Shown one piece after another: positions 1-64,000 of a stretch of DNA of 64,000 nucleotides. Under the pieces are notes generated by a model. That model did no database searches, had not been told where the DNA came from, and was given only the letters and a program-made list of their open reading frames with translations. A program made the position numbers and the translations under genes. Location: NCBI RefSeq assembly GCF_001189955.1, contig NZ_LFLT01000001.1, positions 1-64,000 on the forward strand, written 5' to 3'. Every line of letters starts with the position of its first letter. Position 1 is the stretch's first letter. This DNA is from Herbaspirillum chlorophenolicum. GTDB taxonomy: Bacteria; Pseudomonadota; Gammaproteobacteria; Burkholderiales; Burkholderiaceae_D.

Positions 1-1
1 T

Positions 2-139
2 GACGAGATCCGCCGCCAGATCCCGGCTTGCCTGGAGGGCGACCGCTGGTTCCACAACGACATCCGGGCCGCACATGACTTCGTGGTCAGCGGTTCGGTG
101 CGCAATGCGGTGGTGGCGTCCATCGGGCAGTTCGTGTGA
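2..139 (+). CDS. C-terminal fragment of an unidentified protein
   Basis: The window opens inside a reading frame that runs 45 codons to a TGA stop. The visible tail (DEIRRQIPACLEGDRW... ending ASIGQFV) contains a plausible helix but no motif I can assign, so no function is proposed. It is treated as real because its codon use fits the neighbours and a strong hairpin terminator follows 22 nt after the stop. The 5' part lies outside the window. Confidence 0.6.
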   Translation, partial: DEIRRQIPACLEGDRWFHNDIRAAHDFVVSGSVRNAVVASIGQFV

Positions 140-161
140 GGCGCTGTTTATCGTTGCAATG

Positions 162-191
162 AAAAACGCCCGGATGAGTCCGGGCGTTTTG
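162..191. terminator. Bidirectional rho-independent terminator
   Basis: A stem AACGCCCGGA / TCCGGGCGTT with a 4-nt loop is flanked by an A-run on the left and a T-run on the right. It can end the partial gene on the + strand and the Sel1-repeat gene on the - strand. Confidence 0.85.
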
Positions 192-201
192 TTTTCGGAT
201 T

Positions 202-966
202 TCAGCGCGATGCTGCCAGCTGCAACATGCGGTCACCTATCTGGCGAAAACTGGGATGGCCGGAAAGCTGCAATTCGTTGCCGATCTTTTTCATGAAGGC
301 TGCGGTAGCGCTGCCGGCAATCTTTTCCAGCCAGAAGTTGCCATCGTCGATGCGTCCGCGTTCGGCCAGCATGCAGGCGTAGCTGTATTGGCCGCGGAAG
401 TCGCCGCCCTCGGCCGATGCGCGGTAATACTTGAACGCGGTGGCGCGGTCTGCTTCGACCACGACGCCATCTTCGTAATAGCGTCCCACCAGGTTGAGCG
501 ACTTGGCATGGCCCAGGGCAGCCGCCTTGCGGTACCACTCCAGCGCCAGTGCGTGGTTTTGCTCCAGTACGCGGCCGCTGGAGAGGAAGTTCGCGTAGTT
601 GTACATGCCCCAGTCGAGACCGGCTTGCGCCGCCTGCAGGTACCAGTGGGCGGCTTGCGCCGGATCCGGCGCTATGCCCCAGCCATGTTCGAGGCAGCGG
701 GCGCGCATGTTCATCGCTATCGGCAGGCCCTGGTCCGCAGCGCGCGCGAAGCAGTCGAAAGCGCGCGCAGCATCTTGCGCAATGCCCCGGCCATCCAGCA
801 GCAGTTGCCCAAGCATGGCTTGCGCTTGCGGGTCTTCCAATGCGGCGGCGGCTTGCAGCCAGTGCGCCAGCTCTTCCACCGGTCCCGCGAACAGGGCCTT
901 CCATTGCTGCGCCGTCACGGCATCCAGTTCCGCACGGCTGCGCGGAGGGGCGGGGCGGCCGGTCAT
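202..966 (-). CDS. Sel1-like (TPR) repeat protein of the PiuC locus
   Basis: This 254-residue protein is built from tandem Sel1-type repeats of about 36 residues, with the typical spacing of A..LG.....G.GV..D...A...Y..AA (for example LEDPQAQAMLGQLLLDGRG, then AMNMRARCLEHGWGIAPDPAQ). Such alpha-solenoids mediate protein-protein contacts; the partner is unknown. The start at 966 was chosen because its ATG overlaps the stop of the upstream hydroxylase gene as ATGA, implying translational coupling; a Met 4 codons upstream is less likely. From family knowledge, a Sel1/TPR gene follows the piuC-type hydroxylase next to a siderophore receptor in Pseudomonas as well, so a role in the same iron-uptake module is inferred. 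No signal peptide is obvious. Confidence 0.8.
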   Translation of the reverse strand: MTGRPAPPRSRAELDAVTAQQWKALFAGPVEELAHWLQAAAALEDPQAQAMLGQLLLDGRGIAQDAARAFDCFARAADQGLPIAMNMRARCLEHGWGIAPDPAQAAHWYLQAAQAGLDWGMYNYANFLSSGRVLEQNHALALEWYRKAAALGHAKSLNLVGRYYEDGVVVEADRATAFKYYRASAEGGDFRGQYSYACMLAERGRIDDGNFWLEKIAGSATAAFMKKIGNELQLSGHPSFRQIGDRMLQLAASR

Positions 967-1646
967 GTGGCGCTCCACTGGCGGATCAGGTTGTGGTACA
1001 CGCCGATCAGCGTGCGTCGGGCCACTTCGTCAGCTCCGGTGGCATTGAGTTTCTGGATGGCGTTATCGAGGTCGAACAGCAGGGCGCGCTGGGTATCGTC
1101 GCGTACCAGGCTTTGCGTCCAGAAAAAGCAGGCAACGCGTATGCCGCGCGTGATCGGGGTGACGCGATGCAGGCTGGTGGCGGGGTAGAGCACCATATCG
1201 CCGGCCGCGAACTTGGCGCGATGCAGGCCGTAGGTGTCGTGGATTTCCAGCTCGCCGCCATCGTACTCGTCGGGCTCGCTCAGGAACAAGGTGGCAGACA
1301 GGTCGGTGCGCAGCTTGTGGCCGTCGGGCAGTATGCGGATGCTGCCGTCGATATGGTCGCCAAAGGTCATCCCTTCGCCATAGCGGTTGAACATGGGCGG
1401 GTAGACGGCATTGGGCAGGGCGGCGCTGATGAACGTGGAATGGCCTTCGACCGCTGCCAGCACGATTTGCTGGCATTGGCGCGCCACTTCAGAACGCTCG
1501 TCGATCTGTTGGTTGAACTTGACCGGCGCACCCTGGTAGCCGGCGGTAACGCGGCCATCCACCCAGGCGGGGCCGGCGGATTCGAGCTTGTCCCGGAGGG
1601 CCTTGAGTTCGTTTTGGTCGAGTACTTCTGGAATGCGAACCAGCAT
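963..1646 (-). CDS. piuC: PKHD-type Fe(II)/2-oxoglutarate hydroxylase, PiuC/YbiX family
   Basis: The 227-residue protein belongs to the PKHD/prolyl-4-hydroxylase-like Fe(II)- and 2-oxoglutarate-dependent dioxygenases. The facial triad is visible as H98-x-D100 (FGDHIDGSI) and H160 (YPATSLHRV), and R170 (TRGIR) is placed to bind 2-oxoglutarate. The start at 1646 gives the canonical MLVRIPEVL N-terminus; an in-frame Met 24 codons upstream has no family support. It is transcribed divergently from a TonB siderophore receptor across a shared Fur box, which matches the known fiu-ybiX and piuA-piuC pairings. It is cytosolic. The substrate of this family is not established, so a role in siderophore processing is inferred from context only. 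Confidence 0.9.
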   Translation of the reverse strand: MLVRIPEVLDQNELKALRDKLESAGPAWVDGRVTAGYQGAPVKFNQQIDERSEVARQCQQIVLAAVEGHSTFISAALPNAVYPPMFNRYGEGMTFGDHIDGSIRILPDGHKLRTDLSATLFLSEPDEYDGGELEIHDTYGLHRAKFAAGDMVLYPATSLHRVTPITRGIRVACFFWTQSLVRDDTQRALLFDLDNAIQKLNATGADEVARRTLIGVYHNLIRQWSAT

Positions 1647-1741
1647 GTTGTTCTTTCGGCGGATCTGGATCTGGGATCTGTTATGCAGGCGCGGCGGGCT
1701 ATGGTGCCAGCGCAACAATGTAAAAAGTTTTAAAGGATTTT

Positions 1742-1772
1742 AATGATAACAAGAACGATTGTCATTTATAAT
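1742..1772 (+). promoter_or_regulatory. Fur box and -10 element of the siderophore receptor gene
   Basis: AATGATAAC and GATTGTCATT form an imperfect inverted repeat (1742-1766) like the Fur consensus of GATAAT hexamers. It is followed directly by an exact TATAAT (1767-1772). The site lies in the 321-nt intergenic region between the divergent hydroxylase and receptor genes, so iron repression of both is likely. The rest of that region shows no gene. Confidence 0.75.
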
Positions 1773-1967
1773 TCGGCCTAACAATAATTAACAGGTTGCC
1801 GCTTGATGCTCATCAAGCATTCAGATCCAGGCGGAACCTCACGTTAACGTATTTCTGCCAGCCACTTCGTTCTGCACGAACCGCCAGCCCTATCACCCTC
1901 GGGGAAGCGGCGAATGCCATGCCATGGCCTTCGCTGCATCAGTCTTCACCAATAAAAAAGGAAAAAT

Positions 1968-4181
1968 ATGGACCGCCGGTTCACTCCCGTCGTCGCGACC
2001 CTGTTCGCCGCGATCAGTACTCCTGGCATGGCGCAGACCAGCGCCGCCAAGGATTCCTCCAAAGACGCCAGCCTGCCTGACGTGGTTGTGACCGACAATG
2101 CGGCCAGCACTGTGAAGGTCGACCAGACTTCCTCGGTGAAGTCGACCGCGCCGCTGCTCGATACGCCCAAGTCGATCACCGTCATCCCTTCCGAAATCCT
2201 CACCCAGACCGGCTCGACTTCGCTGCAGGAAGCGCTGCGCACCACGCCCGGCATTACCTTTTCGGCAGGCGAAGGCGGCACTCCGCTGGGCGACCGTCCT
2301 TTGATCCGCGGTTTCGACGCACAAAGCGCGACCTACATCGATGGCGTGCGCGACACCGGCGCGCAGACGCGCGACATGTTCAACATCGAATCGATCGAAG
2401 TCACGCGCGGTTCCGACAGTACCGCGGGTGGCCGCGGCGGCCCGGGCGGCAGCATCAACCTGGTGTCCAAGCTGCCAAAGAAGGAAGCGTTCAATGAAGT
2501 CAACGTCGGCCTGGGCACCGACAGCTACAAGCGCACCACGCTGGACAGCAACATGCTGCTGGGCGACAACCTGGCCTTCCGCCTCAACGCGCTGTACTAC
2601 GACAGCGGCGTGCCGGGACGCCCGAGCGCGGTCGATGTCAGCCGCTGGGGTATTGCGCCATCGATCAAGTTCGGCCTGGAAGGCCCGACCTCGGTCACGC
2701 TGAGCTACTACCATCTGCAATCGGACGACATGCCCGACTACAGCACGCCGTACCGCAATAGCGGAACCGCGCGCAGCAAGGCCAACCCGGATAGCCCGGT
2801 CAATGTGGGCCGCCAGTTTTATGGCCGTACGGCGCTGGATTTCCGCAACACCCAGACCGATATCGGCACCGTGCAGTTCCAGCATGACTTCAGCAAGCAA
2901 CTGTCGCTGCGCAACACCACGCGCTATGGCAAGAGCAGCCAGGATTACATCGTCACCAACCCGGACGACAGCGCCGGCAACGTCGCCAACGGCTATGTGT
3001 TCCGCTCGCCCAAGACCCGCATCTCGGATACCACGACCATTACCAACCAGACCGACCTGACCGGTGAGTTCATGACCGGCCCGTTCAAGCACAAATTTGC
3101 GACCGGCCTTGAACTGACCCATGAAGAAACCAATATCGGCAGCTATGTGGTGACGCAGACCAGCGCCAGCGGGGTGCCGATTTCCGGGCGCGTCTGCAAT
3201 GCCGCGCTGCTGGCCAGCTATGCTTGTACCAGCCTCTATCGTTCCAACTCGGGCGATCCTTTCTACGGCACCGTGACCCGTTCGCCGACGGTCACCAATA
3301 CCACCGTGATCACCAAGTCGGTATACGGCTTCGACACCATGGAGCTGACCAAGCAATTGTTCCTGAACCTGGGCCTGCGTTGGGACAACTACTCGACCCA
3401 TTCGGTGCAGAACACCGGCGCCAACAATTTCTCCAACAACGACAGTTTCCGAAATTACACGGCCGGTCTGGTCTACAAGATCACGCCTGAAGCCAGTGTT
3501 TATGTCTCCTACGGTACTGCATCGACCCCGTCGGGCGCCAGCGTGGGCGATGGCGGCGACAACCTGTCGGCCGCCAACCAGGCGTTGCCGGCTGAGCGCA
3601 CCAAGACGGCTGAAGTCGGCGCCAAGTGGGATCTGCTGAACAAGCAACTGTCGCTGACCGGTGCGGTGTTCCGCATCGAGAAGAACAATGCGCGCGTGGC
3701 AGTGGATGCGACGACCCAGGCCGTGGCCGGCACCCAGCGCGTGAACGGTTTCGAGCTGGGGATTTCGGGCAACCTGACCCGCAAGTGGACCGTGTTCGGC
3801 GGCTATACGCACCTGGATGCCAAGCTGGTCGACAACGGTCCTCTGGCAGCGAACTCGGTCAACAACGGCAACCAGTTCCCCAACACGCCCAAGGACAGCG
3901 CCAGCCTGTGGACGACCTACCAGGTCCTGCCCAAGCTGACCATCGGCGGCGGCGCGTTTTACGTCTCGCGCGTATTCGGCAACCCGGCCAACAGCCTGTT
4001 TGTGCCGTCCTACGTTCGTTACGATGCCATGGCGACCTACGCCGTGGACAAGAACGTGACCCTGCAACTGAACGTGCAGAACCTGACCGACAAGCTGTAC
4101 TACGACCAGGCTTTCACCACGCACTATGCGCACATGGGACCTGGCCGCTCGGCTGTCCTGAGCGCCAACATCCGCTTCTGA
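1968..4181 (+). CDS. TonB-dependent siderophore receptor, Fiu/PiuA type
   Basis: This 737-residue outer-membrane receptor has a signal peptide (MDRRFTPVVATLFAAIS, probable cleavage after A22), a plug domain with the typical TPKSITVIPSEIL and IRGFDAQSATYIDGVRD motifs, the ESIEVTRGSDSTAGGRG stretch, and a 22-strand barrel ending in phenylalanine (IRF). The family imports ferric siderophores using TonB energy; pairing with a PiuC-type hydroxylase suggests a catecholate substrate, which is inference. Start chosen at ATG 1968 behind an AAAAAGGAAA ribosome site. The upstream Fur box predicts induction in low iron. A strong terminator follows. The gene looks intact. Confidence 0.92.
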   Translation: MDRRFTPVVATLFAAISTPGMAQTSAAKDSSKDASLPDVVVTDNAASTVKVDQTSSVKSTAPLLDTPKSITVIPSEILTQTGSTSLQEALRTTPGITFSAGEGGTPLGDRPLIRGFDAQSATYIDGVRDTGAQTRDMFNIESIEVTRGSDSTAGGRGGPGGSINLVSKLPKKEAFNEVNVGLGTDSYKRTTLDSNMLLGDNLAFRLNALYYDSGVPGRPSAVDVSRWGIAPSIKFGLEGPTSVTLSYYHLQSDDMPDYSTPYRNSGTARSKANPDSPVNVGRQFYGRTALDFRNTQTDIGTVQFQHDFSKQLSLRNTTRYGKSSQDYIVTNPDDSAGNVANGYVFRSPKTRISDTTTITNQTDLTGEFMTGPFKHKFATGLELTHEETNIGSYVVTQTSASGVPISGRVCNAALLASYACTSLYRSNSGDPFYGTVTRSPTVTNTTVITKSVYGFDTMELTKQLFLNLGLRWDNYSTHSVQNTGANNFSNNDSFRNYTAGLVYKITPEASVYVSYGTASTPSGASVGDGGDNLSAANQALPAERTKTAEVGAKWDLLNKQLSLTGAVFRIEKNNARVAVDATTQAVAGTQRVNGFELGISGNLTRKWTVFGGYTHLDAKLVDNGPLAANSVNNGNQFPNTPKDSASLWTTYQVLPKLTIGGGAFYVSRVFGNPANSLFVPSYVRYDAMATYAVDKNVTLQLNVQNLTDKLYYDQAFTTHYAHMGPGRSAVLSANIRF

Positions 4182-4202
4182 TCCAAAGCTGCCGCAAGAA
4201 AG

Positions 4203-4231
4203 AAAATAGCCCCGCAAGGGGCTATTTTTTT
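4203..4231. terminator. Bidirectional rho-independent terminator
   Basis: Stem AAAATAGCCCC / GGGGCTATTTT with a GCAA tetraloop, with T-rich tracts on both strands. It ends the receptor gene (+) and the tautomerase operon (-). Confidence 0.9.
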
Positions 4232-4253
4232 GCCTGCCGCTTTTTCCGTGGCA

Positions 4254-4436
4254 TCAATCCGACCAGAGCTTCCCGGCGGTTGCCCAGTTCTCTTTCTTCA
4301 CATCCTGGATGATGATATCCACCGATTCCGGCGGGCATTGCAGTGTCTTGCAGGTGGCTTCGGTGATGGCTTTCACCAGTTCGCGTTTTTGTTCCACGCT
4401 GCGTCCTTCGAACAGCTGGATGTTGAATGTGGGCAT
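4254..4436 (-). CDS. 4-oxalocrotonate tautomerase family protein
   Basis: A 60-residue member of the tautomerase superfamily. After Met removal the catalytic base would be Pro1 (MPTFNIQLFEGRS), and Arg11 of the active site is present. The position equal to Arg39 of the Pseudomonas enzyme is Asp here (SVDIII), so classical 2-hydroxymuconate tautomerase activity is uncertain. Start at 4436 puts Pro directly after Met and has a ribosome site (AAGGAGAACCGC). It lies 43 nt after the class II aldolase gene on the same strand, suggesting one transcript and possibly a shared keto-acid pathway. Confidence 0.88.
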   Translation of the reverse strand: MPTFNIQLFEGRSVEQKRELVKAITEATCKTLQCPPESVDIIIQDVKKENWATAGKLWSD

Positions 4437-4479
4437 GCGGTTCTCCTTGAGATGGATGGGATCGGCCGATCCCCGGTTT

Positions 4480-5238
4480 TCAGTTTTTGTAACTGGCATC
4501 CAGCCGCTCCAGCTTGCGCAGCAGGGCAGGCCATTCGAGTACGCCTTCCGGGCTGCCGTCGCCCAGCAACTGGTCGCGCGTCTTGCGGCATACCGCCGCC
4601 GGCGGCTGGTGCGGGTAGAGCGTGCCGGCCAGTGCCTTGACCTGGATGGCGCAGGCCTTGTCCAGCGTATCGAGCAGCACGAAGGCTTCGGCCACGGTGC
4701 GTCCGCATACCAGGCTGCCGTGGTTGCGCAGGAGCATGGCGGGGTAATTGCCAAGTGCCGCCACCAGCCGCTGTTGCTCGGCCGGCGTGAGCGCCAGCCC
4801 TTCGTAGTCGTGGTAGCCCAGCAGTTCGTAAAAGCGCAGCGCATGTTGCGACAGGGGCAGCAGGCCTTGCGGCTGGATACCGACCGCGATGGCGTTGAGG
4901 TTGTGCAGGTGCAGGACGCAATGCGCATCGGGCCGGGCGGCATGCACTGCGGCATGGATGGCGAAGCCGCCGGCATTGACGCGGCGCCCGCTGCCGTCGA
5001 CGACTTCGCCGGCGAGCGAAATCTTGACCAGGCTGGACGCGCAAATCTCGTCGAAGGCCAGGCCGAATTCATTGATCAGGAAATGCTGCGGCTCGCCCGG
5101 CACCGTGGCCGAGATGTGGGTGTAGACCACATCGTCCCAGCCATTGATGGCGCACAGGCGATAGCAGGCGGCGAGGTCGCGGCGGACCTGCCATTCGGCC
5201 GGGCTGATGCCGGCCGGTGGGGCGTCATTGGCTTGCAT
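4480..5238 (-). CDS. Class II aldolase/adducin family protein
   Basis: The 252-residue protein has the class II aldolase fold: WDDVVYTHISA near the N-terminus, the zinc-binding HLH pair (VLHLHNLNA) and the downstream NHGSL histidine. Relatives include fuculose-phosphate aldolase and decarboxylating or non-catalytic members, so the substrate cannot be read from sequence. The start is ATG 5238, which lacks a clear Shine-Dalgarno sequence; an in-frame TTG lies two codons upstream. A large hairpin ends just upstream of the ATG, suggesting controlled read-through from the outer-membrane channel gene. The tautomerase gene follows on the same strand. Confidence 0.85.
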   Translation of the reverse strand: MQANDAPPAGISPAEWQVRRDLAACYRLCAINGWDDVVYTHISATVPGEPQHFLINEFGLAFDEICASSLVKISLAGEVVDGSGRRVNAGGFAIHAAVHAARPDAHCVLHLHNLNAIAVGIQPQGLLPLSQHALRFYELLGYHDYEGLALTPAEQQRLVAALGNYPAMLLRNHGSLVCGRTVAEAFVLLDTLDKACAIQVKALAGTLYPHQPPAAVCRKTRDQLLGDGSPEGVLEWPALLRKLERLDASYKN

Positions 5239-5246
5239 GATCAAAA

Positions 5247-5306
5247 GCTGGCGGAAACCGGCGGGGGAAAGCTGCAGATTACGCGATTCCCCCGGCCGTT
5301 TCCAGC
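5247..5306 (-). terminator. Large hairpin between channel gene and aldolase gene, possible attenuator
   Basis: Arms GCTGG..GAAAC..CGGGGGAA (5247-5269) and the reverse complement-like TTCCCCCGGCCGTTTCCAGC (5287-5306) form a long imperfect hairpin. On the - strand it is followed by CTTTTGATC and then the aldolase ATG, so it resembles a terminator that abuts the next start codon. Confidence 0.55.
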
Positions 5307-5322
5307 CAGGTTGTGGCCTAGT

Positions 5323-6141
5323 TCAGAAATGGTATTCGGCGCGAATCATCGGCGTCTTGGCCAGCGAGCCCGGCACATAGGACGGGTTGCCGAACTTGTT
5401 GCGCCAGTACTGGTATTCCAGGCCTACGCGCAGCGTGTTCTTGCCCATGCCCATGGTGCTGCCGAGGTCGTACATGACCTGGCCGTCGAAGTTCAGCTCG
5501 GGCGAAGTCGGGCCACCGAATTCGTTCTTGCCCTTGGAGGCGATGTAGTTCATGTAGCCTTCGAAGGCGAAACCCGACGAGCCGAAGGGAATGCCCCAGG
5601 CCAGGCTCAGCATCGGGTGCGTGTCATAGCTGTAGCGGCTGGTGATGCCCTTGGGCTGGTTGCTCTCGAACAGCGCCAGAACGCTGATGTTGAGGAAGCC
5701 CGGCACATCCATCATCAATGTGGGGCCGACGACCCACATGCGCTTCTTGGAGGCGTAGCTGTTGTCGTTCTTGGTGTTCCAGTCGAAGCCCAGCGTCAGG
5801 CCGACGCCGCGTGCCGGGCCGAAGGACAGGTCCTTGCCCGCGATCTTGCCGATGTCCAGCGTATGGCGGTAGGTGATGTAGGCTTCCTGCGCGTTGTCAT
5901 CCTTGCTGTTGGACATCAGCAGGTCGACGTTGAGGAAGTTGGTGCCGTATTTGTAGCCGCTGCTGTGGGTGAAGTTGATGATGCTCTTGGTGATGTCCTG
6001 CGAGTTGTAAGGCTCGGCGAAACGGGTGCCGTAGCGGTAGCCGATCGAATTGTCGGACCAGTCGGCTGCGGCTGCCGCGCCGGATGCGGCCAGCAGGCCG
6101 GCTGCAATGGCGCCGTGAATACGCCGGGATGTTTGTTGCAT
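5323..6141 (-). CDS. Outer-membrane channel, Tsx/nucleoside-channel-like
   Basis: A 272-residue outer-membrane beta-barrel with a signal peptide (residues 1 to about 25, ending GAAAAA before DWSDNSIGYRYG) and a C-terminal aromatic residue (RAEYHF) as expected for barrel insertion. The NSIGYRYGTRF opening and overall length resemble the Tsx-like nucleoside channel superfamily. Start ATG 6141 has a strong GGAGGAGA ribosome site; longer frames upstream lack support. The neighbouring purine catabolism genes (puuE in the same direction, 5-hydroxyisourate hydrolase divergent) make uptake of nucleosides, purines or ureides a reasonable inference. Substrate not shown. Confidence 0.78.
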   Translation of the reverse strand: MQQTSRRIHGAIAAGLLAASGAAAAADWSDNSIGYRYGTRFAEPYNSQDITKSIINFTHSSGYKYGTNFLNVDLLMSNSKDDNAQEAYITYRHTLDIGKIAGKDLSFGPARGVGLTLGFDWNTKNDNSYASKKRMWVVGPTLMMDVPGFLNISVLALFESNQPKGITSRYSYDTHPMLSLAWGIPFGSSGFAFEGYMNYIASKGKNEFGGPTSPELNFDGQVMYDLGSTMGMGKNTLRVGLEYQYWRNKFGNPSYVPGSLAKTPMIRAEYHF

Positions 6142-6338
6142 GGTGTCTCCTCCATTGTTGGTTGTGGCTGCGCGTTGTTGTTTGAATGCGCAGTTCCGTG
6201 GTTCCGCCACGGCGGTCAGGCAAAAATCGGACGTGCGGGATGCGCGCATCCCGTGCCTGCCCAATAGGAGGGGCAGGCGGGTCAGGCAGGATGCGGTGGA
6301 GGGCCGGCGTGGGGGTAGGCCGGCGTCAATGCCCGGCC

Positions 6339-7295
6339 TCAGCTTCGGTTGGAAGCGGAGGGGGCGTATGGGTGAGTCTTGCGCCAGTGCTGGGCGATAT
6401 CGATGCGGCGCGTGACCCAGACGTTGTCGTGGCCGCCAATGTAGTCGAGGAAGCGCGCCAGCGATGCGGCGCGCGCCGGGCGTCCGGCCAGCCGGCAATG
6501 CAGGCCGACCGACAGCATCTTGGGGCGATCCAGTCCGTTCGGGTCGCCTTCGCGGTACAGCGTGTCGAAGGCGTCCTTCAGGTAATCGAAGAACTGCGTG
6601 CCGGAGTTGAAGCCCTGCGGCGCGGCGAAGCGCATGTCGTTGGTGTCCAGCGTGTAGGGCACGATCAGTTGAGGCAAGTCCGATCCATTGGAAAGGGCGA
6701 CGTTTTCCCAGTAGGGCAGGTCGTCGGCATAGCTGTCGGCGTCGTAGGCGAAGCCGCCGTGCTCGGCCACCAGTCGACGCGTGTTGGGCGAGTCGCGTCC
6801 GGTGTACCAGCCCAGCGGCGGCGCGCCGGTCAGCTCGCGGATGATCTGCACCGCTTCGGCGAGATGGCGGCGCTCGGTGGCTTCGTCGACATTCTGGTAG
6901 CTGATCCAGCGCAGGCCGTGGCAGGCGATCTCATGGCCCAGTTCGAGGAAGGCGGCGGTGGCCTCGCGGTTGCGCTGCAGGGCGCGCGCCACGCCGAACA
7001 CGGTCAGCGGCAGGCGGCGTTCTTCGAACATGCGCAGCAGGCGCCATAGTCCCGCGCGCGAGCCGTATTCATAGATCGATTCCATGCTCATGTGGCGCGC
7101 CGGGAAGCTTTGCGCGCCGATGATTTCGGAGAGGAAAGTCTCGGAACCGGCATCGCCGTCGAGCACGCAGTTTTCCGCGCCTTCTTCATAGTTCAGCACG
7201 AACTGCACGGCGATGCGCGCGCCGCCCGGCCAGCGCGCATGCGGCACATGGCGGCCATAGCCGGTCAGGTCGCGGGGATAGTTGGGGTCTTTCAT
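6339..7295 (-). CDS. puuE: Allantoinase PuuE (polysaccharide deacetylase fold)
   Basis: The 318-residue protein starts MKDPNYPRDLTGYG and contains NodB-like deacetylase signatures (NYEEGAENCVLDGD, HEIACHGLRWI, GWYTGRDSPNTRRLV, ending in a WVTRRIDIAQHW stretch). This matches PuuE, the metal-independent allantoinase that opens allantoin to allantoate and is unrelated to the amidohydrolase AllB. Start 7295 has an AGGAGA site; the longer frame has an implausible N-terminus. It is divergent from the 5-hydroxyisourate hydrolase gene, which acts two steps earlier in urate degradation. The channel gene downstream may be in the same operon (197-nt gap). Confidence 0.9.
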   Translation of the reverse strand: MKDPNYPRDLTGYGRHVPHARWPGGARIAVQFVLNYEEGAENCVLDGDAGSETFLSEIIGAQSFPARHMSMESIYEYGSRAGLWRLLRMFEERRLPLTVFGVARALQRNREATAAFLELGHEIACHGLRWISYQNVDEATERRHLAEAVQIIRELTGAPPLGWYTGRDSPNTRRLVAEHGGFAYDADSYADDLPYWENVALSNGSDLPQLIVPYTLDTNDMRFAAPQGFNSGTQFFDYLKDAFDTLYREGDPNGLDRPKMLSVGLHCRLAGRPARAASLARFLDYIGGHDNVWVTRRIDIAQHWRKTHPYAPSASNRS

Positions 7296-7520
7296 GTCTC
7301 CTGCCTCGTCTTGGTTTTCTGCTGTGTTTGCGGCGATTGCGCGTGCACTTGTTTGGGGCGGATTGCACGGGTAAGGCATTATGTCCGCAGAATGGATGGG
7401 TGGTATAAGGTGGCTCGTATATGGACTTGAAAGGCTGCGGTATATCATTTGCCGTCATCGCATGCCATCGGCATCGGACCGCACAACCGCCACGAAACGA
7501 ACAAGGGAAAGGAATACACC

Positions 7521-7874
7521 ATGGGCAAACTGAGCACGCACGTGCTGGACATCACCAAAGGCAAGCCGGGCGTCGGCGTGAGGCTGGCGCTGTATGCGGT
7601 CGAAGGCGGCCAGAAGAGGCTGCTCAAGAATGCCGTCACCAACAGCGACGGCCGTTGCGACGAACCGCTGCTGGCCGGCGAAGAGGTGCGCACCGGCAAG
7701 TACGAACTGGTGTTCGCCGCCGGCGACTATTTCGCCGCGCAAGGTGTGGATGTGCCGTCGCCGCGTTTTGTCGACGAAGTGGTGATCGCCTTCGGCATCG
7801 CCGATCCGGCGCAGAACTACCACGTGCCGCTGGTGGTGTCGCCCTGGGCGTATTCGACGTATCGCGGCAGCTGA
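7521..7874 (+). CDS. hiuH: 5-hydroxyisourate hydrolase (transthyretin-related protein)
   Basis: A 117-residue transthyretin-like enzyme that hydrolyses 5-hydroxyisourate, the product of urate oxidase. Diagnostic features are the N-terminal STHVLD histidine motif, the central SDGRCDEPLL arginine and the C-terminal YRGS tetrapeptide unique to the enzyme rather than hormone-binding transthyretin. ATG 7521 follows an AAGGGAAAGGAA ribosome site; the in-frame upstream region is not family-like. It is cytosolic, having no signal peptide. The 225-nt gap to puuE holds the two divergent promoters; no operator could be named with confidence. Confidence 0.95.
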   Translation: MGKLSTHVLDITKGKPGVGVRLALYAVEGGQKRLLKNAVTNSDGRCDEPLLAGEEVRTGKYELVFAAGDYFAAQGVDVPSPRFVDEVVIAFGIADPAQNYHVPLVVSPWAYSTYRGS

Positions 7875-7892
7875 CCTTTACCGCCCTGACGA

Positions 7893-7927
7893 AAACGGCC
7901 GCTTCCGGAATCCGGAAGCGGCCGTTT
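7893..7927. terminator. Perfect hairpin between convergent genes
   Basis: A 16-bp perfect stem AAACGGCCGCTTCCGG / CCGGAAGCGGCCGTTT with a 3-nt loop lies between hiuH (+) and the carbonic anhydrase gene (-). T-runs are short (TTT), but stem strength and position suggest a bidirectional terminator. Confidence 0.75.
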
Positions 7928-7947
7928 CGCTTGGTGGGGCAAGGGAG

Positions 7948-8508
7948 TCAGAACTCGTTCTGCAGTTTCTTGTATCCCTGCACCAGCTCGTTGTTGGTGC
8001 GGGCGACGTCTTCGGAGAATTCGGACGCAGCCACCGATACGCGGGCGATGGTCGAGAGGTCGGTCTTGGGGCCGATGCGCTCGGTCGACGGGACGTAGAA
8101 ACCCGGCGGCAGGTCGCAGCCGTCGACCACGGCGTTGTGGCGCACCACGCAGCCTTTGCCGATGCTGCAGTTGAACAGCACGCTGTTGAAACCGATGAAG
8201 GCTTCGTCGCCTACAGTGCAGGGGCCGTGCACGATGGCGCGGTGGGCGATGGAGGTGCGTTCGCCGATGGTGACGGCGGCGCCGGACTTGGAGTGGATCA
8301 CCACGCCGTCCTGGATGTTGGAGTGGGCGCCGATGATGATGGGTTCCATCTCGCCGTTGGCGTCGACTTCGTCGGCGCGGATCACGGCATAGGGGCCGAT
8401 GAAGACGTTCTCATGGACGATGACCTTGCCGCACAGGATGGCGGTCTGGTCGACATAGGCGGATTCGTGGACTTGGGGCCGGTGGCCTGATGGGTTGCGG
8501 CGAAGCAT
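7948..8508 (-). CDS. Gamma-class carbonic anhydrase / hexapeptide-repeat protein
   Basis: A 186-residue left-handed beta-helix protein with hexapeptide repeats. The three zinc histidines of gamma carbonic anhydrases are visible: VVIHSKSG, then IAHRAIVHG with the usual five-residue spacing. A C-terminal helix (residues about 150-186) packs the trimer. It may hydrate CO2 reversibly; many bacterial homologues are uncharacterised, so activity is inferred. Start 8508 was chosen for its AAGGAGAGCG ribosome site and because the helix begins soon after; the in-frame extension to 8613 is unlikely. Confidence 0.85.
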   Translation of the reverse strand: MLRRNPSGHRPQVHESAYVDQTAILCGKVIVHENVFIGPYAVIRADEVDANGEMEPIIIGAHSNIQDGVVIHSKSGAAVTIGERTSIAHRAIVHGPCTVGDEAFIGFNSVLFNCSIGKGCVVRHNAVVDGCDLPPGFYVPSTERIGPKTDLSTIARVSVAASEFSEDVARTNNELVQGYKKLQNEF

Positions 8509-8680
8509 GAGGAAGCGCTCTCCTTGGTCTGGAATGGGCAGGCTGCGGTTTGCACCGGCCGACTCGCGTTCAGCCGGGCAAACCGGGTAGCGATCATACC
8601 TTGTTTGGCACATGGCCGCGCAAGCACGGGATGTTGGTTATATCGTGTGCGGAGCGTTCGGGGCGTGATCGCCGTTTTCC

Positions 8681-8722
8681 TTGTCCGAAGCACGGGCAGG
8701 TAATATAATGATAATCATTCTC
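8681..8722 (+). promoter_or_regulatory. Fur-controlled promoter of the DUF4198-PepSY operon
   Basis: TTGTCC (8681-8686), a 17-nt spacer and an exact TATAAT (8704-8709) form a sigma-70 promoter. A near-perfect Fur box, TATAATGATAATCATTCTC (8704-8722), matches the 19-bp consensus at 17 positions and covers the -10. Iron repression of the downstream operon is expected. Predicted transcript start near 8716. Confidence 0.85.
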
Positions 8723-9148
8723 AAAATAAGAGAGTGAATAGTAGAGCCAATAAGAGCGTCAAAAACAGAGCGTTTCGCCCGGCCACCGGCTGATGCCGGC
8801 AGCGGTGCAGGACGCCAGCCATCGGGAAACGGTCGGCAGTTCGACAAACGTGCAGGCGAGGGCCAGGCATATCCGCCGGATACAACACGAGGCGTTCGCC
8901 TCGTCCATCTGCTCTCGCTTCATCAGCCAGTCATGGCGGCCATCACTATCGGCCGTCTAGCCCGCAGAGAACATCCCTTCCAGCAGCCCGGGGCCTGTTA
9001 CAGGCCCCGGTGTCCGATTCGCGCCAAACGAAACGGCATCCGTACGGGCGTCCATGCCCATTGCATACGTGTGCCGTTTCCCCTGGCTGAATGTCATCCA
9101 GAGTGTCATCAGAAAACAAGCATCGCAAACATCGAAAGGAATAAGTTC
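8723..9148 (+). other. Long hairpin-rich leader between the Fur promoter and the DUF4198 gene
   Basis: About 430 nt without a convincing gene. It contains three clear hairpins: CCGGC-TGAT-GCCGG (8786-8799), ACGAGGC-GTTC-GCCTCGT (8887-8904) and the strong CCGGGGCCTG-TTA-CAGGCCCCGG (8988-9010). None is followed by a T-run, so they look like RNA structure in a leader rather than terminators. A regulatory leader or a processed small RNA is possible. No known riboswitch consensus was recognised. Confidence 0.5.
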
Positions 9149-9871
9149 ATGAAGCGTTTGGCAATCGTATCGAGCCTGCTTTCCACCCTCGTGCTGGCAG
9201 TGCCGGCCTCGGCGCACCAGATCTGGCTGCAACAGGATGCCAAGGGGGCGCAGCTCTACTTCGGCGAGTTCGGCGAAAACCTGCGTGAAGCCTCGCCCGG
9301 CCTGCTCGACAAGTTCGTGAGCCCGAGCGCCGTACTGATCGGTTCCAACGGTGACCGCACACTGGAGTTGAGCAAGAAGTCCAACGCCTTCGATTTGTCG
9401 GCCAGGGCCGGCAGTGGCGAGTCCATCGTGGCTGAAGAAGCGCACTATCCGGTGTTCGAGAACAAGCATGGCGGCGGCACGCCTACCCGCACCGCGTGGA
9501 CCCCGGCGGCGCGCCTGGTGACTTCCAACGCGGCCCAGGAGCCGCGCCTGACGCTGGACCTGCTGCCCACCGGCAAGCCGGGTGAATTCAAGGTGACGTA
9601 CAAGAACGCGCCGCTGCCCAAGGCCAAGGTCGGCCTCGTGGTGCAATCGGGCTGGATGAAGGAAGCCTATTCGGACGAACAAGGGCTGGTGCATTTCGAC
9701 ATGCCGTGGCAAGGCGCGTACGTGGCTGAAGTGCACCACACCGACAAGGTGAGCGGCGAGCGCGACGGCAAGGCCTTCGATACCGCCAGCTTCGTGACCA
9801 CGCTGTCGCTGGTGCAGCCCAAGGGCATCAAGGCACTGCCGGCAGGCCCTGCTGCCAAGCCCAACAAGTAA
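9149..9871 (+). CDS. Periplasmic DUF4198 protein
   Basis: A 240-residue exported protein: signal peptide with cleavage after ASA (residue 22), so the mature chain begins HQIWLQ with an N-terminal histidine. The body carries the DUF4198 pattern (LYFGEFGEN near the N-terminus, FKVTYKNAPLPKAKV and a carboxypeptidase-regulatory-like beta domain with DEQGLVHFDMPWQGAYV). DUF4198 proteins occur with metal transport systems; an amino-terminal histidine could bind metal, but this is inference. Start 9149 has an AAAGGAAT ribosome site. It is the first gene of an operon behind a Fur promoter, followed by DUF3649, PepSY-TM and DUF3325 genes. Confidence 0.85.
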   Translation: MKRLAIVSSLLSTLVLAVPASAHQIWLQQDAKGAQLYFGEFGENLREASPGLLDKFVSPSAVLIGSNGDRTLELSKKSNAFDLSARAGSGESIVAEEAHYPVFENKHGGGTPTRTAWTPAARLVTSNAAQEPRLTLDLLPTGKPGEFKVTYKNAPLPKAKVGLVVQSGWMKEAYSDEQGLVHFDMPWQGAYVAEVHHTDKVSGERDGKAFDTASFVTTLSLVQPKGIKALPAGPAAKPNK

Positions 9872-9913
9872 TGGCGGCAAACAAGCGCGGCGAGTAAGAA
9901 GCAAGCGAAAATC

Positions 9914-10216
9914 ATGAAATCAACGACGCAATCCGGCCCGACGGCGATGTATCGCCTGGCCGTTCTTTCGCGCGTAACCGCCGCCATTTGCGGCGGTTAC
10001 GCGTTGGCCGGCCTGTGCACCGCACTGTTGGCCATATGGTTGCCGATGGCGCGGGCCGATGCGGTGATGACGGCCACCATGCTGTCATTCGCCATCTATG
10101 CCTGTGCCGTGATCTGGGTGTTCGCCGCGCGCGACGCCTGGCGCGCCTGGATCGGCCTGGGCTTGCCCACGCTGGCGCTGGCGGCGGCGTATTGGCTGGG
10201 CCGGAGCGTGTCATGA
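9914..10216 (+). CDS. Small inner-membrane protein, DUF3649 family
   Basis: A 100-residue protein with three hydrophobic segments (about residues 19-44, 53-72 and 77-94) and conserved GGYALAG and FAARDAWRAW stretches typical of DUF3649, often annotated as an iron uptake protein. Its stop codon overlaps the next ATG (ATGA at 10213-10216), so it is coupled to the PepSY gene. Function is unknown; from context it is an inner-membrane partner of the PepSY reductase-like protein. Confidence 0.85.
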   Translation: MKSTTQSGPTAMYRLAVLSRVTAAICGGYALAGLCTALLAIWLPMARADAVMTATMLSFAIYACAVIWVFAARDAWRAWIGLGLPTLALAAAYWLGRSVS

Positions 10217-11853
10217 GGGAAGGTTTTCGCCAATCGATGGCATGGCTGCACACTTGGAGCGGCCTGTTGGTGTGCTGGGTATTGCTGCTGGTGTTCGCCG
10301 GCGGCACCGCCAGCTATTTCAAGGATGAGATTACGTTCTGGATGACGCCGGAACTGCATGCCGGCGCACGTGAACAAGTGGCGCCGGAGGTGGCCTTGCA
10401 GCATGCGGTAGCGCATTTGCAGGAACAGGAGCCGCAGGCCGAGCGCTGGTTCATCAGCCTGCCGTCCGAACGCAGTGGCGCCATGCGGGTGGGCTGGATC
10501 AGCCCGCCGCCCAAGGACGGCGCCAAGGGGGCGCCGCGCAGCCGCTTCAAGAGCGAGACCCTCGATCCCGCCAGCGGCCGGAAGATGGCCGCCGTGCGCG
10601 AAACCCGTGGCGGCGAGTTCCTCTACCGCCTGCATTTCGACCTGCACTACATGCCCGTCATCTGGGCGCGCTGGATTGTCAGCATCTGTGCGATGTTCAT
10701 GCTGGTGGCGATCGTCAGCGGCATCATCACGCACAAGCGCATCTTCAAGGATTTCTTCACCTTCCGTCCGGGCAAGGGGCAGCGTTCCTGGCTGGATGCG
10801 CACAATGCCACTGCCGTGCTGGCCTTGCCGTTCCATCTGATGATCACCTATACCGGGCTGGTCACGCTGATGTTCATGATCATGCCGTGGGGCGTTCAGA
10901 CTGCCTATAAGGACAAGGGTGGCGAATCCGCTTTCTTCGAAGAAGTCTTCCCGGTCGGCGCCGGGCGCATCCAGCCGGCCGGTGTGCCTGCACCGCTGGC
11001 GCCGCTGAAGCCGATCGTCGAGCAGGCCCGGCAGCATTGGAACGGTGCGCCACTGGCTACCATCGTGATCAACAATCCGGGCGACGCCAATGCCACCATC
11101 GTCGTCACCCGCCAGAAAACGCGCACCTTGTCTTACCTGCAGCCGGGCATGATATTCAACGGCACCACCGGTGCGCTGACTTCGGCGATGGGCGACGACC
11201 CCAGCGCCACGGCAGTCACCCGCGGCGCGCTGTACGGCTTGCATATGGGGCATTTCGCCGACCCGTGGTTGCGTGTGCTGTTCTTCCTGTGCGGCTTGTC
11301 CGGGTGCGTGATGGTCGCCAGCGGCGCGTTGCTGTGGGCCGTCAAGACGCGCCAGAAGCAGGCCAAGGCCCTGGCGCAGGGCGCGCGCCGCACGTTCGGG
11401 CTGCGCCTGGTCGATGCGCTCAACATTGGCGCCATCGCCGGTTTGCCGATCGCCTTCGCCGCCTATTTCTGGGCCAACCGCCTGCTGCCGGTCGGTTTGC
11501 CGCAGCGGCCGCAGATGGAAATCACCTGGTTCTTCGCGGCCTGGGCTATTGCCGCGGTGCTGGCGCAGATCCGTCCCACGATGGGCATGTGGCGCTTCCA
11601 GTTGTCGGTGGGGGCGGCGATGTTCATCGGCATTCCCATTCTCAACGTCTTCACCACGCACTCCCATCTGGGCGTGACGCTGTTGCAGGGGCGCGGCCCC
11701 TGGCAGGTCGCCGGCTTCGACATCACCGTGCTGCTGCTGGGTATCGCGCTGGCGATGGTGGTGCGCGCGCTCAACAAGCGTGAAAAGAAACAGGCCAAGG
11801 CCGCTGCCGCGGGAATCAAGACCGAGCAGGGCAAGCTCAGGGAGGCAGCATGA
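10213..11853 (+). CDS. PepSY-associated transmembrane protein, probable iron-siderophore reductase component
   Basis: The 546-residue inner-membrane protein begins MREGFRQSMAWLHTWSGLLVCW, the classical PepSY-TM start with a histidine in the first helix. Further helices lie near residues 150-175, 205-225, 355-380 and in a C-terminal bundle (about 400-530); a large periplasmic PepSY region (about 235-350) lies between. From family knowledge, relatives such as FpvG of Pseudomonas take part in reduction of ferri-siderophores at the inner membrane; the conserved helix histidines would ligate haem. ATG 10213 overlaps the previous stop, and its own stop overlaps the DUF3325 start. Confidence 0.88.
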   Translation: MREGFRQSMAWLHTWSGLLVCWVLLLVFAGGTASYFKDEITFWMTPELHAGAREQVAPEVALQHAVAHLQEQEPQAERWFISLPSERSGAMRVGWISPPPKDGAKGAPRSRFKSETLDPASGRKMAAVRETRGGEFLYRLHFDLHYMPVIWARWIVSICAMFMLVAIVSGIITHKRIFKDFFTFRPGKGQRSWLDAHNATAVLALPFHLMITYTGLVTLMFMIMPWGVQTAYKDKGGESAFFEEVFPVGAGRIQPAGVPAPLAPLKPIVEQARQHWNGAPLATIVINNPGDANATIVVTRQKTRTLSYLQPGMIFNGTTGALTSAMGDDPSATAVTRGALYGLHMGHFADPWLRVLFFLCGLSGCVMVASGALLWAVKTRQKQAKALAQGARRTFGLRLVDALNIGAIAGLPIAFAAYFWANRLLPVGLPQRPQMEITWFFAAWAIAAVLAQIRPTMGMWRFQLSVGAAMFIGIPILNVFTTHSHLGVTLLQGRGPWQVAGFDITVLLLGIALAMVVRALNKREKKQAKAAAAGIKTEQGKLREAA

Positions 11854-12200
11854 ATCCCTTCGGTTTTGCGCTGGCGATGGTGCTGGGTTATTGCGCCTGG
11901 AGTGCGTTGTCCATGGCAATGGGCCGGCATTACGCGGATATCCACGGCCGCGGCGCAGAACCCGGCGCTGCGCAGCGCAGGCGCCTGCGCTGGCTGGGTG
12001 CGCTGGGCATCGTCCTGACTTTCGCCGTGGCGGTGGCGATGCAAGGCTGGACCATCGGGCCGGTCGGCTGCATCGGTTTCCTGACCATGGCGGGCGTGCT
12101 GCAGGTGCTGTCGCTGACGTATGTGCCGGTCCGCGTTCCGGTTTTTTCGCGCTGGCTGGCGTATGCGGCGCCGGTACTGGCGGTGCTGTGGCTGTTCTGA
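11850..12200 (+). CDS. Small inner-membrane protein, DUF3325 family
   Basis: A 116-residue protein with four predicted membrane segments (about residues 3-22, 48-66, 70-88 and 98-115) and the family-typical MGRHYADIHGRG motif after the first helix. It starts with ATGA overlap to the PepSY gene and is the last gene before a terminator. It is known only as a companion of PepSY-TM and DUF3649 proteins in iron-regulated operons; the function is unassigned. Confidence 0.85.
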   Translation: MNPFGFALAMVLGYCAWSALSMAMGRHYADIHGRGAEPGAAQRRRLRWLGALGIVLTFAVAVAMQGWTIGPVGCIGFLTMAGVLQVLSLTYVPVRVPVFSRWLAYAAPVLAVLWLF

Positions 12201-12283
12201 TCCTGTGCGTATCGGCGCTTGATATGGATTAAGGCGGCATGCCAGGATTTGGTTTGAAATCCATTCTTCTCTCTGTTGTTTTT

Positions 12284-12318
12284 AAGGGCTGCGGCAATAT
12301 GTCGCAGCCCTTTTTTTA
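12284..12318 (+). terminator. Rho-independent terminator of the PepSY operon
   Basis: Stem GGGCTGCG / CGCAGCCC with a 9-nt loop followed by seven T residues, 83 nt after the DUF3325 stop. Confidence 0.9.
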
Positions 12319-12360
12319 TCCCGGCAGGCGTGGCTAAGTGCTTGTGCCGAAAGGGCTTTT

Positions 12361-12376
12361 CTTCACAGCTGTGAAG
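12361..12376. promoter_or_regulatory. Perfect 16-bp palindrome, candidate operator
   Basis: CTTCACAGCTGTGAAG is a perfect palindrome 64 nt upstream of the DUF2946 gene and after the previous terminator, in the position of an operator. The binding protein is unknown; the inverted TCACA/TGTGA order is opposite to a CRP site. Confidence 0.45.
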
Positions 12377-12440
12377 ATGCCCGCAGGCGACGTGGGGAAG
12401 GCCCCCTCGCACGCCGCGGCGGCCATGCTAGATTCGCGCG

Positions 12441-12830
12441 ATGGGGAACGGACACAATCATCGGCGCACACGCATCCTGCTCTCGGCGCCTGCCGTATGG
12501 AGCGCTGTCGTGCTGATGCTTGCCGTTGCGCTGCTGCCGACCGTATCGCGCCTGGCCACGGCGATGACCAATGGCCAGCTGATCTTCTTGCAGGAAATCT
12601 GCACCGCTTCTTCGGCTGCCGATGGCAATGACGCGCCTGCCCCGATGAAGGCAATGACGGCATGTCCTTATTGCCTGCTGCAGGCCGAGTTGCCTTATCC
12701 GCTCCAGCCATCGGCGCTTGCCGCCGTGGTCCTGCAACCGTTGTACTTCCTGCCGCGCCTGTTCCATCTGGCGCCATCCCCGTTGTTCTCCTGGATCAAC
12801 GCCTTGTCGCGCGCGCCGCCGGCTGCCTGA
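12441..12830 (+). CDS. DUF2946 family membrane protein
   Basis: A 129-residue protein with an N-terminal hydrophobic segment (about residues 14-35) and the DUF2946 hallmark TACPYCLLQAEL, a CPxC pair that could bind metal or be redox-active. Members are commonly found beside TonB-dependent receptors and copper genes. Here it directly precedes a receptor gene (87-nt gap), so a role in metal handling is inferred. The ribosome site is weak and the start could be internal, but the downstream motif is clear. Confidence 0.75.
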   Translation: MGNGHNHRRTRILLSAPAVWSAVVLMLAVALLPTVSRLATAMTNGQLIFLQEICTASSAADGNDAPAPMKAMTACPYCLLQAELPYPLQPSALAAVVLQPLYFLPRLFHLAPSPLFSWINALSRAPPAA

Positions 12831-12917
12831 TCCTTCCTCTTTTTCCTGATTCTTTCAGCCGACCATCAAGGCGGGGTTGCATGCGCAATCCCGCCCACCG
12901 TATTTTCGCCGTTCGCC

Positions 12918-15230
12918 ATGAGCCAACTACCAGTCGTCCATTCGTCATCCCTCCGATTCAAACCGCGCCCGCTGATGCTGGCCTTGCTCTCCGCCTGGAG
13001 CGGCGCCGCGCTGGCGCAAGTCGCACAGGCTGACGCTGTACCCCAGGGCGCCGATGCCTTGCCAGTCATCGAAGTGCGCGAGGCCGCCTCGGTTCCCGAG
13101 CGCAAGCAGCTGCCGCAGACCAGCGCCAGCGTCACGGCTGCGACTGCTGCCGATGGCATCAATGTCACCGACACTTCCGATGCATTGAAATATTTGCCCA
13201 GCCTGTCGGTGCGCAAGCGCTACATCGGCGACACCCAGGCGCCGCTGGCCACGCGCACCACCGGCGTGAACGCCAGCGCGCGCAGCCTGGTGTACGCCGA
13301 CGGCATCCTGCTCTCGGCGCTGGTGAACAACAACAACGGCAACGGTTCGCCGCGCTGGTTCATGGTGGCGCCGGAAGAGATCGAACGCATCGATGTCATG
13401 TACGGCCCGTTTGCCGCCGAATATCCCGGCAATTCCTACGGTGCGGTGACCGAGATCACCACGCGCATGCCGGACCATGTTGAGGCCAGCGTCAAGGCAC
13501 TGTATTCCCAGCAGGACTTCAACCAGTACGGCAACGGCGGCACCTACCGGGCGCAGGAGTACAACGTCTCGCTGGGCAACCGCAGCGGCGCGCTGGCATG
13601 GCGCTTCTCTGCCAACCACCTGGACAGTTTTTCGCCGCCGGTGACCTATGTCACCTCCGGCACAATCCCGGCCGTCGCCACCGGCGCGGTGGCGACGCAG
13701 GACCGCACCGGCAAGCCCATCTACGTGCTGGGCGCCGGCAACCTCACGCATACCGTGCAGGATGCCGCGCGGCTGAAGCTCTCCTATGACTTCACGCCTA
13801 CGCTCACGGCCACTTACACATTGGGCCTGTGGCAAAACCAGGCCAATGCCAACCCGCAAACTTTCCTCAAGAATGCGGCCGGCGCGCCGGCTTATGGCAG
13901 CGGCTTTTCCAGCAACAGCGTGGACCAGCAGCAATGGATGCAGGGCCTGGAGCTGCGCAGCAAGACCGGCGGCGCGTGGGACTGGCAAGTCGCGGCCAGC
14001 ACCATGTCGGCATCGCGCGACCTGACGCGCACTTCCACTACCGCCTTCCCGGCCGGGCAGAGCGGCGGTGCGGGCACCATCGCCGATGCCAGCGGCACCG
14101 GCTGGAGCACGCTCGACGCCAAGGGGATCTGGCGGCCGGAAGACGGCAGCGGCAAGCGCGGCACGCATACGGTCAGCTTCGGCGCGCATTACGACCGCTA
14201 CACGCTGGCCACACCGACCTGGAACACCACGAACTGGATCTCCGGCAGCAACGGTACGCTGGCATCCGACTCGCGCGGCAAGACCGAGACCTCGGCGCTG
14301 TGGGCGCAAGATGTATGGCGCCTGGCGCCGGCGCTCAAGGCCACGCTGGGTGCGCGCTACGAGTGGTGGCGCGCATTCGGTGGCTATAACTTTTCCACCA
14401 CCGGCGGCACCGGCTTTCCGGTGAACCAGCCGCAGGTCACGCAGAATGGCGTGTCGCCCAAGGTGTCGCTGGCCTGGGCCGTCAACGACGATTGGCTGGC
14501 CACGCTGTCGACCGGCCGCGCCTTGCGTTTCCCGACCGTGGGCGAGCTGTACCAGAACGTGCTGGCCGGCGGCGTCTATCTGCAGGCGAATCCCTACCTG
14601 AAGCCGGAAAAAGTGTGGTCGACCGAACTGGCCATCGAGCGTGCGCTGGCCGAAGGGCGCGGCAAGTGGCGCGTTTCGCTGTTCGAGGAGCAGGTGTCGG
14701 ATGCGCTGATCTCGCAGTCGTCGACGCTGGGCAATAACGTGGTGTCATTCACGCAGAACGTCGACAAGACCCGCCAGCGCGGCATCGAGGCTGCCTTCGA
14801 GCGCAACGACCTGGTGCTGCGCGGGTTTTCATTGAACGGCAGCGTGACGTATGTGGATGCCCGCATCCTGGCCAACAGCGGTTATGTGCCGACCGCCGCC
14901 GGCGCCACTTCGGTGGGCAAGCGCACGCCCTATGTGCCGGAATGGCGCGCGACGCTGGTGGCGACCTATAAGCCGGACGACCGCTGGAGCTACACCCTGG
15001 CCGGCCGTTACAGCGGCCGGGTGTATGCCACGGTGGACAACACCGATGTCAACAGCCACACCTACCAGGGCTTCGACGGCTATACCGTGTTCGATGCGCG
15101 TGTGCGGTATCGCTTCGACCGGCATTGGAGCGGAGCAGTCGGCGTGGATAACCTGACCAACCGGGATTATTTCCTGTTCCATCCGTTCCCGCAGCGGACG
15201 GTGTTTGCGGAGTTGAAGTACGACTTCTGA
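12918..15230 (+). CDS. TonB-dependent outer-membrane receptor, probable metal transporter
   Basis: The 770-residue receptor has a signal peptide (basic FKPRP then MLALLSAWSGAALA, cleavage near residue 33), a plug domain (IEVREAAS..., DALKYLPSLSVRKRYIGDTQAPLATRTTG, ERIDVMYGPFAAEYPGNSYGAV), and a barrel ending in FAELKYDF. The plug lacks the SITVIP-type motif of the siderophore receptor at 1968, so it is a different subfamily. The adjacent DUF2946 gene and the PepSY operon upstream point to a metal or metal-chelate substrate; copper is possible. ATG 12918 lacks a strong ribosome site. The end overlaps a region with a 33-bp palindromic repeat. Confidence 0.85.
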   Translation: MSQLPVVHSSSLRFKPRPLMLALLSAWSGAALAQVAQADAVPQGADALPVIEVREAASVPERKQLPQTSASVTAATAADGINVTDTSDALKYLPSLSVRKRYIGDTQAPLATRTTGVNASARSLVYADGILLSALVNNNNGNGSPRWFMVAPEEIERIDVMYGPFAAEYPGNSYGAVTEITTRMPDHVEASVKALYSQQDFNQYGNGGTYRAQEYNVSLGNRSGALAWRFSANHLDSFSPPVTYVTSGTIPAVATGAVATQDRTGKPIYVLGAGNLTHTVQDAARLKLSYDFTPTLTATYTLGLWQNQANANPQTFLKNAAGAPAYGSGFSSNSVDQQQWMQGLELRSKTGGAWDWQVAASTMSASRDLTRTSTTAFPAGQSGGAGTIADASGTGWSTLDAKGIWRPEDGSGKRGTHTVSFGAHYDRYTLATPTWNTTNWISGSNGTLASDSRGKTETSALWAQDVWRLAPALKATLGARYEWWRAFGGYNFSTTGGTGFPVNQPQVTQNGVSPKVSLAWAVNDDWLATLSTGRALRFPTVGELYQNVLAGGVYLQANPYLKPEKVWSTELAIERALAEGRGKWRVSLFEEQVSDALISQSSTLGNNVVSFTQNVDKTRQRGIEAAFERNDLVLRGFSLNGSVTYVDARILANSGYVPTAAGATSVGKRTPYVPEWRATLVATYKPDDRWSYTLAGRYSGRVYATVDNTDVNSHTYQGFDGYTVFDARVRYRFDRHWSGAVGVDNLTNRDYFLFHPFPQRTVFAELKYDF

Positions 15231-15237
15231 CCGGCGA

Positions 15238-15270
15238 CGCCGGGTCCTGACTTTCGTCAGGACGACGGCG
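15238..15270 (-). repeat. 33-bp REP-like palindromic repeat, copy 1
   Basis: On the - strand this copy reads CGCCGTC, then the 20-nt core GTCCTGACGAAAGTCAGGAC, then CCGGCG; it is identical over 33 nt to the copy at 56145-56177. It lies between two convergent genes. Confidence 0.85.
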
Positions 15271-15276
15271 GTGGGG

Positions 15277-16659
15277 TCAGGCGGCCTTTTCCTTGCGCGG
15301 TTCGCCCAGTCCCATTTCCTTGCGGAAGATATCCTCCATCTCGCGCCGCACGCGGATTGCCTCGCGCGAAGCATCGATGGCCACGTCCGCCCAGCTCACC
15401 GTCTGGCCGGCGGCTACCGGCCGTTGCAGCACAATGCCATGCGCCAGCCCGATGGGCAACGCTTCGTGATTGAGCGAGGCGGCGGCCGGCATCAGCTTGC
15501 CGTAGACCATGTAGCCGCCTTCGCCGTCGAGCTTTTCGCCCGGCTTGAGGTCGCGCTTGGCGACCGCCACCGTGTCGCCGGCGAAGCCCCGCGTGTCGCC
15601 GGTCGGCTGGCCGCGCACCGCGATGCTGGCGACCGAGTAGCCCAGTTCCAGGCCGATCAGGTGATAGGGCTTGTACATCGAGGCGAAGCGGCCGCTGGCG
15701 TCGGTCTTCAAGCCGTACTGGGCGAAGCAGTCGCGCACGTAGTCGGTGGGCGCTTCAAAGGTAACGTAGACGCCCCAGCGCAGGTCGCGGAACACCGGGC
15801 GGCCGTCGCGTTCCAGCGAGGACACCACTTCCACCGTGCCCGAATGCGGCAGGATGCCGCCGGCAGATTGCGGGCGCAGGATGGTCGGCAGGTCGTCCAC
15901 GCCGCAGGGCGGGAAGGCCAGTCCGCTGTCGGCCGGGCGCAGGCCGCAGGCGTTGGAGACGGCGGCCATTTCCAGCGCCGATTTGGTGCCGTCGAGGAAG
16001 GAGTTGAACATCTGCGGGTTGAAGTCGCCGCCGGCCACCTGTTCTTCCGAGAAGCCGTAATGGCCCCACACCGTGTCCGGCGTGGACTGGTGGTAGACCG
16101 GCAGGTACTTGGTGCCCTTGCCGGCACAGACCACCTCGAAGCCGGAGGTGCGCGCCCAGTCCACCATCTCGGCGATCAGTGCCGGCTGGTCGCCGTAGGC
16201 CATCGAGTAGATGATCCCGGCTTCGGCCGCGCGCCGCGCCAGCAGCGGACCGGCCAGCGCATCGGCTTCGACGTTGACCATGATGATGTGCTTCTTGTGC
16301 TCGCAGCACAGCAGCGTGTGGCGGATACCGGCTGCCGGGCTGCCGGTGGCGTCGATCACGATATCGAGCTCGGGCCGCGAGATCAGCGCCTCGGCGTCGT
16401 CCTGCACGAAGGTACTGCCGTGCCGCAGCGCTTCGTCCCACGAGCGCGCAGCATACTGCTCGGCTTTCCAACCGACCCGCTGCAGCGATTGCTGCGCGCG
16501 CTGCGGCGACAGGTCGGCGATGCCCAGCAGGTGTACGCCCGGCGTGCGCGGCACCTGCGACAGGAACATCGATCCGAACTTGCCGGCCCCGATCAGGCCC
16601 ACCCGCACCGGCTTGCCTTGTTCGGCCAGCGCCTTCAGTTGATTGAACATCGTTGCCAT
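15277..16659 (-). CDS. NAD(P)-dependent oxidoreductase with C-terminal SAF domain
   Basis: The 460-residue protein opens with a Rossmann fold (VRVGLIGAGKFGSMF, residues about 19-33) followed by a homoserine-dehydrogenase/Gfo-Idh-like catalytic region (IDATGSPAAGIRHTL, HIIMVNVEADALAG, CAGKGTKYLPVYH). Residues from about 350 to 440 form an SAF domain (DTVAVAKRDLKPGEKLDGEGG, PIGLAHGIVLQRPVAAGQ). Such fusions act in carbohydrate or aldonate catabolism, but the substrate here is not evident. The start at 16659 has a GAGGAGA ribosome site. A LysR gene is divergent, the usual arrangement for its regulator. Confidence 0.85.
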   Translation of the reverse strand: MATMFNQLKALAEQGKPVRVGLIGAGKFGSMFLSQVPRTPGVHLLGIADLSPQRAQQSLQRVGWKAEQYAARSWDEALRHGSTFVQDDAEALISRPELDIVIDATGSPAAGIRHTLLCCEHKKHIIMVNVEADALAGPLLARRAAEAGIIYSMAYGDQPALIAEMVDWARTSGFEVVCAGKGTKYLPVYHQSTPDTVWGHYGFSEEQVAGGDFNPQMFNSFLDGTKSALEMAAVSNACGLRPADSGLAFPPCGVDDLPTILRPQSAGGILPHSGTVEVVSSLERDGRPVFRDLRWGVYVTFEAPTDYVRDCFAQYGLKTDASGRFASMYKPYHLIGLELGYSVASIAVRGQPTGDTRGFAGDTVAVAKRDLKPGEKLDGEGGYMVYGKLMPAAASLNHEALPIGLAHGIVLQRPVAAGQTVSWADVAIDASREAIRVRREMEDIFRKEMGLGEPRKEKAA

Positions 16660-16770
16660 GCCGTCTCCTCGCGTTGATCTGTAAACCTGGGGACCGGTGC
16701 GTTTGCCGCTATCCGGCCATCGTTGTGGCGAAAAGAGTAGCATTGGGATTTTCACGCGTAAATGTCGAAA

Positions 16771-16793
16771 TTTGCACATTCATCGTGCGATAA
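16771..16793. promoter_or_regulatory. Candidate LysR-type operator
   Basis: TTTGCAC and GTGCGATAAA flank 7 nt; the core GCAC-N7-GTGC (16774-16788) is a perfect dyad with the interrupted-palindrome form of LysR boxes. It lies between the divergent oxidoreductase and LysR genes. Confidence 0.5.
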
Positions 16794-16819
16794 ATCACAT
16801 ATCGAACAGGGCTGAAAAG

Positions 16820-17725
16820 ATGAGGAAATTCGACTGGGACGACCTGCAAGCCTTCCTCGCGGTGGTACGTGCCGGACGCCTGACGGTGGCGGCGCGCAAG
16901 CTTGGGGTGGACCATTCCACATTGAGCCGGCGCATCGCCGGGCTGGAGGAGGCGATCGGGGCCACATTGTTCGACCGCCGTGCGGCCGGTTATGCCTTGA
17001 CGGCCGAAGGCGAGCGCCTGGTGCCGGATGCCGAGGCGATGGAAAACCTGGCGATCCGCATCCGCTCGCGCCAGGACGATGCGGCCCAGGGGCTGACCGG
17101 GTCGGTGCGTATCGGTACGCCTGAAGCATGGGGTACCTATTTCCTGGCGCCTGAGTTGAAAGAACTGTCCCGATTGCATCCCGAGCTGGAGGTGGAACTG
17201 GTGGCCAATCCGCGCATGTTCAGCATTTCCAAGCGGGAAGCGGACATCGCGGTGAGCATGACGCGGCCGGAAAAAGGCCGGCTGATCGCGCGCCGCCTCA
17301 ACGACTACGAACTGGGCATCTACGCCGCGCCCGGCTATCTGGCCGAACATGGCGACGTGACCGGGCGCCGGCAACTGGAGCAGCATCGCTGGGTCGGCTA
17401 TATCGAAGACCTGATGTGGTCTTCCGAGCTGGATTATCTGGGAGAAATTTCAGCGTCGCTGGTGCCGCAGATCCGGATTTCCAATGTGATCAGCCAGGTG
17501 CAGGCGGTGGCCGCAGGCATCGGCCTGGGCGTGCTGCCATGTTTTCTGGCACGGCGGGAACCGGGGCTGGTCAGGGTCTTGCCTGGCGAGATCAGCCTCA
17601 CGCGCTCTTATTGGCTGCTGACGCATGCCGATGCACGCGATCTGGTGCGGGTACAGGTGGTGGCGGACTTCATTGTCAGCCGTCTGGCTGCGCGTGGCGG
17701 GGATTTCTGGATGGATACGGCGTAA
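16820..17725 (+). CDS. LysR-family transcriptional regulator
   Basis: A 301-residue LTTR with an N-terminal winged HTH (FLAVVRAGRLTVAARKLGVDHSTLSRRIAGLEE, residues about 11-43) and a periplasmic-binding-protein-like effector domain (SVRIGTPEAWGTYFLAPELKEL onward). It starts at ATG 16820 just before the conserved FDWDDLQAFL. Being divergent from the SAF-domain oxidoreductase with a LysR-like dyad in between, it probably controls that gene. The effector is unknown. Confidence 0.9.
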   Translation: MRKFDWDDLQAFLAVVRAGRLTVAARKLGVDHSTLSRRIAGLEEAIGATLFDRRAAGYALTAEGERLVPDAEAMENLAIRIRSRQDDAAQGLTGSVRIGTPEAWGTYFLAPELKELSRLHPELEVELVANPRMFSISKREADIAVSMTRPEKGRLIARRLNDYELGIYAAPGYLAEHGDVTGRRQLEQHRWVGYIEDLMWSSELDYLGEISASLVPQIRISNVISQVQAVAAGIGLGVLPCFLARREPGLVRVLPGEISLTRSYWLLTHADARDLVRVQVVADFIVSRLAARGGDFWMDTA

Positions 17726-17765
17726 CCGGGGGAGCATCCGCAGGGCGGTGGTAAAGCGCAGGCTT

Positions 17766-17954
17766 TTAGCTGCTGCGCGCTTTCTCAATGGTTTCGCGCG
17801 CTGCTTCCAGCATCGCGGCAGGTTCGGGGGCGTTGGATTCCAGATAATGGTTTTCCAGCGTCACGGCAAGGTTGCTCATCTTTTCCGACAGCTCGGCCAG
17901 GGCCACGCTGAGTTCGCACATCAAGGCGGATATGTTTTTCGGAGATTGGGCCAT
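17766..17954 (-). CDS. Small helical protein of unknown function
   Basis: A 62-residue, largely alpha-helical protein (NISALMCELSVALAELSEKMSNLAV, then EAARETIEKARS) with heptad-like leucine spacing that could form a coiled coil. No signal peptide or membrane segment. It has a good ribosome site (AAGGAAGCAGCC before ATG 17954), which supports it as a real gene. A perfect 12-bp palindrome, ACGAATATTCGT (18069-18080), lies 115 nt upstream and might be an operator. No family recognised. Confidence 0.65.
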   Translation of the reverse strand: MAQSPKNISALMCELSVALAELSEKMSNLAVTLENHYLESNAPEPAAMLEAARETIEKARSS

Positions 17955-18239
17955 GGCTGCTTCCTTTTCAGAGTGCGATCCCCCCCTGTTGGCATGTCCG
18001 GTAATTCAGTACGGCGCCAGCAAAGCAGGTACAAACCGATTACGTTGCATATTCCTGATTATTCTATGACGAATATTCGTTGGACTGTTGGGCGTATCAA
18101 AGGTGCAGAAGGAAAATGTAAGAAGAAGGAGGATTTCTTTGCGATATGGCAAGAGTGAACGCTCTTGGCTTGCGCAACCGGCAATGCATGAACTCCGGGC
18201 TTGCCATTGCAGGATAGAAGTCCCGGCGAGAGGTCCGGC

Positions 18240-18890
18240 TTACAGGTATTTCACTTCGATGGTGGCCGAGCCGTCCAGCGGCACATCCTGGTTCAGCGGC
18301 AGTTCTTCGGCCTTGTTCAGCACCGGACGCACCTTGATCTGGGTCGACAGCACCTTTTGCGCAGCCGGTTGTGCACCGTTGTCGGTGAAGGAGAAATAGT
18401 GGCCGCCGTGCTGGATGTAGCCGGTGGCGGTATTCCAGCTGTTGCCCTTGTCGGCGGAGACGATGCTGGTGACGCTGCGGCCGTCCGCGGTGGCGCCTTG
18501 TTCGAAGGACAGTACGTAGCCGCCGACCTTCTTGCCGGCCACGGCGCCCAGGCCGAAGTTGTATTCGCTGCCGGCCTGGATGCTGTCGGTAATGCCGGCC
18601 ACGCGGGAGGAGGCGCGATTGTCGACGACGGTCAGGGCGATCTTGGCGGCTGCGTTGCAGCTCACGGTCAGGGCGATCTGGCGGGCCGGCAGGGCGGTAG
18701 TCTGGCCGTTGCGCAAGGCGCCGGCCGAAATGCTGCCATAGTCGACCACGCCATCGGCGGCCAGGGTCGGGGTGCAGGCTGCCGGGCGGATCACGCCGGT
18801 GACCTTCAGCTCTACCGACGGCGCCGCATGCGACAGGCTTGCTGCGCTTGCAGCGGTAACCAGGATCAGCATGTTCAGGAGGCGTTTCAT
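18240..18890 (-). CDS. Exported DUF1120 (fimbrial-subunit-like) protein
   Basis: A 216-residue secreted protein: signal peptide MKRLLNMLILVTAASAASLSHA, then a beta-sandwich resembling DUF1120 and pilin-like domains (VELKVTGVIRPAACTPTLAADGVVDYGSI; a cysteine pair, C39 and the one in ALTVSC, could form the typical disulfide). The C-terminal strand ends IEVKYL. No chaperone or usher gene is adjacent, so it may be an orphan adhesin or surface protein. The ribosome site is weak. Confidence 0.78.
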   Translation of the reverse strand: MKRLLNMLILVTAASAASLSHAAPSVELKVTGVIRPAACTPTLAADGVVDYGSISAGALRNGQTTALPARQIALTVSCNAAAKIALTVVDNRASSRVAGITDSIQAGSEYNFGLGAVAGKKVGGYVLSFEQGATADGRSVTSIVSADKGNSWNTATGYIQHGGHYFSFTDNGAQPAAQKVLSTQIKVRPVLNKAEELPLNQDVPLDGSATIEVKYL

Positions 18891-19025
18891 CGTCGGCTCG
18901 GTTTGTCGGTAAGCGCAATGTGTTGCGCGATGTAGCCATTCTCCCGATCCGTGCCTCCCGGTTATATGGGAAAAGTCTCAAAAATATTCTGAGATCCAGA
19001 TTCTTTCATGCAGGGCTTTTCCCAT

Positions 19026-19050
19026 GAAAAAGCCCGCACTGGGCGGGCTT
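19026..19050 (-). terminator. Terminator of the chemoreceptor gene
   Basis: AAGCCCGC / GCGGGCTT with a 5-nt loop; on the - strand the stem is followed by a T-run (GCTTTTTC). It lies 52 nt past the chemoreceptor stop. Confidence 0.85.
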
Positions 19051-19101
19051 GAGGGTTGCGGTGCCTGGCCGGACGATGTCGGCCTGGCAACAAAGAACGG
19101 G

Positions 19102-20889
19102 TCAGAACGTTTCCCAATCCCCTTCATTGTCACCGGCCGGCAGGCGCGAGGGCGATTTTGCCGCGGGTTGGGCTGCCGGTTTTGCTGCCGCAGACGTATT
19201 CGCTTTGGCGGCCGCGGCCGCAGCTGGTTTTGTCGGGGCTGGCCGGGCCGCCGCTACAGGTTTCCTGATGGCCGCCGGGGCGCTCGCTTTCGGACGCGGC
19301 GGTGCCGCCGGTGCGGATGTCTGGACGCTGTGCGCCTGCTCGGCATCGATGCGGAAGCTGCTGACCAAGCCCGCCAGCGTGGACGCCTGATCCTGCAGCG
19401 ATTGTGCAGCCGCTGCGGCCTGTTCGACCAGCGCGGCATTCTGTTGCGTGCTTTCATCCATTTGCGAGATGGCGCTGCCCACTTCGGCAATCCCGGCGCT
19501 TTGTTCCTGGCTGGCCGAACTGATCTCGCCGACGATATCGGTCACGCGTTTGACGCTGGCCACGACCTCGGTCATGGTCGCGCCGGCTTGCTCGACCAGC
19601 TTGCTGCCGGTATCTACCTTGGCCACCGAGTCGTCGATCAAGGCCTTGATCTCCTTGGCCGCCGATGCCGAACGTTGCGCCAGCGAGCGCACTTCGGAAG
19701 CCACCACGGCGAAGCCGCGGCCTTGTTCACCGGCCCGCGCCGCTTCCACCGCAGCATTGAGCGCCAGGATGTTGGTCTGGAAGGCGATGCCGTCGATCAC
19801 GCCGATGATGTCCGCAATCTTGCGCGAGCTTTCGGTGATGCCTTCCATGGTCTGCACTACCTGGCTGACCACGCTGCCGCCCTGGATCGCCACTTCCGAC
19901 GCCGATTCGGCCAACTGGTTGGCCTGGCGGGCGTTATCGGCATTTTGCTTGACGGTAGAGGTCAGCTCTTCCATCGCCGAGGCGGTTTCTTCCAGCGAGC
20001 CCGCCTGCTGTTCGGTGCGGCCGGACAAATCGAGGTTGCCGCTGGCGATTTCGCCGGAGGCGGTGGCGATGGTATCGGCCGAGATCTTGATGTTGGAGAT
20101 GGTCGACAGCAGCGAGTCGCGCATGCTGCGCACCGAGAACAGCAGGCTGCCGGTGTCGCCCGGCCGGGTCTCGATGTTGGGCGTCAGGTCGCCCTGTGCG
20201 ATGCGGTTGGCGACATCGGCCGCACGCGCCGGATCGCCGCCGATGGTGCGCATGATGCCGCGGTTGATGTAGACCACCAGCGATACCAGCGCCAGCGACA
20301 CCACGGCAAACAGCGCGATCATCTGCCACAGCGTACGCATGAAGGCAGCATTGATGTCGTCGGTGTAGGCCCCGGTAGTCATGTTCCAGTCCCAAGGCCG
20401 GTAGGCGACCACGAAGGAGGTTTTGGGCACCGGCGCCGAAGCGCCTACCTTGGGCCACAGGTAGTTGACGAAGCCGCCTTCGGGCGACGCTCCGGCTTTC
20501 GAGATTTCCACGAACAGGAGCGTGCCGGCCGGGTCCTTGAAGTTGGACAGGTCCTTGCCGTCAAGCTCGGGCTTGATCGGGTGCATCACGATGATCTGTT
20601 TTGACGTCGAGACCGAGAAGTAGCCGTCGGTGCCGTAGCGGATGCTCTTGACGGCGGCGATGGCGCGTTTCTGGGCCTCTTCCTTGCTCAGGGCGCCGCT
20701 GTCGGCTTGCGCGCCATAGCCTTTGACCAGTGAGAGGGCGGTCTGGCCGATGTTGGTGAGGTCGTTCTTGCGTTCCTCCAGCCGGATATTGCGCATGGTC
20801 ACCGCACTGAATATCGAGATGGCAAACAGTGCGATCAAGCTCAGGACAAGTGGCAGCCAAAGTTTTTTACTGAATGACAGCTGGCTCAT
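19102..20889 (-). CDS. Methyl-accepting chemotaxis protein with C-terminal DWETF tether
   Basis: The 595-residue chemoreceptor has an N-terminal membrane helix (about 9-31), a periplasmic single-Cache-like sensor (about 35-185; [24 protein letters not shown]), a second helix (about 190-212), a HAMP domain, methylation helices and the highly conserved hairpin tip [21 protein letters not shown] proline/alanine-rich linker (about 525-580) leads to the terminal pentapeptide DWETF, which in enteric receptors (NWETF) docks CheR and CheB. Start 20889 has a GGGGAGA site. A sigma-28-type promoter lies upstream. Confidence 0.93.
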
Positions 20890-20985
20890 GGTGGAGTCTC
20901 CCCTGGATTGAGTGATGTCGTATCGGTGTCTTTGCACCGTGGAAATTCCATTGCACTTGCGTGGGCTCGAATCAGCGTAACACTG

Positions 20986-21013
20986 TTATCGGCGCAGCAT
21001 CCAGGGAACTTTA
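20986..21013 (-). promoter_or_regulatory. Sigma-28 (FliA)-type promoter of the chemoreceptor gene
   Basis: On the - strand TAAAGTTC (21013-21006), a 12-nt spacer and GCCGATAA (20993-20986) match the flagellar consensus TAAAGTTT-N11-GCCGATAA, with the -10 exact. It is about 100 nt upstream of the chemoreceptor start. Confidence 0.8.
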
Positions 21014-21097
21014 TCGCAGGAGGCGGGCATTAAGGGCGGGGAAACAACACCGTAATGACGAGGCATTTCGTCGAATTGAAAAAAAGCGTGAGCCGGC

Positions 21098-21898
21098 TCA
21101 ATGGCGGACCCAATACCAGGCTTGTCCTATCCATTCATGCATGGCGTAACTGGATAGCTGCAGATTAGATGCGGCAGGGAAATAGTCGGTTATCCGGGAG
21201 CTTGCCATGCCGGTGAAGACCGTTGGCGCAGGCGTGACTTTCAGCCCGGTGCTGGAAAAGACGCGCACCGAACGCGGCATGTGGATGGCATCGGTGACCA
21301 GCAAGATGCGGCCGATGTTGTCTTGCTTGAGCATGTCGGCCGACATGACGGCATTGTCGTAGGTAGTGTTGGAGCGCTTTTCTTCCCAGCGCACCTCGGC
21401 GCCAAGATCGCGGCGCAAGGTCCGGGCCATGAGCGCGGCTTCGCTTTCGGGCGATCCATCGGGACTGCCGCCGGTGACCAGGATGGGCAACCCGGTCTTC
21501 CGCTGCAGATAGGCGCCGTATTGCAGGCGCTTCATGCCTATCATGCTGGCTTCGTCGTCATGCCCATATTCCGGCGCGTTACCCATGCGCCCGGCGCCCA
21601 GGATGACGATGGCTTGCGCATCGCCTGCCGCCGCCAGCGGCGGATATTGGTTCTCCAGCGGCCGCACCAGCAGCATGGCGCCGAGGCGCGTGCTTAGCAC
21701 CAGCAGCATGGCTACGCCCAGAAAGATCATCAGATTGCCGGTTTTGCGCATGCGCCGGCGCAGCAAGAAACCCGCCGCGCAAAGCAGGAGCGAGTTGGCG
21801 GGAGGAAGCAGCAGGGCACTGGCGATAGCGGAAAGCAGGACGGAAAAAGGCATCGGTGGCGGCAGTCGGGAGGCAAAAGTCGTTTCATTGTCGGCCAT
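21098..21898 (-). CDS. YdcF-like DUF218 membrane protein
   Basis: A 266-residue protein with two N-terminal membrane helices (about residues 13-37 and 46-70) and a DUF218/YdcF domain (AIVILGAGRMG, LPILVTGGSPDGSPESEA, RSNTTYDNAVMSADML, RILLVTDAIHMPRSVRVF). Homologues include SanA and ElyC, linked to envelope and lipid-carrier homeostasis. The start is uncertain: Met codons at 21898, 21919 and 21982 are all possible, none with a strong ribosome site. It is divergent from the HdeD-fusion gene. Confidence 0.82.
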   Translation of the reverse strand: MADNETTFASRLPPPMPFSVLLSAIASALLLPPANSLLLCAAGFLLRRRMRKTGNLMIFLGVAMLLVLSTRLGAMLLVRPLENQYPPLAAAGDAQAIVILGAGRMGNAPEYGHDDEASMIGMKRLQYGAYLQRKTGLPILVTGGSPDGSPESEAALMARTLRRDLGAEVRWEEKRSNTTYDNAVMSADMLKQDNIGRILLVTDAIHMPRSVRVFSSTGLKVTPAPTVFTGMASSRITDYFPAASNLQLSSYAMHEWIGQAWYWVRH

Positions 21899-22016
21899 CC
21901 CGGTGTTTTGATCTACCATTGCCGCGGCGAAGAGGAGAGCGCAGGTTGCCTTGCCGCACTTAACACCGCAAAATCGCGTCATTACAAAGGGAAGGGCGAA
22001 TGCCCCGGGGAGCAGA

Positions 22017-23489
22017 GTGATACGTCTTGTCTTGTTGTTGCTGGGGGCGGATTTCATCCGCCGTAATTGGCATGTGCTGGCCATCGTCGGCCTGGCCTGG
22101 GGCACCATCGGCGTTTCGCTGATGATCGATGCCCTGGATGGCGTGCTCAATTTTCCATTGTCCCTGTTCGGCTACCTGCTGTTGCTGGAAAGCCTGGCCA
22201 CCCTCTGGGTGGCCAACAGCGGCATCGGCGCACAAAAAACCTTGCGCTACGTCAAGGGGGCGATCTTCCTGCTGATCGCGCTGCTCATCATCACGCCGTA
22301 CCACGCCAGCAGCATGGCGCTGGCCATGCTGTTCGGCACCGCCTTTGCCATCGGCGGCGGGCTGCAGATCACATCGGCGTTGGTAGTGCGCTTCCCGCGC
22401 TGGCGTGCGGCCGTCGCTGGCGGCGGCGTCCAGATCATTCTCGCCATCATATTTTTCCAGCCTTACCCTACCCACTATAAGGGCACGGTCCCGTTCTGCC
22501 TGGCGCTGGGCCTGATCTTCGGCGGCTGGAACATGATCTGGCTGGCGCTGCGCACGCGCATGCTGCCGCAGCGTGTGTCGGTCGATATGCTGGCCCAGCG
22601 CAATACCGCGGATGGACGTCCATTCGATGCCGGCCTGTATCGCGGAGATGAAACGATGAAGCCGATGCTGCAAGCCGGCGGCGGCATGCTGGGCAAGGGA
22701 TGGAAAGCGCCGGCGGCGGCCGGGGAAACGGTCTCCGGCCAGCAGATGGGCGAAGGAGAAGTGTTGCCGCAAGACGGCGACAGGCCTTCCATGACAGTGC
22801 ACGTGTGGACGCCCGCCGGCAGTGCCAAAGGTCCGGCGCGGCGCCAGCCGGTGATCGACCGCTACATTGCCGCGGTCGACACCAACGGCGTGATCTCCAC
22901 CGGCCATGCCGCGCTGGAAGTGCGCCCCGACTTGTACATCAGTCTGTATCCGGCCGAAGAGATCGACCGCTCGCCCGACCAGTTCGCCCGTCTGTTGCGC
23001 GCCACCGTCGACAATGATGTCAAAGGACGCTACCTGACCGACTACCCGAGCGAAGCGGCGTCATGGTGCGAGTCGACCGAGAAGATCGTCTTTCGCGACT
23101 ACAGCCGCCAGCGGCTGGATGGCTTCTGGCGCCGCTATCGCCAGAAGGAAATCTACAACCTGACCTACCGCAATTGTTCCAGTACCGTGGCACATGCATT
23201 GGAGGCTGCGCTGGAGGGCGTGGTCGGTGCGCGCGACCGGCACTGGTTCAATGCGATCAGGATGATGTTGACGCCGGAAATCTGGGTGGCCAGCCAGATC
23301 CACAAGCGTGCGCAGACGATGGCCTGGACGCCGGGGCTGGTGCTGGATTACTCGCGTGCATTGCGGGCGGTGGTGCATCCGCGCCCATTGTCCTGGGCGG
23401 CGTCGCTCCAACTGGCCTTGCGCCAGAGCCGGCGGCTCCGGGAAATATGGCGAACGCGCAGCAGTGACGACGAACGGCGCGAGCCCTGA
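22017..23489 (+). CDS. HdeD-like membrane domain fused to a permuted papain-like domain
   Basis: The 490-residue protein has two parts. Residues 1 to about 185 hold six to seven membrane helices resembling the HdeD/DUF308 acid-resistance family (VGLAWGTIGVSLMI, FGTAFAIGGGLQITSA, FGGWNMIWLALR). Residues about 265-440 form a soluble domain with a histidine in STGHAALEV (H297) placed before a cysteine in TYRNCSSTVAHALE (C387), the His-before-Cys order of circularly permuted papain-like (NlpC/P60, YiiX, DUF4105) enzymes. I chose GTG 22017 because CGGGGAG precedes it by 4 nt. A lipase gene follows 52 nt downstream. Activity is inferred. Confidence 0.75.
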   Translation: MIRLVLLLLGADFIRRNWHVLAIVGLAWGTIGVSLMIDALDGVLNFPLSLFGYLLLLESLATLWVANSGIGAQKTLRYVKGAIFLLIALLIITPYHASSMALAMLFGTAFAIGGGLQITSALVVRFPRWRAAVAGGGVQIILAIIFFQPYPTHYKGTVPFCLALGLIFGGWNMIWLALRTRMLPQRVSVDMLAQRNTADGRPFDAGLYRGDETMKPMLQAGGGMLGKGWKAPAAAGETVSGQQMGEGEVLPQDGDRPSMTVHVWTPAGSAKGPARRQPVIDRYIAAVDTNGVISTGHAALEVRPDLYISLYPAEEIDRSPDQFARLLRATVDNDVKGRYLTDYPSEAASWCESTEKIVFRDYSRQRLDGFWRRYRQKEIYNLTYRNCSSTVAHALEAALEGVVGARDRHWFNAIRMMLTPEIWVASQIHKRAQTMAWTPGLVLDYSRALRAVVHPRPLSWAASLQLALRQSRRLREIWRTRSSDDERREP

Positions 23490-23541
23490 GCTTTGAATAT
23501 GCATGACGGCGCCCGCGTACGGGCCTGAAAACGGAGACAGC

Positions 23542-24402
23542 ATGAACATGCCGCAGGCAGCGCCGCTGGCGCCTCAGGAACATTGGTTGGAAGCCGCCGA
23601 CGGTACCCGTCTGTTTTGCCGCGACTGGCTGTTGCCCGGTGCGACGGCGGCGGTGCAAATGGTGCACGGGCTGGGGGAGCATGGCGGACGCTATGCGGAA
23701 CTGGCGCGGCTGTTCAATGAATCCGGAATGTCGGTGCGCGTGTGCGACCATCGCGGCCACGGCAATTCAGGCGGCCGCCAGGGCAGCTTGTCGCGTCCCG
23801 ACGATCTGCTGCAAGACCTGAAGCGCACCTTCGATGACTTCACGCGCCGTACGCAGTGCATGCCGATCCTGTTCGGCCACAGTATGGGCGGGCTGGTGGC
23901 AGCGCGCTTTGCCACCGGCAGGTTCAGCCCGGTGCGTGCGCTGGCGTTGTCATCGCCGGCATTGGCGCTGGATATGCAAGGCTGGCAGAAACTATTGCTG
24001 GCGGTATCGAGCCGTTTGGCGCCGGGCTATTCGCTGCCAACGGCACTGCCGGCCAGCCGCATTTCGCATGATCCCGAACAAATCGCAGCCTATCGCCGCG
24101 ATCCGCTCAATCACGGCAAGATCGCGCCGCGCATGCTCAATTTCATGCTGGATGCCATGCAGCAGGCCGCGCGCGAGGCCAGCCGGTTCGACAAACCGGT
24201 GCTGATGCAAGTGGCGGGCGACGATGCGTTTGTCGCTCCGCGTGGCAGCCGCGACTTTTTCGATGCATTGCCGGTCGGCCGCAAGACCATGCATTGGTAC
24301 GGCACGGCCTACCACGAGATCTTCAATGAAGAGCCGGGAATCCGGAACCAGGCCAAAAATGATCTGCGCCAATGGCTGGCGCAATTGCCGACGGATGCAT
24401 GA
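23542..24402 (+). CDS. Alpha/beta hydrolase, monoacylglycerol lipase-like
   Basis: The 286-residue enzyme has the alpha/beta hydrolase core: oxyanion region VHGLGEHGGRY, nucleophile elbow GHSMGG (S114), acid in VAGDDAF and histidine in AYHEIFNE. The HGLGEH and DHRGHGNSGG stretches are typical of monoglyceride lipase and lysophospholipase (PldB) relatives. There is no signal peptide, so it is cytosolic. Start 23542 follows a GGAGA site; a Met 13 codons upstream is less likely. It is probably co-transcribed with the HdeD/papain-like gene, suggesting a shared lipid or envelope role. Confidence 0.88.
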   Translation: MNMPQAAPLAPQEHWLEAADGTRLFCRDWLLPGATAAVQMVHGLGEHGGRYAELARLFNESGMSVRVCDHRGHGNSGGRQGSLSRPDDLLQDLKRTFDDFTRRTQCMPILFGHSMGGLVAARFATGRFSPVRALALSSPALALDMQGWQKLLLAVSSRLAPGYSLPTALPASRISHDPEQIAAYRRDPLNHGKIAPRMLNFMLDAMQQAAREASRFDKPVLMQVAGDDAFVAPRGSRDFFDALPVGRKTMHWYGTAYHEIFNEEPGIRNQAKNDLRQWLAQLPTDA

Positions 24403-24495
24403 AGCAAAGATGGCAAATAGGCACGGGTTCGGAAATTAACAATAAATTACCCGTGTAAAGAGGGTTTCGGGCGGTTCCACGCCCATGAATCGGCC

Positions 24496-24627
24496 TCAGG
24501 GTTGTCCGCTTGGAACATTGCTGAAGGCGCAACGACTGTCGAATCCGACGAATCCCGGCGCACAGGCGCAGCCGCCCAGCGCCAGCAGCAGCGCGATTGC
24601 AGCGACAGTGGAGGCAAGACGCATCAT
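24496..24627 (-). CDS. Small lipoprotein
   Basis: A 43-residue peptide, MMRLASTVAAIALLLALGGC followed by ACAPGFVGFD and a short tail, with a clear lipobox (LGGC, modified Cys20) and two further cysteines (22 and 33) in the mature part. It is probably a membrane-anchored lipoprotein of unknown role. A GAAAGAA ribosome site precedes the start. It is too short for confident family assignment. Confidence 0.55.
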   Translation of the reverse strand: MMRLASTVAAIALLLALGGCACAPGFVGFDSRCAFSNVPSGQP

Positions 24628-24856
24628 GCGTATTCTTTCGTTCCGGTTTGCAAACCTGCGAGTGTAATGGCCCGTCGGGCTTTTGCAAGATGCCGGGGGC
24701 GAGGGGCAAACCCGGCGGCACACAGTCTTTTCATTTTTGTCGGGGGCGGCCTTGCCGGAACGGCAAACAAACACGCTCGAAGGAAAAGAAACCTTGTTAT
24801 CAATCTGGATGATAAGAAGGCAATATGGGAAGAGAAATGGATTGGTGGAGGAAAAA

Positions 24857-24905
24857 GAAAAAAGCGGATTGTCCGCATTGCAATGCGACAATTACCGCTT
24901 TTTCA
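24857..24905. terminator. Bidirectional terminator downstream of the 26-residue microprotein
   Basis: AAGCGG.TTGT.CGCATTG and CAATGCG.ACAA...CCGCTT pair into a long, slightly bulged hairpin (24862-24900) with T-runs on both sides; on the - strand CCGCTTTTTTC follows. A second hairpin (TCTCCTTG-AAAA-CAAGGAGA, 24928-24947) lies between it and the microprotein stop. The 24628-24968 stretch holds nothing else evident. Confidence 0.8.
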
Positions 24906-24968
24906 GAGTTGCCGTTTTCTTTCCCCATCTCCTTGAAAACAAGGAGAACCGGCAAACCGGGGCGCTGA

Positions 24969-25049
24969 TTACTTGACCGAAATCAGGTAGCGGGCGACCA
25001 TTGCGCCGATCAGCAGGGTGTAAGGCAGGAAGTCGGTAACGATGTTCAT
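24969..25049 (-). CDS. 26-residue single-span membrane microprotein
   Basis: The frame encodes MNIVTDFLPYTLLIGAM then VARYLISVK, one hydrophobic helix with a basic C-terminal end. A GGAG ribosome site lies 7 nt before ATG 25049, a plausible promoter (TTGGCC, 18 nt, TATATT at 25115-25086) lies upstream, and a strong terminator lies downstream on the same strand. These signals make a real, independently transcribed small membrane protein likely. It resembles small subunits such as CydX or KdpF only in size and topology; I recognise no family. Confidence 0.6.
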   Translation of the reverse strand: MNIVTDFLPYTLLIGAMVARYLISVK

Positions 25050-25275
25050 ATTGAGCTCCGCAAAAAAGTTGATCTGTTGCGTTGCAATATATGTGTTTCA
25101 TCGAGAGGCGGCCAATTTTGAATCCCAATATCAGTTATCGATTTCTTGAATAACTGAGCCAGGCCATATGCGAATCATGCTCGTTTGCCTGAAACCCCTT
25201 TGATATCAATGGCTTGCGAGGAAGGCCTTGCGAAGGGAAAAGGGCCAATGCAGCGATGCGCCACAAACAATACAT

Positions 25276-25303
25276 TGTCGCGCGGTGTTTCATCCGCGCG
25301 ACA
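25276..25303 (-). terminator. Hairpin downstream of lipoprotein gene, possible terminator
   Basis: Perfect 10-bp arms TGTCGCGCGG / CCGCGCGACA with an 8-nt loop. On the - strand a weakly T-rich tract follows (ATGTATTGTTTG), 28 nt after the lipoprotein stop. Confidence 0.6.
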
Positions 25304-25330
25304 TGCAAGCGTTAGGGGCGCAGAAGGGAC

Positions 25331-25750
25331 TTATTGCCCGACCAGGCCCATCTTCAGACCGCGTATATCGGAGGCGATGCGGACCTTGTAGGCGGCACCG
25401 TTCTTCACATCCAGCGTAATCCTGTTTTGCTCGGTATAGCTGGGCGAGTTGAGGGTATGGACCGGTTTGACGCTGAATACATAACTTCCCGGCTTGAGCC
25501 AGATCGCAAGATGTTCGCCGTCGGTGATCTGCGCGAGCACCACGTCGTTGATGGCCAGTTCCATCATGTCATGGTTGAACATGCCGCTGTCGCGGGTGAA
25601 CTCGATCCGGTTCAGTCCGCTTTCTTGCTGCGTCATGCTCTTGATATAGACGCGTGACGGCGGAACGTCCCCGCTGGCGGTCCGTTCGACCGGAGTCGCG
25701 CACCCCGCCAGGGCGATCACGGTTGCACATGCTGCGAGCGCTTTGATCAT
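25331..25750 (-). CDS. Lipoprotein of unknown function
   Basis: A 139-residue lipoprotein: MIKALAACATVIALAGC places a LAGC lipobox at Cys17, then a short linker and a beta-rich domain (RVYIKSM, MMELAINDVVLAQITDGEHLAIWLKPGSYVFSV). The central part recalls DUF2846-type lipoproteins, but I cannot confirm it. Start at 25750 was preferred over the Met three codons upstream because AAGGA then sits 8 nt before it. Anchored in the inner or outer membrane; no pathway evident from neighbours. Confidence 0.75.
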   Translation of the reverse strand: MIKALAACATVIALAGCATPVERTASGDVPPSRVYIKSMTQQESGLNRIEFTRDSGMFNHDMMELAINDVVLAQITDGEHLAIWLKPGSYVFSVKPVHTLNSPSYTEQNRITLDVKNGAAYKVRIASDIRGLKMGLVGQ

Positions 25751-25807
25751 GTTCCTCATCCTTGTGTTTTTAATGGTGTTGCTGCTGGAGCCGGCAAAGA
25801 TAGCACG

Positions 25808-26416
25808 TCACGCCCCGTTGCCGCCTGCGGTTTGGTGCTCTGCCGCCGCTTCCCGTTCCAGTTGCAGCAGGTGTTTTTCTATCTCGAAGACATGGGCGTC
25901 GTCGGTACCCAGCTCACGCAGCGCCTGTGCCAGCAGTAGCAGGTATTCGCTGTTGCGCCCGCTGGGGCCTGCTGCGCGGAAGATCTGGCGCGCGATTTCC
26001 TTCTCGCTGGCGGGACCGGCGAAGGCGGCGTTTTCTTCTGAAGCGATGTAGATCAGGCCTTCGGCTTTTTCCGCGTCGCCGAAGTGAATGTCCGTCACCA
26101 GCCGCAGGTAGCCGTTCTTTTCGCGATGGTCGAGATGGGCGAAGACCTCCGGGGTGATCAGGTAGGCCATGCCGCAGCAGGTTGTCCCGGCTTGCGGCAC
26201 CAGCGTGACCACCCGGCCTGGCGCCTCGGCAGTGCCGCGATGGTCGTGCGATCCCTGCCAGAAGCGGCGCGCCCAGCCGACGATATGGGCGGGGCGCCGT
26301 TCAATGAAGGGGAAATCGGTCTTGAAGATGATGGAGCCGTAGCCGAACAGCCAGACGCTGTCTTGGCCTTCGAAGTGGGCCATCTGCTGGTTGATGGAGA
26401 TCGTGTTGATGGACAT
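25808..26416 (-). CDS. chaC: Gamma-glutamylcyclotransferase, ChaC family
   Basis: A 202-residue cytosolic enzyme of the ChaC type, which cleaves glutathione to 5-oxoproline and Cys-Gly. The substrate-binding FGYGSII motif is at residues about 24-30, the WARRFWQGSHDHRGTAEAPGR stretch follows, and the catalytic glutamate is in HREKNGYLR. Start 26416 (MSINTISINQQ) is preferred but the ribosome site is weak; Met codons at 26440 and nearby are alternatives. It stands alone on its strand. Confidence 0.88.
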   Translation of the reverse strand: MSINTISINQQMAHFEGQDSVWLFGYGSIIFKTDFPFIERRPAHIVGWARRFWQGSHDHRGTAEAPGRVVTLVPQAGTTCCGMAYLITPEVFAHLDHREKNGYLRLVTDIHFGDAEKAEGLIYIASEENAAFAGPASEKEIARQIFRAAGPSGRNSEYLLLLAQALRELGTDDAHVFEIEKHLLQLEREAAAEHQTAGGNGA

Positions 26417-26808
26417 GGTTTCGAGGCAAGCGGACGGCATGGCCGTCCCAAGCCATCCATTATAAAACCGGCCATGGCATCGCGTTCGAACTCCGGGACG
26501 GAGTTGTTGGCGCGACAAAACGTTCCATCGGCGCAACGCTTTTGTTAATGCCGCCAGCGTCCGATCAGCCCGGAACAGGCCGGAAAAGCGCGGTTTCTCC
26601 CGTTTTTTTGATGGCATTCCTTTGTTCGACGAAGCCTGGGAATCCACAAATTTTTCCAATGTGCAATTTTCACTGGTCAGACCAATCAATTTTGGCTTTT
26701 AATATCGCCCGTGAGGATTTTCTGCGCAGCAACAAAATTACGCGGCCGGCCTCTATCGGACCGCAGGCGAGACCACACGAACAACATCAAGAAACTCTGG
26801 AAGAGAAC
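26417..26808 (+). other. Intergenic region before the second chemoreceptor gene
   Basis: 392 nt without a convincing gene. It holds the perfect dyad TGGTC-A-GACCA (26674-26684), resembling GntR/FadR-type operators, and an AT-rich stretch (about 26640-26720) likely to contain the promoter. No sigma-28 or sigma-54 element was found. Confidence 0.5.
26674..26684. promoter_or_regulatory. GntR-like operator dyad
   Basis: TGGTCAGACCA is a perfect odd palindrome of the kind bound by FadR-subfamily GntR regulators. It lies 125 nt upstream of the chemoreceptor start. No GntR gene is present in the window, so this is a candidate only. Confidence 0.35.
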
Positions 26809-28437
26809 ATGAAAATCATCAGCAATATGTCGATAGGCAAACGCCTGGCATTGGGTTTCGGCCTGATCCTGGCGCTATCGATCGTCATCACCAGCATCGG
26901 CTTCTGGCGCCTGCAGGCCTTGTCCGAGGCGACCCACGAAATGATGCGCCAGCCGCTGGTCAAGGAACGCCTGATTTCGGACTGGTATGCCAACCTGTAC
27001 GGAGGTATCCGCCGTACCCTGGCCATCGCCAAGAGCGCCGATCCTTCACTGACCGAATACTTCGCACAGGATGCAGCGACTTCTTCCAAGAACTCCGCCG
27101 AAACCCAGAGCAAGATTGAACCCTTGATCAAGAGCGAGGAGGAGAGGGCGGCTTTTGCCCAGATTGCGGTGGAGCGCAAGGCGTATCTCGCCGGCCGCGA
27201 CGAGATCAACAAGGTCAAGGACACCGGCGACCTGGCCGAGAGCAACCGCGTGCTGGACCAGGTGTTCGTGCCGGCCGCCAACCGCTACCTGGATGCGATG
27301 CAGAAGCTGCAGCAGATCCAGCGCGATGCGATCGACCACATGGCGCAGGATATCGATGCCATCGCCGCCCGCAGCAAGATGCTGATGCTGGGGCTGGAAA
27401 TATTGATCCTGGCCTTCGGCGTGTTGTGCTCGTGGTGGCTCACGGCCAGCATCATCAAGCCATTGCGCACTGCGGTCGATGTCTCGCGTCGGGTGGCACA
27501 AGGCGATCTGAGCGCGCAATTCAAGGCAGAAAGCCGGGATGAAACCGGCCAGTTGCTGGCGGCGCTGAAAGACATGAACGACAGCCTGCGCAATATTGTC
27601 AGCCAGGTACGCAACGGTACCGACACCATTGCCAATGCCTCGGGTGAAATCGCCAGCGGCAACCTCGACCTGTCGGCGCGCACCGAGCAGCAGGCCGGTT
27701 CACTGGAGGAGACTGCATCGGCGATGGAGGAGCTGACCTCTACCGTCAAGCAAAATGCCGATAACGCCCGCCAGGCCAACCAGTTGGCCAATTCGGCTTC
27801 GGCCGTGGCGATGCAGGGCGGCAGCGTGGTGGGGCAGGTGGTGCAGACCATGAGCTCGATCAATGATTCTTCGCGCAAGATCGTGGACATTATCAGCGTG
27901 ATCGACGGCATCGCTTTCCAGACCAATATTCTGGCGCTCAACGCTGCGGTGGAAGCGGCGCGCGCCGGTGAACAGGGCCGCGGCTTCGCGGTGGTGGCGT
28001 CCGAAGTGCGTTCGCTGGCACAACGTTCCGCGGCGGCGGCCAAGGAGATCAAGGAACTGATCGACGACTCGGTCGATAAGGTCGGCGCCGGCAGCCGCCT
28101 GGTGGAACAGGCGGGGCAAACCATGGCCGAGGTGGTTGAGAGTGTCAGGCGCGTGACCGACGTGGTGGCCGAGATTACTGCCGCCAGCCAGGAACAGAGC
28201 ACCGGCATCGAAGAGATCAACCGCGCCATTACCCTGATGGACGAAAGCACGCAGCAAAATGCCGCATTGGTGGAACAGGCCGCAGCCGCTGCGCGCTCGA
28301 TGCAGGACCAGGCTGCGGATTTGGCATCGCTGGTGAGCGTGTTCCGCTTGCAGGGCAGCCTGGAATATGGGGCGAATGGCGCCGATGACGGACGCACGAT
28401 CGAGATGCCGCAACCTAACCCCAGGCTGGAGGGGTGA
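26809..28437 (+). CDS. Methyl-accepting chemotaxis protein, four-helix-bundle sensor
   Basis: The 542-residue chemoreceptor has a first membrane helix (about 11-32), a helical periplasmic sensor of about 150 residues resembling 4HB_MCP, a second helix (about 190-212), HAMP and a signalling domain nearly identical to that of the receptor at 19102 ([29 protein letters not shown]). Unlike that receptor it lacks a C-terminal WETF pentapeptide, ending NPRLEG, so it would depend on other receptors for adaptation. Start 26809 follows a GGAAGAGA site. Confidence 0.93.
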   Translation: MKIISNMSIGKRLALGFGLILALSIVITSIGFWRLQALSEATHEMMRQPLVKERLISDWYANLYGGIRRTLAIAKSADPSLTEYFAQDAATSSKNSAETQSKIEPLIKSEEERAAFAQIAVERKAYLAGRDEINKVKDTGDLAESNRVLDQVFVPAANRYLDAMQKLQQIQRDAIDHMAQDIDAIAARSKMLMLGLEILILAFGVLCSWWLTASIIKPLRTAVDVSRRVAQGDLSAQFKAESRDETGQLLAALKDMNDSLRNIVSQVRNGTDTIANASGEIASGNLDLSARTEQQAGSLEETASAMEELTSTVKQNADNARQANQLANSASAVAMQGGSVVGQVVQTMSSINDSSRKIVDIISVIDGIAFQTNILALNAAVEAARAGEQGRGFAVVASEVRSLAQRSAAAAKEIKELIDDSVDKVGAGSRLVEQAGQTMAEVVESVRRVTDVVAEITAASQEQSTGIEEINRAITLMDESTQQNAALVEQAAAAARSMQDQAADLASLVSVFRLQGSLEYGANGADDGRTIEMPQPNPRLEG

Positions 28438-28612
28438 GTTGGATGATTGGCCGGTCATGGTGCCCGGCGCTGCGTCAAAATCTTCTTTACACTTGGCGTC
28501 GCGGCATCCTGTTTGAGCATAAAATGGCGCCTGCCGGCGCTCGGTGCGCAGGGTTGGCGCGTTTGCCGGCAGGCAGTCGAGAATGCTTCATCCGAATTTT
28601 CAGGGGAATATC

Positions 28613-28756
28613 ATGCGTGTAGCTGTCATGTTGTTGACGCTGGTGGTCGGTGTGGTGCTGGCCGGCTGCGAGAAAACCGATTTTGAAAAGAAATCCGAGT
28701 CCGACGCGAATGCGAGGCGGATTTTCAATCTCAAGCGCGAGGCGTCCAAGGACTGA
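28613..28756 (+). CDS. Small lipoprotein
   Basis: A 47-residue lipoprotein: signal peptide MRVAVMLLTLVVGVVLAGC with lipobox LAGC (Cys19), then a charged tail EKTDFEKKSES and NARRIFNLKREASKD. Start 28613 has an AGGGGA ribosome site 6 nt upstream; a Met 23 codons earlier is unlikely. A strong terminator follows, supporting a monocistronic unit. Function unknown. Confidence 0.72.
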   Translation: MRVAVMLLTLVVGVVLAGCEKTDFEKKSESDANARRIFNLKREASKD

Positions 28757-28778
28757 TATCTTCGCGTCCCGGAATGCA

Positions 28779-28810
28779 AAACAGCAGGCTTGCGCCTGCT
28801 GTTTTTTTTC
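28779..28810 (+). terminator. Rho-independent terminator
   Basis: Stem AAAACAGCAGGC / GCCTGCTGTTTT with a TTGC loop followed by a T-run, 23 nt after the small lipoprotein gene. Confidence 0.92.
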
Positions 28811-28833
28811 GTGCCGGAGATGCGTGGCGAGGG

Positions 28834-29898
28834 TCAGTGATGCGCCGATGCCGTAGCAGCCGGAGCACGCAGCGCCTCGGCGCATTCGCGCACCAGCGCC
28901 GGGCCCTGGTAGATCAAACCGGTATAGAGCTGCACCAGCGAGGCGCCGGCATCGATCTTGGCGCGCGCATCGGCGCCATTGAAAATGCCGCCCACGCCGA
29001 TGATCGGCAGGGCATCGCCCAGTTCGGCCTTCAGGCCGCGGATCACATTGTTGGACAAGGCGAAGACCGGCTTGCCCGACAGGCCGCCGGCTTCATCGCC
29101 ATGCGGCATGCCGTTGACGGCATCGCGCGTGATGGTGGTGTTGGTGCCGATGACGCCGTCGATGTGGTGGCGCAATAGCGCGTCGGCTACGTTCTTGACC
29201 TGTTCGGCATCCATGTCCGGTGCGATCTTCAGGGTCACCGGCACATAGCGGCCGTAGCGGTCGGCCAGGCGGCGCTGCGCCGATTTCAGTTGCGACAACA
29301 GCGCATCCAGCTCGGAGGCGCCCTGCAACTGGCGCAGGTTCTTGGTGTTGGGGGAGGAGATGTTGACCGTCACATAACTGGCATAGGGATAGACCTTTTC
29401 CAGGCAATGCACATAGTCCTCGGCGGCGCGCTCGATCGGCGTGTCGGCATTCTTGCCGATGTTCAGGCCGAGCACGCCCTGCTTTTCCTGGTAGAAGCGC
29501 GAGGCCTGGACGTTGGCCACGAAGGCATCGACACCGCCGTTGTTGAAGCCCATGCGGTTGATCACCGCGCCGGCTGCCGGCAGGCGGAACATGCGGGGTA
29601 GCGGATTGCCAGGCTGCGCGCGCGGGGTGACCGTGCCGACCTCGATGAAGCCGAATCCCAGCGCGGCCAGGCCGTCGATGTAGGCGCCATCCTTGTCCAG
29701 CCCGGCGGCCATGCCGACCGGATTGGGGAATTCAATGCCCATCACGGTGCGCGGGTCGCGGGCCGGCTTGGCGATGATGTCGGTCAGGCTGTAATGCGCG
29801 GCGCAGCGCAGCGCTGGCAGCGTCAGGTGGTGGGCGGTCTCGGGTTCGAGGGAAAACAGCAACGGCCGCGCGAGCGCGTAGAGGAATTTATCGGACAC
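28834..29898 (-). CDS. pyrD: Dihydroorotate dehydrogenase (quinone), class 2
   Basis: The 354-residue flavoenzyme oxidises dihydroorotate to orotate in pyrimidine synthesis and passes electrons to quinone at the inner membrane. The N-terminal amphipathic extension ([24 protein letters not shown]) defines the membrane-associated class 2. FMN-binding and catalytic motifs include [38 protein letters not shown] (catalytic Ser) and [15 protein letters not shown]. Length matches the family. It heads a same-strand run with bpt, aat and the Nudix gene upstream. Confidence 0.97.
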
Positions 29899-29994
29899 GA
29901 TGGAAATGGCGGATGGCGGTGAAAAAGTGCCGCTATTTTAACTTGCCCAGGCTGCTTTTCCGCCATTTGGCGATGGCGGGTGTGGTATCGGCGC

Positions 29995-30723
29995 TCAGGC
30001 TTCCAGCGGCGTCCATTCGCCCTTGTGCAGGGCTTCCAGTGGCTGGAAGTTGGTCTTGTAGGCCATTTTCGGGCTTTCCTTGATCCAGTAGCCGAGATAG
30101 ACATAAGGCATGTCCAGCTGGCGTGCCTGTTCGATCTGCCACAGGATGTTGTAGGTGCCGAAGGACGCCCCCGGCATATCCGGATCGAAGAAGGTATAGA
30201 CCGACGACAGGCCGTCGTTGAGCACATCGATGATGCTGACCATGCGCAGGACGCCATCGGGTTCGCGGAACTCGACCAGGCGGGTGTTGACCTTGCTTTG
30301 CAGGAGGAACTGCGCGTACTGGTCGCGGCTGTCCTGGTCCATGCCGCCACCGGCGTGGCGCACCGACTGGTAGCGCAAGTACAGCTCGTAGTGCTCATGC
30401 GCGTAGGTCAGGTTCGTCACCAGCGCCACCAGGTGCCGGTTGCGCTCCCAGGCGCGGCGCTGGCTGCGGTTGCGCACGAACTCGGCTACGCGGATGCGCA
30501 CCGGAGTGCAGGCGCTGCAGCCATCGCAATAAGGGCGGTAGGTGAAGATGCCGCTGCGGCGAAATCCTGTCTTGACCAGTTCGGAATACACATCCGCATT
30601 GATCAGGTGGGAAGGCGTAGCCACTTGCGAACGGGCTTGCTGGTGATCGAGATAGCTGCACGGATAGGGCGCGGTCGCATAGAACTGCAGCGTAGAGAAC
30701 GGCAAGTCTTTGAGATGCGTCAT
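29995..30723 (-). CDS. bpt: Aspartate/glutamate leucyltransferase (Bpt), N-degron pathway
   Basis: The 242-residue enzyme transfers leucine from Leu-tRNA to proteins with N-terminal Asp or Glu, marking them for ClpS-ClpAP. The cysteine cluster [13 protein letters not shown] (C66, C69, C72) and the [11 protein letters not shown] and [13 protein letters not shown] motifs are typical of the ATE1/Bpt family. Start 30723 (MTHLKDLPF) has an AGGA site; the extension to 30795 is not family-like. It sits next to aat, the other bacterial N-degron transferase. Confidence 0.95.
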
Positions 30724-30828
30724 GTGCGTCCTGTCCTGTCGTACGGAAACCCGGCGGCAGGAGAGCGACGGCCACCGGGCAGTGAGCCATGGCACTAATT
30801 TACACTATTTGGATGATGTCTTGGTAGC

Positions 30829-31572
30829 TCAGGAACGCCCGGCGTACGGAATGCCGGTTTCCAGCAGGTCCAGCGGCTGCCAGCGGGTAATTTGCGGTGC
30901 GCGGATGGCGGCGTGCAAGTGGCGCAGGAAATCGTCGCGCGCAATGGGGCTGGCCCCCAGCGAGGCCAGGTGGGCGGTTTCCTGCTGGCAGTCGATCATG
31001 TCGACGCCATGGCTGCGCAGGAAGAGCACCAGGTGCGCCAGCGCCACCTTGGAGGCATCGCTGACGCGGGCGAACATCGATTCGCCGTAAAACATCTTCC
31101 CGATCGACACGCCATAAGCACCGCCGACCAGTTCGCCATTGAGCCATACTTCCGACGAATGGGCATAGCCGGCCTGGTGCAGGCCGGTGTAGCCCTCGAT
31201 GATTTGCGGCGAGATCCAGGTGCCTTGCTCATGCCGGCGTGGTTCGGCGCAGCCGCGCATGACTTCTTCGAATGCCGTATCGAATGTGATTTTCCACAAT
31301 CCATCGCCGTGGCGGCTGCGTTCGATGCGGCGCAGGGTTTTCCTGAGGCTGTCCGAGATCACGAACTGCGACGTGCGCAGGACCATGCGCGGATCGGTGC
31401 TCCACCAGAGAATGGGCTGGCCGTCCGAGAACCAGGGGAAGATGCCCTGGCGGTAGGCTTCCAGCAGGCGCGGCGGCGACAGGTCGGCCCCGGCCGCGAG
31501 CAGCCCGGCGGGATCTTTGAGCGCGCGCGAGACGTCGGGGAAGGGGGTGTCGATGTTGAGCCAGGCGATCAT
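30829..31572 (-). CDS. aat: Leucyl/phenylalanyl-tRNA--protein transferase (Aat)
   Basis: The 247-residue enzyme adds Leu or Phe to N-terminal Lys or Arg of proteins, the other branch of the bacterial N-degron pathway. Recognisable motifs are [61 protein letters not shown] and [18 protein letters not shown]. Length is normal. It lies upstream of bpt with a 105-nt gap and 18 nt after the Nudix gene, so an operon Nudix-aat-bpt is likely. Confidence 0.96.
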
Positions 31573-31590
31573 CCGCGAACTTTCGGCGGA

Positions 31591-32157
31591 TCAGATCATG
31601 CGGCGTCGGATGTCTTCGGTGTGCAGCGTGAAGCCGCCATCACCGGTACGCAGCTTCTTCCGATCCGAGAAGAACGCGCGCAGCGTGAATTCCACCGTCG
31701 GAAAGGCGATATCCTCCCAGGGAATCTGCTCCTCTGTATACAGTGCGACTTCCAGGCTCTCGATGCCGGCCTGGTAATCGAGGTCGAGCAGGGTAGCACG
31801 GTAGAACAGGTGTACCTGGTGCACATGCGGCACATTGACCAGCGAGAACAACTCATGCAGCTTGATGCGTGCGCCGGCTTCTTCCTCGGTCTCACGCACG
31901 GCCGCATCCTCGGTGGTCTCGTCGTTCTCCATGAATCCTGCCGGCAGCGTCCAATAACCCAGGCGCGGCTCGATGGCGCGTTTACATAGCAATACCTTGA
32001 GCTGGCCGTCTTGTTCCCATACGGGTAATGAACCGACCACCATCTTGGGATTCTGGTAATGGATCGTGCCGCAGCTACCGCAGACGAAACGCTGGCGCGT
32101 GTCGTCCTGGGGAATTTGCAGCGACACAGGCTGACCGCATTCAGAGCAGAATTTCAT
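31591..32157 (-). CDS. Nudix hydrolase with N-terminal zinc ribbon
   Basis: A 188-residue protein with a zinc ribbon (C4, C7, C26, C29; MKFCSECG and FVCGSCG) and a Nudix domain with the signature GFMENDETTEDAAVRETEEEAG read as G-x5-E-x7-REUxEExG. This architecture is shared with NudC-like and ADP-ribose or NADH pyrophosphatases, but this form is shorter than NudC; the substrate is not predictable. Start 32157 gives the usual MKFC opening; a start at 32202 with a better ribosome site (GGAG) would add 15 residues and cannot be excluded. Confidence 0.88.
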   Translation of the reverse strand: MKFCSECGQPVSLQIPQDDTRQRFVCGSCGTIHYQNPKMVVGSLPVWEQDGQLKVLLCKRAIEPRLGYWTLPAGFMENDETTEDAAVRETEEEAGARIKLHELFSLVNVPHVHQVHLFYRATLLDLDYQAGIESLEVALYTEEQIPWEDIAFPTVEFTLRAFFSDRKKLRTGDGGFTLHTEDIRRRMI

Positions 32158-32308
32158 AGAAGAGGATCGTCGTGGCTTGATTTGGTTGTTATCGGCATGC
32201 ATGCGCGTCTCACTCCATTGGCCGACTCCGCGGCACTGACATAGTTGCGCGCAGACAGTGGCATGTGCGGGTAGAAGTGTATCACTGTAAAAAGATGCCA
32301 GAGAATGT

Positions 32309-32337
32309 TTGCATTCCCTATGGAAGTGTCATATAAT
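32309..32337 (+). promoter_or_regulatory. Sigma-70 promoter of the initiator tRNA gene
   Basis: TTGCAT (32309-32314), a 17-nt spacer and an exact TATAAT (32332-32337) end 13 nt before the tRNA. Confidence 0.75.
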
Positions 32338-32350
32338 CTTTTTCTTCAGA

Positions 32351-32427
<77 letters not shown>

Positions 32428-32433
32428 GATCGA

Positions 32434-32469
32434 AAAAGCCGTTGAATGTGCATGCATTCAACGGCTTTT
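32434..32469 (+). terminator. Terminator of the tRNA gene
   Basis: AAAAGCCGTTGAATG / CATTCAACGGCTTTT with a 6-nt loop, 6 nt after the tRNA. The following AT-rich stretch to 32731 holds no gene; it contains a TTGAT-N7-ATCAA dyad (32610-32626) of unknown meaning. Confidence 0.88.
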
Positions 32470-32731
32470 GCGTTTTCTGCGCCATCATCCGCTTCACCCT
32501 CCCATATTTCTTTACATTCCCTCTCTTTTCGCTCTCTGCATATGCGCGATTTCGTTCGATTGCGCAGTGGCATTGCCTCAATAAAACACAAGCTTTTTTT
32601 GGTATTAACTTGATTTGGCCCATCAAAAGGCAACTATTTCCATTGAAATAAGCGAGTATTTTTTTCTGCTTGTCACAATTCGGCCAACATCGAATGTTAA
32701 GATCCGACACCTTGGTTGGGGGACCATATCG

Positions 32732-33793
32732 ATGAAAAAAACAGTCATGAACGGCAATCGCCTGGCATTGCATATTGCATTTGGGGTGGACGAGAATTTT
32801 TTCCGGGGCGCTGGCGTCTGCATCGCTTCCATTCTTGAGCATAATCCAGACCTCGATCTGGTCTTCCATGTATTTACCTTCGGCTGCAGCGAACAAAGTC
32901 GTGTTCGCCTGGCAAGCATGTCTCAGGCGCGCGGCGTGCCCATGCATGTGCATCTGCTGGACGAAGGCGCCTTTGCGCGCTACCGGCATAACCCGCGGGG
33001 AAACTATTCAAATGCCATTTTCACCCGCATCTTGATGCCCGAGGTGCTCAATGACATCACTGACAGGGTGTTGTATGTCGACTCCGATATTCTGTGCCGG
33101 GGGAGTCTGGCGGAGCTGGCCGGCTTGGATCTCGGAGAGTGCGTAGCGGCGGCGGTTGCAGACGTTCATACTATTGCCCAGCGGCGCATCGGCGCGATGG
33201 CGCTGGAGGGCGATTTCTATTTCAATTCCGGGCTGCTGCTGATCGACGTGGCCAACTGGAATCGGGCCCGCATCACCGAGCGCGCCATCGAGCTCATCGG
33301 CAGTGATGAGTTTGTATTGGATTATCCCGATCAGGACGCCTTGAATAAGGTCGCCGAGCACCGGGTGATGAAGTTGCATCCGAAGTGGAACGTGATGTTC
33401 TCGCTGCTGAGCAGTTTGCGCACATGTCGACAGAAGCTGAGTATTTCCGACGATGCCGTGATGCTGCACTTCGGCGGGCCGCTGAAACCATGGCATAGCT
33501 GGTCCCATTCTTGCGCGCAGCAAATGTTCCTGCGCTACCAAGAGAGATCGGGATGGGGGGATGTCCCATTGGATGCGCCCCGCACCTACAAGCAGATGCA
33601 TCAATGCGCCACTTATCATCGTAACCATGGAAAATACACCAGTGCCATCGTCTGGTATGGCGCCTACCTGCGCAAGAAGCTCTCCTTCATGGTTCGGGGA
33701 GCAATGGCGTCGGCCTTGCTCGCGGCGGGAGTTTTTTCTGGCGGACTTACCGATATTGCTTCCTGGGCAGGCAGGGTGCTGGGTATGGCTTGA
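32732..33793 (+). CDS. Glycosyltransferase family 8 (LPS core type)
   Basis: The 353-residue protein has the GT8 fold of lipopolysaccharide glucosyl/galactosyl-transferases: HIAFGVDENFFRGAGVCIASIL near the N-terminus, the metal-binding DxD in VLYVDSDILCRG, FNSGLLLIDVANW, DQDALN and MLHFGGPLKPW. A hydrophobic C-terminal segment (about 315-350) may anchor it to the membrane. Start 32732 has a GGGGGA site. Base composition here is clearly lower in GC than in most neighbours, with an AT-rich upstream region, consistent with transfer of surface-polysaccharide genes. Acceptor unknown. Confidence 0.88.
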   Translation: MKKTVMNGNRLALHIAFGVDENFFRGAGVCIASILEHNPDLDLVFHVFTFGCSEQSRVRLASMSQARGVPMHVHLLDEGAFARYRHNPRGNYSNAIFTRILMPEVLNDITDRVLYVDSDILCRGSLAELAGLDLGECVAAAVADVHTIAQRRIGAMALEGDFYFNSGLLLIDVANWNRARITERAIELIGSDEFVLDYPDQDALNKVAEHRVMKLHPKWNVMFSLLSSLRTCRQKLSISDDAVMLHFGGPLKPWHSWSHSCAQQMFLRYQERSGWGDVPLDAPRTYKQMHQCATYHRNHGKYTSAIVWYGAYLRKKLSFMVRGAMASALLAAGVFSGGLTDIASWAGRVLGMA

Positions 33794-33821
33794 GGGGATG
33801 CCGAGTGCTGATTGTTTCCTG

Positions 33822-33847
33822 AAAACCTGCCGTGGCAGGTTTTTTTT
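33822..33847 (+). terminator. Rho-independent terminator
   Basis: AAAACCTGCC / GGCAGGTTTT with a minimal loop followed by a T-run, 28 nt after the glycosyltransferase gene. Confidence 0.9.
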
Positions 33848-33966
33848 CGAGGGGACACCATGGGCAGCTCATGCGATCCGTCTTGAAGAAGGAGTGGGAG
33901 AGTCCGACCGGGCTTAGGAAATGCCCCTGGCCGTGTTAGCATGCCCGCATCTTTAGGGAGGCATCA

Positions 33967-34206
33967 ATGGAAACACAGGATCCATGGATTCAACGCGCCG
34001 AGGAACTGAAAGCGCAAATTGAGGTTTTGTTGGAAAACCAGCTTAACGAGTATGAGCTGATGATCGCCAAACTGGACCAATGGAAGCAGAATCCCACGGG
34101 GTCGTGGCTGACCATGGCCGATTACGAGCCCTGGCAGACTGCCTTGAGGAATCTTGAAGCGGCGCAACGCGAATTCGATTCGTACATCAGTTCGCGCGAG
34201 AAGTAA
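33967..34206 (+). CDS. Small acidic helical protein of unknown function
   Basis: A 79-residue soluble protein, predicted mostly alpha-helical (WIQRAEELKAQIEVLLENQLN, MIAKLDQWKQN, ALRNLEAAQREFDSYISS). A near-perfect GGGAGG ribosome site lies 7 nt before ATG 33967, which strongly supports expression. No signal peptide, no cysteine and no recognised family. It has its own terminator. Confidence 0.72.
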   Translation: METQDPWIQRAEELKAQIEVLLENQLNEYELMIAKLDQWKQNPTGSWLTMADYEPWQTALRNLEAAQREFDSYISSREK

Positions 34207-34299
34207 GCGTTCGACCTCGCCGGCGCCAAGGCGTGACTGGCCGTCGGGCGAGGCAAATTGTCGCTTCGACAGGGTATATGGAGAAGCGGTATGCATCAG

Positions 34300-34343
34300 A
34301 AAGGCGGGTTCCGGTTTACACGGAACGCCGCCTTTGTTTTTTT
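34300..34343 (+). terminator. Rho-independent terminator
   Basis: AAAGGCGG.TTCCG and CGGAA..CCGCCTTT form a two-part stem followed by GTTTTTTTC, between the small + strand gene and the end of the acyltransferase gene. Confidence 0.88.
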
Positions 34344-34356
34344 CGGGCAATTGCCG

Positions 34357-35292
34357 CTACAGGACAAATCCAAAGCGCTTGCGACGCGACAGGTAAAGGA
34401 CCGGCAAGGTCAACGCCAGACTCAGCGTCAGCGCAAAGAGGAACATGCGCGTGCCGTCCGGGATCCCCAGTTTGCTGCCGATCACCATGCACCCCGGATG
34501 CAGCAGGTACAGTGCCGAGGAGATCTTGCCCAATGGCCACGTAGTCTGGAATGGCCTGGCTTGCCTGACCTTGGCGAAGAAGGCGGGGCATACCAGCAGC
34601 AGGCCGGCGTACATGTCGAAGCCGCGGCGGTTTTCGGCGTGGAACCAGGCGAACGATATTTCGATGAACATCAGCCCCAGGCCCAGCGCCAGGATCGCAT
34701 TGGCGTGGCGCTCCACATAGCCGCTGATGGCCTCATAGTGATAGCCGATGATGACGAAGGGTAATCCGAAGAACAGTACGTTGCGGTACAGCGCATAGGA
34801 CAGGGCGCCGTTGTACGCGTAGTGGGCGATGTACTGGATCGCGCAGCCCGTTACGTAAAGCAGCAGCGCCAGTCCCAGTGCGAATTTGCTGCCGCGTTCG
34901 CGGATGCCGATGACGATCGCGCCCGCCATGATCAGGGCCGACAGGTACCACAGGTGCCAGTGGCCGAACACGATTTCGCCGGCAAGATAGGCCAGGTTGA
35001 ATGGGAACGCATAGTTGCTCGCCTGCGGTACATAGAGCGGCGAATACACCGCCATCCAGAACAGGTAGAGCAGGAGCACGCGCTGGAACCACAGCACGTT
35101 GTCTTTCACCGATCCGGTCCTGGGCATGAAATAGCCGTTGAGGATGAAGAACATCGGTACCGCCACGCGCAGAAAGCCATTGTAGAGATAATAGGAGCCA
35201 GCCTTGCTGAACTCGCGGAAAATGTAGCAATGCAGCGCCACTACCATCAGCGCCAGCGATACTTTCAGCACGTCGATAGATGCGTTTCTCAT
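34357..35292 (-). CDS. Acyltransferase family 3 membrane protein
   Basis: The 311-residue inner-membrane protein has about ten helices and the acyltransferase-3 (OafA/WecH) pattern: MRNASIDVLKVSLALMVVALHCYIFRE with the conserved histidine in helix 1, VAVPMFFILNGYF, and FGHWHLWYLSALI. Such enzymes O-acetylate or succinylate surface polysaccharides, glucans or lipids. Start 35292 was chosen for a GAGGAA site. Neighbourhood with a GT8 enzyme suggests modification of LPS or exopolysaccharide, which is inference. Confidence 0.88.
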   Translation of the reverse strand: MRNASIDVLKVSLALMVVALHCYIFREFSKAGSYYLYNGFLRVAVPMFFILNGYFMPRTGSVKDNVLWFQRVLLLYLFWMAVYSPLYVPQASNYAFPFNLAYLAGEIVFGHWHLWYLSALIMAGAIVIGIRERGSKFALGLALLLYVTGCAIQYIAHYAYNGALSYALYRNVLFFGLPFVIIGYHYEAISGYVERHANAILALGLGLMFIEISFAWFHAENRRGFDMYAGLLLVCPAFFAKVRQARPFQTTWPLGKISSALYLLHPGCMVIGSKLGIPDGTRMFLFALTLSLALTLPVLYLSRRKRFGFVL

Positions 35293-35734
35293 AGTCGGTG
35301 GTTCCTCTCTGCTGGCATGATTGATGGCGCGTGCCATGGGCATTGACCGGCGGCCGACCGAATTCGTTCTGAAAATACTTACATAGTTTTGCAGTGCGCC
35401 AATTTACGAATCACGAATGTTTGTGAATCGGAGCGCCATTGTCGAGCTTGTCCGGCATGAGAGATTTTTTCAGAGGGGCCGAGCGTCGCTGCCGGAAATG
35501 AGGTGTAATGTCGCTGTGTTGCATACGGCGGGCACGCATTCCTATACGGGCGGCACCGCGTTTCCGATATCAGGCGGCACAGCCCGATGTTCAACAAGCG
35601 GCCAGGGAAATCGGGTTCGGCAAGCTCTGCCGCCGCCCCGGCTCTGCCGTGGCACGGGGCTTGCTGCTGAGTTGGCGGAATCTGTCGCCGCCACAGGCGG
35701 GGAAGATTCCGGAATTGAACAGGCAAACATCATC
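35293..35734. other. 442-nt divergent intergenic region
   Basis: No convincing gene. A frame open from 35417 joins argE but its translation is not protein-like for the family. Near 35407-35430 CGAATCAC-N8-GTGAATCG forms an imperfect inverted repeat that could be an operator. The region must carry the acyltransferase and argE promoters. Confidence 0.45.
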
Positions 35735-36943
35735 ATGAACGCACATCTCAAAACAGCCGCTTCGGAACCAACGAAGCAAACGCTGGATATCCTCAAGACC
35801 CTCATCGGTTTCAACACCATCAGCCGCGAATCCAACCTTGGATTGATCGAATGGGTTCGCGATTACCTCGAACGCTACGGCGCCAGGACCCGCCTGACCT
35901 ACGATGCCGAAAGGCGCAAAGCCAACCTGTTTGCGACCATCTCGGGCGCAGCGGAAGGCAAGGCCACATTCGGCACCGTATTTTCGGGCCACACCGACGT
36001 GGTGCCGGTCAAGGGCCAGAACTGGGACACCGATCCCTTCGTCGCCCACGTCGCCGACGGCAAGCTGTTCGGCCGCGGCGCCTGCGACATGAAGGGCTTC
36101 ATTGCCGTCTGCCTGTCGCGCCTGCCCGCGCTCGACCAGGGCCGCTTGCACACGCCGCTGCATTTCTCGTTCTCGTACGATGAGGAAGTGGGCTGCCTGG
36201 GCGTACGCGAATTGCTGGCCGACCTGAAGCAGAACGACATCAGGCCGACCGGCGTCATCATCGGCGAGCCGACCTCGATGCAGGCCGTGATCGCGCATAA
36301 GGGCAAGCGCTCCTACCGCTGCTCGGTGCATGGCCATGCGGCACACTCCTCGTGTCCGCACCTGGGCATCAACAGCATCGACTTCGCCGCGATGATGCAG
36401 TTGAAGATCCGCGAGATCGCCATGCGCGTGCGCGATTCGGAGGCCAAGGACTACGACTTCGATGTGCCGTATTCCTCCATCGTCACCACCATGTCCAATG
36501 GCGGCAATGCCCCCAATATCATTCCCGACAAGGCCGAGTTCGTGTTCGAACACCGCTTCCTGCCGGGTGTCGATCCGCAACAGGTATTCGAGGAAGTGAA
36601 GTCGTATGCGCAACAGGAAATCATGCCGCAGATGGCCATCGAAGGCGCCCAAGGCAGCATCGAATTCGAGACCCTGACCGCGTACCCCGGCATGAGTACT
36701 CCGGCCGACGATCCCATCGTCGCTGCCGCGCTGCGCATCCTCGGCAACGAGCGCGCGCGCAAGGTCGGCTTCGGCACCGAAGGAGGCCTGTTCGGCGAAG
36801 CCGGCATGCCGGCCGTGATCTGCGGTCCGGGGGACATCGTCCATGCCCACAAGCCCAACGAGTTCGTCACGCTGGAACAGTTGGCGCGTTGCGAAAGCTT
36901 CTTCGACAACTATCTGGCGTCGGCCAATCTGAACGCGGCCTGA
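35735..36943 (+). CDS. argE: Acetylornithine deacetylase (M20 family)
   Basis: The 402-residue enzyme removes acetate from N-acetylornithine in arginine synthesis. M20 signatures: GHTDVVPVKGQNW with the first metal histidine, RGACDMKGF with the bridging aspartate, the catalytic pair SYDEEVGCLG, GEPTSMQAVIAHKG, and the last metal histidine in GDIVHAHKPNEF. Length fits ArgE rather than DapE by motif order. Start 35735 precedes the family N-terminus; the ribosome site is weak (AGG 14 nt away). Monocistronic with its own terminator. Confidence 0.92.
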   Translation: MNAHLKTAASEPTKQTLDILKTLIGFNTISRESNLGLIEWVRDYLERYGARTRLTYDAERRKANLFATISGAAEGKATFGTVFSGHTDVVPVKGQNWDTDPFVAHVADGKLFGRGACDMKGFIAVCLSRLPALDQGRLHTPLHFSFSYDEEVGCLGVRELLADLKQNDIRPTGVIIGEPTSMQAVIAHKGKRSYRCSVHGHAAHSSCPHLGINSIDFAAMMQLKIREIAMRVRDSEAKDYDFDVPYSSIVTTMSNGGNAPNIIPDKAEFVFEHRFLPGVDPQQVFEEVKSYAQQEIMPQMAIEGAQGSIEFETLTAYPGMSTPADDPIVAAALRILGNERARKVGFGTEGGLFGEAGMPAVICGPGDIVHAHKPNEFVTLEQLARCESFFDNYLASANLNAA

Positions 36944-36965
36944 TTTTTATCAACGCCCAATAAGC

Positions 36966-37001
36966 AAAGGCGCTTGCCCCATCCAGGGCAAGCGCCTTTT
37001 T
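36966..37001 (+). terminator. Terminator between argE and the MFS gene
   Basis: AAAGGCGCTTGCCC / GGGCAAGCGCCTTT, 6-nt loop, T-run on the + strand; weakly T-rich on the other strand. Confidence 0.9.
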
Positions 37002-37019
37002 CATTTCGCCGGACTGGCG

Positions 37020-38177
37020 TCAGGCGGCAAGCTTGGGGCGTTTATCCAGCGATGCCGACAACGCCACGGTGGCCAATCCCAGCAAGGCGACGGCCGAGCC
37101 GATCAGCGGCAAGTCGGTCAACGGCAAGCCGATGGAAATCGCCACCCCGCCCAGCCAGGCGCCGGTGGCATTGCCGAGATTGAATGCGCCCTGGTTCAAG
37201 GTCGAGGCAAGGTTGGGGGCGCCGCGTGCGGTATCCAGCACCCGCACTTGTGCCGCCGGCACCACCGCGAAAGCGAATGCGCCCCAGGCGAACATGGTCA
37301 CCAGCGTCGGCCATTTGTAGTGGCTGGTCCAGGAGAACAAGCCCAGCACGATGGCGATGCACAGGAAGATCGCGCACATCACCGGCATCAGTTTCCAGTC
37401 CGCCAGCTTGCCGCCGACCAGGCCGCCTACGGTGATGCCGGCGCCGAACAGCAGCAGCACCCAGCTCTCCTGCTGTGCGGTGAAGCCGGTCACGTCCAGC
37501 AGGATGTAGGCGATGTAAGTGATCACGCTGAACATGCTGATCGAGGCCAGCGTCGAGGTCAGCAGCGAGAGCTGCACCTGCGTGGCCATGATGGCGCGGA
37601 ACTCCTGGAAGATGTTGCCGCTTTGCATGGCGATCTTTTTCGGCAGCATGGTCCACAGCATGATCGCCGCCAGTACGCCGATGACGGTCACCGCACCGAA
37701 GGTCGAGCGCCAGCCGGTTGCATGGCCGAAGGCCGTACCCAGGGGGACGCCGAGAATGTTGGCCACCGTCAGCCCGGTGAACATCAGCGCCACCGCCTGG
37801 GCGCGCTTGTCGGGCGCTACCAGCTCGGCCGCCACCACCGACCCGATGCCGAAGAACGCCGCGTGGCAGAACGCCGTGACGACGCGCGCCACCATCAGGA
37901 AACCGTAATTGGGCGCGATCGCGCACAGGATATTGCCAAGAATGAACAGGCTCATCAGCCCGACCAGCGCCTGCTTGCGCGGCCACTTGGCCGTCAGGAT
38001 GGCCAGGATCGGGGCCCCGGCGGCCACCCCCAGCGCATAGCCCGACACCAGCATGCCGGCCGCCGGCGCCGAGACGCCGAGATCGCTTGCGACATCGGGC
38101 AACAGGCCCATGATGACGAATTCAGTGGTGCCGATGCCGAAGGCGGCAACGGCGAGGGCGAACAAGGGCCAGTTCAT
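37020..38177 (-). CDS. Major facilitator transporter, DHA1/AraJ-like exporter
   Basis: The 385-residue inner-membrane protein has 12 predicted helices and the DHA1 pattern LPDVASDLGVSAPAAGMLVSGYALGVAAGAP in helices 1-2, with motif A-like sequence AKWPRKQALVG in the first loop and FTGLTVANILGVPLGTAFGHATGWRSTF in helix 5. It is closest in form to AraJ/YdhP-type sugar or drug exporters; the substrate is unknown. Start 38177 gives MNWPLFALAVAAFGIGTTEFV; the long frame upstream is excluded. Confidence 0.9.
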   Translation of the reverse strand: MNWPLFALAVAAFGIGTTEFVIMGLLPDVASDLGVSAPAAGMLVSGYALGVAAGAPILAILTAKWPRKQALVGLMSLFILGNILCAIAPNYGFLMVARVVTAFCHAAFFGIGSVVAAELVAPDKRAQAVALMFTGLTVANILGVPLGTAFGHATGWRSTFGAVTVIGVLAAIMLWTMLPKKIAMQSGNIFQEFRAIMATQVQLSLLTSTLASISMFSVITYIAYILLDVTGFTAQQESWVLLLFGAGITVGGLVGGKLADWKLMPVMCAIFLCIAIVLGLFSWTSHYKWPTLVTMFAWGAFAFAVVPAAQVRVLDTARGAPNLASTLNQGAFNLGNATGAWLGGVAISIGLPLTDLPLIGSAVALLGLATVALSASLDKRPKLAA

Positions 38178-38302
38178 GCGGATTCCAGGGAGGAAGGAAA
38201 GCGCAGCGGGAATCGCCGCGCGAAGCCGCAAGTTTACCGTCTGGCGGGAAATATTGCAGGCCGGTAAGCAAGCCCGCCGCCATTTAACAACAGGGACGGG
38301 AT

Positions 38303-38959
38303 TCAGGCCGGGTCGGCCGCCAGCGGCCGCGCCATCCAGTTCTTGAGCATGGACAGCATCGCGCCATATGCCGGCAGGAAGAACACCAGGCTGATGATGA
38401 TCTTGAAACAGTAGTCGACCACCGCGATTTCCACCCAATGCTCGGCCATGAAGGCGTCGCTGCTGCGCCAGAAGGCGATCGAGAAGAAGGCCAGCGTATC
38501 GCTGGCGTTGCCGAACAGCATGGACACCGAAGGCGCCAGCCACCAGCGCCGGCTGGCGCGCAGGCGGTTGAATACATGCACGTCAAGGATCTGGCCCAGC
38601 GCATAAGCCATGAAACTGGCCGCCGCGATACGCGCCACGAACAGGTTGAAATGCGTCAGCGCGTCGAAGCCTTGCCACTGGCCCATATAGAACAGCGACG
38701 ACACCACATAGGAAACTAGCAACGCCGGCAACATCACCGCCAGGATGATGCGCCGGGCCAGCGGCGCGCCGAAGAAGCGCACCGTCAGGTCGGTCGCCAG
38801 GAAGATGAACGGAAAGCTGAATGCGCCCCAGGTGGTATGGAAGCCGAAGATAGACACCGGCAACTGCACCAGATAATTGCTGGAGGTAATCACCAGCAGA
38901 TGGAATAGCGAAAGCCAAGCCAGCACGGCCGTGTGCCGGCGCAGATCAATAGTTGTCAT
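38303..38959 (-). CDS. yhhQ: Queuosine precursor transporter (YhhQ, COG1738)
   Basis: The 218-residue membrane protein has six predicted helices and the COG1738 features FGFHTTWGAFSFPFIFLATDLTVRFFG, MAYALGQILDVHVFNRLR and LFGNASDTLAFFSIAFW. In E. coli YhhQ imports preQ0/preQ1 for queuosine synthesis. I chose ATG 38959: AAAAAGG lies 5-6 nt upstream, and the alternative ATG at 38995 falls inside the riboswitch stem described next. Regulation is predicted to be translational through a preQ1-I riboswitch. Divergent from hemN. Confidence 0.93.
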   Translation of the reverse strand: MTTIDLRRHTAVLAWLSLFHLLVITSSNYLVQLPVSIFGFHTTWGAFSFPFIFLATDLTVRFFGAPLARRIILAVMLPALLVSYVVSSLFYMGQWQGFDALTHFNLFVARIAAASFMAYALGQILDVHVFNRLRASRRWWLAPSVSMLFGNASDTLAFFSIAFWRSSDAFMAEHWVEIAVVDYCFKIIISLVFFLPAYGAMLSMLKNWMARPLAADPA

Positions 38960-38964
38960 ATGGA

Positions 38965-38997
38965 CCTTTTTGATGAATGGGGTTAGGGAACCCATGG
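38965..38997 (-). promoter_or_regulatory. preQ1-I riboswitch controlling yhhQ
   Basis: On the - strand the leader reads ATGGG (38995-38991), loop TTCCCTAAC, CCCAT (38981-38977), TCATC, then AAAAAGG (38971-38965) just before the start codon. ATGGG/CCCAT is P1, the A-run is the minor-groove tail, and CCT of the loop can pair with AGG to form P2, hiding the ribosome site. The layout and the TAACCCCA segment closely match the small translational preQ1-I riboswitches. The cytosine after TAA would pair with preQ1. Confidence 0.82.
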
Positions 38998-39004
38998 ACG
39001 AAAA

Positions 39005-39025
39005 TCCCGCGCATGCAGCGCGGGA
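39005..39025 (-). promoter_or_regulatory. Leader hairpin upstream of the yhhQ riboswitch
   Basis: TCCCGCGC / GCGCGGGA with a 5-nt loop; on the - strand it is followed by TTTTCG. It could be an upstream attenuator or simple leader structure. Confidence 0.45.
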
Positions 39026-39138
39026 CGTGAAGAGTCGCTACTTTACCATACCGTACCGATTTCACGGATTGCGCCCCCGAAGAGAGAAGCGGAGCGGCAT
39101 CGGCCCACCGGACACCACATTGGCGGCCAGCGGCCATT

Positions 39139-39152
39139 TTGATGCATATCAA
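39139..39152 (+). promoter_or_regulatory. FNR box of hemN
   Basis: TTGATGCATATCAA is a perfect FNR consensus (TTGAT-N4-ATCAA). TATCCT (39175-39180) lies at the distance expected for the -10 of a class II FNR promoter, so anaerobic activation of hemN is predicted. Confidence 0.88.
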
Positions 39153-39287
39153 GGCGCGCATTTCCCTGCGCGCCTATCCTGCAGTCTCCAATCAATCCCT
39201 GTTCGCTCGACGAAGCGGCTCGCGGTGCATTGCGCCTGTCGCGCATCCTGCCGGCCACACGCCCGGGCGGCCGGCCAGGAGCACTCC

Positions 39288-40739
39288 ATGCAAGTCGCCC
39301 ATCCGTCATTGACGCCCGATTCCGCCAGCCTGGCAGGCATGAACAAGAGCGTGCTGCGCAAGATGGACCAGCGCGGCCCGCGCTACACGTCCTATCCGAC
39401 CGCCGACCGCTTCTCCGGCGACTTTGCCGTTGCCGATTACCTGCACGCGGTGTCCGACCGCCGTAGCATGGGCGCCTGGCGCACGCTGTCGTTGTACCTG
39501 CACATCCCGTTCTGCGACACCATCTGCTACTACTGCGCCTGCAACAAGATCGTCACCAAGAACCGTGCCAAGGCCGCGCTCTACCTGAGTTACCTCAAGC
39601 GCGAGATCAGCATGCAGGGCTCGCTGTTCTCCGGCATGAACCAGGTCGAACAGTTGCATTTCGGCGGCGGCACGCCGACCTACCTGTCGGATGCGCAGAT
39701 GGGCGACCTGATGGCGCATATCCGCAAGTGCTTCACGCTGGCGCCGGACAATGTGGGCGAATACTCCATCGAGATTGACCCGCGCACCGTGTCGGTCGAG
39801 CGCGTGCAGTCGCTGCGCGCGCAGGGCTTCAACCGCATCAGCCTGGGCGTGCAGGATTTCGACCCCGACGTGCAGCGCGCCGTCAACCGCGTGCAATCCG
39901 AGCAGCAGACGCTGGAGATCATCCGCGCCGCGCGCGAGGCCGGCTTCCGCTCGGTCAGCATCGACCTGATCTACGGCCTGCCGAAGCAGAACGTGATGTC
40001 GATGTCGCGCACGCTGGCCAAGGTGGTCGCTGCCAGCCCTGACCGCATCGCCGTCTACAACTATGCCCACATGCCGCAGCTGTTCAAGACGCAAAGGCAG
40101 ATCAATGAAGACGACCTGCCCAGCGCCGACAGCAAGCTCGACATGCTGTCGCTGTGCATCCGCCAGCTGACCGCGGCTGGTTACGTCTACATCGGCATGG
40201 ACCATTTCGCCAAGCCTACCGACGACCTCGCCATCGCCCAGCGCCAGGGCCGCCTGCACCGCAACTTCCAGGGGTATTCAACCCACTCGGAAACCGACCT
40301 GGTGGCTTGCGGCGTCTCTGCCATCAGCGCCGTGGGCGGCAGCTACAGCCAGAATGAAAAGACCCTGGACGGCTACTACGCGCATCTGGAGAACGCCACG
40401 CTGCCGATCGCCCGCGGCATCCAGCTCGGTATGGACGATGTGCTGCGGCGCCTGATCATCCAGCGCCTGATGTGCAATTTCGAGTTGTCGATCAGCTCGC
40501 TGGAGATCGCCTATCCGATCGTCTTCCGTGAATACTTCGCGGCCGAGATGGAGAAGCTGCAGGCGCTGGAAGCGGATGGCCTGATCAGGATCGAGCCGGA
40601 ATGGATCACGGTCGAACCCAAGGGGCGTCTCCTGATCCGCAACATCTGCATGGTGTTCGACCGCTATCTGGCGCAGGACCGCGAGAGGGCGGCGCGCGGA
40701 CAGAAGGATGCGCCGCAGCGTTATTCGCAGACGGTCTGA
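39288..40739 (+). CDS. hemN: Oxygen-independent coproporphyrinogen III oxidase
   Basis: The 483-residue radical-SAM enzyme decarboxylates coproporphyrinogen III in haem synthesis without oxygen. The [4Fe-4S] motif HIPFCDTICYYCACNK gives C76, C80, C83 and the extra C85 characteristic of true HemN. PRYTSYPTADRF near the N-terminus, FGGGTPTYLSDAQM, GVQDFDPDVQRAVNR, YGLPKQ and GMDHFAKPTDDLA are all present. Start 39288 follows AGGAG. It is probably co-regulated with the cbb3 genes by FNR. The next gene begins 19 nt downstream. Confidence 0.96.
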   Translation: MQVAHPSLTPDSASLAGMNKSVLRKMDQRGPRYTSYPTADRFSGDFAVADYLHAVSDRRSMGAWRTLSLYLHIPFCDTICYYCACNKIVTKNRAKAALYLSYLKREISMQGSLFSGMNQVEQLHFGGGTPTYLSDAQMGDLMAHIRKCFTLAPDNVGEYSIEIDPRTVSVERVQSLRAQGFNRISLGVQDFDPDVQRAVNRVQSEQQTLEIIRAAREAGFRSVSIDLIYGLPKQNVMSMSRTLAKVVAASPDRIAVYNYAHMPQLFKTQRQINEDDLPSADSKLDMLSLCIRQLTAAGYVYIGMDHFAKPTDDLAIAQRQGRLHRNFQGYSTHSETDLVACGVSAISAVGGSYSQNEKTLDGYYAHLENATLPIARGIQLGMDDVLRRLIIQRLMCNFELSISSLEIAYPIVFREYFAAEMEKLQALEADGLIRIEPEWITVEPKGRLLIRNICMVFDRYLAQDRERAARGQKDAPQRYSQTV

Positions 40740-40758
40740 GCCGGCCGGAGCGTCATCC

Positions 40759-41580
40759 TTGAACCTCTTCCCGGTCTTTCTGGTGGGCCTGATGGGCAGC
40801 GTCCATTGCGTCGCCATGTGCGGCGGCATCGTCGGAGCGCTCAGTTCCGCGGCGCCCAGGCGGGCGCCTACTGCGCGGTTGCCTGAATATGCACCCGCCG
40901 CATCGCTGGGCACGGCCCGCGTCATCTCCATCAAGGCCATCCCCGCTGCCGGCGAACTGGCGCGCGTGCTGTGCTACAACGCCGGGCGCCTGGCCAGCTA
41001 CGCCATCGCCGGCGCGCTGGCGGGCGGCATCGCCTCCGGCCTGCTGCGCGGGGCCGATGTGCTGGGCTGGCTGGTGCCGCTGCAGCGTGCGGCCTACATC
41101 GCGGCCAACCTGATCCTGGTGTTGCTGGGCCTCTATCTCACGCAATGGTGGAGTGCACTGGTGCGCATCGAACATCTTGGGCAGGCGTTGTGGGCCCGGC
41201 TGCAGCCACTGGCCATGAGGCTGGTTCCTGTCGATACGCCAGCCAAGGCCCTGCTGCTGGGCAGCCTGTGGGGCTGGCTGCCGTGCGGCATGGTCTACAG
41301 CGTCTTGCTGACCGCCATGCTGGCCGGCGATGCATCGAGCGGCGCGCTCACCATGCTGGTATTCGGCATCGGCACCTTGCCGGTGCTGGTTGCGGCCGGC
41401 CTCTCGGGCGAGCGCTTGCGTGCGCTGGCAGCGCATCCGTCCTGGCGTCGCGGCGCCGGGTTTGTGGTGCTGTCCTTCGGCGTGCTGGGCCTGTTGCGCG
41501 TAGCCGGAATCGGCGGCTTTGGCATCGCCCAAGGATGGCTCGATGTGCTGTGCGTCACGCCGCACGGCGGTGTGCGATGA
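40759..41580 (+). CDS. DsbD_2/TauE-SafE-like membrane protein of the cbb3 cluster
   Basis: The 273-residue protein has six or so membrane helices and the N-terminal GSVHCVAMCGGIVGAL motif typical of the cytochrome-biogenesis-type transmembrane family DsbD_2 (PF13386); the second half has LWGWLPCGMVYSVL. Members accompany ccoI-type copper ATPases and are thought to help metal or thiol handling for oxidase assembly. The start is most likely TTG 40759, since GGAG lies 9 nt before it and the sequence upstream is not hydrophobic. Its stop overlaps the ccoI start (ATGA). Confidence 0.82.
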   Translation: MNLFPVFLVGLMGSVHCVAMCGGIVGALSSAAPRRAPTARLPEYAPAASLGTARVISIKAIPAAGELARVLCYNAGRLASYAIAGALAGGIASGLLRGADVLGWLVPLQRAAYIAANLILVLLGLYLTQWWSALVRIEHLGQALWARLQPLAMRLVPVDTPAKALLLGSLWGWLPCGMVYSVLLTAMLAGDASSGALTMLVFGIGTLPVLVAAGLSGERLRALAAHPSWRRGAGFVVLSFGVLGLLRVAGIGGFGIAQGWLDVLCVTPHGGVR

Positions 41581-44084
41581 GTACGGTGTCAGAAGGTGGG
41601 CGGCTGTGCTTCCATTGCGGCCAGCCGGTGCCTGCCGGCGAATCGCTGCGTCTGGCCATCGGTGGCGTGCCACGTGAGCTGTGCTGTGTCGGCTGCCGGA
41701 GCGTGGCGCAACTGATCGTCGACAGCGGCTGCGAAGATTTCTACCTGCGGCGCAGCGCGCCATCGGCACGCGTCGATCCGGAGCAACTGCTGCCAGCCGA
41801 ACTGGCGCTGGCCGATTTGCCCGCCAATACCGGCGTTGCGAGTGACGGCGGGGCGGCCGAGCTGCTGCTGTCGGTGGACGGCCTGCGCTGCTCGGCCTGT
41901 GTCTGGCTGATCGAACGTTATCTGGCGCGCCTGCCCGGCGTGCTTGAGGCCGAGATGAACGTCGCCACCGGCCGCCTGCGCGTGCGACGCGACCCGTCTT
42001 TGTGTCCGGCGTCGTCGGTGCTGCGCGGCCTGCGCGGGCTCGGCTATACGGCCTATCCCTTCGACCCGCTGCGCCAGGGCGAGCAGGCACGGCGCGCCAC
42101 ACGGCGGCTGTTCCGCCAGATGTTCGTGGCCGGCATGTCGATGATGCAGGTGATGATGTATGCGGTGCCGGCCTACCTCAGCAGCGACGGCGTCGATGCC
42201 GACATGATGGCGCTGATGCGCTGGGCCAGCCTGTTCCTGACCATTCCTGCCGTGTTCTATTCGGCCCTGCCGTTCTTTTCCGGCGCCTGGGCCGGGCTGC
42301 GCGCACGCTCGCCCGGCATGGACCTGCCTGTGGCCATCGGCATCGCCGCCGCCTTCGCCGCCAGCACGGTCGCTACCTTCCGCGGCGAAGGCGAGGTCTG
42401 GTTCGACAGCGTCAGCATGTTCATCTTCCTGCTGCTGGCCAGCCGCTACCTTGAAGCGGCGGCGCGGCGCCGCTCGGCCGGCGCGCTGGAGCGCATGCAT
42501 CAGGCCTTCCCGGCGTCGGCGCTGCTGTTGGCAGACTATCCGCATAGCCGCGAGACCACACTGGTGCCGGCCGCGCAGCTCAACTCCGGCGATGTCATTC
42601 TGGCGCGCCCGGGCGACGCCATCGCCGCCGATGCGCAACTGATCGAAGGCGCGGCCGAACTGGACCTCTCGCTGCTGTCCGGCGAGAGCCGGCCGCAACG
42701 CCTGCAGGCTGGACAGGAGGCGCCGGGCGGCGCGGTCAATTTGCATCATCCACTGCTGCTGCGAGTCACCCGCGCCACGCAGGAAAGCACACTGGCGGCA
42801 ATTACCCGCCTGGCCGAGCAAGCCGGCGCCGGCAAGCCGGCCCTGGCGCAGTGGGCCGACATCGTGGCCTCGCGTTTCGTGCTGGCGCTGCTGATGCTGG
42901 CAGTGATGACTTTCCTCGCCTGGCATTTCATCGACCCGGCGCAGGCCTGGCCGACCGCCATTGCGGTGCTGGTGGTGTCCTGCCCGTGCGCCTTGTCGCT
43001 GGCCACGCCTTCTGCATTGGCTGCCGCCACCGATCGCCTGTTGCGCGAAGGGACGCTGGTGGTGCGCGGCAATGTGCTGGAAACCTTGCGCCGCGCCGAT
43101 ACCGTGGTGTTCGACAAGACCGGCACGCTGACGCAGGGGCGGCCGCATCTGATGCAATCGTTACGTACAGGCTTGCTGGATGAGGACCAGGCGCTGGCAA
43201 TTGCCGCGGCGATGGAAAGCGGCAGCCTGCATCCGCTGGCGCGGGCATTGAATGCGGAGGCTGAGCGGCGCGGGATTGCTGCCGCCCCCTGCGAGCATCT
43301 GCAGTCCTTCACCGGCGCCGGCATGCAATGCGAGATCGCCGGACGCCGCCATCGCATCGGTTCGCAAGCCTTTGTCGCCGAGTTGAGCGGAAACCTGCTG
43401 CCGCCGCGCCTGCTCGCCCCGGTCATGCCCGGCGCCGGCAGTGTTTATCTGGGCGACGGGCATGGCTGGCTGGCGCGTTTCGACCTGGCCGACAGCTTGC
43501 GTGCAGATGCCGCCGCCACCATCGCCGCCTTCCGCGCGCGGGGTTTGCGCACCGTCCTGCTGAGCGGCGACCAGGCTGACGTATGCGCCGAGATCGGCGC
43601 CAAGGCCGGTGTCGACCAGGTGATCGCACAATGCTCGCCGCAGCAGAAGCTCGACCACGTGAAAGCCCTGCAGGCGGGCGGAGCGGTGGTAGCCATCGTC
43701 GGCGACGGCATCAATGACGCCGCCATGCTGCGCGCGGCCGACGTCTCCTTCGCGATGGGGCGCGGCGCTGCGCTGGCACAGGCCAGCGCCGATGCGGTAG
43801 TGATGTCGGACCGGCTGCAGTCGGTGGCCGATTGCGCCGACATGGCCGCGCGCGCCATGCGCGTAGTGCGGCAAAACCTGGCGTGGGCTGCAGCCTACAA
43901 TTTCCTGGCGATTCCGGCGGCGGCGTTCGGCTGGCTGGATCCCTGGATGTCGGCGGTGGGAATGTCCTTGAGTTCGCTGCTGGTGGTGGGCAATGCCTTG
44001 CGCCTGAGCCGGGCGCGGCGTGTACCGGCCGGTTTGCCGGCGGAGCGCATCGCAGGGGCGCCGGCCTTCGAAGGAGGGCGTTGA
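41577..44084 (+). CDS. ccoI: Copper-translocating P1B-type ATPase CcoI/FixI
   Basis: The 835-residue pump supplies copper for the cbb3 oxidase. An N-terminal cysteine region (C11, C14, C36, C37, C40) is followed by a heavy-metal-associated domain with RCSACVW (C105, C108), eight helices with the transport motif CPC (469-471), the actuator LLSGES, phosphorylation site DKTGT (D513) and hinge GDGINDAAML. ATG 41577 overlaps the previous stop. The terminal cysteine-rich region resembles CcoI/FixI rather than general CopA. Followed by ccoS with a 1-nt overlap. Confidence 0.95.
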   Translation: MSTVSEGGRLCFHCGQPVPAGESLRLAIGGVPRELCCVGCRSVAQLIVDSGCEDFYLRRSAPSARVDPEQLLPAELALADLPANTGVASDGGAAELLLSVDGLRCSACVWLIERYLARLPGVLEAEMNVATGRLRVRRDPSLCPASSVLRGLRGLGYTAYPFDPLRQGEQARRATRRLFRQMFVAGMSMMQVMMYAVPAYLSSDGVDADMMALMRWASLFLTIPAVFYSALPFFSGAWAGLRARSPGMDLPVAIGIAAAFAASTVATFRGEGEVWFDSVSMFIFLLLASRYLEAAARRRSAGALERMHQAFPASALLLADYPHSRETTLVPAAQLNSGDVILARPGDAIAADAQLIEGAAELDLSLLSGESRPQRLQAGQEAPGGAVNLHHPLLLRVTRATQESTLAAITRLAEQAGAGKPALAQWADIVASRFVLALLMLAVMTFLAWHFIDPAQAWPTAIAVLVVSCPCALSLATPSALAAATDRLLREGTLVVRGNVLETLRRADTVVFDKTGTLTQGRPHLMQSLRTGLLDEDQALAIAAAMESGSLHPLARALNAEAERRGIAAAPCEHLQSFTGAGMQCEIAGRRHRIGSQAFVAELSGNLLPPRLLAPVMPGAGSVYLGDGHGWLARFDLADSLRADAAATIAAFRARGLRTVLLSGDQADVCAEIGAKAGVDQVIAQCSPQQKLDHVKALQAGGAVVAIVGDGINDAAMLRAADVSFAMGRGAALAQASADAVVMSDRLQSVADCADMAARAMRVVRQNLAWAAAYNFLAIPAAAFGWLDPWMSAVGMSLSSLLVVGNALRLSRARRVPAGLPAERIAGAPAFEGGR

Positions 44085-44257
44085 TGGAAGCGCTTTACCT
44101 GCTTATTCCACTGAGTACCTTGCTGGTGTTCCTGGCGATCTGGGTTTTCTTCCGGGCCAGCGATGGTGGGCAGTTCGACGACCTGGAAGGGCCGGCATTG
44201 AGGATCTTGCATGACGACGACAGGGCGGCCGTTTCCGATGACAAGACTGCGGGATAG
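44084..44257 (+). CDS. ccoS: Cbb3 oxidase assembly protein CcoS
   Basis: A 57-residue, single-span membrane protein (helix about 4-24) beginning MEALYLLIPLSTLLVFLAIWVFFRA, with the short FDDLEGPA motif after the helix that is typical of CcoS/FixS. CcoS is required for cofactor insertion into the oxidase. TGATG overlap with ccoI and an AAGGAGG ribosome site inside the ccoI end indicate tight coupling. Confidence 0.93.
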   Translation: MEALYLLIPLSTLLVFLAIWVFFRASDGGQFDDLEGPALRILHDDDRAAVSDDKTAG

Positions 44258-44348
44258 CCGGTTCTTGTTTCCATTGCTCTCGGAATAGGCCTCGTCCGGG
44301 CCGAGCCATCGCCTATTCCGTACCATTTTCTTCCCGCTTCTCCCCATT

Positions 44349-44362
44349 TTGATACACGTCAA
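44349..44362 (+). promoter_or_regulatory. FNR box of the ccoNOQP operon
   Basis: TTGATACACGTCAA matches the FNR consensus at 9 of 10 defined positions. A TAAGCT -10-like element lies about 22 nt downstream, giving class II geometry for a start near 44397. Induction at low oxygen is predicted. Confidence 0.83.
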
Positions 44363-44428
44363 TACCGCACCGGGACACGCCCCGTAAGCTGGTGCCGGAC
44401 AAGTACTCAACAGAGCGGGGAGAGTTTC

Positions 44429-45856
44429 GTGAGCAAAGAAAATAGCTACAACTACAAGGTGGTTCGCCAGTTTTCGGTGGCGACCATCCTGTGGGGCGTA
44501 GTCGGGATGCTGGTGGGGGTGGTCATCGCCGCCCAACTGGCGTGGCCTGAACTGAACATGGGGATTCCCTGGCTGAGCTTCGGCCGGCTGCGGCCCTTGC
44601 ATACCAATGCGGTGATCTTCGCCTTCGGCGGCAGCGCGCTGATGGCGACTTCCTACTATGTCGTGCAGCGCACCTGCCAGGTACGGCTGTTTTCCGACTT
44701 CCTGGCCGCCTTCACTTTCTGGGGCTGGCAGGTCGTGATCGTGGCCGCGGCCATCACCTTGCCGATGGGGCTGACCCGCGGCAAGGAATACGCCGAGCTG
44801 GAGTGGCCCATCACCATCCTGATCGCGGTGGTGTGGGTGGCCTACGCGGTGGTGTTTTTCGGCACCATCGTCAAGCGCCGCGTGCAGCACATTTATGTGG
44901 CCAACTGGTTCTACGGCGCTTTCATCATCGCCGTGGCCATCCTGCACATCGTCAACGGTATCAGCATGCCGGCCACGCTGACCAAGTCCTACTCGGCCTA
45001 CAGCGGCGCGCAGGACGCGATGATCCAGTGGTGGTACGGCCATAACGCGGTGGGCTTTTTCCTGACGGCGGGCTTCCTGGGGATGATGTACTACTTCATC
45101 CCCAAGCAGGTCAATAAACCGGTGTATTCCTATCGCCTGTCGATCGTGCACTTCTGGGCGCTGATCTTCACCTACATGTGGGCCGGTCCGCACCATCTTC
45201 ACTACACCGCGCTGCCGGACTGGACCCAGTCGCTGGGCATGGTGTTCTCGCTGATCCTGCTGGCGCCGTCCTGGGGCGGCATGATCAACGGCATGATGAC
45301 GCTGTCGGGCGCCTGGCACCAGTTGCGCACCGATCCCATCCTCAAGTTCCTGGTGGTGTCGCTGTCCTTCTACGGCATGGCCACCTTCGAAGGCCCGATG
45401 ATGGCCATCAAGACCGTCAACGCGCTGTCGCACTACACCGACTGGACCATCGGCCACGTCCATTCCGGCGCGCTAGGCTGGGTCGGCTTCATCACCATGG
45501 GGTCGATGTATTACCTGATCCCCCGGCTGTCCGGCAAGACCGAGATGTGGAGCCGCGACCTGATCGAAATCCATTTCTGGGTCGCCACCATCGGCATCGT
45601 GCTGTACATCGCCGCCATGTGGATCGCCGGCGTGATGCAGGGCCTCATGTGGCGCGCGGTCAACAGCGACGGCACGCTGACCTACTCCTTCGTCGAAAGC
45701 GTCAAGGCCACTTATCCGTATTACGTGATCCGCCTCATCGGCGGCCTGATGTACCTGTCCGGCATGCTGGTCATGGCCTACAACACGGTGCGCACCATGC
45801 GGGGCACCAAGCTGGCGCACGCGCCGATTCCTGCCGTGGCCAACACCGCGCACTGA
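44429..45856 (+). CDS. ccoN: Cytochrome c oxidase cbb3-type subunit I
   Basis: The 475-residue catalytic subunit of the cbb3 oxidase has 12 helices and binds haem b, haem b3 and CuB. Histidine motifs are visible: [11 protein letters not shown] (H58), [18 protein letters not shown] and [11 protein letters not shown]. It reduces oxygen at the inner membrane with high affinity. GTG 44429 is the start, with GGGGAGA before it. First gene of ccoNOQP, 66 nt after the FNR box. Confidence 0.97.
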
Positions 45857-45868
45857 TTGGGGGAAAGA

Positions 45869-46483
45869 ATGAAGTTTTCGCATGAATGGATCGAAAAGAA
45901 TCCCTGGCTGCTGATCGGGCTGGTGGTGCTGGTGGTGAGCATCGGCGGCCTGGCCGAGATCGTGCCGCTGTTCTTCCAGAAGTCGACCACCGAGCCGATC
46001 GCCGGCTTGAAGCCTTATTCGGCGCTGCGCCTGGCCGGACGCGACATCTACATCCGCGAGGGCTGCTACAACTGCCATTCGCAGATGATCCGTCCGCTGC
46101 GCGCCGAGACCGAGCGCTACGGCCATTACTCGGTGGCCGGCGAGTCGGTCTATGACCGCCCGTTCCAGTGGGGCTCCAAGCGCACCGGCCCTGATCTCGC
46201 CCGCGTGGGCGGCCGCTACAGCGACGAATGGCATCGCGCCCACCTGCACAACCCGCGCGACATGGTGCCGGAGTCCAACATGCCGGCCTACCCGTGGCTG
46301 GAGCAGGCCCGATTGGACAACTACGACATCGTCTCGCGCATGCGCGCACTGAAGCGCCTGGGCGACCCCTATACCGAAGCAGAGATCAAGGACGCCCCGG
46401 CCGCATTGGCCGGCAAGACCGAGCAGGACGCGCTGATCGCTTACCTGCAGGAACTGGGCATACAGATCAAGGCGGAGAGATAA
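45869..46483 (+). CDS. ccoO: Cbb3-type oxidase subunit II (monohaem cytochrome c)
   Basis: A 204-residue subunit with an N-terminal membrane anchor (about 14-34) and one haem c motif CYNCH (66-70) followed by [18 protein letters not shown]; the axial methionine is likely in [10 protein letters not shown]. It transfers electrons between CcoP and CcoN. Start 45869 has GGGGGAAAGA upstream. Lies 12 nt after ccoN. Confidence 0.97.
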
Positions 46484-46487
46484 GAGC

Positions 46488-46685
46488 ATGAACATCGATT
46501 TCCTGACCGACGCGCGCAGCCTCATCACGCTGGCCAGCTTTGTCACCTTCGCCGGCATCATCTGGTGGGCCTACGTCAGCCACAAGCCAGCCGATTTCAA
46601 CCAGGCCGCCATGCTGCCTTTCGCCGATGGCGACATCGGCCAGCCGGCCGCCGCCGAGCAGGACGGGGAGGCGCGCCATGGCTGA
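46488..46685 (+). CDS. ccoQ: Cbb3-type oxidase subunit CcoQ
   Basis: A 65-residue single-span protein (helix about 11-31, LITLASFVTFAGIIWWAYVSHK) followed by a short cytoplasmic tail containing LPFADG. CcoQ stabilises the CcoP-CcoNO association. It starts 4 nt after ccoO and its 3' end overlaps ccoP by 8 nt. Confidence 0.9.
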   Translation: MNIDFLTDARSLITLASFVTFAGIIWWAYVSHKPADFNQAAMLPFADGDIGQPAAAEQDGEARHG

Positions 46686-47610
46686 TTTCACCAGCGGTTT
46701 CTGGAACATCTGGATCATCGTGCTCACCGTGCTGGGCATCATCGGCTGCGCCTTGCTGCTGTGGCAGCAATCGACCTGGAAGGTCAAGAAGGGCGAGCAG
46801 CCTGTCGCCGGTTCCACCACCGGCCACGTCTGGGACGAAGACCTGACCGAGCTGAACAACCCGCTGCCGCGCTGGTGGATGTGGCTGTTCTATCTGACCA
46901 TCATCTTCTCGGTCGGCTACCTGGTGGTGTATCCGGGCCTGGGCAACTTCGCCGGTACGCTGGGATGGCAATCGACCTCCGAGCACGATGGCGACGTGCG
47001 TGCGGCCAATGCCAGGTACGGTCCGCTGTTCGACCACTACATGAAGCAGGACCTGAAGCTGGTCGCCGCCGACCCGCAGGCGCGCGCCATCGGCGAGCGG
47101 TTGTTCCTGACTTATTGCGCGCAGTGCCACGGCTCCGACGCGCGCGGCAACAAGGGCTTTCCCAACCTGACCGACGATGACTGGCTGCACGGCGGCGCGC
47201 CCGAAACCATCAAGGAAACCATCATGAAGGGCCGCCACGGCGTGATGCCTCCGATGGGCGCCGCGCTGGGTTCGGACAAGGATGTCGATAACGTCGCCAA
47301 CTATGTGCTGAGCCTGTCGGATTCGACCCATGATCCGATCAAGGCCGAACTCGGCAAGTCCAAGTTCGGCGCCTGCATGGCTTGCCACGGCGCCGGCGGC
47401 AAGGGCAACCAGATGCTGGGCGCGCCCAACCTGTCCGACAAGATCTGGCTCTATGGCGGCAGCATCGACACCATCAAGGAAACCATCACCAAGGGGCGCG
47501 ACAACACCATGCCGGCCTTCGGCGAATTCCTCGGCGAGCCCAAGGTGCATGTGCTGGCGGCTTATGTGTGGAGCCTGTCGAACCGGCCGAGCAACGCAGG
47601 GGCGAAGTAA
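46678..47610 (+). CDS. ccoP: Cbb3-type oxidase subunit III (dihaem cytochrome c)
   Basis: The 310-residue subunit has two N-terminal helices (about 9-29 and 66-87) and two haem c motifs, CAQCH (147-151) and CMACH (233-237), with axial Met regions HGVMPPMGAAL and NTMPAFGEF. WKVKKGEQPVAGSTTGHVWDEDLTELNNPLPRWW between the helices is diagnostic for CcoP. It accepts electrons from soluble cytochrome c. Confidence 0.97.
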   Translation: MADFTSGFWNIWIIVLTVLGIIGCALLLWQQSTWKVKKGEQPVAGSTTGHVWDEDLTELNNPLPRWWMWLFYLTIIFSVGYLVVYPGLGNFAGTLGWQSTSEHDGDVRAANARYGPLFDHYMKQDLKLVAADPQARAIGERLFLTYCAQCHGSDARGNKGFPNLTDDDWLHGGAPETIKETIMKGRHGVMPPMGAALGSDKDVDNVANYVLSLSDSTHDPIKAELGKSKFGACMACHGAGGKGNQMLGAPNLSDKIWLYGGSIDTIKETITKGRDNTMPAFGEFLGEPKVHVLAAYVWSLSNRPSNAGAK

Positions 47611-47664
47611 CGCCATGGTGTCGTCCCTGCTGTTGCAGGGACGACGGTATTTTGAAGGCAAGAA

Positions 47665-49098
47665 ATGATCTCCAAGCAAGCAAAGGGCGGTGAACCTCCT
47701 CCCGGCAAGGAACAAGAACAATTCGCCGTCATCCGCATGTACCAGGCGCGCGAGCAGATCTACCCGCGCGAGATCAAGGGACGTTTCGCCAGCCTGCGCT
47801 GGCTGTGCGTCTTTCTGACGCAACTGGTGTTCTACGGCTTGCCTTGGGTGAACTGGAACGGCCGCCAGGCCGTGCTGTTCGACCTGGTGACGCGCAAGTT
47901 CTACCTGTTCGGCCTGGTGCTGTGGCCGCAGGATTTCATCTGGCTGGCGGCGCTCCTGATCATCTGCGCCTTCGGCCTGTTCCTGTTTACTGCAGTGGCG
48001 GGGCGCGTGTGGTGCGGTTACGCCTGCCCGCAGACGGTCTATACAGAAATCTTCATGTGGATAGAGCGCCGCATCGAAGGCACGCGCAGCGCCCGCATGC
48101 GCCTGGACCGCCAGCCATGGTCGTTTGAAAAGCTGTGGCGCAAGTCGGCCAAGCATCTGGCCTGGGGCGCGGTGGCGCTGTGGACCGGCGTCAGCTTCGT
48201 CGGCTATTTCTCCCCCATGCGCGCACTGCTGCCCGAGCTGGCGGCCTTTGCCTTCGGCCCCTGGGAAATCTTCTGGATCCTGTTCTACGGCTTCGCCACC
48301 TACGGCAATGCGGGCTGGATGCGCGAGCAGGTGTGCAAGTACATGTGCCCCTATGCGCGTTTCCAGAGCGCCATGTTCGACCGCGACTCGCTCATCGTCA
48401 CCTATGACGCGCAGCGCGGCGAGCCGCGCATGCCGCAAGCCAGGGCAACCGGGAAGGACGGGGCGGGCGATTGCATCGATTGCACGATGTGCGTGCAGGT
48501 ATGCCCGACAGGCATTGATATCCGCCAGGGCTTGCAATACATGTGCATCGGCTGCGCGGCCTGCGTCGATGCCTGCGACAGCGTGATGGACAAGATCAAG
48601 CGTCCGCACGGGCTGATCCGTTATTCGACCGAGAATGCGATAGAGCAAGGCTTGCCGGCATCGGCGATCAGGCGCCGGCTGCTGCGTCCGCGCATCCTTA
48701 TCTACAGCGCCATCCTGGCGGCGGTAGTGGCGCTGTTCTCCGCATCGCTGTGGGTACGCATGCCGGTGAAGCTGGATGTCATCCGCGATCGCGGCTCGAT
48801 GGGGCGCGAAGTGGAAGAGGGCATCATCGAGAACGTATACCGGCTGCAAGTCATCAACACCGATGAGCGCAGCCACCGCTACCGCATCACCGTCGGCGGC
48901 ATTGCCGGGTTGACGGTGGCGCCGTCCGACGTGATCGAGGTTGCGGCCACCCAGACCCTGTCGGTGCCGGTGCGTGTGCGTGCGCCGCACGGAGCCGGCG
49001 AGAGAGGTTCCAACAAGATCCACTTTGAACTACAGGCTGAAGACAATCAGGCGCTGCATGTGAGCGAGAAGGCCGTCTTCATCGTGCCGCGCCGCTGA
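47665..49098 (+). CDS. ccoG: Cbb3 assembly polyferredoxin CcoG
   Basis: The 477-residue membrane protein has several N-terminal helices (about 45-65, 85-115, 165-185, 200-220), the WCGYACPQTVYTE motif, and two [4Fe-4S] ferredoxin motifs (CIDCTMCVQVCPTGID and CIGCAACVDACD), followed by a helix and a periplasmic C-terminal Ig-like domain. CcoG/RdxA is reported as a cupric reductase that feeds the oxidase copper pathway. 54 nt after ccoP. Confidence 0.95.
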   Translation: MISKQAKGGEPPPGKEQEQFAVIRMYQAREQIYPREIKGRFASLRWLCVFLTQLVFYGLPWVNWNGRQAVLFDLVTRKFYLFGLVLWPQDFIWLAALLIICAFGLFLFTAVAGRVWCGYACPQTVYTEIFMWIERRIEGTRSARMRLDRQPWSFEKLWRKSAKHLAWGAVALWTGVSFVGYFSPMRALLPELAAFAFGPWEIFWILFYGFATYGNAGWMREQVCKYMCPYARFQSAMFDRDSLIVTYDAQRGEPRMPQARATGKDGAGDCIDCTMCVQVCPTGIDIRQGLQYMCIGCAACVDACDSVMDKIKRPHGLIRYSTENAIEQGLPASAIRRRLLRPRILIYSAILAAVVALFSASLWVRMPVKLDVIRDRGSMGREVEEGIIENVYRLQVINTDERSHRYRITVGGIAGLTVAPSDVIEVAATQTLSVPVRVRAPHGAGERGSNKIHFELQAEDNQALHVSEKAVFIVPRR

Positions 49099-49124
49099 CC
49101 ATTTTCGTGAAGGAAAAACCGACC

Positions 49125-49673
49125 ATGCATCCGAACGTCCAGACCCTGTCCGCCGCTTCCATTCCCTGGTATCGCCACCGCTGGCCCTGGCTATTGATGG
49201 CGGGCCCGGCCGTGGTGGTGGTGGCCGGCCTGTTCACCGTCTGGCTGGCGGTCGTGCGCGGCGACGCGCTAGTGGCCGACGATTATTACAAGCAGGGCAA
49301 GGCCATCAACCAGGACTTGCGGCGCGACCATGAGGCCTTGCGCCTGGGCGCGGATATCCGCCTGGCCTATGACCCGGCGGCCGGCATGTTGCGCGGCCGC
49401 TTGCGCATGACGGAAAAGCCGGCGGCGGGTGAGGCGGGTAGCGTGCTCTTTCTGAGCCTGGTGCATCCGACCCAGCCGGCCCGCGACCGTGCGCTGGTCG
49501 CCCGGCCCGCCGTCGACGGCAGTTTCGCCGTGCCGCTGGACGAACTGGAGCCGGCACGCTGGCGCCTGGTGGCCGAAGACGGCAGCCGCGCCTGGCGCTT
49601 GCATGGCAACTGGGCCTGGCCGCAGCAACGTGAAATGGCGATGAGTGCGCAGGCTTACGCGCCGGCGGAATAA
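49125..49673 (+). CDS. ccoH: Cbb3 oxidase assembly protein CcoH/FixH
   Basis: A 182-residue protein with one N-terminal helix (about 24-45, WPWLLMAGPAVVVVAGLFTVWLAV) and the FixH signature DDYYKQGKAINQDL, then a periplasmic beta domain with LFLSLVHPTQPARDRAL and WRLHGNWAWP. It assists oxidase assembly with the copper ATPase. Start 49125 is preferred (AAGGA 9 nt before) over the GTG at 49107. Confidence 0.93.
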   Translation: MHPNVQTLSAASIPWYRHRWPWLLMAGPAVVVVAGLFTVWLAVVRGDALVADDYYKQGKAINQDLRRDHEALRLGADIRLAYDPAAGMLRGRLRMTEKPAAGEAGSVLFLSLVHPTQPARDRALVARPAVDGSFAVPLDELEPARWRLVAEDGSRAWRLHGNWAWPQQREMAMSAQAYAPAE

Positions 49674-49770
49674 ACGGTAATGCATTACAGGCGTTAAGTA
49701 CGGCAAGCCGGCGGCAAGACCGGAACGTGTCCCAACCGCGGGCGCAGACAACAATGCAAAGGAGAAGGCA

Positions 49771-50025
49771 ATGCGCAGGAATCTACGCAATTACGCCATC
49801 GTCGGCTGGATGGCGTTTCTCATGGCCATCGCAGCGGAGGGGCTGTTCTTTTCCATGTTCGATCCGACCGGCCTGGCGCTGGCCGCGGGCCACCGCGAGT
49901 GGGATGCGCTGGGCGCCTACACGATAGGATTCTTTTGTTTCTGGGGAAGTTTCGCCGCGTCCGGCCTGCTGGCCGTGCGGCTGACGCAAGCCGCTCCAAA
50001 GGAGCGGCCACGTCATCCGGCGTAA
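49771..50025 (+). CDS. Small two-helix membrane protein following ccoH
   Basis: An 84-residue inner-membrane protein with two helices (about 8-30, VGWMAFLMAIAAEGLFFSMF; about 48-68, AYTIGFFCFWGSFAASGLLAV). A strong AAAGGAGAAGG ribosome site precedes ATG 49771, so it is very likely expressed. Its place at the end of the cbb3 cluster and next to fnr suggests a link to oxidase assembly or stability; no family was recognised. A perfect GCCGCTCC-AAA-GGAGCGGC hairpin covers its last codons. Confidence 0.8.
   Translation: MRRNLRNYAIVGWMAFLMAIAAEGLFFSMFDPTGLALAAGHREWDALGAYTIGFFCFWGSFAASGLLAVRLTQAAPKERPRHPA
49990..50008. terminator. Hairpin at the convergent end of the cbb3 cluster and fnr
   Basis: GCCGCTCC / GGAGCGGC with a 3-nt loop lies inside the 3' end of the small membrane-protein gene, 26 nt from the fnr stop. 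There is no T-run, so termination is uncertain. Confidence 0.45.
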
Positions 50026-50034
50026 GGGATGCGA

Positions 50035-50880
50035 TCAGGTCGTCGCGCGTGCGCCTGGCGGTACGCAGGCGTCCACGCCGGCAGCCAGCTTCTTCAGTGC
50101 CGCGAGGTCCACCACTTCCACATCGCGCTGCTCCACCGCCAATAATCCCTGCTTGCGGAATTTGGAGATCAGGCGGCTGATGCTTTCGATGGTCAGGCCC
50201 AGGTAGTTGCCCACATCCTGGCGCGTCATGCGCAATTGGAAGCGGGTCGATGAATAGCCGCGCGCCGCGTAGCGCGAAGACAAATTGACCAGGAAGGCCG
50301 CGAAGCGCTGTTCGGCGCGCATGTTCCCCAGCAGCATGATGACGTTCTGCTCGCTGGTGATTTCATGGCTCATGATGCGGTGGAAATGGCGCAGCAGGTG
50401 CGGGATCTGGCCGAACAATTGTTCCAGGCGCGCAAACGGGATCTCGCACACTTCGCTGTCTTGCAGGGCCACGGCGTCGCACTGGTGGCGTTCGGTGCTG
50501 ATGGCATCCATGCCCAGCAGTTCGCCGGGCATCTGGAAGCCGGTGATCTGGCGGTCGCCGTCGAGGTTTTCCTGGTAGGTCTTGAAGTGGCCCACGCGTA
50601 CTGCGTACAGCGCCGTGAAGCGGTCGCCGATGCGGTACAGGAAATCGTCGCGCGCCACCTTGCGGCGGCCGATGATCTTGTCCAAGCGCTTCATGTCGGA
50701 CTCGTCCAGGCCCATCGGCAAGCACAACTGGTGCATGCCGCAGGCGGTGCAGCTGCGCAGGGACGAACTGCTGGCGGCTTCGCGCGCAGCGGTCAGGGTC
50801 GACACCTGATGCAGCGGAGCGGCAGCGTTGGCAACGGCAGGAGATGCGGCGTTCAGGGCGGAGTGGCAAGACTGGTTCAT
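50035..50880 (-). CDS. fnr: Oxygen-sensing transcriptional regulator FNR
   Basis: The 281-residue CRP/FNR-family regulator carries the full iron-sulfur set: C44, C47 and C53 (SCTACGMHQLC) plus a central C134 (ERHQCDAV), so it should bind a [4Fe-4S] cluster and sense oxygen directly. The C-terminal HTH contains ESISRLISKF, the E-xx-SR recognition pattern for TTGAT half-sites. Start 50880 (MNQSCHSALN) has GGGA before it; the longer frame is excluded. Its own promoter holds an FNR box, and neighbours hemN, ccoN and ompW carry boxes too. Confidence 0.95.
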   Translation of the reverse strand: MNQSCHSALNAASPAVANAAAPLHQVSTLTAAREAASSSSLRSCTACGMHQLCLPMGLDESDMKRLDKIIGRRKVARDDFLYRIGDRFTALYAVRVGHFKTYQENLDGDRQITGFQMPGELLGMDAISTERHQCDAVALQDSEVCEIPFARLEQLFGQIPHLLRHFHRIMSHEITSEQNVIMLLGNMRAEQRFAAFLVNLSSRYAARGYSSTRFQLRMTRQDVGNYLGLTIESISRLISKFRKQGLLAVEQRDVEVVDLAALKKLAAGVDACVPPGARATT

Positions 50881-50979
50881 ACGATGTTCCCGGCGGCATG
50901 TTGCGATCTTTGATGGTCCCCATTTTAAGTCTGCAGGACAGGCGCGAAGCGGTGCTATTGCGGAATCAGACGGCATTTC

Positions 50980-50993
50980 TTGCTCCAGATCAA
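50980..50993 (-). promoter_or_regulatory. FNR box upstream of fnr
   Basis: TTGCTCCAGATCAA matches the FNR consensus at 9 of 10 positions, 100 nt upstream of the fnr start, suggesting autoregulation. The remaining 295-nt gap to the desaturase gene shows no gene. Confidence 0.7.
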
Positions 50994-51175
50994 ACAAGCG
51001 GCAAGTAATCGGGAGAAGTTATCGGCCAGGTGGGCAAGTGCGGGGGGCACAATAAAAAGAAGAGGGAGGGGCGGTCTTGATGGGGGGATTGGGCGGTATC
51101 GCGGGGTTACCGGGGATCCGCGACTGCCCTTCCATGCGACCGTCTTGTTGTTGAAAGTTAAACTGCAGGCATTGC

Positions 51176-52300
51176 TCAGGCCTGGCTTGCCGTGGTTGCC
51201 GCCGCGGGCATGTCAGGCATCGGCAACGGCTTGCTGGTGGGGCGGCCGCGGAAGTCGGTCCAGCACAGGCGGTTGAAGTCGTACAGCTTGCAGCGGCGCG
51301 CGGTGTCGAAGTACCAGCGCCACGAGAACTTCTGGATCACGATGCGGCCGGGCAGCATGGTTTCCAGTTTCTTCTGCGCCTGCTTCAGGCGGTACAGCGG
51401 TACGCTCATGTCCACGTGGTGCGCGGTGTGCTCCATGATGTGGTGCAGCAGCGCGCCCCAGCGGCGGCCGAAGGTCAGGTGCACGGTGGTGGAGACGAAG
51501 GGCTGGGCAGCGGCCCAGGTGAGCTTGTCCTGGTACCACGCCACCGAGGTATGCGTGTGGTGCACATAGACCACGAACCCGATCATCGCCTTCCAGAACA
51601 GGATGGGAATGGCGAAACCGGTAATGAACAGGCCCCAGAACGACTGGCCGGTGGCCTGCGCCGCCCAGGCCAGGCCGGCGATCCACGCCGCCGCCGCCAG
51701 GCTGACCAGCAGACCGTCCCACATGAACTCGGCGCGGCGGGTAGGCATCTGCTTCTTCGAGGGGAAGTACATGCGCTTCCACCACATATCCACCATGTAG
51801 TACAGGCCCGGCGCCCAGCCGCTGCGGTAGATGCGCTCCAGGCGCTGGCGCCAGCGCGGCAGGGCGCGGAATTCCTCGATGGTGCGCGGTTGCCAGACGA
51901 AGTCGAACCCCTTCAGGTTGGTGTAGCCGTGGTGCACCACGTTATGGCCGATCGCCCACAGGCTGTATGGCGTCAGCGATGGCATGAACAGGATGCGGCC
52001 CAGCCAGGTATTGAGTTTGCGGTTGGGAGTGAAGCTCTGGTGGCAGGCATCGTGGCCGAGGATGAACAGGCGGCCGATGACGAAACCGGTTGCCATGCCC
52101 AGCAGGATCTTGCCGATCATCCACGGCATCCAGACGATGGCTGCCAGTCCGAGGCCGAACAGGCAGTAATCGATGGCCGACAGCCAGAGCGCGATGGAGG
52201 TGCTGCGCTGGCTGATCGGGATCACCCAGGAACGGATGACCTTGCGGTGCGGCATCGGTGCGCCGGGTGCCACCGGCGTGGTATGCGAAGTTGTCGGCAT
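51176..52300 (-). CDS. Membrane fatty-acid desaturase
   Basis: The 374-residue membrane diiron enzyme has four or more helices and the three histidine boxes of acyl-lipid desaturases: GHDACHQ, HNVVHHGYTN and HTAHHVD. It would introduce double bonds in acyl chains using oxygen. An N-terminal segment of about 20 residues is poorly conserved in type. Start 52300 (MPTTSHTTP) has AGAGG about 10 nt upstream. Next to fnr, so oxygen control is possible, but no FNR box lies immediately upstream. It shares a gap with ompW, which is upstream on the same strand. Confidence 0.9.
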   Translation of the reverse strand: MPTTSHTTPVAPGAPMPHRKVIRSWVIPISQRSTSIALWLSAIDYCLFGLGLAAIVWMPWMIGKILLGMATGFVIGRLFILGHDACHQSFTPNRKLNTWLGRILFMPSLTPYSLWAIGHNVVHHGYTNLKGFDFVWQPRTIEEFRALPRWRQRLERIYRSGWAPGLYYMVDMWWKRMYFPSKKQMPTRRAEFMWDGLLVSLAAAAWIAGLAWAAQATGQSFWGLFITGFAIPILFWKAMIGFVVYVHHTHTSVAWYQDKLTWAAAQPFVSTTVHLTFGRRWGALLHHIMEHTAHHVDMSVPLYRLKQAQKKLETMLPGRIVIQKFSWRWYFDTARRCKLYDFNRLCWTDFRGRPTSKPLPMPDMPAAATTASQA

Positions 52301-52367
52301 CGTGATGGAACCTCTTCTTGCTATGGAACGGTGGAGCAGGTGAAACGCGCGCTTTAGATATGCAACA

Positions 52368-52400
52368 GCGCGACCGGTCATCGGGAATGACCGATCGCGC
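52368..52400. repeat. Inverted repeat between ompW and the desaturase gene
   Basis: GCGCGACCGGTCAT and ATGACCGATCGCGC form a 14-bp stem with one mismatch and a 5-nt loop, 25 nt past the ompW stop. Lacking a T-run, it is a probable but not canonical terminator. Confidence 0.6.
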
Positions 52401-52425
52401 CGCGTCGTGCGTCGGGTACTGGCGA

Positions 52426-53055
52426 TCAGAAGCGATAGCCGACGCCGACGCCGAACAGCCACGGATCGATCTTGACGGTGCTGACCTTGGTGCCGCCGAC
52501 TTTCACGTCGCTCTGGATCTGGGCTTTCTTGAGATCGAAGTTGATCAGCCAGTGCTTGTCGATCTTGATGTCCAGGCCGGCCTGCAGGGCGCCGCCGATG
52601 CTGTGGTTATCCAGCTCGGCCGCGCCGCCCAGCACGTTCACGTTGGAGATGCGGGTGTAGTTGATGCCGGCGCCGACATAAGGCGAAAAGCGCGATTCCG
52701 GCGTGAAGTGGTATTGCAGCAGCAGGGTCGGCGGCAGTTGCTTGAAGCTGCCGATGTTCTGGCCGGAGAGGCGGACGTCGTGTTTCTGCGGATAGGTCAG
52801 GATCAGCTCAGCCGCGATGTTCGGGGTGAAGAAGTAGCTGATGTCGATTTCCGGGATGGTCTTGGAGCTGACGGTCAGTTGGTCCGATTGGGTAGTCACG
52901 CCGGCGACCGGGTCGGACTTGTTGTCGGGGCTGATGTTGACGGCGCGCAGGCGCACCAGCCAGGGGCTTTGCGCTTCCTGCGCGAAGGCGGCGGGAGCGG
53001 CAAAGGAGGAAGCGAAAGCCGCAGCGGCGGCAGCGATGGTCACGAGTTTTTTCAC
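52426..53055 (-). CDS. ompW: Outer-membrane protein OmpW
   Basis: A 209-residue eight-stranded beta-barrel: signal peptide MKKLVTIAAAAAAFASSFAAPAAFA, then SPWLVRLRAVNISPD, PEIDISYFFTPNIAAELILTYPQKHDV and the C-terminal VGVGYRF with terminal Phe. The family forms a hydrophobic channel linked to adaptation to low oxygen and small hydrophobic molecules. A perfect FNR box lies 60 nt upstream, in line with FNR control of ompW in enteric bacteria. Confidence 0.94.
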   Translation of the reverse strand: MKKLVTIAAAAAAFASSFAAPAAFAQEAQSPWLVRLRAVNISPDNKSDPVAGVTTQSDQLTVSSKTIPEIDISYFFTPNIAAELILTYPQKHDVRLSGQNIGSFKQLPPTLLLQYHFTPESRFSPYVGAGINYTRISNVNVLGGAAELDNHSIGGALQAGLDIKIDKHWLINFDLKKAQIQSDVKVGGTKVSTVKIDPWLFGVGVGYRF

Positions 53056-53114
53056 GGCTGTTTACCTGACGAGTGATGATGGACGAAAGGTACGCGTGAA
53101 GTGAGACAGGGACT

Positions 53115-53128
53115 TTGATGCTGATCAA
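53115..53128 (-). promoter_or_regulatory. FNR box of ompW
   Basis: TTGATGCTGATCAA fits TTGAT-N4-ATCAA exactly. On the - strand a TACCTT element (53092-53087) lies at -10 distance for a class II FNR promoter. Confidence 0.87.
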
Positions 53129-53281
53129 GCGGCGGGAATTCGATGGAAACGGAAATGTCGGTGCAATCGGCAAAGATGTAGTGTTTTGCTGCAGGATGAT
53201 GTGCACTTTGCTCGATACGTTGGAGACGGGCAGCCTCGACGTGCTCTTCTGAACACAGAGTTCAATCCCATTGGGAAATGT

Positions 53282-53318
53282 AAAAAGCGGCCCGCAATCT
53301 TGCGGGCCGCTTTTGTTT
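53282..53318. terminator. Terminator of acdS
   Basis: AAAAGCGGCCCGCA / TGCGGGCCGCTTTT with a 4-nt loop; on the - strand a T5 run follows. It lies 24 nt past the acdS stop. Confidence 0.92.
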
Positions 53319-53337
53319 TGCAGGTCCTGCTCGCCGC

Positions 53338-54405
53338 TTATTCCTTGTAACGCGCTTCACGCGCCAGCTTGGTCAGGTTCTCCGGATCTTCGAAGGCCTT
53401 GTAATAGGCGTTCAGCGCCGGAGCGCCGCCGAGGTGGGCGTACAGCACGCGCTGGCCCTTGAAGTGGCCCTTCTTGGCCATGTCGATCAGGCCGTCGATG
53501 GATTTGCCTTCATACACCGGGTCGGTCAGCATCGCTTCCATTTCGGCGGCGGTGCGGATGGCGGCGATGGTCTGCTCGCTCGGCAGGCCGTAGGCCGGGC
53601 CGCTGTAGTCGGGGATGATCTCGATGTCGGCGTCTTTCAACACCACCTTCTTGCCGCCCTTGGAAGCGATCAGCTCGCAGGTGTCGTTGGCGATCTTGGT
53701 GACGGCGCGGCGGGTCATCGCTTCGTCGTCGGCGGTGTCGATGCCGATCACGCGGCGGCGCTTTTCCTGCGCGGCGAAGCCAACCACCATGCCGGCTTGC
53801 GTCGAACCGGTACAGGTCGCTACCACGATGTTGTCGAAGAAGATGCCCAGCTGCTGCTCCTGCATCGCCACTTCATCGGCGAAGTTGGCGTAGCCCAGGC
53901 CGCCCAGCGGGTGGTCCGAAGCGCCTGCAGGAATCGGGTAGGGCTTGCCGCCCTTGGCGCGCACTTCTTCCAGTGCCTTGGCCCAGGTGTCTTTTTCCGT
54001 GGTCGAGTAACCGTAGCCGCCCATGATCGGGTTGCCGCCCATGATGCGGGTCAGCAGGATATTGCCGACCTTGTCGTACACCGGGTCGTCCCATTCCAGC
54101 CAGGTTTCCTGCACGGTGTATGACTTCATGCCGACCGCTGCCGCGGCGGCGCATACCTGCCGCGTGTGGTTGGACTGGATGTTGCCGATCGAGACCAGGG
54201 TGTCGCAGCCCTTGGCCAGCGCGTCGGCCACCAGCCATTCCAGCTTGCGGATCTTGTTGCCGCCGAAGGCCAGGCCGGACGAGACGTCGTCGCGCTTGGC
54301 CCAGATTTCGGTGTCGAGCATCGCGGACAGGCGTTCCAGTTTATGGAGGGGGGAGGGGAAGAAGCCCAGCGTCTTGCGCGGGAACAGTTTGTCGAGTGCC
54401 AGCAT
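53338..54405 (-). CDS. acdS: 1-aminocyclopropane-1-carboxylate deaminase
   Basis: The 355-residue PLP enzyme converts ACC to ammonia and 2-oxobutyrate, lowering plant ethylene. PLP lysine K51 is in GGNKIRK. Residues separating true ACC deaminase from D-cysteine desulfhydrase are present: Y298-E299 in VYEGKS and L325 in LYAHLGG, equal to Glu295 and Leu322 of the Pseudomonas enzyme. The C-terminus is about 15 residues longer than usual. Start 54405 has GGAGC upstream. Divergent from acdR, its usual Lrp-type regulator. Suggests a plant-associated lifestyle. Confidence 0.93.
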   Translation of the reverse strand: MLALDKLFPRKTLGFFPSPLHKLERLSAMLDTEIWAKRDDVSSGLAFGGNKIRKLEWLVADALAKGCDTLVSIGNIQSNHTRQVCAAAAAVGMKSYTVQETWLEWDDPVYDKVGNILLTRIMGGNPIMGGYGYSTTEKDTWAKALEEVRAKGGKPYPIPAGASDHPLGGLGYANFADEVAMQEQQLGIFFDNIVVATCTGSTQAGMVVGFAAQEKRRRVIGIDTADDEAMTRRAVTKIANDTCELIASKGGKKVVLKDADIEIIPDYSGPAYGLPSEQTIAAIRTAAEMEAMLTDPVYEGKSIDGLIDMAKKGHFKGQRVLYAHLGGAPALNAYYKAFEDPENLTKLAREARYKE

Positions 54406-54599
54406 GAGAGTGCTCCGGTTCAGGTTCAGTTCGGGTTCAAAAATGGCTCCGATCCATGTCGAATCGCCGGGATCAACTTTACGCTTGGCGTTTTAAATGG
54501 TGCTTCCGAATTTATGAGATTATCTGGTTTGATAAAGTGAAGAAATTTAGTTTGTCGAAATAAAAATCCTTAAATTTAAAAAATAGGGAAATTTTCATC
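54406..54599. promoter_or_regulatory. acdS-acdR divergent control region
   Basis: A markedly AT-rich 194-nt region. It contains the dyad AGAT-T-ATCT (near 54510) and AATTTA/TAAATTT blocks of the kind bound by Lrp-type regulators. A partial TTGATAAAGTGAA resembles an FNR half-site but does not meet consensus. Confidence 0.55.
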
Positions 54600-56107
<1,508 letters not shown>

Positions 56108-56144
56108 AATGATGGGGATGTGACGTTGCTGTGCAAACGGCAAG

Positions 56145-56177
56145 CGCCGTCGTCCTGACGAAAGTCAGGACCCGGCG
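56145..56177 (+). repeat. 33-bp REP-like palindromic repeat, copy 2
   Basis: CGCCGTC followed by the core GTCCTGACGAAAGTCAGGAC and CCGGCG; identical over 33 nt, in opposite orientation, to the copy at 15238-15270. It lies between the convergent pip and marR-type genes. Confidence 0.85.
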
Positions 56178-56278
56178 GCGTTGAGCGTCTCTCCTGTCCG
56201 CATTCAAAGCGCACAGCTGTCCATCCGACCTGTCAACAATCTCAAGCGATTGCGGCCACGTCCACCGCCGCAATCCGC

Positions 56279-56785
56279 TTACTTTTTCTTGCGCCGGGTA
56301 CCGTCTTCCGGTTTTGCGGCGGCAACCTCTTCCGCCAGCTCCTGCTCCAGTTCCCCCAGCCTGCTGTTGAGCTTGCCCAGCAACTGGGCGAGCTGGGCGG
56401 TTTCCTTCTTGTCCAGAACCTCGAACAACTGCTGCCCAAAGCGTTTGCGCGCCGGTTCGGATGCGCACAACACTTCCTCTCCCAATGGCGTCAATGAGAT
56501 TTGCTTGACCCGGCGGTCGGCGGGATCGACCACGCGTTCGACCAGGCCGTCACGTTCCAGGCCATCGACTGCCTCGGTGATGGTGCGCGGGGCGAAGCCG
56601 AAGGCGCCGGCCAGGTCGGTGGAGCGGACTTTTCCGCTGCGCTGGATGACGGCCATGATCTTGGTGCGCGCGAACGATGCGCCCTGCGCCGCCATCAGTT
56701 TGTCGAGGGTGCGGTGCGAGCGCAGGTAGAAGTCGCGCAGCGCTTCGGCGGCTTCGGTGTAGTCGTTTGTAAAGGTGGTGGACAT
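56279..56785 (-). CDS. MarR-family regulator of the efflux operon
   Basis: A 168-residue winged-helix MarR protein (ASFARTKIMAVIQRSGKVRSTDLAGAFGFAPRTITEAVDGLERDGLVERVVDPADRRVKQISLT) with a long charged C-terminal tail. Start 56785 (MSTTFTNDY) is preferred; ATG 56803 is possible but lies inside the CCATAT-C-ATATGG operator. It is divergent from the emrAB-type operon, 114 nt away, which it presumably represses until a drug or phenolic is bound. Confidence 0.9.
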   Translation of the reverse strand: MSTTFTNDYTEAAEALRDFYLRSHRTLDKLMAAQGASFARTKIMAVIQRSGKVRSTDLAGAFGFAPRTITEAVDGLERDGLVERVVDPADRRVKQISLTPLGEEVLCASEPARKRFGQQLFEVLDKKETAQLAQLLGKLNSRLGELEQELAEEVAAAKPEDGTRRKKK

Positions 56786-56799
56786 AATTTTCTCGGATG

Positions 56800-56812
56800 C
56801 CATATCATATGG
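56800..56812. promoter_or_regulatory. MarR operator
   Basis: CCATAT-C-ATATGG is a perfect odd palindrome lying directly upstream of the MarR gene and within the divergent control region of the efflux operon. It probably serves autoregulation and operon repression. Confidence 0.6.
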
Positions 56813-56899
56813 TACCTCATTAATTCACTCAATAGCCTGTTTCCACTCGATTTGTAAGTAATCCCGGCAACGCCGGGGCCCCCGATATCAGGATAAAAA

Positions 56900-58093
56900 A
56901 TGACAGACGCCACAACAAGCACAGCCGGAGCAGGGCAGGACAACGGCAACAATGGAAGCAACGGCAAGGCCAAGAAACGCATGAGTCCCCGCGCCAGGTT
57001 CATCTTGCGCTCGTTGATGGCGGTCGCGCTGGTCATCATTGCGGCCTGGATCATTTACTACCAGTTCCGCGGCAAATATCTGGAGAGCACCAACGATGCC
57101 TTCGTCTACGCCGACAGCGTGACGGTGGCGCCCAAGGTATCGGGCTACGTCGAGCAGGTGTTCGTGGCCGACAACCAGGATGTGAAGGCCGACCAGCCGC
57201 TGGTGCGCATCGACCCGCGCGACTATTCGGCGCAGGCCGCCCAGTCCAAGGCGCAGATCGATGCCGCCGCCGCCAGTGAAGATGCCGCCAAGGCGCAACT
57301 GGCCGAGCAGAACGCGGCAATCGACCAGGCCAAGGCACAGCTGGCGTCGGCCGAAGAGGATGCCCGTTTCGCCACCTCGGAAGTCGAGCGTTACACGCCG
57401 CTGGCGGCATCGGGCGCTGAAACCCGCGAGCGCCTGACCACGCTGCGCAACCAGATGGCGCAGGCCAAGGCCAGCGTCGCCACCCGCCGTGCCGCGCTGG
57501 ATGCGGCCCGGCTGCGCGTGCATTCGCTCCAGGCCCAGGTGCGCCAGGCCCAGGCCCAGGGCGAGACCGCCAAGGCCCAATATGACGCCGCCAGCGTCAA
57601 CCTCGGGGCGACCGAAATCCGCGCCAGCGTCGACGGCCGCATTGGCGACAAGCAGGTACGCGTCGGCCAGTTCGTCTCGGCCGGCACGCGCATGATGACG
57701 GTGGTGCCGACCAACTTCTACGTCACCGCCAACTACAAGGAAACCCAGATCGGCCTGATGCGCATCGGCCAGCCTGCCGTGATCAAGATCGACGCCTTGC
57801 CCGGCATCGAATTCCAGGGCCATGTGGAAAGCATCTCGCCGGGTACCGGCGCGCAGTTCTCGCTGCTGCCGCCGCAGAACGCTACCGGCAACTTCACCAA
57901 GATCGTCCAGCGCGTGCCGGTGCGCATCGCTGTCGATGCCTCGGCGCAGGATCGCAAGGTGTTCGTGGCCGGCTTGTCGGTGACGGTGGAGGTCAACACT
58001 ATCGCCGCCAAGGACGAGCTGCGCGAACACCGTGAGCGCAACAGCGAAGCCAATGCCGGCGTCGACCAGAAGCCGGCCAGGGAGGTACGTTGA
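56900..58093 (+). CDS. emrA: Membrane fusion protein, EmrA/HlyD family
   Basis: The 397-residue periplasmic adaptor has a short cytoplasmic basic stretch, one helix (about 34-56), a biotinyl-lipoyl half (STNDAFVYADSVTVAPKVSGYVEQVFVADNQDVKADQPLVRID), a long alpha-helical hairpin (about 105-220) and the second lipoyl half (ATEIRASVDGRIGDKQVRVGQFVSAGTRMMTVVPT). It links the EmrB pump to an outer-membrane channel. ATG 56900 follows CAGGATAAAAA. Its end overlaps emrB. Confidence 0.93.
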   Translation: MTDATTSTAGAGQDNGNNGSNGKAKKRMSPRARFILRSLMAVALVIIAAWIIYYQFRGKYLESTNDAFVYADSVTVAPKVSGYVEQVFVADNQDVKADQPLVRIDPRDYSAQAAQSKAQIDAAAASEDAAKAQLAEQNAAIDQAKAQLASAEEDARFATSEVERYTPLAASGAETRERLTTLRNQMAQAKASVATRRAALDAARLRVHSLQAQVRQAQAQGETAKAQYDAASVNLGATEIRASVDGRIGDKQVRVGQFVSAGTRMMTVVPTNFYVTANYKETQIGLMRIGQPAVIKIDALPGIEFQGHVESISPGTGAQFSLLPPQNATGNFTKIVQRVPVRIAVDASAQDRKVFVAGLSVTVEVNTIAAKDELREHRERNSEANAGVDQKPAREVR

Positions 58094-59649
58094 ACGCCGC
58101 TGCCAAACCATCTGCGGGAGCGAGCGGCGAGAAGGCCGATGCCGCCGCCTGGCTGGCGGTGGCGGCCGGCACGCTGGGCGCGCTGATGGCGACGCTGGAC
58201 ATTTCCATCGTCAACTCCTCGCTGCCCACCATCCAGGGCGAGATCGGCGCTTCCGGCACCGAAGGCACCTGGATTGCCACCGCCTACCTGGTGGCGGAGA
58301 TCGTGATCATCCCGATGTCGGCCTGGCTGGAGCGCCTGTTCGGGCTGCGCATCCTGCTGCTGTCGGCGGCCAGCCTGTTCACGCTGTTCTCGGTGCTGTG
58401 CGGCCTGTCGACCACCTTGCCGATGATGATCGTCGGCCGGATCGGCCAGGGCTTCACCGGCGGCGCGCTGATCCCTACCGCCATGACCATCATCGCTACG
58501 CGCCTGCCGCGTTCGCAGCAGCCGGTGGGCAATGCCATGTTCGGTGCCACCGCCATCCTCGGGCCGGTGCTGGGGCCGGTGCTGGGCGGCTGGCTGACCG
58601 AGAACGTCAGCTGGCACTACGCCTTCTTCATCAACCTGCCGGTGGGCGCAGCGCTGATCACCTTGCTGCTGGTGGCGATTCCTTATGAGCGCCCCAAGTT
58701 CGAACAACTGGCCGAGGCCGACTGGCTCGGCATCCTCGGCCTGGCGCTGGGCCTGGGTGGGCTGACCGTGGTGCTGGAAGAGGGCGAGCGCGAGCAGTGG
58801 TTCTCCTCGCCGGATATCCGCTGGCTGGCGCTGACCTCGGTGGTCGGCTTCATCCTGCTGGGCATCGGCCAGGTGCGGGCGAAGCATCCGGTGATCCAGT
58901 TGCGCCTGCTGCGCGACCGCCAGTTCGGTTCGGTGGTGATGATGGCCATGATCGTCGGCGTGGCGCTGTATGGCACGGCCTATGTGATCCCGCAGTTCCT
59001 GGCGGGCATCGCCGGCTACAACTCGCTGCAGTCGGGCGTGATCGTGCTGCTCTCGGGCGTGCCGATGATCCTGATGATGCCGTTCACGCCGATGCTGATG
59101 CGGCGCGTCGATATCCGCCTGGCAGTCGGCACCGGCTTCTTGCTGCTGGCGCTGTCGGCTTTCATCGAGACCGACCTGAGCCCATTGTCATATGGCGGCT
59201 CCTTCATCGCCTCGCAGCTGATGCGCGGCGTCGGCACGGTGCTGGCCATGCTGTTCCTGAACCAGGCGGCGATCCGCTCGGTACCGCCTTCGCAGGCGGG
59301 CGATGCTTCCGGCCTGTACAGCGCGGCGCGCAATTTGGGCGGTTCGCTGGCGCTGGCCAGCATCGCCGTGATCCAGGACCAGCGCCTGTGGCTGCACAGC
59401 CGGCGGCTGGAAGAGAGTCTGTCGGCCAACTCCGAGCTGGTGCAATCGACCATCGCCGCCCAAGGCCACTTGCTGGGCGGGCAGGACACCGCGATCCGCC
59501 TGCTGGGCTCCACCATCCAGGTGCAGGCATTGACCATGACGTACGCCGACCTGTTCTGGCTGCTGGGCGTGGCGATCCTGTGTGTGACGCCGCTGGTGCT
59601 GTTTCTGCGCCCCTTGCCGACCCATGCGGCTCCGGTGACTACTCATTGA
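58090..59649 (+). CDS. emrB: Drug:H+ antiporter, EmrB/QacA (DHA2) family
   Basis: The 519-residue pump has 14 predicted helices and DHA2 hallmarks: LMATLDISIVNSSLPTIQGEIGASGTEGTWIATAYLVAE, WLERLFGLRILLLSA (motif A) and GPVLGPVLGGWLTENVSWHYAFFINLPVG (motif C region). TTG 58090 overlaps the emrA stop (TTGA) with GGGAGG before it. It exports drugs through a tripartite channel with EmrA and the following outer-membrane protein. Confidence 0.93.
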   Translation: MNAAAKPSAGASGEKADAAAWLAVAAGTLGALMATLDISIVNSSLPTIQGEIGASGTEGTWIATAYLVAEIVIIPMSAWLERLFGLRILLLSAASLFTLFSVLCGLSTTLPMMIVGRIGQGFTGGALIPTAMTIIATRLPRSQQPVGNAMFGATAILGPVLGPVLGGWLTENVSWHYAFFINLPVGAALITLLLVAIPYERPKFEQLAEADWLGILGLALGLGGLTVVLEEGEREQWFSSPDIRWLALTSVVGFILLGIGQVRAKHPVIQLRLLRDRQFGSVVMMAMIVGVALYGTAYVIPQFLAGIAGYNSLQSGVIVLLSGVPMILMMPFTPMLMRRVDIRLAVGTGFLLLALSAFIETDLSPLSYGGSFIASQLMRGVGTVLAMLFLNQAAIRSVPPSQAGDASGLYSAARNLGGSLALASIAVIQDQRLWLHSRRLEESLSANSELVQSTIAAQGHLLGGQDTAIRLLGSTIQVQALTMTYADLFWLLGVAILCVTPLVLFLRPLPTHAAPVTTH

Positions 59650-61112
59650 TGAACATCATGCAAACGACAACACTTCACACTCACTGCATTCCGCGCCTGG
59701 TTGCGCTGGCGGCTGCCGCCTTATTGGCCGGCTGCGCCCTGGGGCCCGACTACGCCGGCCCGCCGGACGCTGCGCCGCATGCCGCGCAGAACGGGCATTT
59801 CGTGCGCGGCGACGCGTCATCCACGGCGGCCATGCCGTCCAACCGCTGGTGGGAGGGTCTCAACGATCCGATCCTCAACAGCCTGGTGCAGCGCGCGCTG
59901 GAGGCCAACCCCAACCTGGGTGCGGCGCGTGCGCGGCTGCAGCAGTCGCGCGCCGCGCTCAACCTGGAACAGGCTAATGCACTCCCCAGCGTGGGTGCAT
60001 CGGCCCTGGCGGCGCATGCGCGCCTGCCGCCGCTGAACCTTGGCGGTTTGTCCAGCTCTTCCGGTTCATCCACCAGCGCCAACCTGTATAGCCTGGGGTT
60101 TGACGCCACCTGGGAAGTGGATCTGTTCGGCGCCCACAAGCGTTCGATACAGGCCGCGGGCGCCAGCGCCGAAGCCGCCCAGGCCACGCTGGCCGATGTG
60201 CAGGTCAGCCTGGCGGCTGAAGTGGCCAATGCCTATATCAACCTGCGCGACCGTCAGCAGCGGCTGGCATTGGGCGATGAATCGATCCGCGCGCAGGAGC
60301 AGATGCTGGGGTTGACCAGCCAGCGCGTGGAACGCGGCACCGCCTCCAGCCTGGACCTGATCCGCATGCAGAACCAGCTTGACGGCACCCGCGCCGACCT
60401 GGTGCCGCTGCAGGCGGATAAAGAGGCTTACCTGAACCAGCTCGCCACGCTGGCGGGCCAGGAACCTGGCGCACTGGATGCCGAACTGGCATTGGCCGCG
60501 CCGGTACCCTTGCCGCCGGCCGAAGTGGCGGTGGGCGATCCGACCTCGCTCTTGCGCCGCCGTCCCGATATCCGGGCCGCCGAGCGTACGCTGGCCGCCG
60601 ACACTGCCAAGATCGGGCAGGCCGAGGCGGCGAAGTATCCCAGCCTAAAGCTGTTGGGCATCATCGGCCTGGGGGGAACGCATCCTTCCGACCTGACCAG
60701 GCTGGATGACTTCGCCGCCATCGGTGCGCCCATGCTGAGCTGGAACTTCCTCGACTTCGGCCGCGCCAGGTCGCGCGTCACCCAGGCCGAGCGTGTGCGC
60801 GATGAAGCCGAAATGAAGTATCGCCAGACCGTGCTCGACGCATTGCGCGATGCCGAGGATTCGCTCTCGCGCTTCCGCTATGGACGCGTGACCGTGGCCA
60901 CCGTGGCGCGCACCAAGGTGTCGGCCGACCGCGCGCTGGAACTGGCGCGCCAGCGCTATGCGGCAGGCACCGGTACCCTGATCGACGTGCTGGATACCAC
61001 GCGCCAGCAGATCACCGCACAGCAGAACCTGCTGCAGGCCGAGGCGGCGTTGACGCGCAGTTTCGTCGGTATCCAGAAAGCGCTGGGGCTGGGGTGGTCG
61101 GACGAGGGCTAA
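59649..61112 (+). CDS. Outer-membrane efflux lipoprotein, OprM/NodT family
   Basis: The 487-residue TolC-like channel is a lipoprotein: signal peptide ending in LLAGC, then GPDYAGPPDAAP and NRWWEGLNDPILNSLVQRALEANPNLGAARARLQQSR typical of the RND/NodT family. Two coiled-coil repeats follow, including VANAYINLRDRQQRL and LRRRPDIRAAERTLAADTAKIGQAEAAKYPSL. TGATG overlap with emrB. The lipid anchor is normal for this family. Completes the three-gene efflux system. A strong terminator follows. Confidence 0.94.
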   Translation: MNIMQTTTLHTHCIPRLVALAAAALLAGCALGPDYAGPPDAAPHAAQNGHFVRGDASSTAAMPSNRWWEGLNDPILNSLVQRALEANPNLGAARARLQQSRAALNLEQANALPSVGASALAAHARLPPLNLGGLSSSSGSSTSANLYSLGFDATWEVDLFGAHKRSIQAAGASAEAAQATLADVQVSLAAEVANAYINLRDRQQRLALGDESIRAQEQMLGLTSQRVERGTASSLDLIRMQNQLDGTRADLVPLQADKEAYLNQLATLAGQEPGALDAELALAAPVPLPPAEVAVGDPTSLLRRRPDIRAAERTLAADTAKIGQAEAAKYPSLKLLGIIGLGGTHPSDLTRLDDFAAIGAPMLSWNFLDFGRARSRVTQAERVRDEAEMKYRQTVLDALRDAEDSLSRFRYGRVTVATVARTKVSADRALELARQRYAAGTGTLIDVLDTTRQQITAQQNLLQAEAALTRSFVGIQKALGLGWSDEG

Positions 61113-61155
61113 TCCGGGAACTCTCGACTGGCATTGCCCAGTATGCGCACCATAG

Positions 61156-61192
61156 AAAAAGCCGTGACGGAAAATTCCGTCACGGCTTTTTT
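61156..61192. terminator. Bidirectional terminator
   Basis: GCCGTGACGGAA / TTCCGTCACGGC with a 2-nt loop (AA) and T-runs on both sides, between the efflux operon and the convergent LysR gene. Confidence 0.93.
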
Positions 61193-61213
61193 CATTGAAC
61201 CGGACAAAGATTC

Positions 61214-62125
61214 TTACAGATCCTTGGCAAGGTCAGCCACCAGATAATCGAGGAAGATTTCCACGCTGCGCGGCAGGGTGCGTCCGGCCAGCGTCTGCAC
61301 TTCGACGAAACGGCCGTCGCTGGGGCAATCGCGGATCGGGCGGATGGTCAGTTCACCGCTGGCGATGCGATAGCGTACCGTCACTTCACCGGTGATGGAC
61401 AGGGCATCATTATCGAGCAGGTAATTGTGCAGGGACTGGATGTAGTTGCTGGTCATCACCGGTTCGATCGCCACATGCTGGCGGCTGCAGGCGATATCGA
61501 ACAACTGGCGCAGCGTGGTGGTGGGGTCAGGCAGCGCCATCGGATAGGCGCGGATCTGCGACACCGAAACCTGGCGGAAGCGCGCCAGCGGATGGTCGTG
61601 CCGCATCACCAGCGAGATCGGTCCCGGCTGGCGGTGCACCACCTTGATTTCCGGCTCCGGCAGGCGCGCGAACGTCAGGCCGATGTCGGCGTTGCCCTCG
61701 CGCACCTGGCGCGATACCGCGGCCGGGGCGCCGACGAAGAGCTGGAATACGAAGCCGGGATACTTTTTCTGGAAAGCATTGATCAGGCGCGGCAGGAAAT
61801 CGATGGCGAAACCTTCCGACGATGCCAGCCTTACGCGGCCGCTGCGCAACCCTTTCAGGGCCTGCAGGTCGGCTACCACGCGGTCGGCCTCCAGCGCCAC
61901 CTTGCGCGCGTGCGCAGCCAGCATTTCACCGCCGGCCGAGAGCTCCATGCCGCGCGGCTTGCGTTCGAACAACACGGTATCGAGGGCATCTTCCAGGCTG
62001 CTGATCTGGCGGCTGATGGCCGAGCTGGCCACATTGAGCCGTTGTGAAGCCTCGCTGATCGAGCCGCAACGCACGACTTCCAGGAAGTAGCGCAGGGCAG
62101 TGTCTTGCAGGTGCTGCGATTTCAT
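61214..62125 (-). CDS. LysR-family transcriptional regulator
   Basis: A 303-residue LTTR: HTH (ALRYFLEVVRCGSISEASQRLNVASSAISRQISSLEDAL) and effector domain (GRVRLASSEGFAIDFLPRLINAFQKKYPGFVFQLFVG, IRAYPMALPDPTTTLRQLFDIA). Start 62125 has AGAGG. It is divergent from the peptide-type substrate-binding protein gene, with two dyads in the 326-nt gap that are candidate binding sites. Probably controls that transporter. Confidence 0.92.
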   Translation of the reverse strand: MKSQHLQDTALRYFLEVVRCGSISEASQRLNVASSAISRQISSLEDALDTVLFERKPRGMELSAGGEMLAAHARKVALEADRVVADLQALKGLRSGRVRLASSEGFAIDFLPRLINAFQKKYPGFVFQLFVGAPAAVSRQVREGNADIGLTFARLPEPEIKVVHRQPGPISLVMRHDHPLARFRQVSVSQIRAYPMALPDPTTTLRQLFDIACSRQHVAIEPVMTSNYIQSLHNYLLDNDALSITGEVTVRYRIASGELTIRPIRDCPSDGRFVEVQTLAGRTLPRSVEIFLDYLVADLAKDL

Positions 62126-62169
62126 CGTGGACCTCTTTTATGCCGATTGATGAAGTGCATTCAGGGTGC

Positions 62170-62185
62170 TGCAAAAAGATTTGCA
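62170..62185. promoter_or_regulatory. Candidate LysR autoregulatory site
   Basis: TGCAAA-AAGA-TTTGCA is a perfect dyad 45 nt upstream of the LysR start, on the regulator side of the divergent region. Confidence 0.5.
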
Positions 62186-62311
62186 TGGTTTATTTGGTGC
62201 AGTCTTCACGGCTTTGGTGCGTCGCCAGACAAAACGTCGGGGCCGAAAATGCTGCATCTGCGTGGCAAGCCGTGGCCCTGCTGCGATGCTGGCTTTCAAG
62301 GTATCCATACA

Positions 62312-62324
62312 TTGTGGTGCACAA
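62312..62324. promoter_or_regulatory. Candidate LysR activation site (T-N11-A)
   Basis: TTGTG-GTG-CACAA is a perfect dyad fitting the T-N11-A rule, 128 nt upstream of the substrate-binding protein start, near where activators of that promoter would sit. Confidence 0.5.
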
Positions 62325-62451
62325 ATCGAGCCATCTCTTTTTGGCAACGAAGGCATAGAAATTTGATTATTGCGGCATCGATAAAGACCGGCCTAGTATG
62401 CCCTCGACGTCGCTGTTTTTTCAAACATTTCTCTTTCACGAAGGGGTTGGG

Positions 62452-63990
62452 ATGAACGCAATGAAGACATCTTTATTGGCCTGGTCGCGATGTGCATTGC
62501 TGGTGGCAGGCGCCGCCGCATCGTTTTCCGCGATGGCCAACAAGGCCAACGACACACTGGTGTATGCGTCCGACAGCGAAGTCGAAAACATCAGCCAGTA
62601 CCACAACAACCTGCGTGAAGGCGTGATCCTGGCCCACCTGATCTGGGACACCCTGATCTACCGCGACCCCAAGACCAACGAGTACAAGCCGCAACTGGCC
62701 ACTGCCTGGAAGTGGGAGTCGCCCACGGCGCTGGTGCTGGATTTGCGCCAGGGCGTGCAATTCCAGAACGGCGACAAGTTCAGCGCCGACGACGTGGTGT
62801 TTACCTTCAACTATGTGGTGTCGCCCGAGTCGAAGGCGGTCACGCGCCAGAACACCGACTGGATCAAGAGCGCCGACAAGCTGGGCGACTACAAGGTACG
62901 CATCAACCTGAAGGCGCCGTTCCCGGCAGCGCTCGAATACCTGGCCGGCCCGCTGCCGGTCTATCCGGCGGCTTACTTCAAGAAGGTCGGGCTGGACGGT
63001 TTCGCCAAGGCGCCGATCGGCACCGGCCCTTACAAGGTGACCAGTGTGACGCCGGGGCAGGGCGTGACCCTGGTGAAGAACGCCGGCTACTTCAAGGACA
63101 GCCCACAGGGGCAGCCCAGCATCGGCAATATCAAGTTCGTGGTGATCCCCGATCCGGAAACCCGTGCGGCGCAACTGATGACCGGCGCCATCGACTGGAT
63201 CTGGCGCGTGCCGCCCGACCAGGCCGATTCGCTCAAGACCAATCCCAAGCTGGCGGTGCAAAGCGGCGAGACCATGCGCGTGGGCTTCCTTACGCTGGAT
63301 ACCACCGGTTCATCCTCGCCCAATTCGCCGTTCAAGGACCTGCGCGTGCGCCAGGCGGTCAACCATGCGATCAACCGCAAGGGTTACGCCGACAACCTGA
63401 TGCGCGGCGGCAGCCAGCCGGTCTACACCGCCTGCTTCCGCACCCAGTTCGGCTGCGATAGCAACGCCGCCATCAAGTTCGACTACAACCCGGCCAAGGC
63501 CAAGGAACTGCTGGCGGCGGCCGGCTATCCCAACGGCTTCGACACCGACATCTACGCCTACCGCGAACGCGAGGTGGCCGAAGCCATCATTGGCGACCTG
63601 CATAAGATCGGCATCCGCGCACGCCTGCATTACATGAAGTTCGCAGCCCTGCAAAACGAATACCGCAGCGGCAAGACCCCGATGAGTTTCTATTCCTGGG
63701 GCTCGTTCTCGATGAACGATACCTCGGCCTTCGCTGGCGTCTACTTCAAGGGCAGTGCCGACGACATCACCAAGGACCCGCAATTGCAGCAATACCTGCA
63801 GATCGCCGACTCCTCGATCGACCCGGCGGTGCGCAAGGCCAACTACACCAAGGCGCAGGAGTTGATCTCCAAGCAAGCCTATGTGGCGCCGATGTTTTCG
63901 TATTCGACGTTCTATGCCTACAACGCGCAGTTGAAGTTCCAGGGCTATCCGGATGAACTGCCCCGTTTCTACGAGGCCAGCTGGAAATAA
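62452..63990 (+). CDS. ABC transporter substrate-binding protein, peptide/nickel type (SBP_bac_5)
   Basis: The 512-residue periplasmic protein has a signal peptide (MNAMKTSLLAWSRC..., cleavage near AMA residue 29) and the SBP family 5 layout: LIYRDPKTNEYKPQLATAWKWESPTALVLDLRQGVQFQNGDKFSADDVVFTF, PIGTGPYKVTSVTPGQGVTLVKNAGYF, RQAVNHAINRKGYADNLMRGG. This type binds oligopeptides, dipeptides, glutathione or opines. Start 62452 follows AAGGGG. The permease genes probably lie to the right outside the window. Divergent LysR gene is the likely regulator. Confidence 0.92.
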   Translation: MNAMKTSLLAWSRCALLVAGAAASFSAMANKANDTLVYASDSEVENISQYHNNLREGVILAHLIWDTLIYRDPKTNEYKPQLATAWKWESPTALVLDLRQGVQFQNGDKFSADDVVFTFNYVVSPESKAVTRQNTDWIKSADKLGDYKVRINLKAPFPAALEYLAGPLPVYPAAYFKKVGLDGFAKAPIGTGPYKVTSVTPGQGVTLVKNAGYFKDSPQGQPSIGNIKFVVIPDPETRAAQLMTGAIDWIWRVPPDQADSLKTNPKLAVQSGETMRVGFLTLDTTGSSSPNSPFKDLRVRQAVNHAINRKGYADNLMRGGSQPVYTACFRTQFGCDSNAAIKFDYNPAKAKELLAAAGYPNGFDTDIYAYREREVAEAIIGDLHKIGIRARLHYMKFAALQNEYRSGKTPMSFYSWGSFSMNDTSAFAGVYFKGSADDITKDPQLQQYLQIADSSIDPAVRKANYTKAQELISKQAYVAPMFSYSTFYAYNAQLKFQGYPDELPRFYEASWK

Positions 63991-64000
63991 GGTTGCGGCC

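Follow-up and report, generated by a model that had tools for sequence, protein, structure and literature searches.

Evidence for a translational type III preQ1-I riboswitch ahead of yhhQ in Herbaspirillum

Introduction

How does a bacterium that can make its own queuosine precursors restrain the transporter that would import them? The question is raised by a short leader in a 64,000-nucleotide stretch of the Herbaspirillum chlorophenolicum genome (contig NZ_LFLT01000001.1, hereafter the window), where a sequence-only reading had proposed a preQ1-I riboswitch whose pseudoknot contains the ribosome site, upstream of yhhQ. Here we ask whether this leader belongs to a known riboswitch type and, if so, what it would do. 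For comparison we used excerpts of a study of the Escherichia coli yhhQ riboswitch (PMC10622847) and of a review (PMC11625349), and all statements taken from these sources refer to the excerpts.

Results

The open reading frame at 38303..38959 (minus strand, as are the leader features below) encodes a protein of 218 amino acids. Its product matched the profiles NF008406 (365.5 bits, cut-off 252), TIGR00697 (216.3 bits) and Vut_1 (PF02592, 119.6 bits), and judged by these matches it is the queuosine-precursor transporter YhhQ, annotated for 7-cyano-/7-aminomethyl-7-deazaguanine. Among the matches listed, its best nine named relatives (L030-L038) come from Herbaspirillum and are 94 to 84% identical. 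Since queC, queF and tgt are all present in the same genome, import would come on top of synthesis, and it would make sense for preQ1 to restrain the importer.

Read on the minus strand, the leader begins 36 nt before the yhhQ start codon (AUG, 38959-38957) and has the order AUGGG-UUCCCUAAC-CCCAU-UCAUC-AAAAAGG-UCCAU-AUG. AUGGG (38991..38995) and CCCAU (38977..38981) are the two strands of the P1 helix, assigned from the sequence and from covariation of pairs 2, 4 and 5 (see below). They enclose the pyrimidine-rich loop UUCCCUAAC (38982..38990), placed by aligning each position with the E. coli 36-mer (PMC10622847) and with the E. coli leaders L089 and L106. A variable linker, L3, of 5 nt (UCAUC, 38972..38976) leads to the A-run and Shine-Dalgarno sequence AAAAAGG (38965..38971, with AAAAA at 38971-38967 and GG at 38966-38965), which the spacer UCCAU sets 5 nt ahead of the AUG. 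The loop contains an anti-Shine-Dalgarno CCU (38987-38985) complementary to AGG 38967-38965, giving the potential P2 pairs A38967-U38985, G38966-C38986 and G38965-C38987. That is, the P1 strands, loop, A-run and CCT/AGG complementarity described near the yhhQ ATG by the sequence-only reading can all be read there.

The mapping to the E. coli RNA equates G4-G6 with 38993-38991, U7 and U8 with 38990-38989, C9-C11 with 38988-38986, U12 with 38985, C13 with A38984, A14 with A38983, C15, the preQ1 specificity base, with C38982, and A33, A34, G35 and G36 with 38968-38965. At the residues which PMC10622847 assigns to pocket, ceiling and P2, the window is identical to E. coli except for the change of C13 to A. 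Type III is recognised, according to the review, by a UU that follows P1, an AC where the specificity base lies, and AAGG (PMC11625349). All are present here: UU follows the P1 5' strand, AC stands at the specificity base in a small pyrimidine-rich loop, and a run of 4-5 A leads into an AAGG-type Shine-Dalgarno sequence whose AGG is complementary to the loop CCU. In addition, P1 has three G-C pairs on the pocket side (GGG 38993-38991 with CCC 38981-38979), and the element lies directly upstream of yhhQ (COG1738). The core GGGTTCCCTNNCCCC, allowing up to two mismatches, matched the window twice (once exactly, at the leader), against 1.78 matches expected.

Homology to proven members was established with a covariance model, R2, built from 24 Enterobacteriaceae leaders including that of E. 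coli (L106) and containing no Herbaspirillum rows. R2 matched the window at 38962-38997 (minus strand) with 37.2 bits (E 3.8e-7 over 64 kb); elsewhere it returned one 9-nt fragment (E 5.3), so that the leader is the sole significant match. The model also matched 17 of 17 other Herbaspirillum loci with a close YhhQ (L002-L018). A second model, R1, which includes the window's own row, found no second site anywhere in the genome at E up to 10.

The Rfam scan for preQ1-I that had been proposed along with the sequence-only reading gave no match: RF00522 (PreQ1, gathering threshold 39 bits) reported nothing in the window, the element or the genome. However, at E up to 10 it likewise missed L106 and L089, two yhhQ leaders from E. 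coli, the latter of which carries the exact 36-mer of PMC10622847 with the linker GGUUAAUC. Because these controls were equally missed, we take the silence of RF00522 as uninformative and not as a refutation. Other Rfam matches were weak and far under their cut-offs (anti-hemB, 15.8 bits with a cut-off of 49.5; OmrA-B; Esr41; ceN88); those of anti-hemB and OmrA-B align to a GC hairpin further upstream, not to the aptamer. When E. coli genomes were searched by blastn with the window leader, no match came up, because the shared piece is short.

Folding energy was uninformative as evidence for the element. The 43-nt element folded no better than chance (z 0.24 against shuffles), and the E. coli yhhQ element L106 gave z 1.32. 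The predicted minimum free energy hairpin of the window RNA is a nested GGGUU/AACCC with the loop CCCU, within 38995-38977. This hairpin would compete with P1 and is a possible ligand-free state; it can form with A at loop position 13, and it is not predicted for leaders with C13 (L106, L006).

Covariation was assessed in 35 leaders picked for diversity; five-C rows were read with an extra C in the loop, and the long-linker leaders L080, L116, L121, L163 and L164 were excluded. Since the search pattern allows one loop only and limits what P1 pairs 1-3 may be, only pairs 4-7 are independent of the choice of leaders. Pair 2 was GC in 33 leaders and AU in 2. Pair 4 occurred as UA (27), AU (4), CG (2) and UG (2), that is, paired in 35/35 against a shuffled mean of 26.3, and pair 5 was paired in 20/35 (shuffled mean 11.0); for either pair 0 of 2000 shuffles were as good, in a statistic that ignores the relatedness of the leaders. 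Pairs 6 and 7 were at chance (9/35 and 8/35), which indicates that compensation ends where P1 ends. All 23 distinct enteric rows pair throughout the P2 columns, with no change of base; because P2 never varies, its lack of covariation is neither support nor contradiction. Two UG cells in these columns were rejected as variation, being alignment slips in L086 and L102. Homologous leaders thus back the pairing of P1 through compensatory changes, with P2 invariant.

Within the genus, a close YhhQ matched along its full length (209-218 of 218 residues) is encoded by 18 of 34 Herbaspirillum genomes (our own and 33 others), and the element precedes the gene in 18/18. In one further genome (G014) YhhQ is diverged and matches as two separate pieces, and the core is absent from the locus fetched. 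Among the matches listed, 79 of 80 named loci showed the short-linker pattern, the exception being a Raoultella locus (L080) with the same P1 and loop and a 73-nt linker. Of 98 leaders examined, 97 matched (L080 failed the short-linker pattern), and the 56 distinct ones make up alignment A1; alignments A2 (27 rows) and A3 (24 rows) were chosen from the leaders at hand.

At the level of the order, YhhQ was found at E up to 1e-40 in 23 of 399 genomes. The type III core was present in five (L116, L117, L120, L121 and L122) of the 21 non-Herbaspirillum loci (L019, L110-L129), which places type III in two further families of the same order. Scanning 20 of the order's yhhQ loci (L110-L129) with RF00522 gave matches in 11, none of them a locus with the type III core. 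Judged from coordinates, the matched aptamer immediately precedes yhhQ in three of them (L119, L126 and L128); in the other eight (L110-L114, L118, L124 and L129) it lies about 500-800 nt ahead of the gene, perhaps before an operon partner. In the class (369 genomes), the core was present in 8 of 13 YhhQ loci other than our own. Together, the motif precedes yhhQ homologues of 54-64% identity in other families at 13 loci. R1 matched 7 of 399 order genomes, two of them falsely (G257 and G287): the match at L135 lies inside an 884-aa ORF, presumably for alanyl-tRNA synthetase, and L136 repeats that DNA almost unchanged. For three of the ten class matches other than our own (L142-L144, 369 genomes), tblastn found no YhhQ in the 3 kb fetched.

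Natural variants of the element fall at the loop and the linker. In 13 of 103 loci tallied, one more C stands where the loop meets P1: eight from Herbaspirillum (L006, L007, L008, L010, L011, L012, L013 and L015) together with L116, L121, L149, L157 and L158, the last three being the same sites as L137, L139 and L140. G replaces A14 in 7 of these 13 five-C loci (L006, L007, L008, L011, L013, L116 and L121) and in none of the four-C loci; a five-C, G14 leader of this kind belongs to the H. huttiense-type species. Linkers of 35-73 nt between P1 and AAAAAGG occur in L116 and L121 (family f49), L080 (Raoultella) and L163 and L164 (Klebsiella). Compared with shuffles, folding of the long linkers gave z -3.7 (L116), -2.0 (L121) and -2.5 (L080), and about 0 for both Klebsiella loci. 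R2 scored L116 and L121 at 12.3 bits (E 1.4) and L080 at 29.4 bits.

Further upstream, folding predicts a 5' GC-rich hairpin (39004..39026, minus strand) between the riboswitch and a -10-like TAAAGT (39045-39040, minus strand) that we assigned by eye, with a putative transcript start near 39033; a promoter scan returned no sigma-70-like site in this region. The position of the hairpin is kept in L002-L018, and its sequence varies by species. Over the 18 Herbaspirillum loci its mean folding z was -1.93, with 13/18 below -1, compared to 0.06 in 54 upstream control windows and -0.32 in 102 windows taken at random.

On its leader side, yhhQ adjoins a divergent hemN-like ORF (ATG at 39288), and between the two lies a perfect TTGATATGCATCAA (39152-39139), which by its consensus we take to be an FNR-like box. 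The placement of yhhQ next to an FNR-regulated hemN, on which the sequence-only reading had remarked, is thus true of the window as far as adjacency and box are concerned, but it is not conserved: hemN is adjacent in 2 of 18 Herbaspirillum loci, about 1.3 kb upstream in 2 and without a match within the 1.5 kb flank in 14. Within 500 nt, TTGATATGCATCAA recurs in L002 and in none of the other 16 Herbaspirillum loci. We therefore rejected a hemN/FNR linkage as a conserved feature and regard the neighbouring hemN as incidental.

In a tree of 75 YhhQ rows, the 18 Herbaspirillum rows form one clade (100/100). Together with 23 Enterobacteriaceae rows they form a larger clade (100/99), apart from 21 other Burkholderiales rows; the order within it is weak, with an enteric Siccibacter row placed beside Herbaspirillum (92/48). 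Other genera of the family yielded no close YhhQ at E up to 1e-40 in the genomes drawn, and a distant match of 27% in one of them (G035). The surroundings of the gene differ: tusA and dcrB flank yhhQ in two Klebsiella records, whereas the window has it divergent from hemN.

Discussion

The R2 match, the covariation in P1 and the likeness to the E. coli RNA bear out the proposal of a preQ1-I riboswitch with its ribosome site in the pseudoknot. Judged from sequence, the leader is very probably (about 95%) a translational preQ1-I riboswitch of type III that controls yhhQ. It is a true and well-supported member of a known riboswitch type and ordinary in kind. What we read directly is its anatomy, its homology to the E. 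coli RNA, the compensatory changes in P1 and the repeated placement before yhhQ; ligand, pocket, affinity and direction of regulation we infer by analogy.

On this analogy, the 3' tail AAAAAGG would be free as long as preQ1 is lacking, and ribosomes would start at AUG 38959. Once preQ1 accumulates, either made in the cell through QueC and QueF or imported, it would be read by C38982 and the first A of the Shine-Dalgarno sequence. The tail would then dock along P1 and AGG would pair with the loop CCU (P2), forming an H-type pseudoknot that hides the ribosome site, so that no more importer is made, a feedback repression of salvage.

Several other explanations have to be weighed. Conservation of the stretch could reflect an N-terminal peptide if yhhQ started at ATG 38995 within P1 (MGSLTPFIKKVH-MTT...). 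This ATG is in frame (230-aa ORF, 38303-38995), its spacing is kept in 10 of 18 Herbaspirillum loci, and GGGA (39008-39005) stands 9 nt ahead of it. However, one extra C breaks the frame in the other 8 loci, and for this reason we reject the coding N-terminus and give it next to no chance. Moreover, an ATG in P1 occurs in only 2 of 40 distinct enteric leaders (L081 and L105), each followed by an in-frame stop, GGGA sits in the stem of the 5' hairpin while AAAAAGG stands 5 nt before 38959, and the changes in P1 are compensatory for the helix. It is similarly hard to credit that a conserved ribosome site and hairpin act without preQ1, be it as a protein or sRNA target or as a plain element setting the translation rate. 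Simple folding does leave the Shine-Dalgarno sequence unpaired in the 43-nt element, but the ligand-contact positions reported for E. coli (PMC10622847) are kept, among them the specificity C together with UU and AC, and the motif recurs before diverged yhhQ homologues in other families.

Two readings would keep a regulatory RNA and change its signal or its level of action, and both are unlikely. The switch could sense preQ0, since YhhQ prefers to import preQ0, earlier in-line probing suggested a possible preQ0 preference, and the window carries A, not C, at a loop position where a backbone oxygen is a likely determinant of specificity (PMC10622847). Yet the E. coli type III RNA strongly prefers preQ1, and the contact named is made by the backbone, not the base: C13 touches preQ1 via its phosphate (PMC10622847). 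Control could instead be transcriptional if the GC hairpin at 39026-39004 and the UUUU behind it were an intrinsic terminator; the hairpin is stable, a short T-run follows, and hairpins at this place fold better than shuffles genus-wide. Against this, the hairpin lies 5' of the aptamer, so that the ligand could not obviously switch it, a terminator scan did not list it, and the T-run is absent in several species (for example L016, L017 and L018). We thus retain translational control by preQ1 as the reading of this leader.

The grouping of Herbaspirillum YhhQ with Enterobacteriaceae suggests that gene and switch were acquired jointly. Joint horizontal transfer of yhhQ and its leader, in one direction or the other, is the simplest reading of a limited Enterobacterales sample. 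In a fuller scenario, to which we give somewhat less than an even chance, Herbaspirillum received yhhQ with its type III switch from an enterobacterial lineage into new surroundings and later modified it by adding the GC hairpin and, in part of the genus, the extra C and in some cases G in place of A14, a proposed gatekeeper; C-insertion and G14 would recur in a distant family of the order together with a linker hairpin. If true, the form with C-insertion, G14 and linker hairpin would be a distinct sub-architecture of type III.

What follows from a type III switch at this locus is a prediction that Herbaspirillum regulates the salvage of queuosine precursors by translational feedback. For preQ1 selectivity, the pocket variants found in nature offer test cases. 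As RF00522 overlooks type III at two E. coli yhhQ leaders, surveys based on it probably undercount preQ1 regulation in Pseudomonadota.

Comparison with known preQ1-I systems

Neisseria is a betaproteobacterium. The sequence-only reading had held a betaproteobacterial example to be of note; this holds for the subtype only, because preQ1-I is already known from Neisseria as type I (PMC11625349). The class I type I riboswitches of Neisseria gonorrhoeae and Haemophilus influenzae likewise use an H-type pseudoknot that senses preQ1, but they bind two preQ1 cooperatively, occlude the Shine-Dalgarno sequence indirectly and carry UC before the P1 3' strand, where the window has AC (PMC11625349). By anatomy, Rfam PreQ1 (RF00522) describes the same aptamer class, yet the model reports neither the window site nor L106 and L089.

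For type III, one passage of PMC10622847 gives a range "almost exclusively" in gammaproteobacteria and another gives proteobacteria, and the review gives Pseudomonadota (PMC11625349). Set against the narrower statement, our results add Herbaspirillum and two further families of its order to the range of the type. A literature search returned no Herbaspirillum preQ1 riboswitch; a 2014 survey lay outside this search, and its tables may hold a betaproteobacterial example.

The closest counterpart is the class I type III riboswitch of E. coli yhhQ, a 36-mer whose co-crystal was obtained from a shortened 30-mer (PMC10622847). Both stand in the same place before the same gene and share the A5GG tail, a P2 of CCU and AGG, a P1 with GGG/CCC and a 9-nt pyrimidine-rich loop (UUCCCUNAC in E. 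coli). They differ at a single loop position, 13, which is C in E. coli and A (A38984) in the window, in the outer part of P1 (UUGGG/CCCAA versus AUGGG/CCCAU) and in the linker (8 nt versus 5 nt) (PMC10622847). Unlike the E. coli element, the Herbaspirillum leader has an additional GC hairpin upstream and resides in a betaproteobacterial host.
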